This document shows positions 1-52,606 of a DNA stretch of 52,606 nt, piece after piece. The DNA lies in NCBI GenBank assembly GCA_944377745.1, contig CALWFV010000005.1:73876-126481 (forward strand), read 5' to 3'. The notes below the pieces were generated by a model that saw nothing but the letters and a program-made list of their open reading frames with translations, was not told the origin of the DNA and did not search any database. The first letter of the stretch is position 1. Each line of letters opens with the position of its first letter. The translations under genes were made by a program, and so were the position numbers. This stretch comes from an uncultured Mediterraneibacter sp. GTDB lineage: Bacteria; Bacillota; Clostridia; Lachnospirales; Lachnospiraceae.

Positions 1-570
1 GCGGCTGACGATTCCTCCCGTGATAAAATAGTAAAGAGCCATCACCGCGTAAACGATCGCCATCCATTTCATCTTGATCGGCAGGACAAAATAGAGCATC
101 ACTTCCAAATCCGGATAGATCGCGGCAAACGCCAGGAAGATAGACATGGTGATATAATTAGTGCTCACCAGACCAATGGACGACAACGATACTTCAGCGC
201 TATACAGGACAAAAAATACGCCATAGAGGATGAATACCGCGATCACAGTAAACAGGATCCCCGAAAAAATATACACATTATAACGGAATGTTCCCCACGT
301 TCTCTCCAGCGCTGTTCCCAGAGAATAATACAAAAGGACCAGAAAAAAGAGAGAGATCGGATTTGTAGTAGGAGGGATCAGCACCCAGGAGATGAGCCTC
401 CAGACCTGCCCTCTTAAAATAAGCGCCGGCTCCAGTGTCAGCCAGCCGATCAGACTCGGCATAAGATAGATGATACCGCACCCGATCACATATCCGGCAA
501 GCAGATATACGGTCAGATTCGGTATCGCGTAACGTCCTAATTTTCTTTCTAATTTGTCCAGCCAGTTCAA
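1..570 (-). CDS. Rhomboid-like integral membrane protein (partial, C terminus off the window)
   Basis: Only the first 190 residues are present; the frame is open to the window edge. I start it at a TTG (complement of 568-570) because AAGGAG lies nine bases upstream and the next in-frame Met comes only after the first membrane segment. About five hydrophobic segments are visible (roughly residues 18-37, 70-85, 100-125, 135-152, 171-188). The blocks RGQVWRLISW (53-62), GTALERTWGTFRYN (85-98) and LPIKMKWM (163-170) resemble the rhomboid-like family common in Clostridia. I do not see a GxSG serine motif in the visible part, so protease activity cannot be claimed. It is transcribed away from the activase gene and has its own consensus promoter. 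Confidence 0.65.
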   Translation of the reverse strand, partial: MNWLDKLERKLGRYAIPNLTVYLLAGYVIGCGIIYLMPSLIGWLTLEPALILRGQVWRLISWVLIPPTTNPISLFFLVLLYYSLGTALERTWGTFRYNVYIFSGILFTVIAVFILYGVFFVLYSAEVSLSSIGLVSTNYITMSIFLAFAAIYPDLEVMLYFVLPIKMKWMAIVYAVMALYYFITGGIVSR

Positions 571-598
571 AAATAATTACTCCTTACTTTATAAATAT

Positions 599-628
599 CA
601 GCTCAGCCCATCCATGATGACTGAGCTG
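599..628. repeat. Inverted repeat in the leader of the rhomboid-like gene
   Basis: CAGCTCAG (599-606) and CTGAGCTG (621-628) are perfect 8-bp arms around a 14-base loop. They begin a few bases downstream of the predicted transcription start of the minus-strand gene. The RNA leader would therefore open with a hairpin, or the DNA could serve as an operator. No U tract follows on either strand, so it is not a standard terminator. Confidence 0.5.
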
Positions 629-639
629 TTGCCTATATA

Positions 640-668
640 ATTGTATATTCCCGTAAACTGTTTGTCAA
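640..668 (-). promoter_or_regulatory. Sigma-A promoter of the rhomboid-like gene
   Basis: On the minus strand TTGACA (complement of 663-668) is followed after exactly 17 bases by TACAAT (complement of 640-645). The predicted start falls near 633, leaving a leader of about 60 bases before the TTG codon. Confidence 0.7.
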
Positions 669-763
669 ACATATGTTGGCTCTTTTCTGGAGTTTAGCAG
701 TATCTTTATATAAATTACCCATATCCCGAGGAATTATTTTCAAATCCCGCATAATAATAACAA

Positions 764-792
764 TTGTCTTTTTCAGTTTCCTGTCGTATAAT
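764..792 (+). promoter_or_regulatory. Upstream promoter of the activase fusion gene
   Basis: TTGTCT (764-769), a 17-base spacer and a perfect TATAAT (787-792). It faces the activase gene at 882 and would give a leader of roughly 80 bases. Confidence 0.6.
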
Positions 793-797
793 GTAAA

Positions 798-825
798 TTG
801 TTGCGAAAACGAAAACATATATAAT
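798..825 (+). promoter_or_regulatory. Second, tandem promoter candidate of the activase fusion gene
   Basis: TTGTTG (798-803), a 16-base spacer and TATAAT (820-825). Its -35 box is weaker than that of the upstream promoter, but the -10 box is perfect. It lies 33 bases downstream of the first promoter. Confidence 0.4.
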
Positions 826-881
826 AAGAAGTAACTCATATAAATGGAAAAAGATAACTACAAAAGATTGGGGATTGAACT

Positions 882-3800
882 ATGAATTTGAACGAATTAC
901 ATACTCTCGGGATCGATATCGGTTCCACCACAGTCAAGATTGCAGTGCTGGACAGTGAGAATGAAGTTCTCTTCTCTGACTATGAAAGGCATTTTGCCAA
1001 TATCCAGGAAACGCTGTCAGATCTTCTCGGCCGCGCGATCTACAAACTGGGGCCGATCCAGGTATCTCCGGTCATCACCGGAAGCGGCGGTCTCTCTCTT
1101 GCAAAGCACCTGGGAGTGCCCTTTGTGCAGGAGGTCATCGCAGTATCCACCGCGCTGCAGGATTATGCGCCTCAGACTGATGTAGCGATCGAGCTGGGCG
1201 GCGAGGACGCAAAAATCATCTACTTTGAGGGCGGCAATATCGAACAGAGGATGAACGGTGTCTGTGCCGGAGGTACAGGATCTTTTATCGACCAGATGGC
1301 CTCTCTGCTGCAGACGGACGCTGCCGGACTCAATGAATATGCGAAAAACTACAAAGCGCTCTACTCGATCGCGGCACGCTGCGGTGTGTTCGCGAAGTCA
1401 GATATCCAGCCGCTGATCAACGACGGCGCCTCCAGGGAGGACCTTGCGGCTTCCATCTTCCAGGCTGTTGTAAACCAGACGATCAGCGGTCTTGCCTGCG
1501 GAAAGCCAATCCGCGGACATGTGGCCTTCCTGGGCGGACCTCTGCATTTCCTGTCCGAGCTGCGCGCGGCTTTTGTACGCACACTGAAGCTGGACGACGA
1601 ACACACGATCGCGCCGAATCATTCTCATCTGTTTGCGGCGATCGGAAGCGCGCTGAACTCCAGGAGAGACACTGTAGTCGCGCTGCGCGAACTCCAGAAT
1701 CGTCTTGCCGGAAAGATCCAGATGGAATTCGAGGTAGAGCGTCTTGAACCTCTCTTCGCCTCAACTGCGGAATACGAAGAGTTCACCGCACGTCACGCAA
1801 AGCATCAGGTTCCGGTGAAAGACCTTGCAACATACAAAGGGAAAGCCTTCCTCGGGATCGACGCGGGTTCCACTACGACGAAGGCCGCTCTGGTAGGCGA
1901 AGACGGTACTCTTCTGTACTCCTTCTACCACAACAATGACGGCGATCCGCTGGGAACTACGATCTCAGCCATCAAAGACATCTATAGCCAGCTCCCGGAG
2001 AGCGTGGAGATCGTACACTCCTGCTCCACCGGATACGGCGAGGCTCTGATCAAAGCTGCCCTTATGCTGGACGAAGGCGAAGTGGAGACCGTTGCCCACT
2101 ACTACGCAGCTGCTTTCTTTGAACCGGATGTAGACTGTATCCTGGACATCGGCGGACAGGACATGAAGTGTATCAAGATCAAGAACCAGACCGTGGACAG
2201 CGTACAGCTCAACGAGGCATGCTCCTCCGGATGCGGTTCTTTCATTGAGACCTTCGCGAAATCGCTGAACTATTCTGTGGAGGACTTTGCCCACGAGGCT
2301 CTCTATGCGCAGAATCCCATTGATCTGGGGACCCGCTGTACTGTGTTCATGAACTCAAAGGTAAAACAGGCTCAGAAAGAGGGGGCTTCCGTCGCGGATA
2401 TCTCCGCCGGTCTCGCTTACTCTGTCATCAAGAACGCTCTGTTCAAGGTGATCAAAGTATCCGATGCATCCGAGCTCGGAAACCACATCGTGGTACAAGG
2501 TGGAACTTTCTATAATAACGCGGTTCTGAGGAGTTTTGAAAAGATCGCCGACTGTCAGGCGATCCGTCCGGATATCGCCGGGATCATGGGGGCTTTCGGC
2601 GCAGCTCTTATCGCAAGAGAGCGCTATGTGGAGTGTGAGGGAACAACCATGCTCCCCATCGACGACATCCTTTCACTGAAGTATTCTACCACGATGACAA
2701 AATGCCGCAGATGCACCAACACCTGTCGTCTTACCATTAATCATTTCAGCGGCGGAAGGAAGTTTATCACAGGAAACCGCTGCGAGCGCGGTCTCGGGAA
2801 AGAAAAGTCAAAGAATACCATGCCGAACCTGTTCGATTACAAGTTCCATCGCTACTTTGACTACACTCCCCTTGCAGAGACAGAGGCAAAGCGGGGTGTG
2901 ATCGGTATTCCCCGGGTACTCAATATATACGAAAATTATCCATTCTGGTTTACCTTCTTCACGAAGCTGGGATTCCGGGTCGTACTCTCTCCTGCTTCCA
3001 CAAGGAAGATCTACGAGCTGGGCATTGAGTCCATCCCGAGTGAATCGGAATGTTATCCTGCAAAGCTGGCACACGGACATGTACAGTGGCTGATCAACGA
3101 AGGTGTCAAACACATCTTCTATCCTTCCATTCCTTACGAGAGAAACGAATTTAAGGATGCAAACAACCACTACAACTGCCCCATCGTCACCTCCTACCCG
3201 GAGAACATCAAGAACAATATGGATCCCATCGTGGACGGTGAAGTCGACTTCATCCATCCCTTCCTCTCCTTTGACAGCGAGGAGCACATCTCCTACCGTC
3301 TGATTGAGGAACTGGGCAAGAAGTTCTCCCTCTCTGATGAGGAGATCCGTTCCGCTGTCCATGACGCATGGAACGAGCTGGAAGCATGCCGGGAGGACAT
3401 CCGCCGCAAGGGCGAGGAAACCATCAAGTTCTTAAACGACACAGGAAACAGGGGGATCGTTCTCGCAGGACGTCCGTATCATATTGACCCTGAGGTCAAC
3501 CACGGACTGCCAGAGATGATCACCTCCTACAATATCGCAGTGCTGACTGAGGACTCCGTCTCTCATCTGCACCAGGTAGAGCGTCCGATAAATGTCATGG
3601 ACCAGTGGATGTATCACTCCCGTCTGTACGCTGCGGCAAACTATGTAAAAACCACGGAGAACCTGGAACTGATCCAGCTTAACTCCTTCGGATGCGGGCT
3701 GGACGCTGTCACCACGGATCAGGTGTCTGAGATTCTGACAAACTCCGGCAAGATCTACACCACCCTGAAGATCGACGAGGTCAACAATCTGGGCGCGGCA

Positions 3801-5165
3801 AGGATCCGTGTCCGCTCTCTTCTGGCAGCCATCCGCGTCAGAGATCAGCACAAAGCCGCACGGGAGATCAAACCGGCGTCCATCGAGAAAGTGCCGTTTA
3901 CAAAAGAAATGCGGGAAACCTACACAATCCTCTGCCCCCAGATGTCTCCGATCCATTTCGAGCTTCTGGAGCCTGCGTTCCGGGCGGCGGGCTATAAGAT
4001 CGAGGTCCTTCCGAACGACAACAGACAGGCAGTGGACATGGGACTGAAATATGTAAACAACGACGCCTGCTATCCGTCACTGATCGTGGTCGGCCAGATC
4101 ATGGACGCCATCCTGTCCGGTCAGTATGACACAGACCATCTTGCGGTCATCATCAGCCAGACCGGAGGCGGCTGCCGCGCATCCAACTATATCGGGTTTA
4201 TCCGTCGTGCGCTGAAAAAGGCAGGATACGAACATATTCCTGTCATCTCCATCAACTTAAGCGGTCTGGAGGCAAACCCGGGATTCAAGATCACGCTCCC
4301 GCTGGCTGTGCGTATTGCCTACGCGGCAGTGTTCGGAGATATTTTCATGAAATGTGTGTATCGGATGCGTCCCTACGAGGCGGTTCCGGGAACGACCAAT
4401 GGGATCCACCGTAAATGGGTGAGTGTATGCCAGAAGTTTGTATCCGAGGGGTATCCGTCGCGCAGGAAGTTCAAAAAGCTATGCCGTGACATCATCAATG
4501 ATTTTGACAATATCGAGATCCTGAACATCAAGAAGCCGAGGGTTGGAGTAGTAGGTGAGATCCTGGTTAAATTCCTTCCGGCTGCCAACAACCACCTGGT
4601 AGATCTCCTGGAAGCAGAAGGGGCCGAGGCAGTCGTTCCGGACCTGATCGACTTCATGCAGTACTGCTTCTACAATCAGAACTTCAAGGTGTCCCATCTT
4701 GGATTTGCAAAATCAAAGGCACTGATCGGAAATCTGGGCATCAAAGCCGTAGAATGGCTCCGCGCTCCGGCTTCCAAAGCATTTGCCGAGAGTAAACACT
4801 TTACTCCTCCGGCTCACATTGAGGATCTTGCAAAGATGGCGTCTGAGATCGTCTCCATCGGCAATCAGACCGGCGAGGGCTGGTTCCTCACCGGAGAGAT
4901 GCTTGAACTGATCCACAGCGGCGCCGGCAATATCGTCTGCACTCAGCCCTTTGCCTGCCTCCCGAACCATGTTGTCGGAAAAGGCGTTATTAAAGAGCTG
5001 CGCCGCCGCCACCCGAATTCCAACATCGTGGCTATCGACTTCGATCCCGGTGCCAGCGAGGTCAACCAGCTCAACAGGATAAAACTGATGCTCTCGACCG
5101 CATTTAAGAACCTGGAGAAGGAAGAGGGAGGATCAGAAGGCGAGTCTGAAGAAGAAAGCGCATGA
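882..5165 (+). CDS. 2-hydroxyacyl-CoA dehydratase activase fusion (two BadF-type ATPase domains, DUF2229 and HgdB-like C-terminal region)
   Basis: A 1427-residue cytoplasmic protein built from activator and dehydratase-like modules. The first ASKHA ATPase domain opens with [10 protein letters not shown] (about residue 10) and carries the cluster-type [11 protein letters not shown] block (Cys about 128). The second opens with [10 protein letters not shown] (about 324) and carries ACSSGCGSF (about 447). A Cys-rich stretch, [10 protein letters not shown], follows near 605-615, then a DUF2229-type region from about 674. The rest resembles the HgdB/D-component of 2-hydroxyacyl-CoA dehydratases. 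Single-domain activases of this family hold a [4Fe-4S] cluster and use ATP for one-electron transfer to the dehydratase. The substrate of this long fusion class is not known to me. The ATG at 882 is preceded by a weak GGGGA. The gene is monocistronic: promoters lie upstream and a terminator follows. Confidence 0.85.
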
Positions 5166-5270
5166 TCTGAGCCGGTGCAGACCGGATGAAAATCACATAC
5201 CCGAAAAATGTCTGTCCATGCCGCCTATGCAGGCATGGCAGGCGCTTTGAGGGTTTATTACGCAAAAAAA

Positions 5271-5326
5271 TGCCGGATACAGGGAAAGGGTCGTCCGACC
5301 CGGATCTCTGTATCCGGTATTTTTGT
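5271..5326. terminator. Bidirectional nested terminator between the activase and the small membrane protein gene
   Basis: Arms 5272-5282 and 5308-5318 form an 11-bp stem (one G-U pair). Inside it sits a second perfect hairpin, GGGTCG/CGACCC (5288-5293 and 5296-5301). A T-rich tract follows on the plus strand (5320-5329), and the A run at 5264-5270 gives a U tract on the minus strand. It can serve both converging genes. Confidence 0.8.
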
Positions 5327-5331
5327 TTCTC

Positions 5332-5622
5332 TTACATATCCGCTCTGTAAAGGAAGAACGCGCCTCCAAACAGCCCCAGGATGATACCCGCATATCCTCC
5401 GGCGCAGATGATCTCCGCCAGTGATCCCATAAGATCTGCTCCCGCAAATGAGCATACCATGATTCCTGCCAGCACACCTGCCAGAGTCCATCCGATGATC
5501 ATTACCGGAAGGAAGACCGATACCGCATGGCTCCTGTCCATAAAACGATTGATAAAATCCCATAATCCTCTGTACATTCTGATCCCCCATTTCATATCTG
5601 CCCGAAACATCCGGACTGTCAT
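5332..5622 (-). CDS. Small two-helix membrane protein of unknown function
   Basis: A 96-residue protein I do not recognise. The N-terminal third is basic and amphipathic (residues 1-33). Two hydrophobic segments follow, about residues 36-56 and 66-90, the second rich in glycine, and the end is the short charged tail YRADM. The reading frame ends just before a bidirectional terminator, and a TATAAT lies upstream (complement of 5644-5649), although no clear -35 accompanies it. The start is uncertain. The first ATG at 5622 has a poor ribosome site; an internal ATG at 5577, which would begin MYRGLWDF, has GGGGGA seven bases upstream and may be the true one. The antisense frame over this region shows no membrane or domain pattern. 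Confidence 0.55.
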   Translation of the reverse strand: MTVRMFRADMKWGIRMYRGLWDFINRFMDRSHAVSVFLPVMIIGWTLAGVLAGIMVCSFAGADLMGSLAEIICAGGYAGIILGLFGGAFFLYRADM

Positions 5623-5716
5623 CTTATCTTTCAGGATAGGTTTATTATAGGTTCTGAATGTAAAAGCTATACTTCGGAGACTGCTAATTTTCTGTAAAAT
5701 TTAATCCCATTTTTTT

Positions 5717-6376
5717 CTATTGATCAATCCGGCACAGAAGCTCTCCTATTTCCTCAGGTGTGGCAGCAATATAATCCGGTCCGGCACTCTCAAGTTCTTC
5801 CCGGCTCCCATACCCGTAGAGCACTCCCAGAGAATGAAGTCCTGCCTTCTTTGCGCCTTCGATATCATACCGTCGGTCTCCCACCATGATAACAGTGCTC
5901 CTGTCTTTCGCTCTGCAAGATGCAAGCACATATTCGATCACTTCACTCTTCTCCGTCCGCCTCCCGTCCATCAGCGCTCCGCCGATAAAGTCAAAATAGC
6001 CTGCAATCCCAAAATGCTCCGCGATCTGTACCGCATATTCCTCCGGCTTTGAAGTTGCCATCGCCACCGTGATCCCGGCATCCTTCAGCCGCTTCAGAAG
6101 CGGAACTACTCCGTCATAGACCCGGTTCTCAAAGATTCCCCTTTCACTGTAATACTCGCGGTAAGAACTTACCATCTCAGCCGCCTCTTCATCTGCAATC
6201 CCGCAGAAATCACGGAACTGTTCCTTCAGGGGCGGACCAATAAAAGCCCGCAGCCGCTCATCCCCGGGCACATCCATCCCGTGTTTCTCCAGCGCATAGC
6301 GCACGCCGCCCATGATCCCCGGTCCGGAGTCCGTGATCGTGCCGTCAAGATCCAAAAGGACTGTCTGATATCTCAT
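5717..6376 (-). CDS. HAD-superfamily phosphatase, phosphoglycolate phosphatase-like
   Basis: A 219-residue cytosolic hydrolase of HAD subfamily IA. Motif I is LLDLDGTITD with nucleophile Asp9 and acid/base Asp11. Motif II is the Thr-Ser of AMATSKPEE, motif III a Lys in GRRTEKSEV, and motif IV is VGDRRYD, which holds the Mg2+-binding acid. The helical cap lies between motifs I and II (about residues 15-85), as in Gph and PpaX proteins. Family members dephosphorylate small phosphorylated metabolites; the real substrate cannot be read from sequence. The start has GGAGG upstream. It follows the GreA-family gene on the same strand after 67 bases and may be co-transcribed with it. I see no clear terminator downstream. 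Confidence 0.8.
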   Translation of the reverse strand: MRYQTVLLDLDGTITDSGPGIMGGVRYALEKHGMDVPGDERLRAFIGPPLKEQFRDFCGIADEEAAEMVSSYREYYSERGIFENRVYDGVVPLLKRLKDAGITVAMATSKPEEYAVQIAEHFGIAGYFDFIGGALMDGRRTEKSEVIEYVLASCRAKDRSTVIMVGDRRYDIEGAKKAGLHSLGVLYGYGSREELESAGPDYIAATPEEIGELLCRIDQ

Positions 6377-6443
6377 TTTCTGCTTCCTCCATTGAATATA
6401 ATCCCTCAGCCTAAACCGTTACTCTCTCTGGCTCTTTCTGCGC

Positions 6444-6950
6444 TTAATAGCTTCGGATATGATCCCCCTCTTCACTCTCGGTCTTGATCACCTTCCGGAT
6501 CACCACATAATATCCGTAATCATCATTTACCTTCACGTAAACCCTGTCTCCTTCCTTGTGCCCGAGCAGAGCTTTTCCGATGGGAGACTCAATGCTGACA
6601 AGACCGTTCAGGGAACTTCCCCTGACAGAAGTCACGATCCGGTAGGTCTCCACCTCACCGTCGTCCTCGCAGTAGATCTCAACCGTATTGTTAAGCCCTA
6701 CCTCATCGGCCGCCGAACGATCCTCCACGATCACCGCGGTCTTCAACATCCTCTCCAGATATCGGATCCGGCTCTCATTCCGGTTCTTCTCCTTCTTTGC
6801 CGCGTGGTATTCAAAATTCTCGCTCAGATCTCCGTGAGAACGTGCCTCCTTGACCGCCTCGATCAGTTCTTTTCGCTCCACCAGTTTCCGATGTTCGATC
6901 TCAGCCTTTATCTTCTCCACATCACTTTTTGTCAGTTTTTCCCGCATCAT
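6444..6950 (-). CDS. greA: GreA/GreB-family transcript cleavage factor
   Basis: A 168-residue factor with the two-domain Gre layout. An N-terminal coiled coil (about 5-80) carries GDLSENFEYHAA, with Asp41 and Glu44 at the positions of the acidic tip that enters the RNA polymerase secondary channel. A C-terminal FKBP-like domain (about 85-160) includes the SPIGKALLGHKEGD signature. Such proteins stimulate backtracked RNA polymerase to cleave its transcript. Length and both signatures fit GreA, though it may be a paralogue if another copy exists in the genome. Two adjacent ATG codons follow AAGAGG with spacings of five and eight bases, so either Met 1 or Met 2 may be used. Confidence 0.88.
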   Translation of the reverse strand: MMREKLTKSDVEKIKAEIEHRKLVERKELIEAVKEARSHGDLSENFEYHAAKKEKNRNESRIRYLERMLKTAVIVEDRSAADEVGLNNTVEIYCEDDGEVETYRIVTSVRGSSLNGLVSIESPIGKALLGHKEGDRVYVKVNDDYGYYVVIRKVIKTESEEGDHIRSY

Positions 6951-7032
6951 TTCAACCTCTTCCGCTTATTTAAGGCGCCTCTGCCCAAACGAAACAATTC
7001 CCATTTGAAAACAAAGGCTTACAGATGGAAAA

Positions 7033-7060
7033 CTCTCAGGAGATTACTGTCTCCTGAGAG
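7033..7060 (-). terminator. Terminator of the glycolytic operon, after gpmI
   Basis: Perfect 11-bp arms CTCTCAGGAGA (7033-7043) and TCTCCTGAGAG (7050-7060) with a six-base loop. On the minus strand the stem is followed by TTTTCC. It lies about 32 bases after the gpmI stop codon. Confidence 0.8.
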
Positions 7061-7092
7061 CATATTTCCAAAAAACATTTACTTATAAGATC

Positions 7093-8631
7093 TTATTTCA
7101 CGATCAGAGATTTTCCAGTCATCTCTTTCGGCTGCTCCATTCCCATCATCTCGATCAGAGTCGGAGCGATGTCTGCCAGGCAGCCGCCCTCTCTGAGTTT
7201 ATAGGAAGGATCCGCATTTACAAGGATAAACGGCACCTGATTGGTAGTATGTGCTGTAAACGGCTCTCCTGTCTCCTCGTCAATCAACTGCTCTGCGTTT
7301 CCGTGGTCAGCGCAGATGAACATCTGTCCATCAACCTCTTTGATCGCGTCGACTGCTTTTCCTACACACTCGTCTACTGCCTCGATAGCCTTGATCGCTG
7401 CGCTCTCAACTCCTGTATGTCCTACCATATCCGGATTTGCAAAGTTGATGATGATCACATCGTACTTTCCGGAACGGATTGCTTCGCACAGCTTATCGCA
7501 CACTTCATACGCGCTCATCTCCGGTTTCAGGTCGTATGTGGCAACCTTCGGTGATTTTACGAGGATTCTGTCCTCGCCTTCGTTCGGCTCTTCCACACCG
7601 CCGTTGAAGAAGAACGTTACGTGAGCGTACTTCTCTGTCTCTGCGATACGTGCCTGCTTCAGCCCGTTTGCAGCAAGGAATTCACCGAATGTATTCGTGA
7701 TCTCTTCTTTCACAAATGCAACCAGCTTGTTCGGGATCGTCACATCATACTCTGTGAAGCATACATATGTGGTCTTCACTCTCTCGCCTCTGTCGAATCC
7801 GGTAAACTCGTCATCACAGAATGTTCTCGTGATCTCTCTTGCACGGTCCGGACGGAAGTTAAAGAAGATAATGGAATCACCGTCTTTTACTGTAGCTGTC
7901 GGTGCCCCGTTCTTCATGATCACAGTCGGAACAACGAACTCATCTGTCACTTCTTTATCATAGGAAGCCTGGATCCCTGCCGGTGCAGAATCCGCTGTAT
8001 CACCCTCACCGTTTACGAGCGCTCTGTACGCCTTTTCTACACGGTCCCAGCGGTTGTCACGGTCCATCGCATAATAGCGTCCTGCTACTGTAGCGACCTC
8101 GCCTACACCGATCTCTTTCATCTTCGCTTCCAGTTCTTCCACATACTCTTTTCCTGATGCCGGAGGTGTATCACGTCCGTCAAGGAAGCAGTGTACGTAT
8201 ACTTTTTCAATTCCCTGCCTCTTTGCGAGTTCAAGCAGTCCATAGATATGTGTATTATGGCTGTGCACGCCGCCGTCGGAAACAAGTCCCATCAGATGCA
8301 GTGCAGAATCATTTTTCTTCACGTTCTCACACGCTGCAAGAAGTGCTTTATTTTCAAAGAAATCACCGTCCTGGATCGCTTTTGTGATCTTTGTAAGATC
8401 CTGATATACGATACGTCCGGCGCCCATATTCAGATGTCCTACCTCAGAGTTTCCCATCTGTCCTTCCGGAAGGCCAACTGCCATTCCACTGGCATTCCCT
8501 CTCACAAACGGATACTCCGCCATCAGCTTGTCCATCACCGGTGTAGCAGCCTCTGCCACTGCATTACCGTGTTTGTCGTCTCTTAAGCCGTAGCCGTCTA
8601 ATATCATCAATACGGTTGGTCTCTTACTCAT
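7093..8631 (-). CDS. gpmI: 2,3-bisphosphoglycerate-independent phosphoglycerate mutase
   Basis: A 512-residue Mn2+-dependent enzyme that interconverts 3- and 2-phosphoglycerate in glycolysis. It belongs to the alkaline phosphatase superfamily. Asp12 in MILDGYG is the first metal ligand, and Ser62 in [13 protein letters not shown] is the nucleophile that carries the phosphate. C-terminal metal ligands are seen in NPDMVGHTG and CADHGNAE. The length matches the family (about 510). I start it at 8631 because AAAGGAG lies eight bases upstream; the frame is open for 31 more codons but has no family resemblance there. It is the last gene of gap-pgk-tpiA-gpmI. A terminator lies between tpiA and this gene, so part of its expression may depend on read-through or its own promoter. 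Confidence 0.96.
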
Positions 8632-8747
8632 ATCCATATCTCCTTTATCTGTACATTTCTGGTTTTTACTCCACTGCTTATTGTACCCGTTTTCCAGGGA
8701 TTTTTCAAGACAGGCAGTCCACATATTTTATCGATTACATAAGAAAC

Positions 8748-8793
8748 AAAAAAAGGAGAACAGACAGACACTCTGGTGTGCCGCCTGTTCTCC
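8748..8793 (-). terminator. Terminator between tpiA and gpmI
   Basis: Arms GGAGAACAG (8755-8763) and CTGTTCTCC (8785-8793) form a perfect 9-bp stem. The A run at 8748-8754 becomes a run of seven U on the minus strand. It lies 23 bases after the tpiA stop and before gpmI, so it should reduce gpmI expression relative to tpiA. Confidence 0.75.
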
Positions 8794-8816
8794 TCATTTT
8801 ACTTCTTTTTCAAGAA

Positions 8817-9566
8817 TTATTTGTAGTTTACGATCTTTCCGAAGTCAGCCTTCAGGGAAGCTCCTCCTACAAGTCCTCCATCGATGTCAGCCTGTGCAAA
8901 AAGCTCTGCAGCATTTCCTGCATTCACAGATCCGCCATACTGGATACGGATTGCATCTGCTGTAGCCTCATCATAGACTTCAGCTACGCACTCACGGATG
9001 CCTTTGCATACTTCCTCAGCCTGCTCTGTTGTAGCAGTCTTGCCTGTTCCGATCGCCCAGATCGGCTCGTAAGCGATGACCATCGTCTTAGCCTGGTCAG
9101 CCGTTACGTTCTGAAGGCCAACCTTTACCTGCTGACGGATGAAGTCCATTGTCACGCCCTGCTCTCTCTGCTCCAGAGTCTCACCGCAGCACATGATCGG
9201 TGTGATGCCGTGCTCGAAAGCTTTGAGGACTTTCTTGTTTACATCCTCGTTTGTCTCTCCGAAGTAGTCTCTTCTCTCGGAGTGTCCGAGAACAACATAC
9301 TTCACCCCTGCATCTACGAGCATTGCCGGAGAGATCTCTCCCGTGTAAGCTCCGCTCTCCTCAAAATACATGTTCTCAGCGCCGACCTGGATGTTTGTCC
9401 CTTTTGCCGCCTCAACAACCGGTACGATATCGATCGCCGGTACGCAGAATACTACGTCAACTTCCTCGTTTGCTACGAGCGGTTTTAGTTCTTCAACAAG
9501 GGCAACTGCCTCGCTGGGAGTTTTGTTCATTTTCCAGTTGCCTGCAATGATCTTCTTTCTTGCCAT
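8817..9566 (-). CDS. tpiA: Triosephosphate isomerase
   Basis: A 249-residue TIM-barrel enzyme that interconverts dihydroxyacetone phosphate and glyceraldehyde-3-phosphate. Visible signatures are NWKMN near the N terminus (with the active-site Lys), the catalytic His in [12 protein letters not shown], the catalytic Glu in [15 protein letters not shown] with its flexible loop, and the C-terminal phosphate-binding YGGSVN and GGLVGGASL. Length is normal. AGGAG lies eight bases before the ATG. It is the third gene of the glycolytic operon, separated from pgk by a structured 150-base spacer and followed by a strong terminator. Confidence 0.97.
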
Positions 9567-9610
9567 TTTCTTTTCTCCTGAATAAATAGTTTAAGGTAAT
9601 TTAAGGTATC

Positions 9611-9707
9611 TTCCCTCAACTAACCTCGCGCTTATAGCGCTCGCTAAGGTTCGGGAAGGACCTCGCACTAAGTTCAGCCTGCGCCTTCGGCTTGGCTTCA
9701 CTAAGTT
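9611..9707. repeat. Structured spacer between pgk and tpiA: nested palindrome plus direct repeat
   Basis: TTCCC/GGGAA (9611-9615 and 9653-9657), AACCT/AGGTT (9622-9626 and 9647-9651) and GCGCT/AGCGC (9628-9632 and 9636-9640) nest as one interrupted hairpin. Beside it CACTAAGTT occurs twice (9666-9674 and 9699-9707), flanking the small GCC/GGC hairpin at 9683-9691. No reading frame of substance is present. It may be an mRNA processing or stability element, or a copy of a dispersed repeat. Confidence 0.5.
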
Positions 9708-9716
9708 GCTTTCGGC

Positions 9717-10916
9717 CTACTTATCGTTTGCTGCTGCTACGCCCGGCAGTTCCTTTCCTTCCAGGAACTCAAGGGAAGCGCCGCCGCCTGTCGAGATGTG
9801 TGTCATCTTGTCGCCGTATCCGAGCTGGTTTACGGCTGCAGCGGAATCACCGCCTCCGATGATCGTAACAGCGTCTGTGTTTGCAAGGGCCTCAGCAACT
9901 GCTTTTGTTCCATCTGCGAACTTCGGCATCTCGAAGCATCCCATCGGTCCGTTCCATACAACTGTTTTTGCTGATTTCACAGCATCAGCATACATTTTTG
10001 CTGTCTCCGGTCCGATATCAAGTCCCATCCATCCGTCCGGGATCTCGTTCTGCGGAACAACCTTTGTATTTGCATCGTTTGAGAATGCGTCTGCCGCAAC
10101 AGAGTCAACAGGAAGAAGAAGTTTTACGCCTTTCTCCTCTGCCTTCTTGATCATGTCAAGAGCATACTGGAGATAATCTTCCTCAAGAAGTGAGGTTCCT
10201 ACGCTTCCGGCCTGTGCTTTTGTAAATGTATAGCACATTCCGCCTCCGATGATCAGTGTGTCTACCTTGTCGAGCAGGTTATTGATAACAGAAATCTTGC
10301 TGGATACTTTGGATCCTCCAAGAATCGCAACGAACGGTCTCTCCGGATTCTCTACTGCGTTTCCGAGGAATTTGATCTCTTTCTCCATCAGGTATCCCAC
10401 AACTGCTGTGTCGACGTATTCTGTAACGCCTACATTTGAGCAGTGAGCTCTGTGAGCTGTACCAAATGCATCGTTTACGAACACATCGCACAGAGAAGCA
10501 AGCTCTTTGGAGAACGCTTCGCCGTTCTTTGTCTCTTCTGCTCTGTAACGTGTATTCTCAAGGAGAACAACTTCTCCGTCCTTCATCTCTTCAACTGCTG
10601 CTTTCGCGTTCGGTCCGACAACCTCCGGATCAGCCGCAAATTTTACTTCCTGGCCAAGGAGCTCGGAAAGTCTGACTGCAACCGGTGCAAGTGAGAGTTC
10701 CGGCTTCGGCTCTCCCTTCGGTTTCCCAAGGTGTGAGCAGAGGATCACTTTGCCGCCGTCGCCGATCAGCTTCTTGATCGTCGGAAGAGCTGCAACGATA
10801 CGTGTCTCATCTGTGATCTTCCCATCCTGAAGCGGTACGTTGAAGTCACATCTTACAAGGACCCTTTTGCCCTTTACATTGATGTCGTCTACTGTTTTTT
10901 TGTTAAGTGCTGCCAT
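9717..10916 (-). CDS. pgk: Phosphoglycerate kinase
   Basis: A 399-residue cytosolic kinase that makes ATP from ADP and 1,3-bisphosphoglycerate. The N-terminal substrate domain shows RCDFNVPL and the basic patch SHLGKPKG. The C-terminal nucleotide domain has [11 protein letters not shown] and the phosphate-binding [11 protein letters not shown] near the end, followed by [13 protein letters not shown]. Length is that of a standard single-domain-pair PGK, not a PGK-TIM fusion. AGGAGG precedes the ATG by eight bases. It follows gap on the same strand after 169 bases, which include a hairpin that may partly end the gap message. Confidence 0.97.
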
Positions 10917-10996
10917 TTTAATAGCCTCCTGATACTTGATATACCATTTGTCTGTGTCCTGCCGGGTTCTCCGCCAGACACATTTTCACTAAATAA

Positions 10997-11023
10997 GGTC
11001 CGGTCCTACAACAAGACCGGACC
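10997..11023 (-). terminator. Hairpin between gap and pgk (attenuating terminator or processing site)
   Basis: Perfect 9-bp arms GGTCCGGTC (10997-11005) and GACCGGACC (11015-11023) with a nine-base loop. On the minus strand only a weak TTATTTAG follows, so read-through into pgk is likely. Such a stem would also protect the 3' end of a processed gap message. Confidence 0.55.
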
Positions 11024-11085
11024 CCATTGTGAGTCAATTATTCAGAATTATCTTCCGAGTGCCTGTCCTCATTCCAACGAATGAA

Positions 11086-12105
11086 TTAAGCCTCAAGCAG
11101 TTTTCCGAAGTATTTGATTGTTCTTACCATCTGGCTTGTGTAAGAGTTCTCGTTGTCATACCATGAAACAACCTGAACCTCTGTTGTGCCGTCGCCAACC
11201 GGAAGAGCCATTGTCTGTGTAGCATCGAACAGAGAACCATATGTCATACCAACGATATCGCTGGAAACGATCTCATCCTCGTTGTATCCATAGGATTCAT
11301 TTGCCGCTGCTTTCATAGCTGCATTGATCTGATCAACTGTTACTTCTCCCTCAACAACTGCTGTCAGGATTGTTGTAGATCCTGTCGGGGTCGGAACTCG
11401 CTGAGCAGATCCGATCAGTTTGCCGTTCAGTTCCGGGATAACAAGGCCGATAGCCTTAGCCGCACCTGTGCTGTTCGGAACGATATTTACAGCTGCTGCA
11501 CGTGATCTTCTCAGGTCACCTTTTCTCTGCGGTCCGTCAAGTGTCATCTGATCACCTGTGTAAGCGTGGATCGTGCACATGATACCGGACTTAACCGGAG
11601 CAAGATCGTTCAGAGCCTTCGCCATCGGAGCCAGGCAGTTTGTTGTACAAGACGCAGCGGAGATGATATCGTCACTCTTTGTAAGAGTCTCGTGGTTTAC
11701 ATTGTAAACGATTGTCGGAAGGTCATTTCCTGCCGGAGCGGAGATGATGACTTTCTTAGCGCCCGCATCGATATGAGCCTGCGCTTTTGCTTTGGATGTG
11801 TAGAATCCTGTACACTCCAGAACTACGTCAACGCCAATCTCTCCCCAGGGGAGTTCCTTTGCGTCAGCCTTTGCATAAATTTTGATCTCTTTTCCGTCGA
11901 CTGTGATGGAATCCTCTCCAGCCTCAACTTTGTCTGCCAGTGCGTATTTGCCCTGTGTTGAGTCATATTTCAGTAAGTGAGCCAGCATCTTCGGAGATGT
12001 AAGGTCGTTGATTGCCACGATCTCAAATCCCTCTGCTCCAAACATCTGTCTGAAAGCGAGACGTCCGATACGTCCAAATCCATTAATCGCTACTTTTACT
12101 GCCAT
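11086..12105 (-). CDS. gap: Glyceraldehyde-3-phosphate dehydrogenase, NAD-type
   Basis: A 339-residue enzyme that oxidises and phosphorylates glyceraldehyde-3-phosphate. The Rossmann motif INGFGRIGR is at the N terminus, and the acidic residue of AINDLT (Asp34) is typical of NAD-specific forms. The catalytic Cys153 lies in [10 protein letters not shown], and WYDNENSYT near the C terminus completes the active site. The phosphate-site signature [14 protein letters not shown] is intact. AGGAGG precedes the ATG. It heads the glycolytic operon and has a clear promoter; two inverted repeats in its leader suggest regulation. Confidence 0.97.
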
Positions 12106-12137
12106 GATTAATTCCTCCTAAAAGTTTAAAAAATATT

Positions 12138-12196
12138 TGACTGTAAGCCAGTCATGGCAATGAATCCTTAGCACCCCATGATTGTTAAGGATTCAT
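12138..12196. promoter_or_regulatory. Two inverted repeats in the gap leader (operator or leader hairpins)
   Basis: ATGAATCCTTA (12160-12170) and TAAGGATTCAT (12186-12196) are perfect 11-bp arms just downstream of the gap -10 box. A second short hairpin, TGACTG/CAGTCA (12138-12143 and 12149-12154), follows. On the minus strand it is trailed by AAATATTTTTT, which gives it the look of a weak intrinsic terminator ahead of gap. CggR controls gapA operons in bacilli, but no cggR gene is visible here. Confidence 0.5.
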
Positions 12197-12207
12197 CAAC
12201 TAGAATA

Positions 12208-12236
12208 ATTGTACTAAACCGGAAACAAAAATTCAA
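12208..12236 (-). promoter_or_regulatory. Promoter of the glycolytic operon
   Basis: TTGAAT (complement of 12231-12236), a 17-base spacer and TACAAT (complement of 12208-12213) on the minus strand. The predicted start near 12200 leaves a leader of about 95 bases before gap. Confidence 0.7.
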
Positions 12237-12284
12237 GTCTAAAATGTATTTTTATACAGATATTACATTTCATTCCTGCTGATC

Positions 12285-13355
12285 TTATCTTATTGTTCCG
12301 CCTCCGAGAACATATTCTCCGTCATAGAGTACCACCGCCTGTCCCGGGGTCACCGCACGGATGGGTTCCTCAAAGGTGCAGGTAATCTCATCTGTTCCCG
12401 TTTTCTCCACGATGCACCAGGCTCCTTTGTGATTATACCGTATCTTCGCAAACACTCTCCTGGACTCCGGAAGATCCGGCACCGACATAAAATTCAGCTG
12501 ATCCGCTTTCAGTATCCGGGTCAGGGATTCCTCATAGGTTCCGACGACTACCTCGTTGGTCTCCGGACGGATCTCAAGGACAAATGCCGGGGATCCCAGC
12601 GCAAGCCCCAGACCTTTTCTCTGTCCCACCGTATAGTGGATGATCCCCTTATGACGGCCCAGTACTTTCCCCTGAGGCGTCACAAAGTTTCCCTCCCGGA
12701 TTTCCTTTTCCGTCGCCTCCTCGATAAAAGAGGCGTAATCTCCGTCGGGGACGAAACAGATATCCTGGCTGTCCGGCTTGTCTGCCACCTGAAGCCCCAG
12801 ATCCGCTGCAAACCGGCGGATCTGTTCTTTGGAATATTCCCCGTCCGGCATCAGAGTCCTGCTCAGCTGGTCCTGGGTCAGATTGTAGAGCGCGTATGTC
12901 TGATCCTTTCCCGGTACGGAGGCACGACGGAGCGCATATCTGCCGTTTTCAAGCTGCTCGATCCTGGCATAATGCCCCGTAGCGATATAGTCTGCTCCAA
13001 TAGAAATACTCCTGTTCAGGAGCGCTTCCCACTTAACATACCGGTTGCACGCGATACAGGGGTTGGGTGTGCGGCCGTTCAGATATTCTTCGGTGAAATA
13101 ATCGATCACCTGCTTTTTGAACTCTTCCTTAAAGTTCATCACATAATACGGAATATCCAGCGCAGCCGCCACTCTTCTCGCGTCCTCCACGGCGCTCAGC
13201 CCGCAGCACCCCCCGTTCTCCTCCACGGAACAGGCGTCCTCATCCTGCCAGATCTGCATGGTGACGCCGATCACATCATATCCCTGCTTTTTCAAAAGCC
13301 ATGCCGCCACAGAAGAATCCACTCCGCCCGACATGCCGACCACGACTCTGCTCAT
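12285..13355 (-). CDS. mnmA: tRNA-specific 2-thiouridylase MnmA
   Basis: A 356-residue enzyme that adds sulfur to the wobble uridine of Lys, Glu and Gln tRNAs. The PP-loop GMSGGVDSSVAA (7-18) binds ATP. The two redox-active cysteines are Cys100 in TPNPCIACN and Cys200 in SQDICFVPDGD. A C-terminal beta-barrel domain (about 290-356) completes the usual layout. Its ATG overlaps the iscU stop by one base (TGATG), so translation is probably coupled. The ribosome site AGGAG lies inside the codons for the acidic tail of IscU. As the last gene of iscR-iscS-iscU-mnmA it most likely receives sulfur from the adjacent cysteine desulfurase. Confidence 0.95.
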   Translation of the reverse strand: MSRVVVGMSGGVDSSVAAWLLKKQGYDVIGVTMQIWQDEDACSVEENGGCCGLSAVEDARRVAAALDIPYYVMNFKEEFKKQVIDYFTEEYLNGRTPNPCIACNRYVKWEALLNRSISIGADYIATGHYARIEQLENGRYALRRASVPGKDQTYALYNLTQDQLSRTLMPDGEYSKEQIRRFAADLGLQVADKPDSQDICFVPDGDYASFIEEATEKEIREGNFVTPQGKVLGRHKGIIHYTVGQRKGLGLALGSPAFVLEIRPETNEVVVGTYEESLTRILKADQLNFMSVPDLPESRRVFAKIRYNHKGAWCIVEKTGTDEITCTFEEPIRAVTPGQAVVLYDGEYVLGGGTIR

Positions 13356-13798
13356 CAGTACTCCTCTTCTTCCTCTTCCTCATCTTCATGAATATCAGAC
13401 TTCGGTTTCTCCAGTCCCTCGATCTTGATTCCGTTCTTTTCCGCATAATCCCAGAGAGCTGCGTGAATCGCTTCTTCCGCAAGGAGTGAGCAGTGTACTT
13501 TCACCGGCGGGAGTCCGTCCAGAGCTTCCATAACCGCTCTGTTCGTCACCTGCATCGCTTCCTGGATATTTTTCCCTTTCACCAGTTCTGTTGCCATACT
13601 GGATGTAGCTATTGCCGCACCGCATCCGAAAGTCTTGAATTTTACATCCCGGATGATCTGGTTCTCATCAATATCAAGATAGATCCTCATGATATCACCG
13701 CATTTTGCATTTCCCACAGTTCCAACTCCACTGGCGTTGTCGATCTCCCCCACATTTCTCGGATGCTGGAAATGATCCATTACTTTCTCTGTATACAT
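13355..13798 (-). CDS. iscU: IscU/NifU-type Fe-S cluster scaffold
   Basis: A 147-residue scaffold on which Fe-S clusters are assembled. The three ligand cysteines are Cys33 (KCGDIM, followed by the exchange-promoting Asp35), Cys59 (FGCGAAIATSS) and Cys103 (VHCSLLAEEA). This pattern is the NifU N-terminal/IscU type; the separate NifU C-terminal domain is absent. The last 15 residues are almost all acidic, ending in six Glu and a Tyr, which is unusual. Those GAA/GAG codons also supply the Shine-Dalgarno of mnmA. It lies 33 bases after iscS. Confidence 0.94.
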   Translation of the reverse strand: MYTEKVMDHFQHPRNVGEIDNASGVGTVGNAKCGDIMRIYLDIDENQIIRDVKFKTFGCGAAIATSSMATELVKGKNIQEAMQVTNRAVMEALDGLPPVKVHCSLLAEEAIHAALWDYAEKNGIKIEGLEKPKSDIHEDEEEEEEEY

Positions 13799-13831
13799 AA
13801 TTTCTGTTCCTCCATCTCTTTTCAGTACTGT

Positions 13832-15019
13832 TTATTTATTTTTCTGTTTTTTTAAAAAATCCTCATACAAAGGAGACATGCTCCTGAGCTGAGCCACGAT
13901 TTCCTTAAGGCAGTCCACAGTATAATCCAGGTCCTCTTTCGTCGTCTCCGCTCCCAGTGTCAGTCTCAAAGAACCATGCGCAATCTCATGGGGCAGTCCG
14001 ATCGCAAGAAGCACGTGGGACGGATCTAATGACCCGGAGGTGCAGGCTGAACCGCTGGACGCACAGATTCCTTTCATATCCAGCATGATCAGAAGGGATT
14101 CTCCCTCAATGTACTGGAAACTGAAGTTCACGTTATTCGGAAGTCTCTTTACCCGGTCGCCGTTCAGCCTGCAGTATGGGATTTCCTCCTCGATCCTGCG
14201 GATCATATGATCTCTGAGCTCTTTCTCCTTCGCAGTCCGCTCCTGCATCGTCGTCGCCGCAAGTTCCACGGCTTTTCCCAGTCCAACAATCCCGGGAACA
14301 TTCTCCGTACCGGCACGACGCTTTCTCTCCTGAGCTCCTCCGTGTATGAAGGAACGGATCTTCACTCCTTTTCTGATATAGAGGAACCCGATCCCTTTTG
14401 GTCCATTCAGTTTATGTCCGCTGGCGCTGAGCATATCGATATGACACTCATCCACGTTGATCGGCACCTGCGCAAACGCCTGAACCGCATCTGTATGGAA
14501 CAGGACACCGTGCCTGTGTACGACCTCTCCAATCTCACGGATTGGCTGGATCGTCCCGATCTCATTGTTGGCAAACATGATGCTGACCAGGATCGTATCC
14601 GGACGGATCGCCGCCTCAACAGCAGCCGGGTCCACCAGTCCGTTTTCATCCACATCCAGATAAGTCACCTCATATCCTCTCTTTTCCAGATACTCACAGG
14701 TGTGAAGGATCGCGTGATGCTCGATCCTGCTGGTGACGATATGTTTCCCTTTTGACCCATACGCTTCCGCCGTCGCTGTCAGCGCCCAGTTATCGGATTC
14801 TGTCCCTCCCGCGGTAAAATAGATCTCGTTCGCCTTAGCGCCAAGCACTCCCGCTATGATCTCTCTCTGCTTTGTGAGTACTTCTTTATTCCCAGATGCA
14901 AATCCATACACACTGGATGGATTCCCGTAATTTTCTGTAAAGTACGGCAGCATGGCTTCCACCACTTCCGGCGCTGTCCTCGTTGTCGCCGCATTGTCAA
15001 GATAGATCAGTCTGTCCAT
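13832..15019 (-). CDS. iscS: Cysteine desulfurase, IscS/NifS type
   Basis: A 395-residue PLP enzyme that takes sulfur from cysteine and hands it to IscU and MnmA. The N terminus YLDNAATT and the PLP lysine motif SASGHKLNGPKG are clear. The catalytic Cys sits in the loop ASSGSACTSGS, a group I (NifS/IscS) loop, not the SufS type. The downstream SLRLTLG motif is also present. I start at the ATG at 15019, eight bases after AGAGGAGG; seven further upstream codons are open but would place the ribosome site inside the gene. It is the second gene of the isc operon, 71 bases after iscR. Confidence 0.95.
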   Translation of the reverse strand: MDRLIYLDNAATTRTAPEVVEAMLPYFTENYGNPSSVYGFASGNKEVLTKQREIIAGVLGAKANEIYFTAGGTESDNWALTATAEAYGSKGKHIVTSRIEHHAILHTCEYLEKRGYEVTYLDVDENGLVDPAAVEAAIRPDTILVSIMFANNEIGTIQPIREIGEVVHRHGVLFHTDAVQAFAQVPINVDECHIDMLSASGHKLNGPKGIGFLYIRKGVKIRSFIHGGAQERKRRAGTENVPGIVGLGKAVELAATTMQERTAKEKELRDHMIRRIEEEIPYCRLNGDRVKRLPNNVNFSFQYIEGESLLIMLDMKGICASSGSACTSGSLDPSHVLLAIGLPHEIAHGSLRLTLGAETTKEDLDYTVDCLKEIVAQLRSMSPLYEDFLKKQKNK

Positions 15020-15090
15020 CTTTTCATACCTCCTCTGCATTTATCCTGAAATAATTTTTCTCTTCTGTTTCCAAACTCCGGCTATTCCGT

Positions 15091-15522
15091 TTACTCCGGA
15101 TTTTTCTTCCGGCTCTCCTCAACGAGCTGGTCAAGCCGGATCTCGTCTACTGTCCGGTTGATGCTCTCATTGATCCGTTTCCAGACATATTTTGTCACAC
15201 AGCTGTCCGCCGCTCTGCAGGCCCCATCAGGGTCAAGTCCGGCACAGTCCACCGGATCCAGCTTCCCCTCCAGTGCCCTGAGCACGTCTCCCACGGAGAT
15301 CTCTTTCGCATCCCGCGCCAGCACATAGCCGCCGCCTGCCCCGCGGATACTCCTGACAATTCCGGCCTTTTTCAGCATGGCCATAAGCTGTTCCAGATAG
15401 CGTTCCGACAGATCCTGCCTGTCCGAAATATTTGTGATCGACACCGGGGTGCCGCCGCTGCTGTGCACAGCCAGATCGATCAGCGCGCGCAGGCCATATC
15501 TTCCTTTGGTTGAGAGCTTCAC
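15091..15522 (-). CDS. iscR: Rrf2-family [2Fe-2S] transcription regulator, IscR-like
   Basis: A 143-residue regulator. The N-terminal winged helix (1-70) starts MKLSTKGRYGLRAL and contains the recognition segment around LSERYLEQLM. Three cysteines, Cys93, Cys102 and Cys108, are spaced like the [2Fe-2S] ligands of IscR, so it probably senses cluster supply and controls its own operon. Translation begins at a GTG; AAGGTGA is three to five bases before it and no better ATG exists. The palindrome at 15547-15563 just upstream is the obvious binding site. It is the first gene of iscR-iscS-iscU-mnmA. Confidence 0.92.
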   Translation of the reverse strand: MKLSTKGRYGLRALIDLAVHSSGGTPVSITNISDRQDLSERYLEQLMAMLKKAGIVRSIRGAGGGYVLARDAKEISVGDVLRALEGKLDPVDCAGLDPDGACRAADSCVTKYVWKRINESINRTVDEIRLDQLVEESRKKNPE

Positions 15523-15546
15523 TTTCTCACCTTCCCATTTTTATTT

Positions 15547-15563
15547 CCTAGTACTTTACTAGG
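15547..15563. promoter_or_regulatory. Probable IscR operator
   Basis: A perfect palindrome, CCTAGTA-ctt-TACTAGG, with 7-bp arms. It sits about 13 bases downstream of the iscR -10 box, that is at about +8 to +24, where a bound repressor would block initiation or escape. Rrf2 regulators commonly bind sites of this form. Confidence 0.7.
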
Positions 15564-15575
15564 TTTTACTTTTGT

Positions 15576-15604
15576 AGGATATCACTCTCTCCCGGTTCTG
15601 TCAA
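15576..15604 (-). promoter_or_regulatory. Promoter of the isc operon
   Basis: TTGACA (complement of 15599-15604), a 17-base spacer and TATCCT (complement of 15576-15581). The -35 is perfect and the -10 matches four of six positions. It points toward iscR. Confidence 0.65.
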
Positions 15605-15663
15605 CCCATTTTCCGGCATAATTATCAATAATCAGGTAAACTATACTTTGCGAGAGGTATTAT

Positions 15664-17016
15664 ATGTCTGTAAAACACAAATTACTCCGCGGAACCCTTG
15701 TCCTCACAGCCGCTGGCCTTTTAAGCCGTCTTATGGGCTTTTTCTTTCGGATCTTTCTCAGCCATGCTTTCGGCGAAGAAAATGTGGGACTCTACCAGCT
15801 TATTTTTCCCGTTTACAGTCTCTGTCTCGCCCTGGGAACTTCCGGCATACAGACCGCCCTTTCCAGAACTGTGGCCAGAAAGATCTCTCTCGGAAAATCC
15901 GGTGAAGCCAGGACCGCTCTCTGCATCGCTCTGGCGCTTACTATAACATTCTCTGTCGCCGAATTACTCTTTATCCAGCGCTATGCCGGCATAATCGCTT
16001 CTCGTTTTCTTGGGGACCCGCGCTGCGAAGAACTGCTCCTTATCATCTCCTATGCACTTCCCTGTGCGTCCATCCACAGCTGTATCTGCGGATACAGCTA
16101 CGGGATACAGAAGACCCGGCTCCCGGCTCTCTCTCAGCTGATCGAGCAGACAGCCCGTATCTTTTCGGTTATCCTGCTCTTTTCTCTGTTCAGCAGAGGA
16201 GGGGACACTCCTTCCATCACCCTTGCCGCAGCAGGCATTGTAATCGGGGAACTTGCCTCCGCACTCTTCTCTGTACGTTTTTTTCCACGGCGGAAAGAGC
16301 ACCGTCCGCGCTCTCTCATACATATTGCCGGAAATACAGGCCGGGAACTGTTTGCGCTTTCCCTTCCTCTCACGGCAAACCGGGCCTGTGTCACACTGCT
16401 CCAGAGCGTAGAAGCCGCCTCGATCCCCGCGAAACTGAAGCTGTGCAGTCAAAATACAAGCGAAGCCCTCGTCCTCTACGGAGTCCTCACTGGCATGGCG
16501 CTTCCATGCATCCTTTTCCCTTCTGCCATCACCAATTCAGTAGGCGTCATGCTGATGCCTGCTGTGGCGGAAAAGCAGGCTTCGGGGAGCAGGACCGGCA
16601 TGGCCGCCCTGATCATGAAAGCCGCCGGAAGCTGCTTTATACTCGGGCTTGCATGCTGCCTTTTTTTCCTGATCTTTGGTCCTTTTATCGGGATATTTCT
16701 GTTCCACAGTGAGACTTCCGGGAAGTTCATCGTCACCCTTGCCTGGATCTGTCCCTTTCTCTATACCAACTCTGCCCTCATAAGCACGATCAACGGGCTG
16801 GGAAAGACATTCTGGACGTTTCTGATCAACGTCCTGGGTCTCACAGTACGCATCACCAGTGTATTCTTCGCCATTCCTGTATTCGGGATGCAGGGCTACC
16901 TCTGGGGACTTCTCGCCAGCCAGTTTGTCGTAACTCTCCTCTCATGCTTCGCTCTGTGGATCACCACAGCCGATTCAAAAAAAACAGAAAAAGCCCCGCA
17001 GATCACTGCGGGGTAA
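15664..17016 (+). CDS. SpoVB-like lipid flippase (MATE/MOP superfamily)
   Basis: A 450-residue polytopic membrane protein with about 12-14 hydrophobic segments. The N terminus GTLVLTAAGLLSRLMGFFFR with the following FGEENVGLYQL is typical of the SpoVB/MurJ-like polysaccharide flippase group. Proteins of this group flip lipid-linked precursors; SpoVB in Bacillus works in spore cortex synthesis. It is somewhat shorter than B. subtilis SpoVB (about 518). AGAGG lies six bases before the ATG. A TATACT (15642-15647) lies upstream without a convincing -35, so a sporulation sigma factor is possible but not shown. Its last codons overlap the terminator of the convergent gene. Confidence 0.8.
   Translation: MSVKHKLLRGTLVLTAAGLLSRLMGFFFRIFLSHAFGEENVGLYQLIFPVYSLCLALGTSGIQTALSRTVARKISLGKSGEARTALCIALALTITFSVAELLFIQRYAGIIASRFLGDPRCEELLLIISYALPCASIHSCICGYSYGIQKTRLPALSQLIEQTARIFSVILLFSLFSRGGDTPSITLAAAGIVIGELASALFSVRFFPRRKEHRPRSLIHIAGNTGRELFALSLPLTANRACVTLLQSVEAASIPAKLKLCSQNTSEALVLYGVLTGMALPCILFPSAITNSVGVMLMPAVAEKQASGSRTGMAALIMKAAGSCFILGLACCLFFLIFGPFIGIFLFHSETSGKFIVTLAWICPFLYTNSALISTINGLGKTFWTFLINVLGLTVRITSVFFAIPVFGMQGYLWGLLASQFVVTLLSCFALWITTADSKKTEKAPQITAG
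16994..17013 (-). terminator. Terminator of the SpoIIM-like gene, embedded in the 3' end of the flippase gene
   Basis: CCCCGCAG (16994-17001) and CTGCGGGG (17006-17013) pair perfectly around ATCA. On the minus strand the stem is followed by CTTTTTCTGTTTTTTT, an ideal U tract. The same bases encode the final residues and precede the stop of the plus-strand flippase gene. Confidence 0.8.
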
Positions 17017-17093
17017 TACCTCCATACGCTTTTTTGCACACTGACTATACTGGCTGACTCGGAGACAGCCGTAATAAGGCAGTACGATCCGAC

Positions 17094-17633
17094 CTACAGA
17101 GTAGAGAGGAACGCCCTTACAATCGAAGGGTTTACATAAATTTCCATCAGTATTCCCATAGCAAGCGCCATCACGACAAACAGCGTCTTCTGCCTGTTCC
17201 ACCGGCTTCCCGGATAAGACCAGCAGTACCACAACAAGATCAGATATGCGGGAATATAAAAAACAAACTGGGGAAAGATGCCTGCTATACAGAGAAAACT
17301 CCCTCTGATCCCCATACTCAGAACAGCTGTGGAGATCAGAATTCCTGCCGAAATGCCCGTCCAAATCAAAAACAGGGCTGCCGCAGCTCTTCTCATTTTT
17401 GTCATGGAGAGGGCAAGCACAGTGAGAAACGGCAGAATCCTGATCCTAAGCAGATACCAGAGATAGTCTCTTGCGACGATCTTTACAGTCTGAAACTGAT
17501 TCAGAAAATAATCGCTGAATATTCCCGGCTCAGCTGAATATTTCTTTGCCAGCAGGTTCACACAGAGCACTCCAAGCAGAAATCCCGGCATAAACAAGGC
17601 AAAAAGCTGCTTTCTGGAATGAAGTATCTTCAA
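17094..17633 (-). CDS. SpoIIM-like membrane protein
   Basis: A 179-residue protein with five or six hydrophobic segments: after a short basic N terminus, segments lie at about 10-30, 60-76, 82-108, 112-136 and 148-168. The internal SMGIRGSFLCIAGIFPQF block and the C-terminal EIYVNPSIVRAFL resemble the SpoIIM/DUF95 family, whose founding member helps engulfment in sporulation. The neighbourhood supports this: in Clostridia a Nudix hydrolase gene often precedes spoIIM, as here. Translation starts at TTG, with GGAGG seven bases upstream. It lies 58 bases after the Nudix gene and ends at a strong terminator. The assignment is by pattern only. Confidence 0.6.
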   Translation of the reverse strand: MKILHSRKQLFALFMPGFLLGVLCVNLLAKKYSAEPGIFSDYFLNQFQTVKIVARDYLWYLLRIRILPFLTVLALSMTKMRRAAAALFLIWTGISAGILISTAVLSMGIRGSFLCIAGIFPQFVFYIPAYLILLWYCWSYPGSRWNRQKTLFVVMALAMGILMEIYVNPSIVRAFLSTL

Positions 17634-17691
17634 GACGGTTCCTCCCTCAGTTAAGATAGTTCATTATATGCCGGGACTTTCTATTTATTCG

Positions 17692-18234
17692 TCATTTCCT
17701 GTTATATTTTGTGTCATAAGCCAGGAGAGAAGAAATAGTCTTCGCATCCTCGATCTCCCCTGAAAAGATCTTCTCTTTCAGTTCATCAATCGTATACGCC
17801 TGAAGTTCGATAAATTCATCTTCATCCAGATGCTGCTTCGAAGGAATCAGATCCCGTGCCACATACACCTCGATCCGCTCGTTGCAGAAGGCGACTGTTG
17901 TGTGCAGATTAATAAGCCACTCAAGATTTTCGCATCGGTATCCTGTCTCTTCCTCCAGTTCACGGGAAGCGCACCGGATCCCCGGCTCGTCCGCTTTATC
18001 AAGCGCTCCTGCGGGGATTTCGAGAGTATATCTCTCCAGGGCATTCCGGTACTGCCTGACCATCAGGATCTTTCCGTCCGGCAGGACCGGCACCACCGCC
18101 GCCGCTCCTTTATGCTTTATAAAATCCCAGATCACCGTATGATCTCCGTTGATCTCCATCGTATCCTGATAGAAATCTATGATCTTGCCTTTAAATTTTA
18201 ATTCGCGGTCCAGTCGTCTGATCTTATCGCTCAT
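17692..18234 (-). CDS. Nudix hydrolase, ADP-ribose pyrophosphatase-like
   Basis: A 180-residue Nudix enzyme. The Nudix box spans about residues 77-100 and ends RELEEETGY; it has one more residue than the canonical spacing between the first Gly and the first Glu. The downstream acidic segment DEDEFIELQAYT and the N-terminal beta region are as in ADP-ribose pyrophosphatases, which cleave ADP-ribose to AMP and ribose-5-phosphate with Mg2+. The exact substrate is an inference. The ATG follows an AGGAG-rich leader. It probably forms a unit with the SpoIIM-like gene downstream; ribonuclease Y upstream is separated by a terminator. Confidence 0.85.
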   Translation of the reverse strand: MSDKIRRLDRELKFKGKIIDFYQDTMEINGDHTVIWDFIKHKGAAAVVPVLPDGKILMVRQYRNALERYTLEIPAGALDKADEPGIRCASRELEEETGYRCENLEWLINLHTTVAFCNERIEVYVARDLIPSKQHLDEDEFIELQAYTIDELKEKIFSGEIEDAKTISSLLAYDTKYNRK

Positions 18235-18275
18235 TTTTTTCTCTCCTCTCCTACATCTCTTTTTCCATTTAAGAA

Positions 18276-18299
18276 AGCCCTCGTCTTACGACAAGGGCT
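18276..18299 (-). terminator. Terminator after ribonuclease Y
   Basis: AGCCCTCGTC/GACAAGGGCT pair over ten positions around TTAC; the single mismatch becomes a G-U pair in the minus-strand RNA. A short U-rich stretch (TTTCTT) follows. It lies about 20 bases after the rny stop. Confidence 0.65.
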
Positions 18300-18320
18300 G
18301 TATCTTCTTTTTGTTATGAT

Positions 18321-19880
18321 TTATTTCGCATAGTCTGTCGCCCGTGATTCACGGATCACATTTACCTTGATCTGTCCCGGATATTCCAGCTCAAACTCGA
18401 TCTGCTTTGCAATATCCCTGGCCAGAAGCACCATATCATCATCAGATACCTGGTCTGGAACTACCATAACACGAATCTCTCTTCCCGCCTGAATGGCAAA
18501 AGACTTCTCCACACCTTTAAACTGGTTGGTTATCTCTTCTAACTGTTTTAATCTGTTTGTATATGTTTCGATCGTTTCCCTTCTCGCGCCCGGTCTTGCC
18601 GCCGAGATCGTATCGGCCGCCTGGACCACACAGGCGATCAGGCTCTGGGGCTCGACATCACCGTGATGTGATTCCACAGCATTGATCACCGTTGCAGATT
18701 CTTTATATTTTCTACAGAGATCCGCACCGATCTGAATATGTGAACCTTCCACATCATGATCTATGGATTTTCCTATATCATGCAGAAGCCCTGCCCGCTT
18801 TGCGACTCTCACATCCAGCCCGATCTCGCCTGCAAGGAGTCCGGCGAGCTGGGCCACTTCGACGGAATGTTTCAGGGCATTCTGTCCGTAGCTTGTTCTG
18901 AACTTCATCCGCCCCAGAAGACGGATCAGTTCAGGATGGACGCCTGTTACACCCACTTCAAGGGCTGCGGCTTCTCCTTCCTCGCGGATCATGGAGTCGA
19001 CCTCCTTTTGTGCCTTCTCCACCATCTCTTCGATCCTTGCCGGATGGATCCTTCCATCCACGATCAGCCGCTCAAGGGCGATCCTCGCCACTTCCCGGCG
19101 GATCGGATCAAATCCAGACAATACTACCGCTTCCGGAGTATCGTCAATAATGAGTTCGACACCGGTCAGCGTCTCGAGAGTCCGGATATTCCGGCCTTCT
19201 CTTCCGATGATCCTTCCCTTCATCTCATCACTGGGAAGCTGTACAACAGAGATCGTGGTCTCAGCCACATGGTCTGCAGCACAGCGCTGGATCGCATTGA
19301 CAACATATTCTTTTGCCTTTTTGTCAGCCTCTTCCTTTGCCTGCGTCTCCAGTTCTCTGATCATCCTCGCAGTGTCATGCTTAACATCTTCTTCAACAGT
19401 TTTCAACAGATATTCTTTTGCCTGTTCGGAGGTAAGTCTTGAGATTCGTTCAAGTTCCTGTACACGTTTCCGACTAAGTTCTTCTACCTTCGCTTCGCGC
19501 TGACGCAGCTGTTCTTCCTTGGACGTCATCTTATTCTCTCTGTGTTCAAGAACATCCGATCGCTTTTCAACCGCTTCTTCTTTTGCAAGCACTCTTTTTT
19601 CGTAGCGCTGCAGCTCTGCTCTTCTTTCCTTCGTCTCTTTCTCAAGATCGTTCTTTGTCTTGATGGACTCCTCTTTTACTTCGAGAAGAGCTTCTTTCTT
19701 CGTTGTCTCCGCAGTTTTCACAGCATCGTCGATAATTTCCCGCGCTCTGCTCTCCGCATTTCCAATCTTGCTCTGGGCATTTTTCTTCAGATTGGAAATC
19801 GTCGCAAAGTGGGTAATAATCCCGACTATCAACGCGAGGGCTACAGCAATGCCTATACATACACCTAGACTTAATTGCAC
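18321..19880 (-). CDS. rny: Ribonuclease Y
   Basis: A 519-residue membrane-anchored endoribonuclease that starts mRNA decay. Order: an N-terminal membrane helix (about 4-25), a long charged coiled coil (about 30-180, rich in KKE and EE repeats), a KH RNA-binding domain (about 205-270, with [12 protein letters not shown]), and an HD domain containing [12 protein letters not shown]. Length matches the family. Translation begins with GTG seven bases after a perfect AGGAGG. Between recX and rny are about 80 AT-rich bases, so it may have its own promoter. A weak terminator follows. Confidence 0.96.
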
Positions 19881-19961
19881 AGGAGCACCTCCTTATTTAA
19901 TTTTCATTGTACATATTATTTAAATACAACAGTTAAATTTTATACTGTTTTCACAACAATG

Positions 19962-20576
19962 TCAAGCATCCTCACTATAATTTTGTATTACTTGACGGAC
20001 GGTCTCGTACCCGAATCCTTTTCGCCCCAGATAAGCGCAGATTTTCCGCAGTTTGTCCTCATCGGCGCTGTCCGGATCGAACTTTTTTTTCCTCAGGAGA
20101 GCCGCGGCGGCAGCCTGCTCATCTTCCTCCCCGTAACAGATCTCAAACGCTGCCTCGATCTGCTCTGAAGGAACCCCCTTCTGCGCCAGCAGAGCGCGGA
20201 TCTCCTTTCTGCTCTTTAAGTTCTTCCGGCTCCTGACAAAATTCTCCGCGAAACGTCCGTCGTCCAGATATCCGAAGGAGCGGACATACTCCACCGCTCC
20301 TTCAACAGCCTTTTCCGGATACATGGCTCTGCGCAGCTTTTCACGCAGCCCGGCCTCTGTCCGGTCCATATCTTCTAAAAGGTGCATCGCATAAAGCTTA
20401 GCCCTTTTCAGGACAACCTCCCTCTCTATCTTTTCCACAGTATCGCCGGTGAGTTCCTCTCCCTCCCTGACCCCGTATCTGGAAAGTTCTCCTTTATAGA
20501 GCACAAAAGCGAACTCACCGTCAAGCCAGACTCTGTATTTTGTCCTGGTACAGGCCTCTGTTTTCGTGACGATCAT
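19962..20576 (-). CDS. recX: RecX-family RecA regulator
   Basis: A 204-residue, highly charged helical protein with three RecX repeats. Recognisable parts are the N-terminal WLDGEFAFVLYKGELSRYG, the segment RAKLYAMHLLEDMDRTEAGLREKL, the central FGYLDDGRFAENFV and the C-terminal GRKGFGYETVRQVI. RecX proteins cap or inhibit RecA filaments. It begins 40 bases after recA on the same strand, the usual recA-recX pairing, so it should share SOS control. A GAGGAGGAG tract lies upstream of the ATG. Confidence 0.9.
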   Translation of the reverse strand: MIVTKTEACTRTKYRVWLDGEFAFVLYKGELSRYGVREGEELTGDTVEKIEREVVLKRAKLYAMHLLEDMDRTEAGLREKLRRAMYPEKAVEGAVEYVRSFGYLDDGRFAENFVRSRKNLKSRKEIRALLAQKGVPSEQIEAAFEICYGEEDEQAAAAALLRKKKFDPDSADEDKLRKICAYLGRKGFGYETVRQVIQNYSEDA

Positions 20577-20616
20577 CCTCTGTGCTCCTCCTCTATCCGT
20601 ATGTCTCTCATCCGGA

Positions 20617-21717
20617 TCACGCTTCTTTCTTCGGCGCCTTCTCCGGCTTCAGTTTCAGGTCACTTCCCGCTTCTTCTTTCTTCCCGGCCGGTACAGGTTC
20701 CTTTGTGTCCTCCCCATCGGAAAGGCTGTAATGGGCTCTTACTTTTTTGTCCAGTTCCTCCATCACTTCCGGATGGGATTCCAGATACGCCTTTGCGTTC
20801 TCACGGCCCTGTCCGATCTTCTCCCCCTCATACGCGTACCAGGCACCGCTCTTCTTGACCAGATCGATTCCTGCTGCCAGATCCAGGATATCACCTGCTC
20901 TTGAAATCCCTTTTCCGAACATAATATCAAACTCCGCCTCTTTAAACGGCGGGGCGATCTTGTTCTTGACGATCTTGATTCTCGTCCTGTTTCCCACCAT
21001 CTCTCCACTCTGTTTAAGCGTCTCGATTCTTCTCACATCCATACGGACCGAAGCATAGAACTTCAGGGCGCGTCCTCCGGTCGTCGTCTCCGGATTTCCA
21101 AACATAACGCCCACCTTCTCTCGGAGCTGGTTGATAAAGATCACGATACAGTTGGACTTGCTGATCACCGGGGTCAGCTTCCTGAGTGCCTGCGACATGA
21201 GCCTTGCCTGAAGTCCCACATGACTGTCTCCCATATCCCCCTCGATCTCCTGTCTCGGGACCAGAGCCGCAACAGAATCAATGACGATGATATCGATCGC
21301 TCCGGAGCGGACCATCGTCTCCGCAATTTCCAGAGCCTGATCTCCGCTGTCGGGCTGAGAAATATAAAGTTCGTCTATATCCACACCGATGTTCTTCGCG
21401 TACACCGGATCCAGCGCATGCTCCGCATCGATGAACCCCGCGATACCGCCCCGCTTCTGCACCTCCGCGATCATATGGAGAGCCACCGTCGTCTTACCAC
21501 TGGACTCCGGGCCATACACTTCTATCACACGTCCCTTGGGCACGCCTCCCAGTCCCAGCGCCAGATCCAGGCTCAGACATCCGGTGGGCACCGTCTCCAC
21601 CACGACATGCGCGCCGGACTCCCCCAGTCTCATGACTGTTCCTTTTCCAAAATCCTTTTCGAGTTTCGCGATCGCCGCATCAAGAGCTTTTTTCTTCTCT
21701 TCGTTATTATTTGCCAT
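20617..21717 (-). CDS. recA: Recombinase RecA
   Basis: A 366-residue recombinase for homologous pairing and SOS induction. Walker A is GPESSGKTT (69-77), with [15 protein letters not shown] and the LLIVIDS-like Walker [11 protein letters not shown]. The DNA-binding loops [19 protein letters not shown] and [20 protein letters not shown] are intact. The acidic and basic C-terminal tail is longer than in E. coli, with [20 protein letters not shown] precedes the ATG. A Gram-positive LexA box and a TTGACA lie directly upstream, and recX follows. Confidence 0.98.
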
Positions 21718-21742
21718 AATATATGTTCTCCTTCTTGTATAC

Positions 21743-21756
21743 CGAACAGTTGTTCG
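21743..21756. promoter_or_regulatory. LexA (SOS) box of recA-recX
   Basis: CGAACAGTTGTTCG fits the Gram-positive LexA consensus GAAC-N4-GTTC as a near-perfect palindrome. It lies 8 bases downstream of the proximal TATAAT, over the expected transcription start, so LexA binding would block transcription until DNA damage. Confidence 0.85.
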
Positions 21757-21764
21757 TGTACTCT

Positions 21765-21796
21765 ATTATACTATTATACTTATCCTGAAATGTCAA
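21765..21796 (-). promoter_or_regulatory. recA promoter region with two TATAAT boxes
   Basis: TTGACA (complement of 21791-21796) is followed by two perfect TATAAT hexamers (complements of 21773-21778 and 21765-21770). Their spacings, 12 and 20 bases, are both non-standard; a TAGTAT at 17 bases lies between them. The active -10 cannot be decided by eye. Confidence 0.55.
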
Positions 21797-21884
21797 CTAA
21801 ATTTTCCATTCATTTTCAGCCTCTTTTCATAGGCATCCCCCCTGTTCTCTCATGCACTGTCACATGCTCTTCATACACTTTTTA

Positions 21885-21996
21885 CTGTGGATCCAGCTCC
21901 GATCCTGGAGCACTGAATAAATCAGGACGCCTTTGCGGCGCAAATGAAAGCAGCGGTAAGAACACCGCCGGTATCAACAGTTAAAGAGTACCACAG
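21885..21996. other. Structured intergenic region, possible non-coding RNA
   Basis: The spacer 21797-22002 has no convincing gene. Within it CTGTGG (21885-21890) pairs with CCACAG (21991-21996), enclosing three short perfect hairpins: GCTCC/GGAGC (21896-21900, 21907-21911), CGCC/GGCG (21928-21931, 21937-21940) and GCGGT/ACCGC (21953-21957, 21964-21968). An ACTG/CAGT pair can close the latter two. Such a multibranch fold could be an RNA, on either strand, but the stems are short and I match it to no known family. Confidence 0.3.
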
Positions 21997-22002
21997 AACA
22001 GC

Positions 22003-22022
22003 GGGGAATGCAAGCATTCCCC
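22003..22022 (-). terminator. Hairpin after the histidine phosphatase gene
   Basis: GGGGAATGC (22003-22011) and GCATTCCCC (22014-22022) form a strong perfect stem ten bases after the minus-strand stop codon. A U tract is lacking on the minus strand, so it may end transcription only weakly. Confidence 0.5.
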
Positions 22023-22031
22023 GTATCCTTC

Positions 22032-22676
22032 TCACACCGTCTTCCATTTTCTTACTTTTTCCCGGTAATAGATCACGCCCTCCTTTACTATGGACGCGCA
22101 GCCGTCATGTACCTCGACCATGGTCACGGAGCAGTTCGGCGGAACTTCATCCTCCCAGAATCCCGCAACATTCACATTCCCCCTGATCCGGTTGAGCATA
22201 GCCGTCATCGCGGCGCCGTGGGTGGAGATAAGGATGTTTTTGTCCGCCAGATCTCTGCAGCTGCACAGCTCCTCCAAGAACCGCCCGGTCCTTTCATAGA
22301 GTTCCTCCACGCTCTCTGCTCCTTCCGGCGGGACATAGGACGCTGTATCCGTAAAAAAAAGATTGAACTCATCGCTTCCTGGCTCCTTCTGTTCCCCTCC
22401 GCTGTGGATTCCTTCATAGATTCCAAATCCGATCTCCTGGATTCTGGGCTCGTCCAAAAGCGGGATTTTTCTCCCCTTCAGGATGATCTCCGCCGTCTCC
22501 CTCGCCCGCTTCAGCGGACTTGTATATCCCATGTCCAACGGTATGTCTTTCATCCCTTCCGCCGTCTCTTCCGTCAGATGGCGCCCATATTCATTTAAGG
22601 GAATGTCCGTATGTCCCTGGACCTTTTTCTGCCGGTTCCAGTCCGTCTCCCCGTGTCTTACAATATACAGCTTCAT
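22032..22676 (-). CDS. Histidine phosphatase family protein (phosphoglycerate mutase-like)
   Basis: A 214-residue member of the branch-1 histidine phosphatases. The N-terminal YIVRHGETDWN carries the catalytic His9 in the RHG motif. SPLKRARETAEII gives the second phosphate-pocket Arg, Glu-rich segments supply the acid, and LISTHGAAMTAML gives the second His. Members act on sugar phosphates, nucleotide precursors or cobalamin intermediates; which applies here is not visible. It is not a glycolytic enzyme by context, since gpmI is present. AAAGGAG lies nine bases before the ATG. It stands alone, divergent from luxS. Confidence 0.85.
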   Translation of the reverse strand: MKLYIVRHGETDWNRQKKVQGHTDIPLNEYGRHLTEETAEGMKDIPLDMGYTSPLKRARETAEIILKGRKIPLLDEPRIQEIGFGIYEGIHSGGEQKEPGSDEFNLFFTDTASYVPPEGAESVEELYERTGRFLEELCSCRDLADKNILISTHGAAMTAMLNRIRGNVNVAGFWEDEVPPNCSVTMVEVHDGCASIVKEGVIYYREKVRKWKTV

Positions 22677-22774
22677 GTCTTTGATCTCCTTTCCGGCTGA
22701 TAAATCATGACCGATCTTGCACTTTACGCAGTAACAAGTATATTCATTTCCTCCGGCAGCGTCAACTGCCGTGC

Positions 22775-22803
22775 TTGCCAGCCGGCATCTCAGGCGATAT
22801 AAT
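22775..22803 (+). promoter_or_regulatory. luxS promoter
   Basis: TTGCCA (22775-22780), a 17-base spacer and a perfect TATAAT (22798-22803). The leader to the luxS ATG is about 65 bases, too short for a SAM riboswitch. Confidence 0.7.
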
Positions 22804-22873
22804 AGATACGGCGGGATCTGAAACAGATCTGCCAGACCCCTTTTGTCAGGGAAAAGAAAGGAATGATATAATC

Positions 22874-23359
22874 ATGGAAATGAAAAAGATCACCAGCTTC
22901 ACGGTGGACCACATCCGTCTGGTCCCGGGACTGTATGTGTCCAGAAAAGACCGGGCAGGGGATGCCGTCATCACAACTTTTGACATCCGTGTGACCAGCC
23001 CCAACGACGAACCGGTCATGAATACGGCGGAGGTGCACACCATCGAGCATCTGGGTGCCACCTTCCTGAGGAACCACGAGAAATACGCGGATTCTGTGCT
23101 GTATTTCGGACCGATGGGATGCCGCACCGGATTCTACCTTCTTCTGGCGGGAGACTATTCCTCCGTCGACATCGTCCCTCTTATGAAGGAGATGTTCACA
23201 TTTATCGCCGGTTATGACGGGGAGATCCCGGGAGCTGCGGCAAAGGACTGCGGCAACTATCTGGATATGAACCTTCCCATGGCAAGATACATGGCAAAGC
23301 GTTACCTGAAGGACGTGCTGACTGACATCCAGGACAGCCAGCTCTACTATCCGGAATAA
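22874..23359 (+). CDS. luxS: S-ribosylhomocysteine lyase LuxS
   Basis: A 161-residue metalloenzyme that splits S-ribosylhomocysteine into homocysteine and the precursor of autoinducer-2, in the activated methyl cycle. Metal ligands His55 and His59 are in HTIEHLGATFLR and Cys126 in AAKDCGNYL. The catalytic Cys83 is in GPMGCRTGFYL. I start at the ATG at 22874 because AAAGGA lies upstream and the protein then has family length. The frame stays open 33 codons further, but that part overlaps the promoter. No mtn/pfs gene is adjacent. A long bidirectional terminator follows. Confidence 0.96.
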   Translation: MEMKKITSFTVDHIRLVPGLYVSRKDRAGDAVITTFDIRVTSPNDEPVMNTAEVHTIEHLGATFLRNHEKYADSVLYFGPMGCRTGFYLLLAGDYSSVDIVPLMKEMFTFIAGYDGEIPGAAAKDCGNYLDMNLPMARYMAKRYLKDVLTDIQDSQLYYPE

Positions 23360-23394
23360 CATGCCCCTGCCGGAACAGAGGTGAAACAAGAAGA

Positions 23395-23468
23395 GACCGG
23401 GAGAGGTCATCCTGTGCCGACAGTCTCCGCCTTTGTGCGGTTTCTGTCAGCCGGTGCCTCTCCCGGTC
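23395..23468. terminator. Long bidirectional terminator between luxS and the DUF5662 gene
   Basis: Perfect 12-bp arms GACCGGGAGAGG (23395-23406) and CCTCTCCCGGTC (23457-23468). Inner arms GACAG/CTGTC and CCGC/GCGG extend the hairpin. Pyrimidine-rich tails follow on both strands, so it can stop both convergent transcripts. Confidence 0.75.
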
Positions 23469-23484
23469 CTTATTTCACAGCGCC

Positions 23485-24024
23485 TCATCTGCTCCTTTTT
23501 TTCAACACTTCTTTTCTGATATAGCGGTAAGTCGTCTCCTCCCCTTCCTGGGCGAGCATGTGCAGAAGTTTCTCCAGCAGTTCTCTGGTCTCCGGATGCA
23601 TCAGGTCTCCCGCCTTTCCCCTGTCATAATACTCAAGAGGATCCCTGTCCGTATACTGACCCCTGCGGTAGACCTTGCTCGCGGCAATGCGGTCCAGGAA
23701 CATCTCAACCACATATTTTACAGGCATCTTCATCCCGATCAGCCTTCCGCTCCCGTCCATGCTGTAGTCGATCCAGTATTCATAATGGTGACGATTCCTC
23801 CCCTTGTGATGGAGCCAGGCAGTGGAGTAACCTCTTTCCTCCCGCTCCGCATTGTTCGGGCTTCTCGTCCCCTGGTAATATCTGCATCCCACCCGGAATT
23901 CTGTCCAACTGTACTTGGACAGATCATGACAGATCCCCTGTCTGTACAGTCCGACACGGAAGCACTCTTTCATGACCAGTATTTTATGTTTCGTAATCGT
24001 ACAGAAATGTCTGACTGCCTTCAT
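23485..24024 (-). CDS. DUF5662-family protein
   Basis: A 179-residue soluble protein that I recognise as DUF5662-like. It is rich in His, Tyr and Arg. Conserved-looking blocks are CHDLSKYSWTEF (about 31-42) and the His cluster WLHHKGRNRHHYEYWIDY (about 70-87), followed by DRIAASKVY and HPETRELLEKLL. The His and Asp pattern suggests a metal site of HD-like type, but the activity is unknown. The start ATG has only a weak AGAGAG upstream and comes 15 bases after the GH13-like gene, so it is probably translated from the same message as the binding lipoprotein and GH13-like protein. Confidence 0.75.
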   Translation of the reverse strand: MKAVRHFCTITKHKILVMKECFRVGLYRQGICHDLSKYSWTEFRVGCRYYQGTRSPNNAEREERGYSTAWLHHKGRNRHHYEYWIDYSMDGSGRLIGMKMPVKYVVEMFLDRIAASKVYRRGQYTDRDPLEYYDRGKAGDLMHPETRELLEKLLHMLAQEGEETTYRYIRKEVLKKRSR

Positions 24025-24039
24025 TTTTCTCTCTGATCT

Positions 24040-25743
24040 CTATCTGCTCACGAGCAGTGAAATACTTCTCTCCTTCAATTCAATACTTTTCTGCTCCTCC
24101 AGAAGTTCCGGTTCTTTGAGGAGCCCTTCTGCCGTCGTCCCGGCAAGGTACCACTTTTTCCCTTTTCCCGGAGACGGAAGCGCGAACCGGTGCGGGATCC
24201 AGTGCATGTTGTAGGCGATAAAGCACGCCTCGTCTTTCTCGTCCGCAGCAGCATAAAGAACCCCCAGCTGGCGGCTCGCCACATCCGTCATCGCCCTCCA
24301 CGCATACTCCCCATGGTAGGAGACGTCCGGCATACCGCAGCCGCTGCGGTCCATTCCTTTGAGTTTCTCTTCCCTGTGCAGACACTTGTGTTCCTTTCGG
24401 AAGCGGATCAGTTCCTTCACACGACAGAACAGGGAATCATCCGTCTTCAGGCGGTTCCAGTTCACCCAGGCAGTCTCGTTGTCCTGGCAGTAGACGTTAT
24501 TATTTCCCTTCTGAGAATTATAAAACTCGTCGCCGGCGAGGATACACGGAGTCCCCTGGGATGTAAACAGGAGCGTGAACGCATTCCTCACCTGATTTTT
24601 CCGAAGCGCCATGACTGCCTTTTTCCTGCTGGGGCCTTCCGCGCCGCAGTTCCAGCTGTAATTGAAATCAGGCCCGTCCTGATTTCTCTCCCCGTTCGCC
24701 TCATTGTGCTTTCCGTCATAGGATACCAGATCCCAGAGCGTGAATCCGGTATGCCCGGTGATATAGTCGCACTTCCCGTCGCAGGCAGAATTTCTCCCCA
24801 GCGCCCACATCACATCGCCGACCATATTCTCGTCTCCTTTGAGGAAACGGCGCATGACATTCTGATAGCCGTCGTCTTTCTGCATCAGTTTGACATCCTT
24901 GAGGAATGGATCTCTGCTCAGTATATCCCACGGAACATTATATGGATTTACTACAAAACCGTCTATGTGGTATTCGAACATATAGAATTTCAGACATTCC
25001 AGAACAGTCTGAACCGAAGTTTTTTCTCCAAAAGGCATCTCCAGCACCACTTCGATCCCCGCCTCATGGCATGCCCGCACCATATCTTTGAGTTCCACGG
25101 ATGCGCTCTTTCCCGCCGCGTAGGAATGCTTCGGCGCAAAATAGTACCCTTCTCCGTATCCCCAGTAGTTGATATGTCCGTTTACACACTCCTCGAACTC
25201 ATAGACCGGCATACACTGGATCTGATTGATTCCCAGCGCCTTCAGATAAGGGATCTTCTCCACGACCCCGAGGAATGTCCCCTTGTGGCGGACTTTCGAC
25301 GAGCTGTGCTTTGTAAATCCCCTGACGTGAAGACTGTAAGCAATCACGTCACTCCACGGGATGTGCATTCTCTTATCCCCATTCCAGTCATAATCTGAGG
25401 TGACGATCCTGCCCCGGATCTCATGTTCCTGGAGATTTTCCCGTATTCCAAACGCTTTTTTCCCGGCAATCTCCTTCACATAAGGATCCATGCACACTTT
25501 TTTATCGATCCTGTAATTATATTCATATCTGCCAATGTTCTTTCCCTCAACAGAGAGATATCTTACCTCGCCTACGCCCTCTTCCTCCGGCATCTCAAAC
25601 GTATGTTCCGGGGTGGTCCTGCCAGCCCTGTACAAAAGCAGTTCGCATTTCTGTCCTTTTGGGACCTGTACCGCAAAATTAACTCTGTCTTTCTCTGCAT
25701 ATGCCCCGAAAGGCTGCGGGCTACCTTCTTTTTTTATCATCAT
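24040..25743 (-). CDS. GH13 alpha-amylase-family protein, GlgX/isoamylase-like, apparently catalytically dead
   Basis: A 567-residue protein with an N-terminal CBM48-like beta domain (about 8-95), a barrel (about 120-460) and a C-terminal beta domain. The overall match is to glycogen debranching enzymes: INYWGYGEGYYFAPKHSYAA (191-210) and LVSYDGKHNEANGERNQDG (339-357) are nearly diagnostic. All three catalytic positions are changed. The nucleophile Asp of DGFRFD is Asn266 (DGFVVN), the acid/base Glu of KLIAEPW is Lys289 (KLMQKDD), and the stabilising Asp of the HDGF motif is Thr332 (HTGF). Region I is also altered (VVLEMPFGE). The frame is intact and well translated, so this is not decay but probably a carbohydrate-binding or sensing pseudoenzyme. 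It lies 12 bases after a sugar-binding lipoprotein gene. Confidence 0.8.
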   Translation of the reverse strand: MMIKKEGSPQPFGAYAEKDRVNFAVQVPKGQKCELLLYRAGRTTPEHTFEMPEEEGVGEVRYLSVEGKNIGRYEYNYRIDKKVCMDPYVKEIAGKKAFGIRENLQEHEIRGRIVTSDYDWNGDKRMHIPWSDVIAYSLHVRGFTKHSSSKVRHKGTFLGVVEKIPYLKALGINQIQCMPVYEFEECVNGHINYWGYGEGYYFAPKHSYAAGKSASVELKDMVRACHEAGIEVVLEMPFGEKTSVQTVLECLKFYMFEYHIDGFVVNPYNVPWDILSRDPFLKDVKLMQKDDGYQNVMRRFLKGDENMVGDVMWALGRNSACDGKCDYITGHTGFTLWDLVSYDGKHNEANGERNQDGPDFNYSWNCGAEGPSRKKAVMALRKNQVRNAFTLLFTSQGTPCILAGDEFYNSQKGNNNVYCQDNETAWVNWNRLKTDDSLFCRVKELIRFRKEHKCLHREEKLKGMDRSGCGMPDVSYHGEYAWRAMTDVASRQLGVLYAAADEKDEACFIAYNMHWIPHRFALPSPGKGKKWYLAGTTAEGLLKEPELLEEQKSIELKERSISLLVSR

Positions 25744-25755
25744 TTCAGTCCTTTC

Positions 25756-26760
25756 CTACTGCCAGCCGTCTGTTCCGTACATCCCCACATTCCCCCGGTC
25801 GATCAGGAATGTCTCCTCATATATCTCTTCCTCGTAAGCTCCTCCGTCAAGTATCGCCATTGCAGTTTCCACAGCCTTCTTTCCAATATTGATCGGAGAC
25901 TGTGCTCCCACGGCCTGCATAGGGCTGCTCAGATCAGCCAGCGCTGTCTTGATCCGGGGTGATCCGTCCACGCTGTATACGAGAATATCCTCATACTCTG
26001 TCTCCTCAAGCACGGAAAGAACCTGTACTGCCATCGGGTCATTCCCGCACATCACCGCATCAATCTGGGAGTCCTCCGCGAAAAGTTCTCTCAACTCAGA
26101 CTCCAGGGATTCCTCTCCCATGCCGGCATTGATCCTTGCAGCGACTTCAAATCCATCGTTGTAGATCGCCTCCTCAAATCCGGTGATCCTGTCGTTGATC
26201 GAACTCACAGAAGGTTTTTCCACGATCACGATCCTGCCTCCGTCAGCTCTCTGTTCTACCAGGTCCGAACCGCACACATAACCTGCGTTCTGGTTATCCG
26301 ACCCGATATATGCATCCACATACGCTGTATCCGCCACCCGTGTATCAAGATTGATGACCGGGATATCCGCCTCCTGCAGTTCCTCCAGCGCCGGGGCGAT
26401 TGCCTCCGCGTCCGCAGGACACAAAAACACAGCGTCTACCCCTGCCTCGATCAGCTCACTGATCTGGGTGATCTGCGTGTCCACGCTGCCTTCAGCATCT
26501 TTTACCATGATCCGGTTCCCCTGCTCCTCAAGCGAAGTCTTGATAGACTCTTTGAGCGTCTCGTAAAACGTGTCGGACATATCTGCAGAGCTGTATCCAA
26601 AAAGCAGCCCCGACTCCTGTTCCTCCTCCGGACCGCTCTCCTCTTCATCTGTTTCCACGACCGCATTATCCTCCGGCGTCCCTACATTTTTCTTGCATCC
26701 TGACAGCAGGAGACCTGCAAAGGCTGCTGTAAGGAACAGTAACAACACTCTTTTTTCCAT
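25756..26760 (-). CDS. Sugar-binding ABC-type lipoprotein (RbsB-like), without adjacent transporter genes
   Basis: A 334-residue secreted lipoprotein. The signal peptide ends in the lipobox LLLSGC (Cys22), then comes an acidic linker (about 28-52) and a periplasmic-binding fold of cluster B type. Segments such as ISELIEAGVDAVFLCPADAEA, INLDTRVADTAYVDAYIGSDN and DAVMCGNDPMAVQVL follow the ribose/galactose-binding pattern. Such proteins usually feed an ABC permease, but no permease or ATPase gene is next to it. Instead the GH13-like pseudoenzyme follows 12 bases downstream. AAGGAG precedes the ATG by seven bases. It has its own promoter. Confidence 0.87.
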   Translation of the reverse strand: MEKRVLLLFLTAAFAGLLLSGCKKNVGTPEDNAVVETDEEESGPEEEQESGLLFGYSSADMSDTFYETLKESIKTSLEEQGNRIMVKDAEGSVDTQITQISELIEAGVDAVFLCPADAEAIAPALEELQEADIPVINLDTRVADTAYVDAYIGSDNQNAGYVCGSDLVEQRADGGRIVIVEKPSVSSINDRITGFEEAIYNDGFEVAARINAGMGEESLESELRELFAEDSQIDAVMCGNDPMAVQVLSVLEETEYEDILVYSVDGSPRIKTALADLSSPMQAVGAQSPINIGKKAVETAMAILDGGAYEEEIYEETFLIDRGNVGMYGTDGWQ

Positions 26761-26806
26761 CTGTCTACTCCTTCTGCTGCGATATCCTTTTCGCGCTCAC
26801 ACTTCC

Positions 26807-26834
26807 ATTCTACCCGGTTTCGGTGGAATGTCAA
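26807..26834 (-). promoter_or_regulatory. Promoter of the binding lipoprotein / GH13-like / DUF5662 unit
   Basis: TTGACA (complement of 26829-26834), a 16-base spacer and TAGAAT (complement of 26807-26812). Confidence 0.65.
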
Positions 26835-26939
26835 TAACCGGTTCTCCAGGACAATCTTGCTTTTTTCCACACTTTTTGATAACATCTTAATGAAAATCCC
26901 TGTGGATCAAACAATCTAACTCCAAGGAGAAACTGTACT

Positions 26940-27245
26940 ATGCATATGAATGAAGACGAAACAATAACCGTAACGCTGACTCTGGACAGCGGAGATGAAC
27001 TGGAATGTGAAGTGCTCACCATCCTGGAAGCCGGAGGCCGCAAATACATTGCCCTCTTCCCCACTTCAGGTCCGGGAAGCGAAGACGGACAGGTCTATCT
27101 GTACCGACTCATTGAGCACGGTGACGAGGAACCGGATCTGGAAAACATCACCGAGGATGCCGAATTTGACCTTGCCTCCGATGCGTTCAACGCATGGATG
27201 GAAGAGCAGGACTTCGCCGCCATCAATCTGGATGATCTGGATTAA
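26940..27245 (+). CDS. DUF1292-family small acidic protein
   Basis: A 101-residue, strongly acidic cytosolic protein. The N-terminal half reads as a beta-rich DUF1292 domain: TVTLTLDSGDELECEVLTIL, then KYIALFPTS and VYLYRLIEHGDE. The C-terminal half is acidic and helical, ending in INLDDLD. Function is unknown. AAGGAG lies ten bases before the ATG. A TTGCTT, 17 bases and TAACAT upstream could be its promoter. Its TAA stop overlaps the stop codon of the convergent helicase gene. Confidence 0.85.
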   Translation: MHMNEDETITVTLTLDSGDELECEVLTILEAGGRKYIALFPTSGPGSEDGQVYLYRLIEHGDEEPDLENITEDAEFDLASDAFNAWMEEQDFAAINLDDLD

Positions 27246-29071
27246 CCTTCAAACAGTTCTTCAACGAAGCGGGAAGGAGATGTCTCCTTTCCGTTTTTTG
27301 TCTTCACATAGCAGATCTTAAGCAGCTCCTTCGCCCTTGTCATCGCCACATAAAACAACCGACGTTCTTCCTCGGTCTCTTCCTCCTTCTGCGCCTTTTT
27401 ATAAGGGATACTCCCCTCGTTGGCTTCAATGAGGAATACCGAGTCAAACTCCAGCCCTTTTGCCGCATGAATCGTCATCAGCCTGACCCCTTCCTGGTCC
27501 AGACTCTTCTGCTTTTCCTTTTCCCGCAGCATCTCCGTATACTCTTCCACATGTCCGAACCACTCTTCGATGGTGGAAAACGGCTTTGCCGCCTCTGACA
27601 GTTCGGCCAGGATATCGTTCAGATCCCCCCTGTCCACCTTATGGGTCAGGGCATACTCTTTCAGAAAATCATCGTATCCGATCCGTTTCCTGATATACTG
27701 GATCGCGGCGTAGGGAGCCATTTTGACGAGCATCTTCACATCCCACTCAAACTGGTCGATCCGGTCCATCATCCATTCCCTGTCTGCATAGAATTTCCTG
27801 ATATCTTCAAAGGACGGCAATTTCCCTGGCAGACTGTCTCTTCCGATATATCGCTTCGGCCGGTTCATGACCTGGAGGAAATCCTGACGTCTCCGCTCTC
27901 CAAGAGCGAGATGGAAATAAGCCTGTATGTCTTTCGCGATGAAATGATTGTATATATTCGGAAGATGCTCCCGCATCTGGAACGGGACTCTCCTTTCCAT
28001 CAGAAGCTCCGCCACGGGTCTGGCGTCCGTATGCGTCCTGAAAAGCACCGCGATCTCCTCCGCCGGGATTCCTTCCCCGCGCCGCTTTTCGATCTCTCCC
28101 GCGATATACTCGGCCTCCTCGTTGGGATCCTTCACTTCCTGTACATGCAGGGAAGCACCTTTTTCCTTTACCGCGCTCAGATCTTTCTCGTAACGGTGTA
28201 CATTGTTTTCAATCACTTTGAGGGAATTTTTCACAATATTGGATGTGGAACGGTAATTGATACCCAGGACAAACTGCTTTGATCCCGGATAATCTTCACG
28301 GAAGCGCAGCATCAGAGAAGGATCCGCGCCCCGGAAGCCGTAGATTGCCTGATCGTCGTCTCCCACAACAAAAAGATTGTTCTCGGGAAGGGCAAGCATG
28401 CGGATCACATCATACTGGATCCGGTTGATATCCTGAAACTCATCGATCAGGATATACCGGAATTTCTTCTGCCACTGCGCCAGGACGTCCGGCCGGGAAG
28501 AGAACAGATCGTAACAGAGGACCAGCATATCGTCAAAATCTATCTTCCGCAGCTTCTTCCTCTGTATTTCGTACTCCCTGTAAATCTCCCGGAATGCGTC
28601 CGCGCTGCACTTTCCGGATACAAACTCGTCGATATCGATCCGGTTGTTTTTTATCCTGCCGATCTCCGAGGCAATGTCACGGATAAAATCCTCCTCGTCA
28701 AACACTTCCATCTTCCGCTGTGAGATCACGCCCCGCAGGATCTGGTACTTCTCCGGTTCCGACAGGATATTCTGGCTGCCGAACCGGTACGCCCACTTCA
28801 GGATCCCGTAATAGATCCCGTGAAATGTTCCCATCGTCACCGGAACCTGTACCTGTCCCATAAGGGAACACAGCCTGCTCTTCATCTCCGATGCCGCATA
28901 TCTGGTAAAAGTAACGACCAGAATTTCTTCTGGTCTTACTCTGTATTCTTCGATCAGGTATTTAATTCTGTTCACGATCGTCAGCGTCTTTCCGGAACCA
29001 GGTCCCGCCAGTACAAGGCAGGGACCGTTCCTGTGCATGACCGCGTCTTTCTGTGCCTGGTTAAATCCCAT
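27242..29071 (-). CDS. UvrD/Rep-family SF1 DNA helicase
   Basis: A 609-residue ATP-dependent DNA helicase, shorter than PcrA/UvrD (about 720-740). Motifs in order: Q motif FNQAQKDAV (3-11), Walker A GPGSGKT (23-29), Ia VTFTRYAASEM, motif II LIDEFQDINRIQYDVI, motif III VGDDDQAIYGFRGA, IV INYRS, V MTIHAAKGLEFDSVF and VI LFYVAMTRAKE. Such enzymes unwind DNA in repair and remove RecA or polymerase. I start at the ATG at 29071, which has AAAGGA four bases upstream; a 46-codon upstream extension carries no conserved sequence and overlaps gltX. It comes 11 bases after gltX, so it is in the same operon. The stop codon overlaps that of the opposite gene. Confidence 0.9.
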   Translation of the reverse strand: MGFNQAQKDAVMHRNGPCLVLAGPGSGKTLTIVNRIKYLIEEYRVRPEEILVVTFTRYAASEMKSRLCSLMGQVQVPVTMGTFHGIYYGILKWAYRFGSQNILSEPEKYQILRGVISQRKMEVFDEEDFIRDIASEIGRIKNNRIDIDEFVSGKCSADAFREIYREYEIQRKKLRKIDFDDMLVLCYDLFSSRPDVLAQWQKKFRYILIDEFQDINRIQYDVIRMLALPENNLFVVGDDDQAIYGFRGADPSLMLRFREDYPGSKQFVLGINYRSTSNIVKNSLKVIENNVHRYEKDLSAVKEKGASLHVQEVKDPNEEAEYIAGEIEKRRGEGIPAEEIAVLFRTHTDARPVAELLMERRVPFQMREHLPNIYNHFIAKDIQAYFHLALGERRRQDFLQVMNRPKRYIGRDSLPGKLPSFEDIRKFYADREWMMDRIDQFEWDVKMLVKMAPYAAIQYIRKRIGYDDFLKEYALTHKVDRGDLNDILAELSEAAKPFSTIEEWFGHVEEYTEMLREKEKQKSLDQEGVRLMTIHAAKGLEFDSVFLIEANEGSIPYKKAQKEEETEEERRLFYVAMTRAKELLKICYVKTKNGKETSPSRFVEELFEG

Positions 29072-29082
29072 GTCGTTCCTTT

Positions 29083-30540
29083 CTAGCTGAGTTTCTCGAT
29101 TCCAAGCCGGATCCTCCTTAAGGATTCCTCTTTTCCCAGCACTTCCATAAGTTCTGTGGCGCCTCCCGGAGTATTCTGCTTTCCGGAGACCGCAGTGCGG
29201 ATCGGCCACATCACATATCCGATCTTATATCCCTTCTCCCCCGCGAAAGCTTTGAGAGTCTCAAAAAGCGCATCATTGCTGTAATCCGCCTGAGTATTCA
29301 GAATCGGAAGCACTTCCTGAAGCAGTTCAAGAGATTTCTCCGGGTCAGTCTTCATCTTCTTGTGATTGTACAGCGCTGTATCGTACTCCGGAAGTTCCTC
29401 GAAGAAATCAATCTGATCCAGGATATCCGGAAAGATCTCGATCCTTGTCTTTACCAGAGCCGCGATCTTCTTCAGATCGTAGTCCTTCGTCACTGCTTTG
29501 CGGATATAGGGTTCCGCCAGCTCATAGAACTTATCGAAGTCCATGGCCTTTAAGTATTCCCCGTTCATCCATTTCAGCTTTGTCGTATCAAATACCGCCG
29601 GAGACTTGCTCATATGACGATAGTCAAACGCCTCAACAAGCTCTTCCAGGGAGAAGATCTCTCTGTTATCTGTGGGGCACCATCCCAGCAGCGCCACAAA
29701 ATTGACCACCGCCTCAGAAACATATCCCTGCTCGATCAGATCCTCGTAGGAGGAATGTCCGCAGCGTTTGCTCAGTTTCTTGTGGTTCTCATCCGTGATC
29801 AGCGGGCAGTGTACATATACCGGGATCTCCCAGCCGAACGCCTCATAGAGCCGGTTATATTTCGGTGCGGAGGAAAGATACTCGTTTCCTCTCACCACGT
29901 GAGTGATCCCCATCAGATGGTCATCCACCACATTGGCAAAATTATACGTGGGAAACCCGTCTGATTTGATCAGGATCATGTCATCCAGCTCGTTATTCGG
30001 AACGGTAATATCACCGTAGATCTCATCGTGAAACGTTGTCTCTCCCTCATTGGGCACATTGAGCCGGATCACCCAGGGTTTGCCTGCCGCCAGATTCGCT
30101 TCCACCTCTTCTTTGCTCAAGCCCAGACAGTGCTTGTCATAGACCACGATGTCCGTCCCGTTGTCCGACACGGACGTCTTCAGGGATTCCAGCCTCTCCT
30201 TATCGCAGAAGCAGTAATAGGCATCCCCCTGTTCCACAAGCTGTTTCGCATATTTCAGATACAAACCGGAAGCATTTCTCTCACTCTGTACATATGGTCC
30301 GTATCCTCCGTCCTTGTCCGGCCCTTCATCGTGTATAAGACCTGTCTTTTCCAGTGTTCTGTATATGATGTCAAGGGCTCCCTCCACATAGCGCTCCTGA
30401 TCCGTATCTTCCACACGGAGGATAAAATCTCCGCCCTCATGCTTTGCGATCAGGTATGCATACAGCGCGGTACGCAGATTTCCCACATGCATCCTGCCTG
30501 TCGGGCTGGGTGCAAATCTTGTTCTGATTTTCCTGTTCAT
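29083..30540 (-). CDS. gltX: Glutamyl-tRNA synthetase
   Basis: A 485-residue class I aminoacyl-tRNA synthetase that charges tRNA-Glu, and in many Firmicutes tRNA-Gln too. The HIGH-type motif is HVGN within [12 protein letters not shown] (11-22) and the KMSKS-type loop is KKLSKR (254-259). The anticodon-binding helical domain fills the C-terminal third. Length matches the family. Its ATG overlaps the stop codon of the preceding sirtuin-like gene in an ATGA, so it has no leader of its own and T-box control directly upstream is excluded. The SF1 helicase gene follows 11 bases later. Confidence 0.97.
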
Positions 30541-31298
30541 GTTTTCAAGCCTTTCTCTTCCTTTTCTAATTCTTCGGCAAGTTTGTTCACGAATTCATCG
30601 CTTCTTCCATGGATGATGATATCCGCTCTCTGATCAGAATAATGTTCAGTCTCCGACACCAGGATCAGACTGCTCCCTGTATAGTACTGGAGCATCTGAC
30701 CGCACAATGGAGAATTCAGGTTTGTCCCGAGGACGATCAGAACATCCGCCTTCCCCACTTCCTCAGCCGCCCGTGTCATCAGTCCGTTGTCGATCATCTC
30801 TCCAAAGAGACACACTCCCGGACGGATCGCCACAAGACATTTCTCACAGAGAGGCACGCCTTCCGCGTCCCTTATATATTCCATAGAATAGCTTTTTCCG
30901 CAGGAAGGACATGTATTCTGAAAAACAGTCCCTTTCAGGTTCACTACATTGATGCATCCGGCCCGTTCCTCCAGACCAGCGATCCTCCGCGTGATGATCG
31001 AATCGACCAGCCCCCTGTCCTGAAGTTTTTTCAGACTGAAAAAACCCTGTCCCGGCGGGATCTCCGCCGCTTTCAGGATCACTTCTTTATAAAAGCGGAA
31101 AAAAAGTTCCTTTCGCGCCGAATAAAAACCGCTGCTGAACATTTCCTCAAACGAGTAGCCGTATCTGCTCTCAATATCGTAGGATTCATCCCCGTCTCTG
31201 AGGAGCGGATAGCCGCTCTCGCTGAGCATCTCGATCCCGCTGAGTACCACTGTATATCTGCTCTCTATCAAAATCCGGAGTATGTTCTTTTCTTTCAT
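30537..31298 (-). CDS. SIR2-fold protein with lost catalytic residues (pseudo-sirtuin)
   Basis: A 253-residue protein that keeps the sirtuin frame. A zinc finger is formed by Cys130/Cys133 (CPSC) and Cys151/Cys154 (CEKC), then RPGVCLFGE (159-167), [12 protein letters not shown] and a C-terminal [16 protein letters not shown]. The signature active-site parts are gone. The GAGIS loop reads GIEML (21-25), the TQNID segment reads TRRIA (103-107), and the catalytic His of LHG is Lys122 (LKG). NAD-dependent deacylation is therefore unlikely; a regulatory or NAD-independent role is more plausible. I start at 31298, eight bases after AAGGAGG. It overlaps gltX by four bases and is the first gene of the sirtuin-like/gltX/helicase unit. 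Confidence 0.8.
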
Positions 31299-31412
31299 AC
31301 GTCTTCCTCCTTCCGGCATCAGACCATTCACAGACCTGCCTTTGTATTATTATAGAACAACTCTGTGGAATCTTCAACAAACAAAATACACTCTGGATCG
31401 ATAAGCAGATAC

Positions 31413-32738
31413 TTATTGTATTGATATGCTCTCCGGCAGATTCCCCATATCTTCCAGAGTGCAGGATCTCGTATCCAGTTTTGAGAGCATGGAACCGGCA
31501 AAGGCGTCATTCGCAAACCGGGTCACACCTGCAGGGACAAAATAGGTTCCCGTTCTTCCCGACGGAAATGCCAGGAGACAGGATCCTCCCTCAGAGAACA
31601 GTACACCGTTTTCCGTGTAGTACATACTGTTTCCAGATTCCACTTCATATTTGCACACATAAGGCAGTCCAAGGAAAGCTCCCTCCTCAATATTCGTGAT
31701 ATTGGAAGGAATATACACGTCAACGATCTCTTCCGCCACACCAGCGAACGCGCCATACGCGATCCCGGTACATCCCTCAGCCGGAAGATAAAGACACAGA
31801 TCAGACGCTGCCAGGCTCATATCTGAGATCCCGCGTATCATCCCGGATTCATCCACAATAAAACCGGATACTCCCGCATCTGTTCCACCTTCTGTTCCGG
31901 TATCCTCCTCCAGCCCCGGATCCGCGGCCTCTTCCTCCGCCTGGTCATCTGTAACAGTTCCGCCTTCTGCCTCATCCGATACAGGAATATCCGCTGCCGG
32001 AACATCGGATACCGGTATATCTTCTCCTGACAAATCACTGGTTCCGTCTCCCAATTCGGGAATATCCGCAGCAGGAGCATCAGTCAGACCGTTTTCCACT
32101 GCCGGTACATCCGGCTCAGAAGAATCTGGTCCGGCAAGATCCGGTACAGGGATATCATTTTCCGGAACAGAAGCTTCCGGGATCGACAGCGTCGGTGTCT
32201 CCGCCGCAGGAATAGACATGGGACTTTCTTCCGCGGAAAGGACAACACCCGTATCCTGGCGTGTCAGCACTTCTTCCTCCGTGATCTGTTCCGGTATCAC
32301 TTGAAAGAAGTCTGCCGGATCTCCCTTATCTGTCTCCCCATGATCCGGTATAAGAACCTCTTCATAGATCATCACATAAGGAGTAAAAACGATCATCTCA
32401 TCCGGCACTGCGGCCGGCAGATCTGCTGTTTTCTCCTCCATTGGCAGTACCACTTCCGCTTCATAGTTTCCGAAAACATCCGGCAATATTCCATCCTGCA
32501 GAGACAGGGTTCCGGCATATTTCATATCAATCACCGTCAGCCCTTTTCCCGGCGTCATCAGACTCACTCCCAGCACCATGGACAGAAAGAGGATCATGAC
32601 CAGCAGCATCCTCATACCCCTCCGGATAAACTCTTCCACACTCATTTCTCTGTAAAGTTCTTCACACAATTCCACTTCGAACACCTTTCCTTTCACCACA
32701 AACTTCCCCAAGTTTTCTGTATCAGCAGAATGTACCAA
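31413..32738 (-). CDS. Membrane-anchored leucine-rich repeat (BspA-type) surface protein
   Basis: Up to 441 residues. A short cytoplasmic N terminus (1-41) precedes one membrane helix (about 42-62) of type II orientation. An outer domain follows (65-150), then a long low-complexity linker (about 165-300) rich in Asp, Glu, Pro, Ser and Ala with recurring DIP and PAAD units. The C-terminal part has BspA-like LRR_5 units such as AYGAFAGVAEEIVDVYIPSNITNIEEGAF (given here only as 29 residues starting about 328, key residues Ala, Phe, Val, Ile, Pro). The first possible start is TTG at 32738 with only AGG upstream. A GTG about 20 codons later (VELCEELY) has a better site, so the N terminus is uncertain. 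It lies after the purB terminator and stands apart from its neighbours. Confidence 0.7.
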   Translation of the reverse strand: MVHSADTENLGKFVVKGKVFEVELCEELYREMSVEEFIRRGMRMLLVMILFLSMVLGVSLMTPGKGLTVIDMKYAGTLSLQDGILPDVFGNYEAEVVLPMEEKTADLPAAVPDEMIVFTPYVMIYEEVLIPDHGETDKGDPADFFQVIPEQITEEEVLTRQDTGVVLSAEESPMSIPAAETPTLSIPEASVPENDIPVPDLAGPDSSEPDVPAVENGLTDAPAADIPELGDGTSDLSGEDIPVSDVPAADIPVSDEAEGGTVTDDQAEEEAADPGLEEDTGTEGGTDAGVSGFIVDESGMIRGISDMSLAASDLCLYLPAEGCTGIAYGAFAGVAEEIVDVYIPSNITNIEEGAFLGLPYVCKYEVESGNSMYYTENGVLFSEGGSCLLAFPSGRTGTYFVPAGVTRFANDAFAGSMLSKLDTRSCTLEDMGNLPESISIQ

Positions 32739-32765
32739 TACCTATGAAGATAAATTACCAGAGAA

Positions 32766-32799
32766 AAAGGAATGCCGCAATCCTCTGCAACATTCCTTT
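32766..32799 (-). terminator. Terminator of purF-purB
   Basis: AAAGGAATG (32766-32774) and CATTCCTTT (32791-32799) are perfect 9-bp arms; the minus-strand stem runs directly into a U5 tract. An inner GCAGAGGATTGC can extend it. It lies 17 bases after the purB stop. Confidence 0.85.
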
Positions 32800-32816
32800 G
32801 CACTTTCTTTTGAAAT

Positions 32817-34250
32817 CTATACGTTTATCTCAGCTGTCATCCCGAGAAGTTCCCGGTTCTTTTCAAGCAGCGGGTTGATAACATTTTTCAGATATGACTC
32901 CACCTGCTCTTTTGCCCGTCCCACATATCTTGCCGGCTCCATCGTCTTCTGCAGATCTTCCAGGCTCAGGTTGAACGCCGGATCTGCCGCGATGAGTTCC
33001 AGAAGGTTGTTGTCCTGACCTTTTTCCTTGACGTTCTTTCCCGCCTCCATAGAAAGTTCGCGGATCCTCTCATGAAGCTCCTGCCTGTCTCCGCCTGCCT
33101 TCACTGCGTCCATCATGATATTCTCTGTCGCCATGAACGGCAGTTCCGCCATCAGATGTTTCTCGATCACCTTCGGATAAACCACAAGTCCGTCCACCAC
33201 GTTCAGACAGAGGTCAAGGATGCCGTCGATGGCAAGGAAGCCCTCGGGCACGCTCAGACGTTTGTTCGCGGAGTCATCCAGCGTACGCTCAAACCACTGT
33301 GTTGCAGAGGTGACCGCCGGATTCAGCGCATCGATCATCACATATCTGGACAGAGACGCGATCCTCTCGCTCCGCATCGGGTTTCTCTTGTATGCCATGG
33401 CTGAAGATCCGATCTGTGTCTTCTCAAACGGCTCCTCCACCTCTTTCAGATGCTGCAGAAGACGGATATCATTGGAAAATTTATGGGCGCTGGCAGCGAT
33501 CCCCGCCAGAACATTGAGCACTCTTGTATCTACTTTTCTGGAGTAGGTCTGTCCCGACACCGGATAGCATGCCTTGAATCCCATCTTTTCCGCGATCATC
33601 GGGTCGATCCGGTCGATCTTCTCCTGGTCCCCGTCAAACAGTTCCAGAAAGCTTGCCTGTGTCCCTGTCGTTCCTTTGGACCCCAGAAGCTTCAGGCTTC
33701 CCAGTACATATTCCAGATCCTCCAGATCCATCTCAAATTCCTGCATCCACAGTGTTGCTCTTTTTCCCACCGTAGTAGGCTGAGCAGGCTGGAAATGGGT
33801 GAACGCCAGCGTGGGCTGAGCCTTCTGCGCGTCTGCGAATTTTGCCAGTTCCGCGATCACATTGATCAGTTTCTTCCTGACCAGCTTCAGCGCCTCTGCC
33901 ATAATGATGATATCCGTGTTGTCCCCCACATAGCAGGAGGTAGCTCCCAGATGGATGATCCCCTTTGCTTTGGGACACTGTACACCGTAGGCATAGACAT
34001 GGGACATTACATCGTGGCGGACCACCTTTTCCCGTTCTTTCGCCACGTCATAGTTGATGTCGTCAGCATGGCTCTTCAGTTCCTCGATCTGTTCGTCTGT
34101 GATATTGAGTCCCAGTTCCTTCTCTGTCTCGGCGAGAGCGATCCACAGACGTCTCCATGTACGGAACTTCTTATCCGGTGAAAAAATGTACTGCATTTCT
34201 TTGCTGGCATACCGCTCTGAGAGCGGGCTTACATAACGATCGTTGCTCAT
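32817..34250 (-). CDS. purB: Adenylosuccinate lyase
   Basis: A 477-residue enzyme of the fumarase/aspartase superfamily. It acts twice in purine synthesis, releasing fumarate from SAICAR and from adenylosuccinate. The superfamily signature SSAMAYKRNPMRSERI is intact, as are TSCYVGDNTD and the FTHFQPAQPTTVGKR segment with the catalytic His. The length is typical of the longer clostridial and eukaryotic-like form. Its ATG comes one base after the purF stop, and the Shine-Dalgarno AAGGAG is made from the last codons of purF. Translation is therefore coupled. A strong terminator follows. Confidence 0.96.
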   Translation of the reverse strand: MSNDRYVSPLSERYASKEMQYIFSPDKKFRTWRRLWIALAETEKELGLNITDEQIEELKSHADDINYDVAKEREKVVRHDVMSHVYAYGVQCPKAKGIIHLGATSCYVGDNTDIIIMAEALKLVRKKLINVIAELAKFADAQKAQPTLAFTHFQPAQPTTVGKRATLWMQEFEMDLEDLEYVLGSLKLLGSKGTTGTQASFLELFDGDQEKIDRIDPMIAEKMGFKACYPVSGQTYSRKVDTRVLNVLAGIAASAHKFSNDIRLLQHLKEVEEPFEKTQIGSSAMAYKRNPMRSERIASLSRYVMIDALNPAVTSATQWFERTLDDSANKRLSVPEGFLAIDGILDLCLNVVDGLVVYPKVIEKHLMAELPFMATENIMMDAVKAGGDRQELHERIRELSMEAGKNVKEKGQDNNLLELIAADPAFNLSLEDLQKTMEPARYVGRAKEQVESYLKNVINPLLEKNRELLGMTAEINV

Positions 34251-34251
34251 T

Positions 34252-35691
34252 TTAATAATCTCCTTCTTCTAATGCAAAACTGATATCCCTTCCCGGGACC
34301 TCCATCGGGTACTTTCCTGTAAAGCAGGCGTCACAGTAGTGCAGGTCTCCCACCATTTCCTTCAGCTTCCCGATCTTCATATATCCCAGAGAATCCGCGC
34401 CGATCAGTTCCCGGATCTGCTCCGTTGTATGAGAGTGCGCGATAAGCTGTTCATTGGAGGGCACATCCACTCCAAAATAACAGGGGTACAGAAAGGGCGG
34501 TGAACTGATGCGCACATGAACCTCTGTCGCGCCTGCCTTTTTCAGCATTTTGATAATATTCGCACAGGTCGTTCCCCGGACAATGGAATCGTCTACCATA
34601 ACGATCCGCTTCCCTTTTACGACCTCCGGTATCACATTCAGCTTCACCTTTACACTGGACTCCCTGTCACTCTGCTTGGGCTTGATAAATGTCCTCCCAA
34701 CATAGCTGTTCTTGTGGAAGGCCATCCCGTAGGGGATCCCCGACTCCTCCGAGTATCCTTTTGCGGCCACAAGACCGGAATCCGGCACGCCGACTACCAG
34801 GTCCGCTTCCACCGGATAGGACTGGGCAAGCGCCTTTCCTGCAAGGATCCTTGAGTGATATACATTGACCCCGTCGATCGTACTGTCCGTTCTCGCGAAA
34901 TAAATATATTCGAAGATGCACCTCGCCTCCTGCTCCACCGGCAGAGTCATGCTCGTATCCGAACTGATGCCATCCTTCGTGATCGTAACGATCTCTCCCG
35001 GGCGGACGTCGCGGATAAACTCTCCATCCACCGCCGCGATCGCGCAGCTCTCGGAAGCAAGAAAATATGTATTATCTCTCTTTCCGATACAGAGAGGCCT
35101 TAAGCCCAGCGGATCCCTGGCTCCGATCATCTTTCTCGGACTGCTGACAACCAGAGCGTAGGCTCCTTTTATCTTCCTCATGGCGTTCCTTACCGCTGAC
35201 TCTGCGTTGGATGTGTTAAGCCGCTCTCTCGCGATGTGGTACGCGATCACTTCCGAGTCTATTGTCGTCTGAAAGATTGCTCCTGTATACTCCAGCTCCT
35301 TTCTCAGTTCAAGGGCATTGACCAGATTCCCGTTGTGGGCAATGGCCAGGGTCCCTTTCACATAATTGATGACCAGAGGCTGCGCATTCTCCACGCGCGT
35401 CCCGCCCGCAGTAGAGTAGCGGACATGTCCCACGCCCAGATTTCCTTTCAGTTCAGAAAGTGTCTCCTCATTGAAGACGTCATTGACATGTCCCAGTCCC
35501 TTTCTGGAAATGACCTTTCTCTTCCCGAACGTATCCGTCACCGCGATGCCGCAGCTCTCCTGCCCTCTGTGCTGCAGAGCAAAAAGCCCATAGTAGATGG
35601 ACGTAGCCACATTGTGCCCGTCCATGTCATAAGCCCCGAAAACACCGCACTCTTCTCCGAGTCCGGTCGAAACTCTGTCAAATTCATTCAT
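34252..35691 (-). CDS. purF: Amidophosphoribosyltransferase
   Basis: A 479-residue enzyme for the first committed step of purine synthesis: PRPP plus glutamine to phosphoribosylamine. The N-terminal nucleophile Cys15 in GEECGVFGAYD implies removal of a 14-residue propeptide, as in the B. subtilis-type enzyme. The glutamine amidotransferase half runs to about 230, and the PRPP-binding motif RIVMVDDSIVRGTT lies in the second half. Cysteines in CIFEYIYFARTDS, SPPFLYPCYFG and CDACFTGKYP fit the [4Fe-4S] ligands of this type. AAGGAG is upstream of the ATG. It heads the purF-purB operon with its own promoter; no purine riboswitch fits in the 60-base leader. Confidence 0.96.
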   Translation of the reverse strand: MNEFDRVSTGLGEECGVFGAYDMDGHNVATSIYYGLFALQHRGQESCGIAVTDTFGKRKVISRKGLGHVNDVFNEETLSELKGNLGVGHVRYSTAGGTRVENAQPLVINYVKGTLAIAHNGNLVNALELRKELEYTGAIFQTTIDSEVIAYHIARERLNTSNAESAVRNAMRKIKGAYALVVSSPRKMIGARDPLGLRPLCIGKRDNTYFLASESCAIAAVDGEFIRDVRPGEIVTITKDGISSDTSMTLPVEQEARCIFEYIYFARTDSTIDGVNVYHSRILAGKALAQSYPVEADLVVGVPDSGLVAAKGYSEESGIPYGMAFHKNSYVGRTFIKPKQSDRESSVKVKLNVIPEVVKGKRIVMVDDSIVRGTTCANIIKMLKKAGATEVHVRISSPPFLYPCYFGVDVPSNEQLIAHSHTTEQIRELIGADSLGYMKIGKLKEMVGDLHYCDACFTGKYPMEVPGRDISFALEEGDY

Positions 35692-35756
35692 ATAGAATTA
35701 ACTCCTTATCCTTTTGATGCCGATACATCTGAAGATTTCTTCTGCTGTCAGATTCG

Positions 35757-35785
35757 ATTATAATATAAGGCAGGTGGAAAATCAA
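35757..35785 (-). promoter_or_regulatory. Promoter of purF-purB
   Basis: TTGATT (complement of 35780-35785), a 17-base spacer and a perfect TATAAT (complement of 35757-35762). The rest of the spacer up to 35916 is AT-rich and holds only small palindromes such as TTCATC/GATGAA (35891-35905), which may weakly end the ABC transporter message. Confidence 0.7.
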
Positions 35786-35916
35786 CATTCCCCCTGCCCT
35801 GTATGCCATCCGGCTTTATTATTTTATCCATCATATATTTATAAGCATCACTTATATCTTTGCATCAGTTATGCATACTGCTTATACTTTTCATCTCTGA
35901 TGAAGATATGCTTTCT

Positions 35917-36702
35917 CTATCCCTGCGTATAGCGGGAAAGGAACTGTTTTGTACGTTCCTCCGTGGGATTCTCAAACACCTGTTCCGGCATTCCCTGCTC
36001 CAGGATCCTCCCGTCATCCATAAAGATCACCTGGCTGGACACATCCCTTGCGAATGCCATCTCATGGGTCACGATGATCATCGTCGTCTCCTGGTCCGCA
36101 AGACCTTTAATCACCTTCAGGACCTCTCCTGTCAGTTCCGGATCCAGAGCCGAAGTGGGCTCGTCAAAGCAGAGGATATCCGGTTTCAGCGCGAGAGCAC
36201 GGGCGATCGCCACACGCTGGCACTGTCCGCCGGAGAGCTGGTGAGGATAGTTCTCCATCCTGTCCTCCAGTCCCATCTGAGTCAGAAGAGACTTCGCTTC
36301 TTTCTCGATCTCTGAATGAATCTCTTTTCTGCGCGCCTTATAATCCGGCTGCGCCTTTGCCAGAAGCTCTTTGGCGAGCATGACATTTCCCAGCGCCGTA
36401 TACTGAGGGAACAGATTGAAGGACTGGAACACCAGTCCGAAATGAAGCCGTTTCTTCCGGATCTCCGACTCCTGCATCGTGGATGGATCTTCCGCGTCGA
36501 ACAGAGTCTCCCCATTTACACGGATCTTTCCTCCGCCCGGACGTTCCAGAAAGTTAAGACATCTCAGCAGCGTCGTCTTTCCGCTTCCCGAGGAGCCGAT
36601 AATGGATAACACCTGTCCCTTTTCCAGGGAAAAACTGATATCTTTAAGAACTTCCGTGCGCTCAAAATTTTTATTCAGATGTTCTACTTCTAAAATCGCC
36701 AT
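35917..36702 (-). CDS. Polar amino acid ABC transporter, ATP-binding protein
   Basis: A 261-residue cytoplasmic ATPase of the GlnQ/HisP group that drives uptake of a polar amino acid. Walker A is GSSGSGKTT (about 36-44), the Q-loop lies in VFQSFNLFPQYTALGN, the signature is LSGGQCQRVAIARAL, Walker B is ILCFDEPTSALDPEL, and the switch His is in IVTHEMAFA. One segment after the Q-loop (KAQPDYKARRKEIHSE) is longer than in most GlnQ proteins. I start at ATG 36702, eight bases after AGGAGG; a GTG three codons earlier is possible. It is the last gene of the binding protein / permease / ATPase operon. Confidence 0.93.
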   Translation of the reverse strand: MAILEVEHLNKNFERTEVLKDISFSLEKGQVLSIIGSSGSGKTTLLRCLNFLERPGGGKIRVNGETLFDAEDPSTMQESEIRKKRLHFGLVFQSFNLFPQYTALGNVMLAKELLAKAQPDYKARRKEIHSEIEKEAKSLLTQMGLEDRMENYPHQLSGGQCQRVAIARALALKPDILCFDEPTSALDPELTGEVLKVIKGLADQETTMIIVTHEMAFARDVSSQVIFMDDGRILEQGMPEQVFENPTEERTKQFLSRYTQG

Positions 36703-36714
36703 GTCATCCACCTC

Positions 36715-37401
36715 CTATCTGAAATAATCCAGCTTCTTCTCCAGCTGTCCCAGAAGAACAGTCAGGATCCCGTTGAAGATCAGATAGTAGACAGCGGTGA
36801 AAAACAGGGGCCAGATCGCGCCGGATATACCCTGGGATCCCTTCAGGAAAGCCTGGCCTGCCCAGATAATCTCCTGAAGCGCAATGATCCTCGCCAACGA
36901 CGTATCTTTCACAAGTGTGATGATCTCGTTGGACATCGGCGGCACGATCCGCTTGATCATCTGGAGCAGTGTGATCCTGAAGAAGATCTGGCTCCTCGTC
37001 ATGCCAAGAACAAGTCCCGCTTCTTCCTGCCCTTTCGGAACTCCCTGGATCCCTCCTCTGTAGATCTCAGAGAAGTAGCATGCGTAGTTAAAGATAAAGG
37101 CCACAGAGGCGGCAAGAAAACGCCCCGACTCTCCGCCGCCCCAGATAGGGTTATCCAGCACAAGTCCGGGGAAATAATAAATGATCAGAAGCTGGATCAT
37201 CAGAGGGGTTCCCCTGACGATCCAGACGATGATCTTTGTCAGATAACTCAGCGGGCGGAACCGGGACATCGATCCGAAAGAGATGATGAGTCCCAGCGGC
37301 ACAGCCCCCAGAAGCGTGACAAAAAACAGTTTCAGTGTCTGTATAAAGCCAATGTTCAGCGATTGTATGACAACCGGAAATTGTTCAAGTATCAGTTCCA
37401 T
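36715..37401 (-). CDS. Polar amino acid ABC transporter, permease
   Basis: A 228-residue inner-membrane permease of the HisM/GlnP family with about five membrane helices. The N-terminal segment FIQTLKLFFVTLLGAVPLG and the cytoplasmic EAA loop EEAGLVLGMTRSQIFFRITL are typical. The end shows a typical YLIFNGILTVLLGQLEKKL. It probably works as a homodimer, since only one permease gene is present. It starts 24 bases after the binding-protein gene and is followed after 12 bases by the ATPase gene. Confidence 0.92.
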   Translation of the reverse strand: MELILEQFPVVIQSLNIGFIQTLKLFFVTLLGAVPLGLIISFGSMSRFRPLSYLTKIIVWIVRGTPLMIQLLIIYYFPGLVLDNPIWGGGESGRFLAASVAFIFNYACYFSEIYRGGIQGVPKGQEEAGLVLGMTRSQIFFRITLLQMIKRIVPPMSNEIITLVKDTSLARIIALQEIIWAGQAFLKGSQGISGAIWPLFFTAVYYLIFNGILTVLLGQLEKKLDYFR

Positions 37402-37425
37402 CTCAAAGTTCCACCTGTTTTTCTC

Positions 37426-38265
37426 TTACTGCTCGATCAGGGCAGCCTGCACTTTATAAGTCTCCGCGCACTGCTGCATGGATCCGTCCGCGTAGCTCTC
37501 TGCGAAGAAGTCGTTCAGCTCTTCCGCCAGATCAGAACCTTTGCGGAAGCCAACGCCGTATTCCTCGCTGTTGAGTCCGATCGTATAGGTCAAGTCAGCA
37601 TAGCTTGTTCCCTCGCCTACCATTGCAGACGCCATAAGGGAATCGATCACTGCCGCGTCACATGTGCCGCCCTCAACTTCCATAAGGGCATCCGCCTGTG
37701 CTGTCACAGGAGTGTAGTCCAGTCCGAGAGCGCTGACCTGTTCCTCTCCGGCGCTTCCCGCCTCTACGGCGAAGCTGAGGTCTGCAAGGCTGTCTGTATC
37801 CTGATACTGATCTGCAGCGTCAGCCGGAACGACTACGACCTGAGCGTTGTTCAGATACGCGTTCGTACACTCCATCGCGCTTGTCACCTCGTCTGTGAGC
37901 GTCATGCCGTTCCACACGCAGTCGATGGACTTTCCGTCCAGTTCAAGAACCTTGTTGTCCCAGTCGATCTCCACGAACTCTGCCTCGACCCCAAGGCTCT
38001 CTGCGAATGCTTTCGCCATATCCGCATCGAATCCGATCCAGTCGCCGTTGTCGTCTTTGTAATCCATAGGCTCAAAGTTTGTGATACCCACCACAAGAGT
38101 CCCTTTGTCCTTGACATACTGCATATCGCTTTCTTCCGCCGCATCAGAAGCTCCGTCATCAGACGCCGCTGTTGTGTCTGCGTCTGAACTTCCTGATCCG
38201 CATCCCGGCAGCATAGAAACTGCAAAAACAGCACACAATAAAACGCTTAAAACTTTTCTTTTCAT
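37426..38265 (-). CDS. Polar amino acid-binding lipoprotein of the ABC importer
   Basis: A 279-residue lipoprotein. The signal peptide leads to the lipobox MLPGC (Cys22), followed by a Ser/Asp/Ala-rich linker (23-45). The solute-binding domain (about 52-279) shows GTLVVGITNFEPMDYKDDNG, WIGFDADMAKAFAESLG and VWNGMTLTDE, in which the Arg commonly found in amino-acid binders is not obvious. It is the family-3 (glutamine/histidine) type of protein; the exact ligand cannot be stated. It is the first and probably most strongly expressed gene of its operon. Confidence 0.92.
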   Translation of the reverse strand: MKRKVLSVLLCAVFAVSMLPGCGSGSSDADTTAASDDGASDAAEESDMQYVKDKGTLVVGITNFEPMDYKDDNGDWIGFDADMAKAFAESLGVEAEFVEIDWDNKVLELDGKSIDCVWNGMTLTDEVTSAMECTNAYLNNAQVVVVPADAADQYQDTDSLADLSFAVEAGSAGEEQVSALGLDYTPVTAQADALMEVEGGTCDAAVIDSLMASAMVGEGTSYADLTYTIGLNSEEYGVGFRKGSDLAEELNDFFAESYADGSMQQCAETYKVQAALIEQ

Positions 38266-38350
38266 AAATAATACCCTCCTGCTGCCATTCTGAAAACAGC
38301 ACTTTTTTTCTCTATCAATGAGTCACTGCACCACGATAAAGTCACGTTGT

Positions 38351-38379
38351 ATTCTACCACAGGGGCATTCTTATGTCAA
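38351..38379 (-). promoter_or_regulatory. Promoter of the amino-acid ABC importer
   Basis: TTGACA (complement of 38374-38379), a 17-base spacer and TAGAAT (complement of 38351-38356). The leader to the ATG is about 80 bases; I see no riboswitch in it. Confidence 0.75.
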
Positions 38380-38401
38380 TTTATTTCTGAAAGTTACTGT
38401 T

Positions 38402-38471
38402 CACACCGCCCCGGGGACAGGAAGATGAATCGTCATGCCTGCATGTAAGAGTCATCTTCCCGTCAGGTGTG
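38402..38471 (-). terminator. Long terminator-like hairpin closing the TPR/DUF5716/DUF5717 operon
   Basis: CACACC (38402-38407) pairs with GGTGTG (38466-38471), and GGAAGATGA (38420-38428) with TCATCTTCC (38452-38460), with a GAC/GTC link between. The right arm overlaps the stop codon of the TPR gene. The U tract is poor, so it may act as an RNA-stabilising end as well. Confidence 0.6.
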
Positions 38472-39230
38472 GCTCCTCCGATGCTGTCTCTTCCACTTTT
38501 CCAGAAGAACCGGAGTAGGCTCAATCTGCAGATTCTTCTTAATCTCATCGATTTCCTGTCTCATCTGGGCATTGACCTCCATATAGTCTTCATGCTTTGT
38601 GATAAGAATATGATATTCCTCCATCGACATGTACTTATACGAAGCATAGAGATACGGCTTGAGAAGTGCTTTGTCCTCACAGATCTGATAGGCCCGGTCA
38701 TACATTTTTGCTGACTCCTGATACAGGAAAAGACGCCCGTAGGCCGCTCCCAGCCCGGCGTAGATCTTTCCGTAGAACTTCTCGTCCACGCTCTCATCCT
38801 TCTCCTCGTTCAGGATCGCCTGATACACAAGGATCGCCTCCTCAATCTCGCCGCTCTCAAGGAGGTTGTCTCCCTTATATTTCTGCCGTTCGATGTCACG
38901 CTGATTCTTCAGATGCTCCAGCACGTTCTGGATATGTATCATCTGTGGCTCCCGGTAGATCCTGGAGGCTTTCAGGATTGTCAGCACAAATTTCTCGACT
39001 GACCCCCTCAGGCGCAGCACGTCCCGCAGGCTGTCCGCAAGAGCCGGCATCCCGATCTCCTCCTCGATCCAGTTGCAGAGCTGCTCGTTCATGATCGTAT
39101 AGTCGATCAGATAGAGATTATTGCACAGATAATAACACAGCTCCTCGATCGTAAAGATCCGGCAGTGGATCCTGGTTATCTCATAGGGATGCGTCGCATG
39201 TTTATCATGACAAAGAATTAAATTTCCCAT
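38463..39230 (-). CDS. TPR-type helical protein of the DUF5716/DUF5717 module
   Basis: A 255-residue soluble helical protein. The N-terminal third (about 1-60) has FTIEELCYYLCNNLYLIDY. A middle TPR-like array (about 118-200) includes GDNLLESGEIEEAILVYQAI and YAGLGAAYGRLFLYQESAKM, with the small-large residue pattern of TPR helices. The C terminus is charged and basic. I cannot assign a biochemical role. The start is chosen at 39230, five bases after AGGAGG; an ATG three bases earlier is too close to it. That ribosome site lies inside the last codons of the DUF5716-like gene, with which it overlaps by 26 bases, so the two are translationally coupled. It is the third gene of the module. Confidence 0.75.
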   Translation of the reverse strand: MGNLILCHDKHATHPYEITRIHCRIFTIEELCYYLCNNLYLIDYTIMNEQLCNWIEEEIGMPALADSLRDVLRLRGSVEKFVLTILKASRIYREPQMIHIQNVLEHLKNQRDIERQKYKGDNLLESGEIEEAILVYQAILNEEKDESVDEKFYGKIYAGLGAAYGRLFLYQESAKMYDRAYQICEDKALLKPYLYASYKYMSMEEYHILITKHEDYMEVNAQMRQEIDEIKKNLQIEPTPVLLEKWKRQHRRSHT

Positions 39231-40488
39231 CATTGCCTCCTAAATGTATGGTCTTCTCCGCCTGGAAATCCGTGGGGAGGAAAAAATCTCCGAATCCTAC
39301 GTCTTTTACCGTGATCTTGCACGTTTTCTCATCCAAAAAAAGAGTCTCGATCTGAAGCCGCATGGAATACTCCGCCCGTTTTGGGAATTTATCAAGAGAA
39401 ATCTTCTCTGTCTTCAGTGTACCCTGGGTCAGGGATTCAATGTGGAACTCGATATCCTCCACATCCTCCATGATCACTTCCCACTGATTGTTGGATTCAT
39501 ACCAGTGCGCTCCCCAGGAAACAATAGGATACCACATCTCCTGCCCGTCCACACGCATATTGACCGTAATCTGATCTGTCAGTTTATCCTCTGAGAGATA
39601 TACCGGATTTTCGATATGCATATAAAGTTTCCGATACGCCGTATAGCATGCTCCCTTACTGTACAGATTGTTTCCAATGAACGCCCGGCGCCCGTTGCAG
39701 AGCACCCGGAGCGCTTTCGGGTACCAGTTGTTCTCAAACCCCTCCCCTGTCAGAAAAACAGAGGAGACGATCCGTTTGTCGAACACGCTTTCTATAAACC
39801 TGCAGAACATGGTGTCGGCTTCTTTCGCCTTGTCCTCATTCAGCACCGGATAAACCATGGCAAGTTCTTTCATATGTGCACTCGCCACCTCGTCCACTGT
39901 CACAAAAGTAGTCTTTCCTCCGCCCAGCCCCGGTTTGAGCCGGCGCAGCATATACGCCTTGATCTCATTTCTGTCACAGCAGAACAGCGCCGCGTCATAC
40001 TGCCACAGCTCTTTGGGCTGATAAAACAGATAGTTGCAGAAGCTTTCCTTATAATCCTGTATGAAGATATGCCTCTTATCAATATTCATCCGCACCGCGA
40101 TCCCCCGGAGCATCTGCGCCAGTTCCTCCGTCAGAGCCGGGACACTGAACACGATCCCGTCGATCCGCGGAAACGTCTGGAGCGACATCTGGATAAATTG
40201 TGAGAGAAGCCATACTGCGTCATAGGTTTCTTCACCAAACTCGATCTTATCACCGGCAAGGCTCCTGCTCAGAAGTCTTGTGACTGTAAATCCCTCTTTT
40301 ATGGAGACCAGCCTTTTTGCCTCCTTGCCGTAAGCCCATGTATCCCTCAGTTTCCCGATAACCAGAGGGATCTGATAATTGTCGGAATCCACCTCCAGCG
40401 TTTCCGGCTCCATCTGCTGATCATTGTAGTAACTGATCTGGCACGTCTTTTCATTTATCTCATATCCTATTATATTGCCCTGTCCCAT
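39205..40488 (-). CDS. DUF5716-like protein with Hsp70/actin-type fold and eroded nucleotide motifs
   Basis: A 427-residue cytosolic protein. Its order of segments follows the Hsp70 ATPase domain: IIGYEINEKTCQISYY (6-21) at the place of phosphate-1, GKLRDTWAYGKEAKR (45-59) like the early Hsp70 GxxAK segment, GIVFSVPALTEELAQML (111-127) like the VPA segment, YDAALFCCDRNEIKAYM (164-180) at phosphate-2, and VFLTGEGF (244-251) with GNNLYSKGACYTA (272-284) like the adenosine region. The Gly-Thr-Thr and GGGT residues that hold nucleotide are missing, so ATPase activity is doubtful. The C terminus (about 290-427) is beta-rich. AAGGAGG precedes the ATG. It lies 15 bases after the DUF5717-like gene. 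The family name is from recognition, the fold from motif order. Confidence 0.72.
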   Translation of the reverse strand: MGQGNIIGYEINEKTCQISYYNDQQMEPETLEVDSDNYQIPLVIGKLRDTWAYGKEAKRLVSIKEGFTVTRLLSRSLAGDKIEFGEETYDAVWLLSQFIQMSLQTFPRIDGIVFSVPALTEELAQMLRGIAVRMNIDKRHIFIQDYKESFCNYLFYQPKELWQYDAALFCCDRNEIKAYMLRRLKPGLGGGKTTFVTVDEVASAHMKELAMVYPVLNEDKAKEADTMFCRFIESVFDKRIVSSVFLTGEGFENNWYPKALRVLCNGRRAFIGNNLYSKGACYTAYRKLYMHIENPVYLSEDKLTDQITVNMRVDGQEMWYPIVSWGAHWYESNNQWEVIMEDVEDIEFHIESLTQGTLKTEKISLDKFPKRAEYSMRLQIETLFLDEKTCKITVKDVGFGDFFLPTDFQAEKTIHLGGNDGKFNSLS

Positions 40489-40503
40489 GGAAAGGCACCC
40501 TCC

Positions 40504-43500
40504 TTAATACTGTTCAAACATATGCGCGGCAACCGTGTCCTCCAGCGCGTATGATCTCATCTTTCTCTCCCTCTCCTTCTCATCCGTCTCCAAAAGGATA
40601 TCATTGAGTCTTCCGTATCTGCCCTGTTCCCCCGGCATTACTTCCCGCACGCAGGTCTCCTTGTCGCTGCGGTAGGAATTACCGTCTATGGTTTCCTTGA
40701 AATAATATTTCAGCTTTTCGTTTGCAAACAGCACAAACTTTTTCACATACAGATTCTCATACATAGGAGTTAGCACCTCTGTAGAATAATCCGCAGGCTC
40801 TCTCCCGCCTTTCTGAAGCTGATAGTAGAGCATAACCCGGCTTCCCTTCTGCCCCTTATATTCGATCAGAACCTTATCCCAGAGCTGCAGTTCGATCAGC
40901 CATTCCTTCTCGTACGCAAGAAAGAACGGGAAATATATCTGTTTTCCGCACAGTTCCTGCAAAAACTTCTTCAGCGTCCTGCGAGTCTGAGAGTTATACT
41001 CCCTGGTTGAATAGTATTTCAGCACCGCGAGTTTGCAGATATCGATGGTGGTTTCCCCCTTCTCGTACTCCCTGCATATGATATCGATCACACTCTTTCC
41101 GATCCGTCGCTCTTCTACCACATATTCTCTTGAGATATATGCAAGATAAGCCTGTTGGAGCCGGAAATACGCCCCTTCTTCATAGTATTCCTCAAAGATC
41201 GGAGCCTCCTGGAACAACTCCTCAGAAAAAAGCATCTGCGTCAGAATCCTCTCTGCCAGTTTATGGGTATGAACCTCATAATCCCGTGCTTCTCTCCAGA
41301 GCTGCTTCATATCCAGCGTGGCACCGCAGTAATAATTAGCAAGATATGTCAGAATCACTTTATCATACTGTCGTTTTTTAAAGAGATCAAAGCAGACATA
41401 GGTAAGGAAGTCGTCATTTTCATAATTGTTCTCCCTGATATTCTTACTGCACAGGCTGAAGATCTCGTCCTCCGTAAAGTTTTCCAGCCCTTTCTCTCTG
41501 ACGACCTCCAGCGTCAGCTCCTCTGTCTCATCCTCACGGCGATTTCGCAGGAGTCCGTTCAGATACTTTCTGCACATGTCCATATATCTGAGCTCATAGA
41601 AAAGCCGCTTGCTCTCATAAGGAATGGAATCCGTATAATGTCTTCCGTCCTTCGCCTCCCACACAAGCCGGTCAGTCTTTGAATACAGAAATACCCTTGT
41701 TCCATTCTCAAGATACGGCGCCTTCTGGGTGATCCTGCCATTCTCGGAAATGACATGGACATACTTCATGTTTGATACTTTTGTCGTAATCCAGTAAGCA
41801 TGGCAGATATCATAAAGCGCCTTCACCCGTTCCGTATTCATGGACGATTCCACGATAAACCTTTTGTAGATGATCCGGAGCTGTTCGTCAATGTTCCTGC
41901 GCTCCAGCTGATTCCAGGCAAATGCCTCCATCTCATCACGGTAATGAGTGTAGATCTCACTGGACTCGTCCTCATAAGTGATCAGATTGGAATAGAGAAA
42001 CGCGCACTTATGGTAATCCAGTGTATTTCCGTGCATAAAATACAGGTATACCGAGCGTGGCAGCGCCTTGTGGAACCGCTCCGGCCGGGCCGCCGCCATA
42101 TAGTATTCGTAGAGCTGGGCAATCTTCAGTTCTGACTCCACCGCCTTTTCATACCACTTGAAATAGCAGCTGTCCATGCAGCTCCCCTTGATCAGGAGCG
42201 TGCAGACCGCATTGAGGATCATGGACTCTTCATACATAGCATACGCCATTTCAAGTACTTTATAGAGATGACGGTCAAATACCTTCATCTGGCTTGCAAG
42301 ATTTGCGGTATACAGCGCCAGCTCTTTTGTCATCAGTTTGTATTTTACAGCAAAGAGAAGCACTCTTACTTCGAATTTCCCCAGCTTTTTCAGGGATGAG
42401 CTTCTCTCTCTGAAACAGCGGAACGCCTGCATATAGAACCAGATGCTGTGGGAACGTTCCTCATAAAACTGCTGTTCCAGGGCACGGAGACGTTCACTGT
42501 AGATCTTATACTCCGAATCCACTTCCACCAGCATACAGAGGATCAGCCAGCTGTCAGGATGTTTCATGAAAGATCTTGACAGTTCCTCTGCCACCCTCCT
42601 CTGTCCGATCGTATCATTGCTCAGAAGAGTCGTGAGATACAGGTAATACGAGCTGAGCTCCACATCCTTTCCGATGGCAAAGCGGTTATAGTTATAGGAT
42701 TCCAGGATCCATTTTGCATCCTCCGTCTTCCCCCCGATCAGACAGATATGGGCGTTGACCAGAAGATAGATCTCATTTTTGGGATCCGAATCTCTCAGGC
42801 GGTTAATCCTTCTAACCGCATCTTCCGTCCATGCAGAAAGCTCCTGCCGTCCGCTCTCGTAATTGAGATACCCCTTCACAATACCTGCAAACTCCCGTTC
42901 ATGATCCCTGCGGTCCTCATCTCTTTTTACATTTTTTTCCACGACGATCTCGTAGGTGAGCGTCTCATAGGGAGTATCGAGGATGACTCGTCCGAAATTA
43001 CTCCCTGAATGAAGATTTTCCGTTGTGATAAAATATTCCAGACGGTAGGAATTACCGATAAATTCTTCTGTCGTGATATGTGTGTGCTCTACATAGAGGA
43101 AATCCCCCTCAATCCTCACATCAATCTCGAGATATCCCCATGTGTTTTTCTTGATGGTAAAAGTCTCTTTGCGGGCTTCGGTAAGAGACATGAACGCACG
43201 GCTCTCCTCCTCCAGTGTCAGAAAGATCTTTTCCTTCTGTTTGCATCCCACAAGGAACTCCTCAAGGCCGTGCTGATCCAGTTCCCACTTGCGCATATTA
43301 TCATAAAGAGCCTGAATCCTGATATCTTCATATTTTAATATCTCGTAAAAATCCCGGGAGCGGAACAGTTTCTCCGCTTCCGCAGCGTCCCGGAACGCAA
43401 GCTTTTTAAAGTCATCCAGACTCTGCACCTTCCCGTATTGGGTCAGGACAAAGGGTTTCTCTATCACCGCGGTAAAGGCGATGTCGAACTCTCCGCCGTT

Positions 43501-43806
43501 GCATACAATGGTAAATTTGCCGTGTTCCACATGCCCGGGCACCAGCCCTCTCCCGTCATATGTATAATAGATGTTTACAGGATTGCCGTCGAACCCCTCC
43601 TCCTGGCACTGAACACGATAGGAGGACGGATAGACAAGACCTCTTATCGTACCCTCCCCCTGGTTCTGGAGTGAGAAGCTCCCTTTATATTCTTCCCCCT
43701 CGCCCACTCTCATGATGATATGGGTCTCCGGAAAAATAATCTCCGGCTGGGGGATATGGAAATCTCCTTTTGCAAAACGTTTGATCTTATTTTTCAAATC
43801 GGTCAC
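40504..43806 (-). CDS. DUF5717-like large protein (N-terminal beta domain plus alpha-solenoid)
   Basis: An 1100-residue protein with no signal peptide or membrane helix, so cytosolic. Residues about 25-125 are beta-rich and look like an Ig/ASH-type domain (EEYKGSFSLQNQGEGTIRG, then KFTIVCNGGEFDIAFTAVIE). A second beta segment lies near 210-305. From about 315 on, helical pairs of TPR-like type dominate (ELSAWTEDAVRRINRLRDSD, YLLVNAHICLIGGKTEDAKW), broken by a small beta insert near 685-750. The C terminus (about 1000-1100) is charged. I do not know its function; large solenoids of this kind serve as scaffolds. It is the first gene of the three-gene module and has a clear extended -10 promoter 50 bases upstream. 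Confidence 0.72.
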   Translation of the reverse strand: MTDLKNKIKRFAKGDFHIPQPEIIFPETHIIMRVGEGEEYKGSFSLQNQGEGTIRGLVYPSSYRVQCQEEGFDGNPVNIYYTYDGRGLVPGHVEHGKFTIVCNGGEFDIAFTAVIEKPFVLTQYGKVQSLDDFKKLAFRDAAEAEKLFRSRDFYEILKYEDIRIQALYDNMRKWELDQHGLEEFLVGCKQKEKIFLTLEEESRAFMSLTEARKETFTIKKNTWGYLEIDVRIEGDFLYVEHTHITTEEFIGNSYRLEYFITTENLHSGSNFGRVILDTPYETLTYEIVVEKNVKRDEDRRDHEREFAGIVKGYLNYESGRQELSAWTEDAVRRINRLRDSDPKNEIYLLVNAHICLIGGKTEDAKWILESYNYNRFAIGKDVELSSYYLYLTTLLSNDTIGQRRVAEELSRSFMKHPDSWLILCMLVEVDSEYKIYSERLRALEQQFYEERSHSIWFYMQAFRCFRERSSSLKKLGKFEVRVLLFAVKYKLMTKELALYTANLASQMKVFDRHLYKVLEMAYAMYEESMILNAVCTLLIKGSCMDSCYFKWYEKAVESELKIAQLYEYYMAAARPERFHKALPRSVYLYFMHGNTLDYHKCAFLYSNLITYEDESSEIYTHYRDEMEAFAWNQLERRNIDEQLRIIYKRFIVESSMNTERVKALYDICHAYWITTKVSNMKYVHVISENGRITQKAPYLENGTRVFLYSKTDRLVWEAKDGRHYTDSIPYESKRLFYELRYMDMCRKYLNGLLRNRREDETEELTLEVVREKGLENFTEDEIFSLCSKNIRENNYENDDFLTYVCFDLFKKRQYDKVILTYLANYYCGATLDMKQLWREARDYEVHTHKLAERILTQMLFSEELFQEAPIFEEYYEEGAYFRLQQAYLAYISREYVVEERRIGKSVIDIICREYEKGETTIDICKLAVLKYYSTREYNSQTRRTLKKFLQELCGKQIYFPFFLAYEKEWLIELQLWDKVLIEYKGQKGSRVMLYYQLQKGGREPADYSTEVLTPMYENLYVKKFVLFANEKLKYYFKETIDGNSYRSDKETCVREVMPGEQGRYGRLNDILLETDEKERERKMRSYALEDTVAAHMFEQY

Positions 43807-43855
43807 CTACTCATAATACTTTTCCCTGCCGGAAGGCAAAGGAACGCTACTATGA

Positions 43856-43885
43856 ATTATAGCATCATTGAACTGTATCTGGCAA
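43856..43885 (-). promoter_or_regulatory. Promoter of the DUF5717/DUF5716/TPR module
   Basis: TTGCCA (complement of 43880-43885), an 18-base spacer and a perfect TATAAT (complement of 43856-43861) preceded by TGC, an extended -10. The module can therefore be transcribed apart from the transglutaminase operon upstream. Confidence 0.7.
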
Positions 43886-43958
43886 TGGGAGAATAGAAGA
43901 ATTTATTTCCACATTGTATACACGCATACTTTTCTTTCTTTTTGCCAGGCCTCTGCCT

Positions 43959-46073
43959 TCATGCCCCATAACAGTATATATATCTGTATAAAATCCGCTG
44001 GCCCGAACTCATTTTTCGAAACGCTTCCTCAGAAAATCTGTTATAGATCTCGTCCGCTCTGATCCAGTCTGCTCTCTCGTCATCCAGATGATAGAACAGA
44101 CTTTTCATCACAGTCTCATACATCCATGACCACTCTTCTTTTCCAACCGTTTCTACACATCCGCTCATCTGCTCCACACAGCTCTCCTCTGTCAGCATAA
44201 ATCTTTTCTTTTCCAGAAAACCGGCTGTCTTCTGCGCACTCTCATACATGGCGGTAATCCCGGTGCCCTCCTTTATCGCGCGGAACCGTTTCCGGTTTCC
44301 GGCACGTCTCACTGCCGCCTGAACAATGATCAGCAGAAACAGGGCCGCTGCAGAGCCTGCGCCTGCTGCGATAAACACAAGCCAGTCTGCCGCTGCAGCC
44401 GTTCCCTGCCTGTTCTCCCCTCTGTCCCGGTGGGTTCCATCTGAAATTTCTCCGTCTTCTCCCCCCTCTTCCGCCGATGCTTCCTCACCTGTCTCTTCCC
44501 CATTCTCCTCTGAACCGCTGTCTGCCTGCTCCCCTGGTGCTCCCGCTTCTCCTGAATCATCAGGCAGTCCGGCCGCCGACCCATTTCCCGGTGTGTGTTC
44601 CATATTGATCCACTCTCCTGAGTCTCCATCATATACCTGACACCATGCGTGTCCCATCGTCCCGTCGATCCGGGCCACATATTCTCCGTTCTCGTCCAGA
44701 GAAAAGGCGGATGCCGGAACCGCATATCCTTCTGCATATCTTGCGGGAAATCCATTCATTCGGTAGAGCAGTACCGCCGCTGAGGCAAAATGCACACAGA
44801 ACCCTCTCCCTCTCTCAAAGAGGAAATATTCTACAAAGTCCTGCCCTATTGGTGTCCTGCCCGGGCTGGTGTCATAGACAGCCCGCTGTGACAACTCCTC
44901 ACTGATCCGGTCTCTGAGCTCCTGAAGCGAGCTGAAATCCCATTCACTACAGACCGACTCCAGCCGGTCAAGCCCGCCCGGCCAGGCAGCGCATCCCCGG
45001 AGCAGTGCTTCCCCGCTCAGATTTTCCTCTTCCATATCAGTCCAGGAATCTCCTGTATAGGTGATCCCGTAGCGCTCCGCCACATAAACAGTCGCCTCAG
45101 GGCGGTATGACAAACGCACCGTCTGCTCTGTCTCCCCGGATGGGCTGAAATAAGCCAGCGCGTTGAGATCCTCCATCCCGCTTCCGGCCCCTTCAGACTG
45201 ACCTCCGAATCCCCTTTCCCCTGCTGCACTGGTGACAAAATTTTCTATGGGCGCGATGATACCGTTTTGAATCTCTTCTCTCGCCGTCTGGTAAATACCG
45301 CCCTGGATATCCCGGCCCGAATCCAGCACTCGCCCCAGATTCAGCGAAACAGCCGCCATAAGGCACAGTATGCCAGCAGCCGCAAAATACCTGCCCCACG
45401 GCCGGAGCACGCCAGTCTCTCCTTCTTTTTCTGCATTCTGCCCGCACACCGCGAAATACCCGCCTGCCGCCAGAAGCAGAAACCAGACCGGACGTTCTGC
45501 CTGAAAATACCCTGCTGCCGCAGCAGCAAGGACAGGAACCGGAATAATGATCCCCGCCAGAATCCTGCCTTTCCCGCTCCCTGATACAAGGATCCACGCT
45601 TCCAGTACCGGGATCGTGATCGCAGCGGCTTCCATCCCAAGCAGGCTCTCTCCGCTGATCCGAAGTCCTCTGCCCGTATGGAGGATCAGATCCGGCGGTA
45701 CACTTAAAGCGCCGGCCGTCTCCGGATATATCATCACATTCCAGCTCTCTGCGATCCGCAGAAAAAGATACTGAAATACCGGGTAACATACCAGGGTCGC
45801 AGCAACTGCCGCCATAAGGAAAATAAGCAGGCCCTTTCCCCCTGTTTTCCGATAGAGCACGGTCAGCAGCACGGAGAGAACCGCAAGTCCGCCATAGAGC
45901 CAGATTGTCCCGAATCCTGCCGGAAAAACAGAAAGGAACGCATTCCACCATGCTCCGGCCAACAGCCATACACTGAAGGACCGGAGCGCCTCCAGGGCAG
46001 ACAGATTCTTCCGCCGGCAGTCAGCCGGAGACTTATGCTCATATATCCTGATTGTGGAACTGCCCTTCCTCAT
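43959..46073 (-). CDS. Membrane transglutaminase-like protein (TgpA type)
   Basis: A 704-residue membrane protein. Six or more helices fill about 30-230, followed by an extracytoplasmic region with a transglutaminase-like core. The Cys is in GRGFCVHFASAAVLLYR (near 425) and the His in GTMGHAWCQVY (near 475). The third position, normally Asp, reads Glu in WINMEHTPG (near 490). An acidic Gly/Glu-rich linker (about 505-555) leads to another helix (about 565-590) and a C-terminal cytoplasmic DUF4129-like tail. TgpA-type proteins pair with MoxR and DUF58 proteins, exactly as here. The substrate is unknown; a cell-envelope peptide or protein is likely. It starts 74 bases after the DUF58 gene. Confidence 0.85.
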   Translation of the reverse strand: MRKGSSTIRIYEHKSPADCRRKNLSALEALRSFSVWLLAGAWWNAFLSVFPAGFGTIWLYGGLAVLSVLLTVLYRKTGGKGLLIFLMAAVAATLVCYPVFQYLFLRIAESWNVMIYPETAGALSVPPDLILHTGRGLRISGESLLGMEAAAITIPVLEAWILVSGSGKGRILAGIIIPVPVLAAAAAGYFQAERPVWFLLLAAGGYFAVCGQNAEKEGETGVLRPWGRYFAAAGILCLMAAVSLNLGRVLDSGRDIQGGIYQTAREEIQNGIIAPIENFVTSAAGERGFGGQSEGAGSGMEDLNALAYFSPSGETEQTVRLSYRPEATVYVAERYGITYTGDSWTDMEEENLSGEALLRGCAAWPGGLDRLESVCSEWDFSSLQELRDRISEELSQRAVYDTSPGRTPIGQDFVEYFLFERGRGFCVHFASAAVLLYRMNGFPARYAEGYAVPASAFSLDENGEYVARIDGTMGHAWCQVYDGDSGEWINMEHTPGNGSAAGLPDDSGEAGAPGEQADSGSEENGEETGEEASAEEGGEDGEISDGTHRDRGENRQGTAAAADWLVFIAAGAGSAAALFLLIIVQAAVRRAGNRKRFRAIKEGTGITAMYESAQKTAGFLEKKRFMLTEESCVEQMSGCVETVGKEEWSWMYETVMKSLFYHLDDERADWIRADEIYNRFSEEAFRKMSSGQRILYRYIYCYGA

Positions 46074-46147
46074 TCTCTTCTCCTTTCTGTTTCCTTTATT
46101 TCCGGAGCGTCCCCCGCTCTTTTCACTTTCGTCTTACAGAGTCCTTC

Positions 46148-47203
46148 TCACAAACGCAGCAAAGCGGGAATCTCACCGTCTTTTCTCAGAACTCCCTTTC
46201 CGTCTATCGTCACAGTGCTGCTGAACTCCTGCCCCCGGAAGGTCTCTTCAAAACAGGCCTTCTTTTTTTCTTCCTCTCTGTATGGAACAATCTCCATCAG
46301 GCGCCATATGAACTCACAGGCGCTCTCTTCATCCCGGATCCTCATCCTTACGATCTTTTCACTTTTCTCTTCATACCAGGCCGCCATGTGGATACATTTC
46401 TGCTCCGACAGGGTGACTGAAAGGGACGCCGCAGTATTCAGGAGTCGTGAAAAACCTTCCGGAGAGCGGTCTTTCTCACGAAAATCGATCCAGACAAGGA
46501 CCGCGCATCCCAGGGGGAACCCCCTCTCTCTGACCATCAGTCTCCCCTCCCTGGCGCTCAGTTTCCAGTGGATATCCCTGAGATGATCCTGCACCCGGTA
46601 TTCTCTGATCTGATAGACTTCCGACGGGTCGTCGCCCCGCCTCTCCCCTGAGTACTCTTCCGAATCTGCCTGGAACTCTCTCGTTTTCTTCGTGATCTCC
46701 AGGGGCATGGGCCGGAAAGTCGGCATCACTTTGATCCTGGCTTTCATCCGAAAGGAAGCTTTTCTATAGAAGAACCCCATCGGATCATAAACCCGGACAG
46801 ACTCCAGTTCCAGTTCCATATTTCCGCACAGTTCCGTCTCAAACTCGCACCAGCAGACAGCCTTTTTTCCTGGAGAGATCATTCCCGAAAATCTGATCCC
46901 CCTCTTCTTTCCACCGAATTCATTTTTCACAGACACTCTGCTCTCATAATGCAGTGCCAACAGTCCGGACCGGTTCTCCAATATCACTGCAGTCCGGATC
47001 CGCTTTCCCTGTTCCCCCATCGCAGGAATCCTTTCCATATCCGGACGGATCCGTTTTCCTGCTCCCGCAAGATACAAGGCGGAAAAAAAAGGACAGATCA
47101 GGACCATGACCAGGATTCCGGAGAGCACAGTGTCATTGTACACAAAAAAGAGATACAGGGTAAAAAGAAGAACAATCAGATAAATAACAGTCCTTTTCGC
47201 CAT
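46148..47203 (-). CDS. DUF58 domain protein (MoxR-associated)
   Basis: A 351-residue protein. Two adjacent membrane helices near the N terminus (about 5-45) are followed by a beta region and then the DUF58 core, with the typical DDPSEVYQIREYRVQDHLRD and IHWKLSAREGRLMVRE (around 200-240). DUF58 proteins resemble VWA-type adaptors and act with MoxR ATPases; the molecular role is not settled. I start at ATG 47203, only five bases after the moxR stop, since the longer reading frame would lie inside moxR. The ribosome site is weak (AGGCGG), so coupling to moxR translation is probable. Confidence 0.87.
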   Translation of the reverse strand: MAKRTVIYLIVLLFTLYLFFVYNDTVLSGILVMVLICPFFSALYLAGAGKRIRPDMERIPAMGEQGKRIRTAVILENRSGLLALHYESRVSVKNEFGGKKRGIRFSGMISPGKKAVCWCEFETELCGNMELELESVRVYDPMGFFYRKASFRMKARIKVMPTFRPMPLEITKKTREFQADSEEYSGERRGDDPSEVYQIREYRVQDHLRDIHWKLSAREGRLMVRERGFPLGCAVLVWIDFREKDRSPEGFSRLLNTAASLSVTLSEQKCIHMAAWYEEKSEKIVRMRIRDEESACEFIWRLMEIVPYREEEKKKACFEETFRGQEFSSTVTIDGKGVLRKDGEIPALLRL

Positions 47204-47208
47204 CTCAC

Positions 47209-48174
47209 TTACCGCCTCTTTCTCACCGACGGCTGTGGAACTTCTTCGATCACCCGCCGGATCACTTCCTCTGTACGGATATGTCCCACCCTCGCTTTCA
47301 TATTTAAGAAAATGCGGTGCGACACTGTGCATTCAAATACATCTGTCACGTCCGCCGGAACCACATACGCTCTTCCTTTAAGCCAGGCCCGTGCTTTTGC
47401 CATCGCGCTCAGCGCCACAGTCCCCCGCGGGCTGACTCCCAGTTCTGTCCATTCATTGTCCCTGGTCGCCTTCCCCAGTTCAGCAATATACCGGTATATT
47501 CTTTCATGCACAAAGACTTCGCTCACGTCCTTTCGCATAGCGAGAAGTGAGGACGCGTCCAGGATCGGATGCACACTCCTCCGCGTCATGCGCTCTCCGC
47601 CGTCTCCTTCCTGGCTTCTGCGCAAGATCTCCATCTCCTCTTCGACCGTAGGATACCCCATGCTGACACAGATCATGAAGCGATCCAGCTGAGACTCAGG
47701 AAGAAGCTGCGTTCCCGCCGATCCTGCCGGATTCTCTGTAGCGATCACAATGAAAGGCTCCCCGGTCCTTCTTGTAACACCGTCCACTGTCACCTGCCGC
47801 TCCTCCATTACCTCCAGGAGTGCCGACTGAGTCTTCGGAGAGGTCCGGTTGATCTCATCCGCCAGCAGGATATTACACATCACGGCGCCCGCCTGATAGA
47901 CAAACTCGCCTGTTTCTTTCCGGTATACCGTAAATCCTGTCAGATCCGAGGGGAGCACATCCGGTGTAAACTGCACCCTTTTCACCTCCAGTCCCATCGC
48001 CTGGGAAAAAGCAATAGCCATAGTCGTCTTTCCTGTTCCCGGAATATCCTCGATCAGGATATGTCCTCCCGCAAGGATCGCGGTCATAATCTTTGTCAGG
48101 ATCTCTCTTTTTCCCACCACAGCCTTCTCCACTTCTCCGATCACCTGCCATGCAAGCTGCTCTTCTCCTGCCAT
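47209..48174 (-). CDS. MoxR-family AAA+ ATPase
   Basis: A 321-residue cytosolic AAA+ ATPase. Walker A is IEDIPGTGKTT, Walker B is ILLADEINRTSPKTQ with the sensor ATENPAGSAGTQLLPESQLDRF, and a sensor 2/lid region follows (SPRGTVALSAMAKARAW). MoxR ATPases are chaperone-like and are thought to activate partner complexes containing DUF58/VWA proteins. The ATG at 48174 lies seven bases after AGGAGG; a longer reading frame exists but overlaps the promoter. It is the first gene of moxR-DUF58-transglutaminase. Confidence 0.93.
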   Translation of the reverse strand: MAGEEQLAWQVIGEVEKAVVGKREILTKIMTAILAGGHILIEDIPGTGKTTMAIAFSQAMGLEVKRVQFTPDVLPSDLTGFTVYRKETGEFVYQAGAVMCNILLADEINRTSPKTQSALLEVMEERQVTVDGVTRRTGEPFIVIATENPAGSAGTQLLPESQLDRFMICVSMGYPTVEEEMEILRRSQEGDGGERMTRRSVHPILDASSLLAMRKDVSEVFVHERIYRYIAELGKATRDNEWTELGVSPRGTVALSAMAKARAWLKGRAYVVPADVTDVFECTVSHRIFLNMKARVGHIRTEEVIRRVIEEVPQPSVRKRR

Positions 48175-48202
48175 CTCCTGTCCTCCTCTTTGATTTTCTC
48201 TC

Positions 48203-48208
48203 ATTCTA
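48203..48208 (-). promoter_or_regulatory. Candidate extended -10 promoter of the moxR operon
   Basis: TAGAAT (complement of 48203-48208) preceded by TGG, an extended -10. No good -35 lies 16-18 bases upstream. Confidence 0.35.
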
Positions 48209-48306
48209 CCATGATTCCCGTATATGGGACAGCCTCCGTCTCCAAACTTTTGCAAATTTCAGAAAATTCTTCTCTCGGTTGTTCCTGTAATTATTTCAAA
48301 TATATA

Positions 48307-48337
48307 TTGACAATTTATATTATATAAAATATAATAT
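48307..48337 (+). promoter_or_regulatory. Consensus promoter with overlapping palindromic operator of the PadR operon
   Basis: TTGACA (48307-48312), exactly 17 bases, TATAAT (48330-48335): every position matches sigma-A consensus. Over it lies a perfect palindrome with 9-bp arms, ATATTATAT (48317-48325) and ATATAATAT (48329-48337), around AAA. A bound repressor would cover spacer and -10, so autoregulation by the PadR-like protein is likely. Confidence 0.8.
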
Positions 48338-48390
48338 ATCTATAATAAATATATATAAAGATAAAACACATAAAAGAAAGGACTGGTTAC

Positions 48391-48711
48391 ATGGCTTTTC
48401 CACTGACTGCTCCACTACTGGATTTCCTTGTGCTTTCTGTTATCACAGAAGGGGATGCCTACGGTTATCAGATCAGCCAGATCATCAAGCGGGCAGCGCC
48501 GATGAAGGACTCTGCGCTCTACCCCGTCCTGAAACGGCTGCAGGAGCACGGCTTTGTAAACACCTATGACAGGCAGTATCAGGGACGCAACAGGAAATAC
48601 TACCAGATCACCGCTGCCGGCAGAAGCCGTCAGGCAGAACTGCTGAACGAGTGGAATGAATTCAAATTTATCATCGATGACATTATAAAAGGAGGGATTT
48701 CAGATGACTAA
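48391..48711 (+). CDS. PadR-family transcription regulator
   Basis: A 106-residue winged-helix regulator of the small PadR-s2 type, without the long C-terminal helical domain. The N-terminal LLDFLVLSVITEGDAYGYQI and the recognition and wing part SALYPVLKRLQEHGFVNTY and GRNRKYYQITAAGR are standard. Such regulators bind palindromes as dimers and often repress the next two genes. The last codons overlap the start of the DUF1700 gene by eight bases (ATGACTAA), with GGAGG inside the padR end. The strong promoter upstream has a palindrome that fits as its site. Confidence 0.93.
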   Translation: MAFPLTAPLLDFLVLSVITEGDAYGYQISQIIKRAAPMKDSALYPVLKRLQEHGFVNTYDRQYQGRNRKYYQITAAGRSRQAELLNEWNEFKFIIDDIIKGGISDD

Positions 48712-49288
48712 AACCGAGTACATGAAGCTGCTTTCAAAAAAGCTCCGACGTCTGCCAAAGGAGGATTATGAAAGGGCGATTGAATATTTCGAAGAATATT
48801 TTGCGGACGCCGGACCGGAAAATGAACAGAAAGCAATCACGAATCTGGGCACTCCCGAGGAGGCCGCAAAGGAACTCATAATGAATCTTGCAGAACAGAA
48901 CGCAGACGAACCGCCTCAAACAGTAAGGCGCGGGATGTCCGCCGTCTGGGTCGGCATCCTGGGGGTTTGCGCGGCGCCGATCGCCCTTCCTCTCGCGCTT
49001 GTACTTGTCATATTGATCGCATGTGCCTTTCTCGTCGTCTTCTGCTTCCTGCTCTCCATCCTTATAGCGGGAGTATCTGTTGCGGCAGGCGGGATCATCA
49101 GTGTCATTGCAGGCGCGGCAGTGCTGTTTCGCTCCTTTGCAGACGGACTCTGTAATCTGGGATTTGGGCTGAGCTGCTTTGGAGCCGGACTTCTCTTTAC
49201 CTACGGCTCAATCCTGCTGTTCGGATGGACAGTAAGGAAACTGTCCGTATTTCTCGGACGGATCACGAAAGGAGGAAGAAAGAAATGA
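48704..49288 (+). CDS. DUF1700 (HAAS-domain) membrane protein
   Basis: A 194-residue protein. The N-terminal cytosolic HAAS-type domain (1-65) opens MTKTEYMKLLSKKLRRLP and has YFEEYFADAGPENEQ. Three or four membrane helices follow (about 80-180), rich in Gly, Ala and Val. These proteins nearly always follow a PadR regulator and are thought to sense or transmit an envelope signal; the mechanism is unknown. It overlaps both padR and the DUF4097 gene (ATGA), so all three are co-translated. Confidence 0.88.
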   Translation: MTKTEYMKLLSKKLRRLPKEDYERAIEYFEEYFADAGPENEQKAITNLGTPEEAAKELIMNLAEQNADEPPQTVRRGMSAVWVGILGVCAAPIALPLALVLVILIACAFLVVFCFLLSILIAGVSVAAGGIISVIAGAAVLFRSFADGLCNLGFGLSCFGAGLLFTYGSILLFGWTVRKLSVFLGRITKGGRKK

Positions 49289-50262
49289 AACGAAGAACAA
49301 AAATAATCCTTATCTTTTCCGTGTCCTGTATCGCGGCGGGAGCGCTGCTGACTGCTGCCGGCAGGCTCTGGGGCGGGTATCCCGGATTCGCATATACCCG
49401 GGACGGTATCGTCACCGCCTCCTCTTCCAGAGATCCCTATTCTATGGAAAAGACTCCGGTAGACGAACTTACATCTGTGGAGATAAACATCGGCTCCGCT
49501 GCGGACATCTCCATTCTTCCCTCTGACGACGAAAAGTTTTATCTGGAATATCTCCTGGACGGCGCTTATGACAGTCCACAGTTTGAGATTTTCTCCGGCC
49601 GCCTGACCCTTGCACAGGCTGAGGGAACCGCCCCGGGCGGAATATTCCTCTCTGGCTCCGGACTGACCTTTGGCTCCGGATTCGGAATAAAAGATGTTTC
49701 TCCCTATGTCAGACTGTACGTTCCGTCAGACAGAAGCCTGTCCGACATATCCGCATACAGTGATGCCGGGGAGATCGAAGTGAGAGCTCTCTCCGCCGGG
49801 AAGGCATCTTTTGCCGCCAGCTTCGGCAACCTGACAGTCGACAGTTGTACCTTTGATTCACTGGAGACCGTCACCGACTCCGGCTCCATCGAGGGATCCA
49901 ACATAAGAACCGGCTCCCTGGTCTCTGAAAATGATTTCGGCAGCACTGTTTTTCGCAGCACTGCCGTAACATCCGCCCGGATCATTGCATCTGCCGGAGA
50001 GATCCTGCTGGATGCAGAGGGGCTTCAGACGCTGGAGGGCTCGAACGACTTCGGTGACACCCGGATCTGTCTGTCCGATCCACTCTCCTCCTATTCCTGT
50101 AACCTGTCCACAGACTTCGGTGATATCATCCTTCCTGCCAATATTTCCGGGGGCCATGTCTCCGATGGGTTCGGAGAAGGTTCCTATACTTCAGAAGGCT
50201 CCGGGGATCGGCAGATCACCTTCACCGCATCCGCCGGAGAGATCGAGATCGAAGAAAGATAA
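49285..50262 (+). CDS. DUF4097-family beta-repeat envelope protein
   Basis: A 325-residue protein with a basic N terminus and one membrane helix or uncleaved signal (about 5-27). The rest is an extracytoplasmic right-handed beta-helix-like domain. It has recurring units: residues of the type ISAYSDAGEIEVRAL, FAASFGNLTVDSC, NDFGDTRICLS and STDFGDIILPA, with the G-(D/E)-I turn repeated about every 20 residues. The start is chosen at 49285, nine bases after AGGAGG and overlapping the DUF1700 stop. It is the last gene of the padR operon and ends two bases before the convergent ArsC-like gene, with no terminator between. Confidence 0.85.
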   Translation: MKRRTKIILIFSVSCIAAGALLTAAGRLWGGYPGFAYTRDGIVTASSSRDPYSMEKTPVDELTSVEINIGSAADISILPSDDEKFYLEYLLDGAYDSPQFEIFSGRLTLAQAEGTAPGGIFLSGSGLTFGSGFGIKDVSPYVRLYVPSDRSLSDISAYSDAGEIEVRALSAGKASFAASFGNLTVDSCTFDSLETVTDSGSIEGSNIRTGSLVSENDFGSTVFRSTAVTSARIIASAGEILLDAEGLQTLEGSNDFGDTRICLSDPLSSYSCNLSTDFGDIILPANISGGHVSDGFGEGSYTSEGSGDRQITFTASAGEIEIEER

Positions 50263-50264
50263 CC

Positions 50265-50612
50265 TTAGAACTTTTCTTCCCACTCTTTTTCTTTAAACCC
50301 GACCAGGACTGCGTCCCCGTCCACAAGGATGGGGCGCTTTACCATCATCCCGTCCGTGGAGAGCAGTTGGATCTGCTCCTCCTCGGACATCTCCGGGAGC
50401 CGGTCCTTTAACTTCATTTCTTTATAGAGATTTCCACTGGTGTTAAAAAACCGCTTCAGAGGAAGTCCGCTTTTCTGATGCCACTCTTTCAGCTCTTCGG
50501 CAGACGGATTCTCCGTTTTGATATCTCTTTTTTCAAAATCGATTCCTTTTGCTTCAAGCCATTTCTCCGCTTTTTTGCACGTACTGCATTTTGGATAGCA
50601 AACTAATAACAT
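50265..50612 (-). CDS. ArsC/Spx-family thioredoxin-fold protein
   Basis: A 115-residue protein of the ArsC/Spx/YffB group. The N-terminal redox motif is CYPKCSTCKKAE, with Cys9 and Cys12 as the CxxC pair. The C-terminal half has the family block MMVKRPILVDGDAVLVGFKEKEW, where Arg and Pro follow the ArsC-like pattern. Spx proteins bind RNA polymerase and respond to thiol stress, while ArsC-like proteins reduce small substrates; sequence alone does not decide. AGGAGG lies six bases before the ATG. It diverges from the flavodiiron gene with a promoter almost back-to-back with that gene's. Confidence 0.85.
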   Translation of the reverse strand: MLLVCYPKCSTCKKAEKWLEAKGIDFEKRDIKTENPSAEELKEWHQKSGLPLKRFFNTSGNLYKEMKLKDRLPEMSEEEQIQLLSTDGMMVKRPILVDGDAVLVGFKEKEWEEKF

Positions 50613-50652
50613 GATGTTCCTCCTGTCCTTTTATAATTATTTCATTTCCAAA

Positions 50653-50681
50653 AGCATACTCAATCCCGGCAGGAAAATCAA
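50653..50681 (-). promoter_or_regulatory. Promoter of the ArsC/Spx-like gene
   Basis: TTGATT (complement of 50676-50681), a 17-base spacer and TATGCT (complement of 50653-50658). Confidence 0.5.
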
Positions 50682-50689
50682 TCCCCGTC

Positions 50690-50717
50690 TTGCCAAATCT
50701 GACTTTTATGATAGAAT
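50690..50717 (+). promoter_or_regulatory. Promoter of the flavodiiron gene
   Basis: TTGCCA (50690-50695), a 16-base spacer and TAGAAT (50712-50717). Its -35 begins only nine bases from the -35 of the divergent promoter. Confidence 0.6.
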
Positions 50718-50784
50718 AGAATCGGTCAAACGATCTGACAGATTTACATATGCGTACAGCTATAGAGATAAAGGAGGATTTACT

Positions 50785-51987
50785 ATGCATTGTTTCAGAA
50801 AAGTAACCGAGGATCTTTACTGGGTCGGAGCAAGCGACCGCAGGCTGGAATTATTCGAGAATATTTTCCCGCTCTCAGACGGAGTCTCCTACAACTCCTA
50901 TCTTCTGATGGATGAGAAAACAGTCCTGTTCGATTCCGCAGACTATTCGGCAGGCCGCCAGTTTCTTGAGAATATCCATGCAGTCCTTAAGGGACGGACA
51001 CTTGACTATCTCGTTGTAAACCACATGGAGCCGGACCACTGTGCTATGATTGAGGAACTGATCCTGCGCTATCCTGATATGCAGCTGATCGGAAACCCCA
51101 AGACCTTCCCCATGATCGATCAGTTCTTTGATCTTGACCTTGAGGGAAAGAAGGTCATCGTAAAAGAGGGAGATACCTTCTCAGCCGGAAAGCATATTCT
51201 TCACTTTGTGATGGCGCCCATGGTCCACTGGCCGGAGGCCATGATGACATACGACGAGACTGACAAAGTCCTCTTCTCCGCCGATGCCTTCGGGACATTC
51301 AAGGCTCTGAACGGAAACATCTTCAATGATGAAGTCAATTTTGACAGAGACTGGCTGGATGAGGCCCGCCGCTACTACACAAACATCGTCGGAAAATACG
51401 GCACGCAGGTACAGAACGTGCTGAAAAAAGCCGCTTCCCTCGACATCCAGGTGATCTGCCCTCTCCACGGCCCCATCTGGAGAACAGATCTCGACTACAT
51501 CATTGGAAAATACGACATATGGAGCAGATACGAGCCGGAGGAAAAGGGCGTCCTGATCGCCTATGCTTCTATGTATGGAAATACGGAAAACATGGTGGAT
51601 ACTTTTGCAATGATGCTGGCGGAGGAAGGTGTGAAAGATATTCATATCCACAACATTTCCAAGACTCATGTTTCTGAACTGATCGCAGACAGCTTCAAAT
51701 ACAGCCATATCGTTCTGGCGGCACCGACTTACAATAACGGCATCTATCCGCTGATGGACAATTACCTGGAGGACATGAAGGCGCTGGCACTGCAGAACCG
51801 TACCATCGCACTTCTCGGAAACGGCTCCTGGGCTCCTCAGTCCACAAAGCTGATGACTGCAAAGATCTCAGAGATGAAGAACATGACTCTGCTGGAGGGC
51901 AGCGTCACGATCAAGTCTTCCCTGAAAGAAGCGCAGATGGAAGAATTAAAATCTCTTAGCAGACAAATCGCTGAAGAAGTGTTATAA
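50785..51987 (+). CDS. Flavodiiron protein (A-type flavoprotein, FprA-like)
   Basis: A 400-residue cytosolic oxygen or nitric oxide reductase. The N-terminal metallo-beta-lactamase-type domain holds the diiron ligands His80, Glu82, Asp84 and His85 in NHMEPDHCAM, with further ligands in APMVHWPEAMM, LFSADAFG and CPLHGPIW. The C-terminal flavodoxin domain binds FMN through YASMYGNTENM and the APTYNNGIYP loop. These proteins protect anaerobes from oxygen or NO by full reduction to water or N2O. I start at ATG 50785, seven bases after AAGGAGG; the longer open frame covers the promoter. It is followed after 42 bases by a small kinase-like gene. Confidence 0.95.
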   Translation: MHCFRKVTEDLYWVGASDRRLELFENIFPLSDGVSYNSYLLMDEKTVLFDSADYSAGRQFLENIHAVLKGRTLDYLVVNHMEPDHCAMIEELILRYPDMQLIGNPKTFPMIDQFFDLDLEGKKVIVKEGDTFSAGKHILHFVMAPMVHWPEAMMTYDETDKVLFSADAFGTFKALNGNIFNDEVNFDRDWLDEARRYYTNIVGKYGTQVQNVLKKAASLDIQVICPLHGPIWRTDLDYIIGKYDIWSRYEPEEKGVLIAYASMYGNTENMVDTFAMMLAEEGVKDIHIHNISKTHVSELIADSFKYSHIVLAAPTYNNGIYPLMDNYLEDMKALALQNRTIALLGNGSWAPQSTKLMTAKISEMKNMTLLEGSVTIKSSLKEAQMEELKSLSRQIAEEVL

Positions 51988-52029
51988 TTGTAGTTACCCT
52001 GATTTTATATCTACAAAGGAGGAGTTCTT

Positions 52030-52515
52030 ATGAAATTAGTTATCACCATGAGCCGCCGGTTCGGAACAGGGGCAAGCATTATAGCCAGAGAACTTTCCGA
52101 GCGTCTTGATATCCCGGTCTACGACAAGGCGTATATCGAGCAGAAGATTAACGACCATATGTATGAGAGTGAGGCGGAGGCAATCCGCAGGCTCGCGGAG
52201 AAACCCTGTATCATCCTCGGCCGCTGTGCTTCCGACATCCTCAAGGACAGGCTGAATGTCCTTAACATCTTCGTCTGCGCAGACAAAGAGGACCGGATCC
52301 ACAGGATCATGGAAAAAGATGATCTGAGCTATGATGACGCAAAGGAAAAAGTTGAGAAAACTGATGAAGAGAGAGCTTCCTACTATTATGAACATACCGG
52401 AAAGACATGGGGTGATGTGAACGATTATCACATGATCCTGGATACTTCCGAGCTGGGCGTTGAAAACTGCGCCGACATCCTGATGCATTATTTCGAGAAA
52501 TGCGAATACATCTAA
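52030..52515 (+). CDS. Cytidylate kinase-like family protein
   Basis: A 161-residue P-loop-type protein of the Cytidylate_kin2 group. The N terminus MKLVITMSRRFGTGASIIAREL has a glycine loop, but without the Lys-Ser/Thr of a classic Walker A, as is usual in this group. PCIILGRCASDIL and the C-terminal YHMILDTSELGVENCADIL are typical. At 161 residues it is shorter than most (about 200), with the lid region reduced. Its substrate is unknown; true CMP kinase activity should not be assumed. GGAGG precedes the ATG. It may be transcribed with the flavodiiron gene. A strong hairpin lies downstream. Confidence 0.82.
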   Translation: MKLVITMSRRFGTGASIIARELSERLDIPVYDKAYIEQKINDHMYESEAEAIRRLAEKPCIILGRCASDILKDRLNVLNIFVCADKEDRIHRIMEKDDLSYDDAKEKVEKTDEERASYYYEHTGKTWGDVNDYHMILDTSELGVENCADILMHYFEKCEYI

Positions 52516-52559
52516 AACAAAAAAGAAAGGGGGCTGTCGGGAAATAGATAGTCCTACAC

Positions 52560-52599
52560 AGGGGCAGATGTGATTTCATACGAAGTCACATCTGCCCCT
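52560..52599 (+). terminator. Strong hairpin after the kinase-like gene, probable terminator
   Basis: AGGGGCAGATGTGA (52560-52573) and TCACATCTGCCCCT (52586-52599) are perfect 14-bp arms around 12 bases. GAAATTT follows and the window ends there, so the length of the T tract is not visible. Confidence 0.7.
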
Positions 52600-52606
52600 G
52601 AAATTT

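Follow-up and report, generated by a model that had tools for sequence, protein, structure and literature searches.

What do three neighboring genes do that almost all genomes sampled from an abundant gut family carry, and whose Pfam names say only that their function is unknown? The question is raised by a stretch of 52,606 nt (the window) from an uncultured Mediterraneibacter sp. (Lachnospiraceae, Lachnospirales; GCA_944377745.1, CALWFV010000005.1, positions 73,876–126,481), in which genes for a DUF5717, a DUF5716 and a TPR-like protein follow one another, all on the minus strand. The names DUF5716 and DUF5717, given in an earlier note on this DNA, hold. The DUF5717 protein matches PF18984 (8e-209, 696 bits) and PF18983 (1e-100, 337 bits; cut-offs 25), and the DUF5716 protein matches PF18980, DUF5716_C (1.2e-101, 340 bits; cut-off 34.7). 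The window proteins are thus members of these families, but the names carry no function, and no NCBIfam model matched the trio above its cut-off.

The DUF5717 gene (40504–43806) starts with GTG and encodes 1100 residues. It is separated by 15 bases (40489–40503) from the DUF5716 gene (39205–40488; 427 residues). The TPR-like gene (38463–39230) has two candidate ATG starts, at 39233 and 39230, giving 256 and 255 residues, respectively. Its ribosome-binding site, AGGAGG (39241–39236), lies inside the DUF5716 gene. Because this site is 5 nt from the ATG at 39230 and 2 nt from the one at 39233, the former is the likelier start, and the two genes therefore overlap by 26 bases. Promoter-like sites are not in excess as a class in the region (11 vs. 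8.2 ± 3.0 in shuffles). The promoter at 43885–43856 (minus strand; TTGCCA-18-TATAAT, 11 of 12 consensus positions) is supported because it is conserved upstream of the trio in relatives: in 62 of 69 upstream sequences (one from the window, 68 from close relatives), the top-ranking site within 160 bases combines TATAAT with TTGCCA, TTGCAA or TTGCAT. A scan of the same 69 sequences for the heat-shock operator CIRCE gave only sites with at least 6 mismatches of 18, a result of little weight because the control locus was likewise without a site. The operon closes with an inverted repeat on the same strand (38416–38464), whose 16-nt arms (38416–38431 and 38449–38464) are 88% complementary and fold at −28.1 kcal/mol (z −2.69). 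No T-run follows this hairpin, and it does not appear among the intrinsic-terminator predictions. None of the three proteins has a 19-residue window with hydropathy above 1.6, which is consistent with a cytosolic location. Promoter, gap, overlap with its internal ribosome site, hairpin and cytosolic products had all been proposed earlier, and each is borne out here.

Do the three genes form a unit? Among 100 sampled genomes of the family, DUF5717 and DUF5716 are each present in 97 and the TPR-like gene, as a strong match, in 96; the genes are adjacent in nearly all. They are missing together from one genome (G091) and, save for one generic TPR match, from another (G029); at a single locus (L089) no TPR gene was found 3′ of DUF5716. 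The trio is a near-universal, single-copy core set of the family, inherited with low turnover, and the claim of a three-gene unit thus survives the test of co-conservation that had been set for it. No evidence was found that three unrelated genes became neighbors by chance, and the idea is scarcely credible given this co-conservation and joint absence, the fixed gene order across Lachnospirales and the gene fusions described below.

Elsewhere in the order, outside this family, the three genes belong to a longer operon: DUF5717 – Hsp70 – GrpE-fused coiled coil – DUF5716 – Hsp70 – Hsp70+VWA – TPR. The full seven-gene order was found in 19 of 27 loci, and there the trio genes keep the order that they have in the window. 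Of the remaining eight loci, five are truncated at the end of a contig or of the retrieved sequence (L165, L231, L235, L236, L237). In the other three (L169, L172, L173), all from a single family, the operon is split or incomplete, which means that linkage is not a strict requirement. (Of two further loci not counted among the 27, L249 is truncated, and tblastn did not detect DUF5716 and TPR in L250.) Each trio member pairs with one long-operon member in profile comparisons: DUF5717 with the scaffold (E 2e-90), DUF5716 with its namesake (E 4e-56) and the TPR-like protein with the TPR protein (E 2e-33), with controls near zero; these profiles leave out the DUF5716 rows L144, L146, L150 and L238 and the TPR rows L144 and L238, among them fusions and a short start. 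The three Hsp70s of the long operon keep their ATPase residues. The fused GrpE is present in 55 of the 56 genomes of the order outside the window's family that have DUF5716; within the family, there was none beyond weak matches limited to the GrpE part. A chaperone-like character had been suggested for the trio, and it gains support from related families, in which these genes sit alongside genes for Hsp70 and GrpE. With this link, three genes without a functional name become the subject of a concrete and testable hypothesis.

Farther out, DUF5717_C was detected in 10 of 291 genomes of the class, all from the window's family, and in 5 of 299 genomes of the phylum, four of that family and one below the cut-off. 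The fused-GrpE profile, which does detect its target within the order, found none in the 291 class genomes at 1e-12. The limit that these counts set on spread beyond the order is weak because the class sample held few genomes of the order outside the family.

The DUF5716 protein of the window has no direct Pfam HSP70 match. Its descent from the Hsp70 superfamily (nucleotide-binding domain and SBD-beta) is indicated by a profile match to the long-operon Hsp70 that we call Hsp70-B (E 5e-24, probability 99.6%, 415 columns) and by the Hsp70 tree, in which DUF5716 of both operon types lies on one side of a branch, adjoining Hsp70-B, in a tree weakened by several long branches. The structural model, which is poor (pLDDT 48.2), adds weak support: all 50 PDB matches listed for it are Hsp70 chains or complexes with one, at query TM-scores of about 0.3. 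The Hsp70/actin-fold subunit foreseen for the locus is thus upheld. The alignment with Hsp70-B shows that DUF5716 stops just past the SBD-beta-like part and has no SBD-alpha lid. The ATPase residues of Hsp70 are D8, K70, E171, D194, T199 and D201. The set is not intact in DUF5716: K70, E171, T199 and D201 are lost, and in the window both phosphate-loop aspartates are gone as well (D8 to E, D194 to C). The motif table covers 39 of 40 trio loci (L146 is missing) and 27 long-operon DUF5716 rows, one genome being entered twice (L167, L231). Judged from these alignments, DUF5716 is related to Hsp70 but lidless, its ATPase residues are eroded, and it is probably a dead Hsp70-like protein.

One or both phosphate-loop aspartates are kept in many DUF5716 proteins of the family (28 and 20 of 39), and nucleotide binding is therefore possible. 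This survival would suit a role of the trio as a co-chaperone, or a partner that senses nucleotide, of the ordinary DnaK, in which DUF5716 still binds nucleotide and the main DnaK and GrpE supply the ATP cycle once given by the lost Hsp70s. The window's genome encodes DnaK and a second Hsp70, and RAC is described as working in such a way with Ssb in a published account (PMC7083937). We nevertheless consider such a partnership improbable: the window protein has lost both aspartates, and no J-domain family turned up when the trio and the long-operon example were compared with Pfam.

The DUF5717 protein had been read as a beta-solenoid, and this reading is not upheld by the predicted secondary structure. 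The AlphaFold2 model (pLDDT 70.5) is an alpha-solenoid with beta-sandwich regions, one of which (about residues 191–294; 42925–43236, minus strand) has an ASH/PapD-like fold. DUF5717 is accordingly predicted to be an alpha-solenoid scaffold with an ASH/PapD-like domain. A structural search with the whole model gave a best E of 3e-5, with query TM-scores of at most 0.17 among the 50 matches listed. In structural comparisons, the ASH/PapD-like domain best matches scaffold proteins of cilia and centrosomes. PapD-like folds occur widely, and sharing one does not establish a function.

These matches raise the alternative of a cytoskeletal or envelope-assembly scaffold, in which the solenoid with its ASH domain would work with the actin/Hsp70-fold subunit to build or guide a structure at the membrane or at the site of division, chaperone ancestry being merely the source of the parts. 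A coiled-coil membrane protein is encoded in 43 of the 100 family genomes and adjoins the trio in 42 of them, and near-universal single-copy core genes would fit such a role. However, the window's genome does not encode the membrane protein, the fold is too common to be telling, and chaperone parts dominate the relatives' operon. We regard this alternative as rather unlikely.

The third protein had been proposed as a TPR-type adaptor. Its Pfam TPR matches are all below threshold (best 15.8 bits vs. a cut-off of 30.1), yet it is related to the long-operon TPR protein, which passes the cut-off (TPR_2, 5e-26), and the proposal thus stands. In four genomes of the family, DUF5716 and the TPR protein are fused, and these fusions speak for a physical association of the two.

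How did the short form arise? In an rpoB tree, the trio genomes form one clade (100/100) with a long-operon genome as sister (100/96); the sample was 30 genomes, one without rpoB and one with pieces only, and deep forks are poorly resolved. Homology, gene order, phylogeny and motif loss are established by computation. The best reading of the trio is that of a reduced long operon, minus three intact-ATPase Hsp70s and GrpE. Since some families of the order are without the system, its history includes further losses.

We lean modestly to the view that the trio derives, through vertical inheritance and reduction, from a dedicated Hsp70 machine of this order, and that its scaffold, pseudo-Hsp70 and TPR protein form a single complex. 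The ancestral operon likely encoded the ASH/alpha-solenoid scaffold, two lidless Hsp70s, Hsp70-VWA, GrpE on a coiled coil, DUF5716 as an Hsp70 paralogue with eroded catalytic residues, and TPR, and sometimes the coiled-coil membrane protein. The window's family would have dropped the three intact-ATPase Hsp70s and GrpE and retained the rest in the original order. DUF5717 would hold DUF5716 and the TPR protein together, and the surviving SBD-beta-like half of DUF5716 may, by analogy with Ssz1, serve for docking, either statically or with weak tuning by nucleotide. Without running an ATP cycle itself, the complex could then stabilize or present a client, and in genomes that have the membrane protein it might do so close to the membrane. 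More tentatively, and with somewhat less than even confidence, we suggest that a chaperone machine turned ATPase-free at the family's origin, its Hsp70s and exchange factor being discarded as a set while the already dead paralogue, scaffold and adaptor became core. If so, the functional core of the machine would lie in its non-catalytic parts, and the ATPases would be dispensable loaders. The full and stripped forms, side by side in one order, offer a natural experiment on the working parts of an Hsp70 machine and bear on how pseudo-chaperones arise.

Ssz1 of the yeast ribosome-associated complex, as described in the same account, is a lidless Hsp70 that does not hydrolyze ATP; a partner holds it, and it binds through its SBD-beta (PMC7083937). 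DUF5716 is likewise lidless with eroded ATPase residues, and holding by a partner is what we propose for it. It differs in having lost more of the nucleotide site and in its proposed partners, an ASH/solenoid protein and a TPR protein in place of a J-domain protein; the ribosome enters by analogy only. The long operon resembles DnaK/DnaJ/GrpE in its intact Hsp70 ATPase residues and its GrpE domain, but it has lidless Hsp70s, a VWA fusion, a dead paralogue, a giant scaffold and no J-domain that we found; the trio has no intact ATPase.

There is also a likeness in parts to the GAP1-N2 conflict systems, in which, as described in section 29 of one paper, HSP70 and GrpE share a neighborhood with another HSP70-type protein and with a beta-domain/TPR protein (PMC7159879). 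This similarity to the long operon would allow a related defense or conflict system, and a PADLOC candidate model is matched by Hsp70-B (9e-11) and Hsp70-V (4e-7) over the Hsp70-type region. We read the PADLOC matches of the long-operon TPR and Hsp70 proteins as generic domain matches, and the trio has none at E up to 1. The trio also differs in being without GrpE and intact Hsp70 and in its distribution as near-universal, low-turnover core genes. A Pfam scan of the operon members and ten flanking proteins revealed no GAP1-type GTPase, a search of plasmid records gave no match, and at least two of four matches in phage collections are mislabeled chromosome pieces. A defense role is thus very unlikely. 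In searches of an open-licence paper library, we found no description of DUF5716, DUF5717 or such an Hsp70/GrpE combination, and no essential-gene data for the trio; the Pfam descriptions consulted mention neither a connection to an Hsp70/GrpE operon nor the trio as a reduced version of one.

The MoxR, DUF58 and transglutaminase genes upstream were considered as part of the system and are treated as separate. No such cluster was shared in 20 wider family loci. In the examined flanks of 74 close relatives, they occur in 24, 25 and 27, respectively, and the transglutaminase is 28–50% identical (the near-identical L094 aside), whereas DUF5716 is 73–99% identical.

The trio consists of three minus-strand genes downstream of a single promoter: DUF5717 (40504-43806, 1100 aa), DUF5716 (39205-40488, 427 aa) and a TPR-like gene ending at 38463 (255 or 256 aa). 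The two DUF names, which an earlier note had given, are secured by Pfam matches far above cut-off; the TPR matches of the third protein are all sub-threshold. The promoter, 15-base gap, internal ribosome site and closing hairpin agree with the description in that note, and the 26-base overlap of DUF5716 with the TPR-like gene is borne out, provided that the second ATG is the start. The promoter is conserved in 62 of 69 sequences (window included). Judging by sequence, the start codon of DUF5717 (43797-43806) may be the annotated GTG or else a TTG that lies 9 bases downstream of it and has a better-placed AGGTGA ribosome site. Upstream of the trio, a MoxR ATPase, a DUF58-like protein and a transglutaminase-domain protein (43959-48255, minus strand) constitute a separate gene group; conservation of the last in relatives is far below that of the trio.

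In a sample of 100 genomes from the window's GTDB family (Lachnospiraceae), DUF5717_N and DUF5716_C are each found in 97, as against none of 14 control genomes. The TPR protein is also found in 97 at E 1e-3; since the match in one of these (G029) is weak and generic, 96 are strong. DUF5717 and DUF5716 co-occur in 96 genomes, a short distance apart on the same contig and strand in 92 and on different contigs in four. DUF5716 and the TPR protein likewise co-occur in 96 and adjoin on the same contig and strand in 95, being separated in G084. In this survey none of the three genes was found in G091, and none but the generic TPR match in G029; two drafts have DUF5716 alone (G020) or DUF5717 alone (G098). 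In four genomes (G025, G043, G067, G071) DUF5716 and the TPR protein form a single open frame of 690-727 codons. Of 74 loci of named close relatives, located via DUF5717, 71 continue into DUF5716 and 69 into the TPR gene; in the three without DUF5716 the sequence stops inside or shortly past DUF5717. In locus L089 no TPR gene was found past DUF5716 (after 13614) in some 3 kb of further sequence. In L104 (9001-12306) the best tblastn segment for DUF5717 spans only about half of the gene (9131-10876), which may reflect a frameshift or an assembly fault.

Across ten genomes, distances of DUF5717 (Mantel r 0.63; 1 of 5000 permutations as high) and DUF5716 (r 0.58; 23 of 5000) follow those of RpoB, as expected of vertical inheritance. 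Two "Bacteriophage sp." records, L252 (MT835486.1) and L253 (MT835988.1), carry the trio amid neighbours of a family chromosome locus, as in L137; because of these neighbours, at least the trio-bearing stretches look like phage-labelled bacterial DNA.

A DUF5716_C profile search of other families of the order (Lachnospirales) retrieves a longer gene set. Identical seven genes in identical order occur in 19 of the 27 loci fetched (two from the same genome): DUF5717-like, Hsp70-A, a GrpE-fused coiled coil, DUF5716-like, Hsp70-B, Hsp70-V with a C-terminal VWA domain, and a TPR protein. In one example Pfam reports HSP70 (5e-76, 7e-63, 5e-96), VWA (2e-10), GrpE (3e-13) and TPR_2 (5e-26), and the DUF5716-like protein matches both DUF5716_C (1.5e-26) and HSP70 (1.4e-17). 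The operon is split or partial in three loci (L169, L172, L173), all from one family of the order.

Profile-profile comparison gives every family protein one partner from the long operon: DUF5717 (E 2e-90, 1036 columns), DUF5716 (4e-56, 426), the TPR protein (2e-33, 198) and a coiled coil (6e-46, 335). DUF5716 further matches Hsp70-B (E 5e-24, 415 columns), Hsp70-V (probability 95%) and Hsp70-A (66%); the remaining pairings, a valyl-tRNA synthetase control included, do not exceed 17.2%. A tree built from 68 Hsp70-type rows, with several long branches flagged by the tool, places DUF5716 from both operon types on the same side of a branch (support 100) and sets DUF5716 and Hsp70-B together apart from all other rows (100); the family's DUF5716 clusters with that of the long-operon genome G102 (99). 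The rpoB tree unites the ten rows of the family in a single clade (100/100) and places G102 next to it as sister (100/96). Further out lie other long-operon families and some system-less ones, and deep forks are poorly resolved. The simplest reading is that the long operon is older and that the trio derives from it: Hsp70-A, GrpE, Hsp70-B and Hsp70-V were lost, and the genes that stayed kept their order.

Of the sampled order genomes outside the family, 56 have DUF5716_C; the fused GrpE (E <= 1e-30) accompanies it in 55 of them, and five others have the fused GrpE without DUF5716_C. It was not found in the 100 family genomes, 12 of which give weak matches, all to the GrpE part (model positions 515-606) and in frames of 206-263 aa. 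A class-level search sampled relatives outside the family thinly. A further coiled-coil protein has strongly hydrophobic segments; in some of the long loci, and in many loci of the family, its gene lies 3' of the TPR gene. It matches strongly in 43 of the 100 family genomes, 42 of them on the contig and strand of DUF5716, and has no match in the window's genome. A rival reading makes the trio a cytoskeletal or envelope scaffold.

The earlier note proposed an undescribed system. In open-licence literature, a full-text search for DUF5716 or DUF5717 gave a single paper, unrelated by its title and the opening of its abstract; searches on Hsp70/GrpE combinations, as judged by their listings, gave no account of the long operon. 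A term search of a DnaK-duplication survey (PMC11019930) returns neither "Lachnospir-" nor "tetratricopeptide". GAP1-N2 conflict systems unite HSP70, GrpE and FNIII-TPR proteins (PMC7159879, section 29) and take their name from a GTPase component; no such GTPase was found among the operon members or ten flanking genes. Another rival reading makes the trio a defence system. PADLOC matched nothing in the trio; the matches obtained for long-operon proteins are taken to reflect generic domains.

The firm results of this analysis concern homology, gene order and motif loss; the mechanism we infer. The DUF5717 scaffold probably displays the pseudo-Hsp70 (DUF5716, with eroded ATPase residues) and the TPR adaptor. 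The closest functional analogue is Ssz1, which according to PMC7083937 is lidless, binds ATP without hydrolysing it, is held by a partner and binds clients through its SBD. The trio could instead be a co-chaperone of the cell's own DnaK; the window's genome has DnaK and a second Hsp70. This second Hsp70-type gene is a 596-aa frame at G000:C1:82226-83950.
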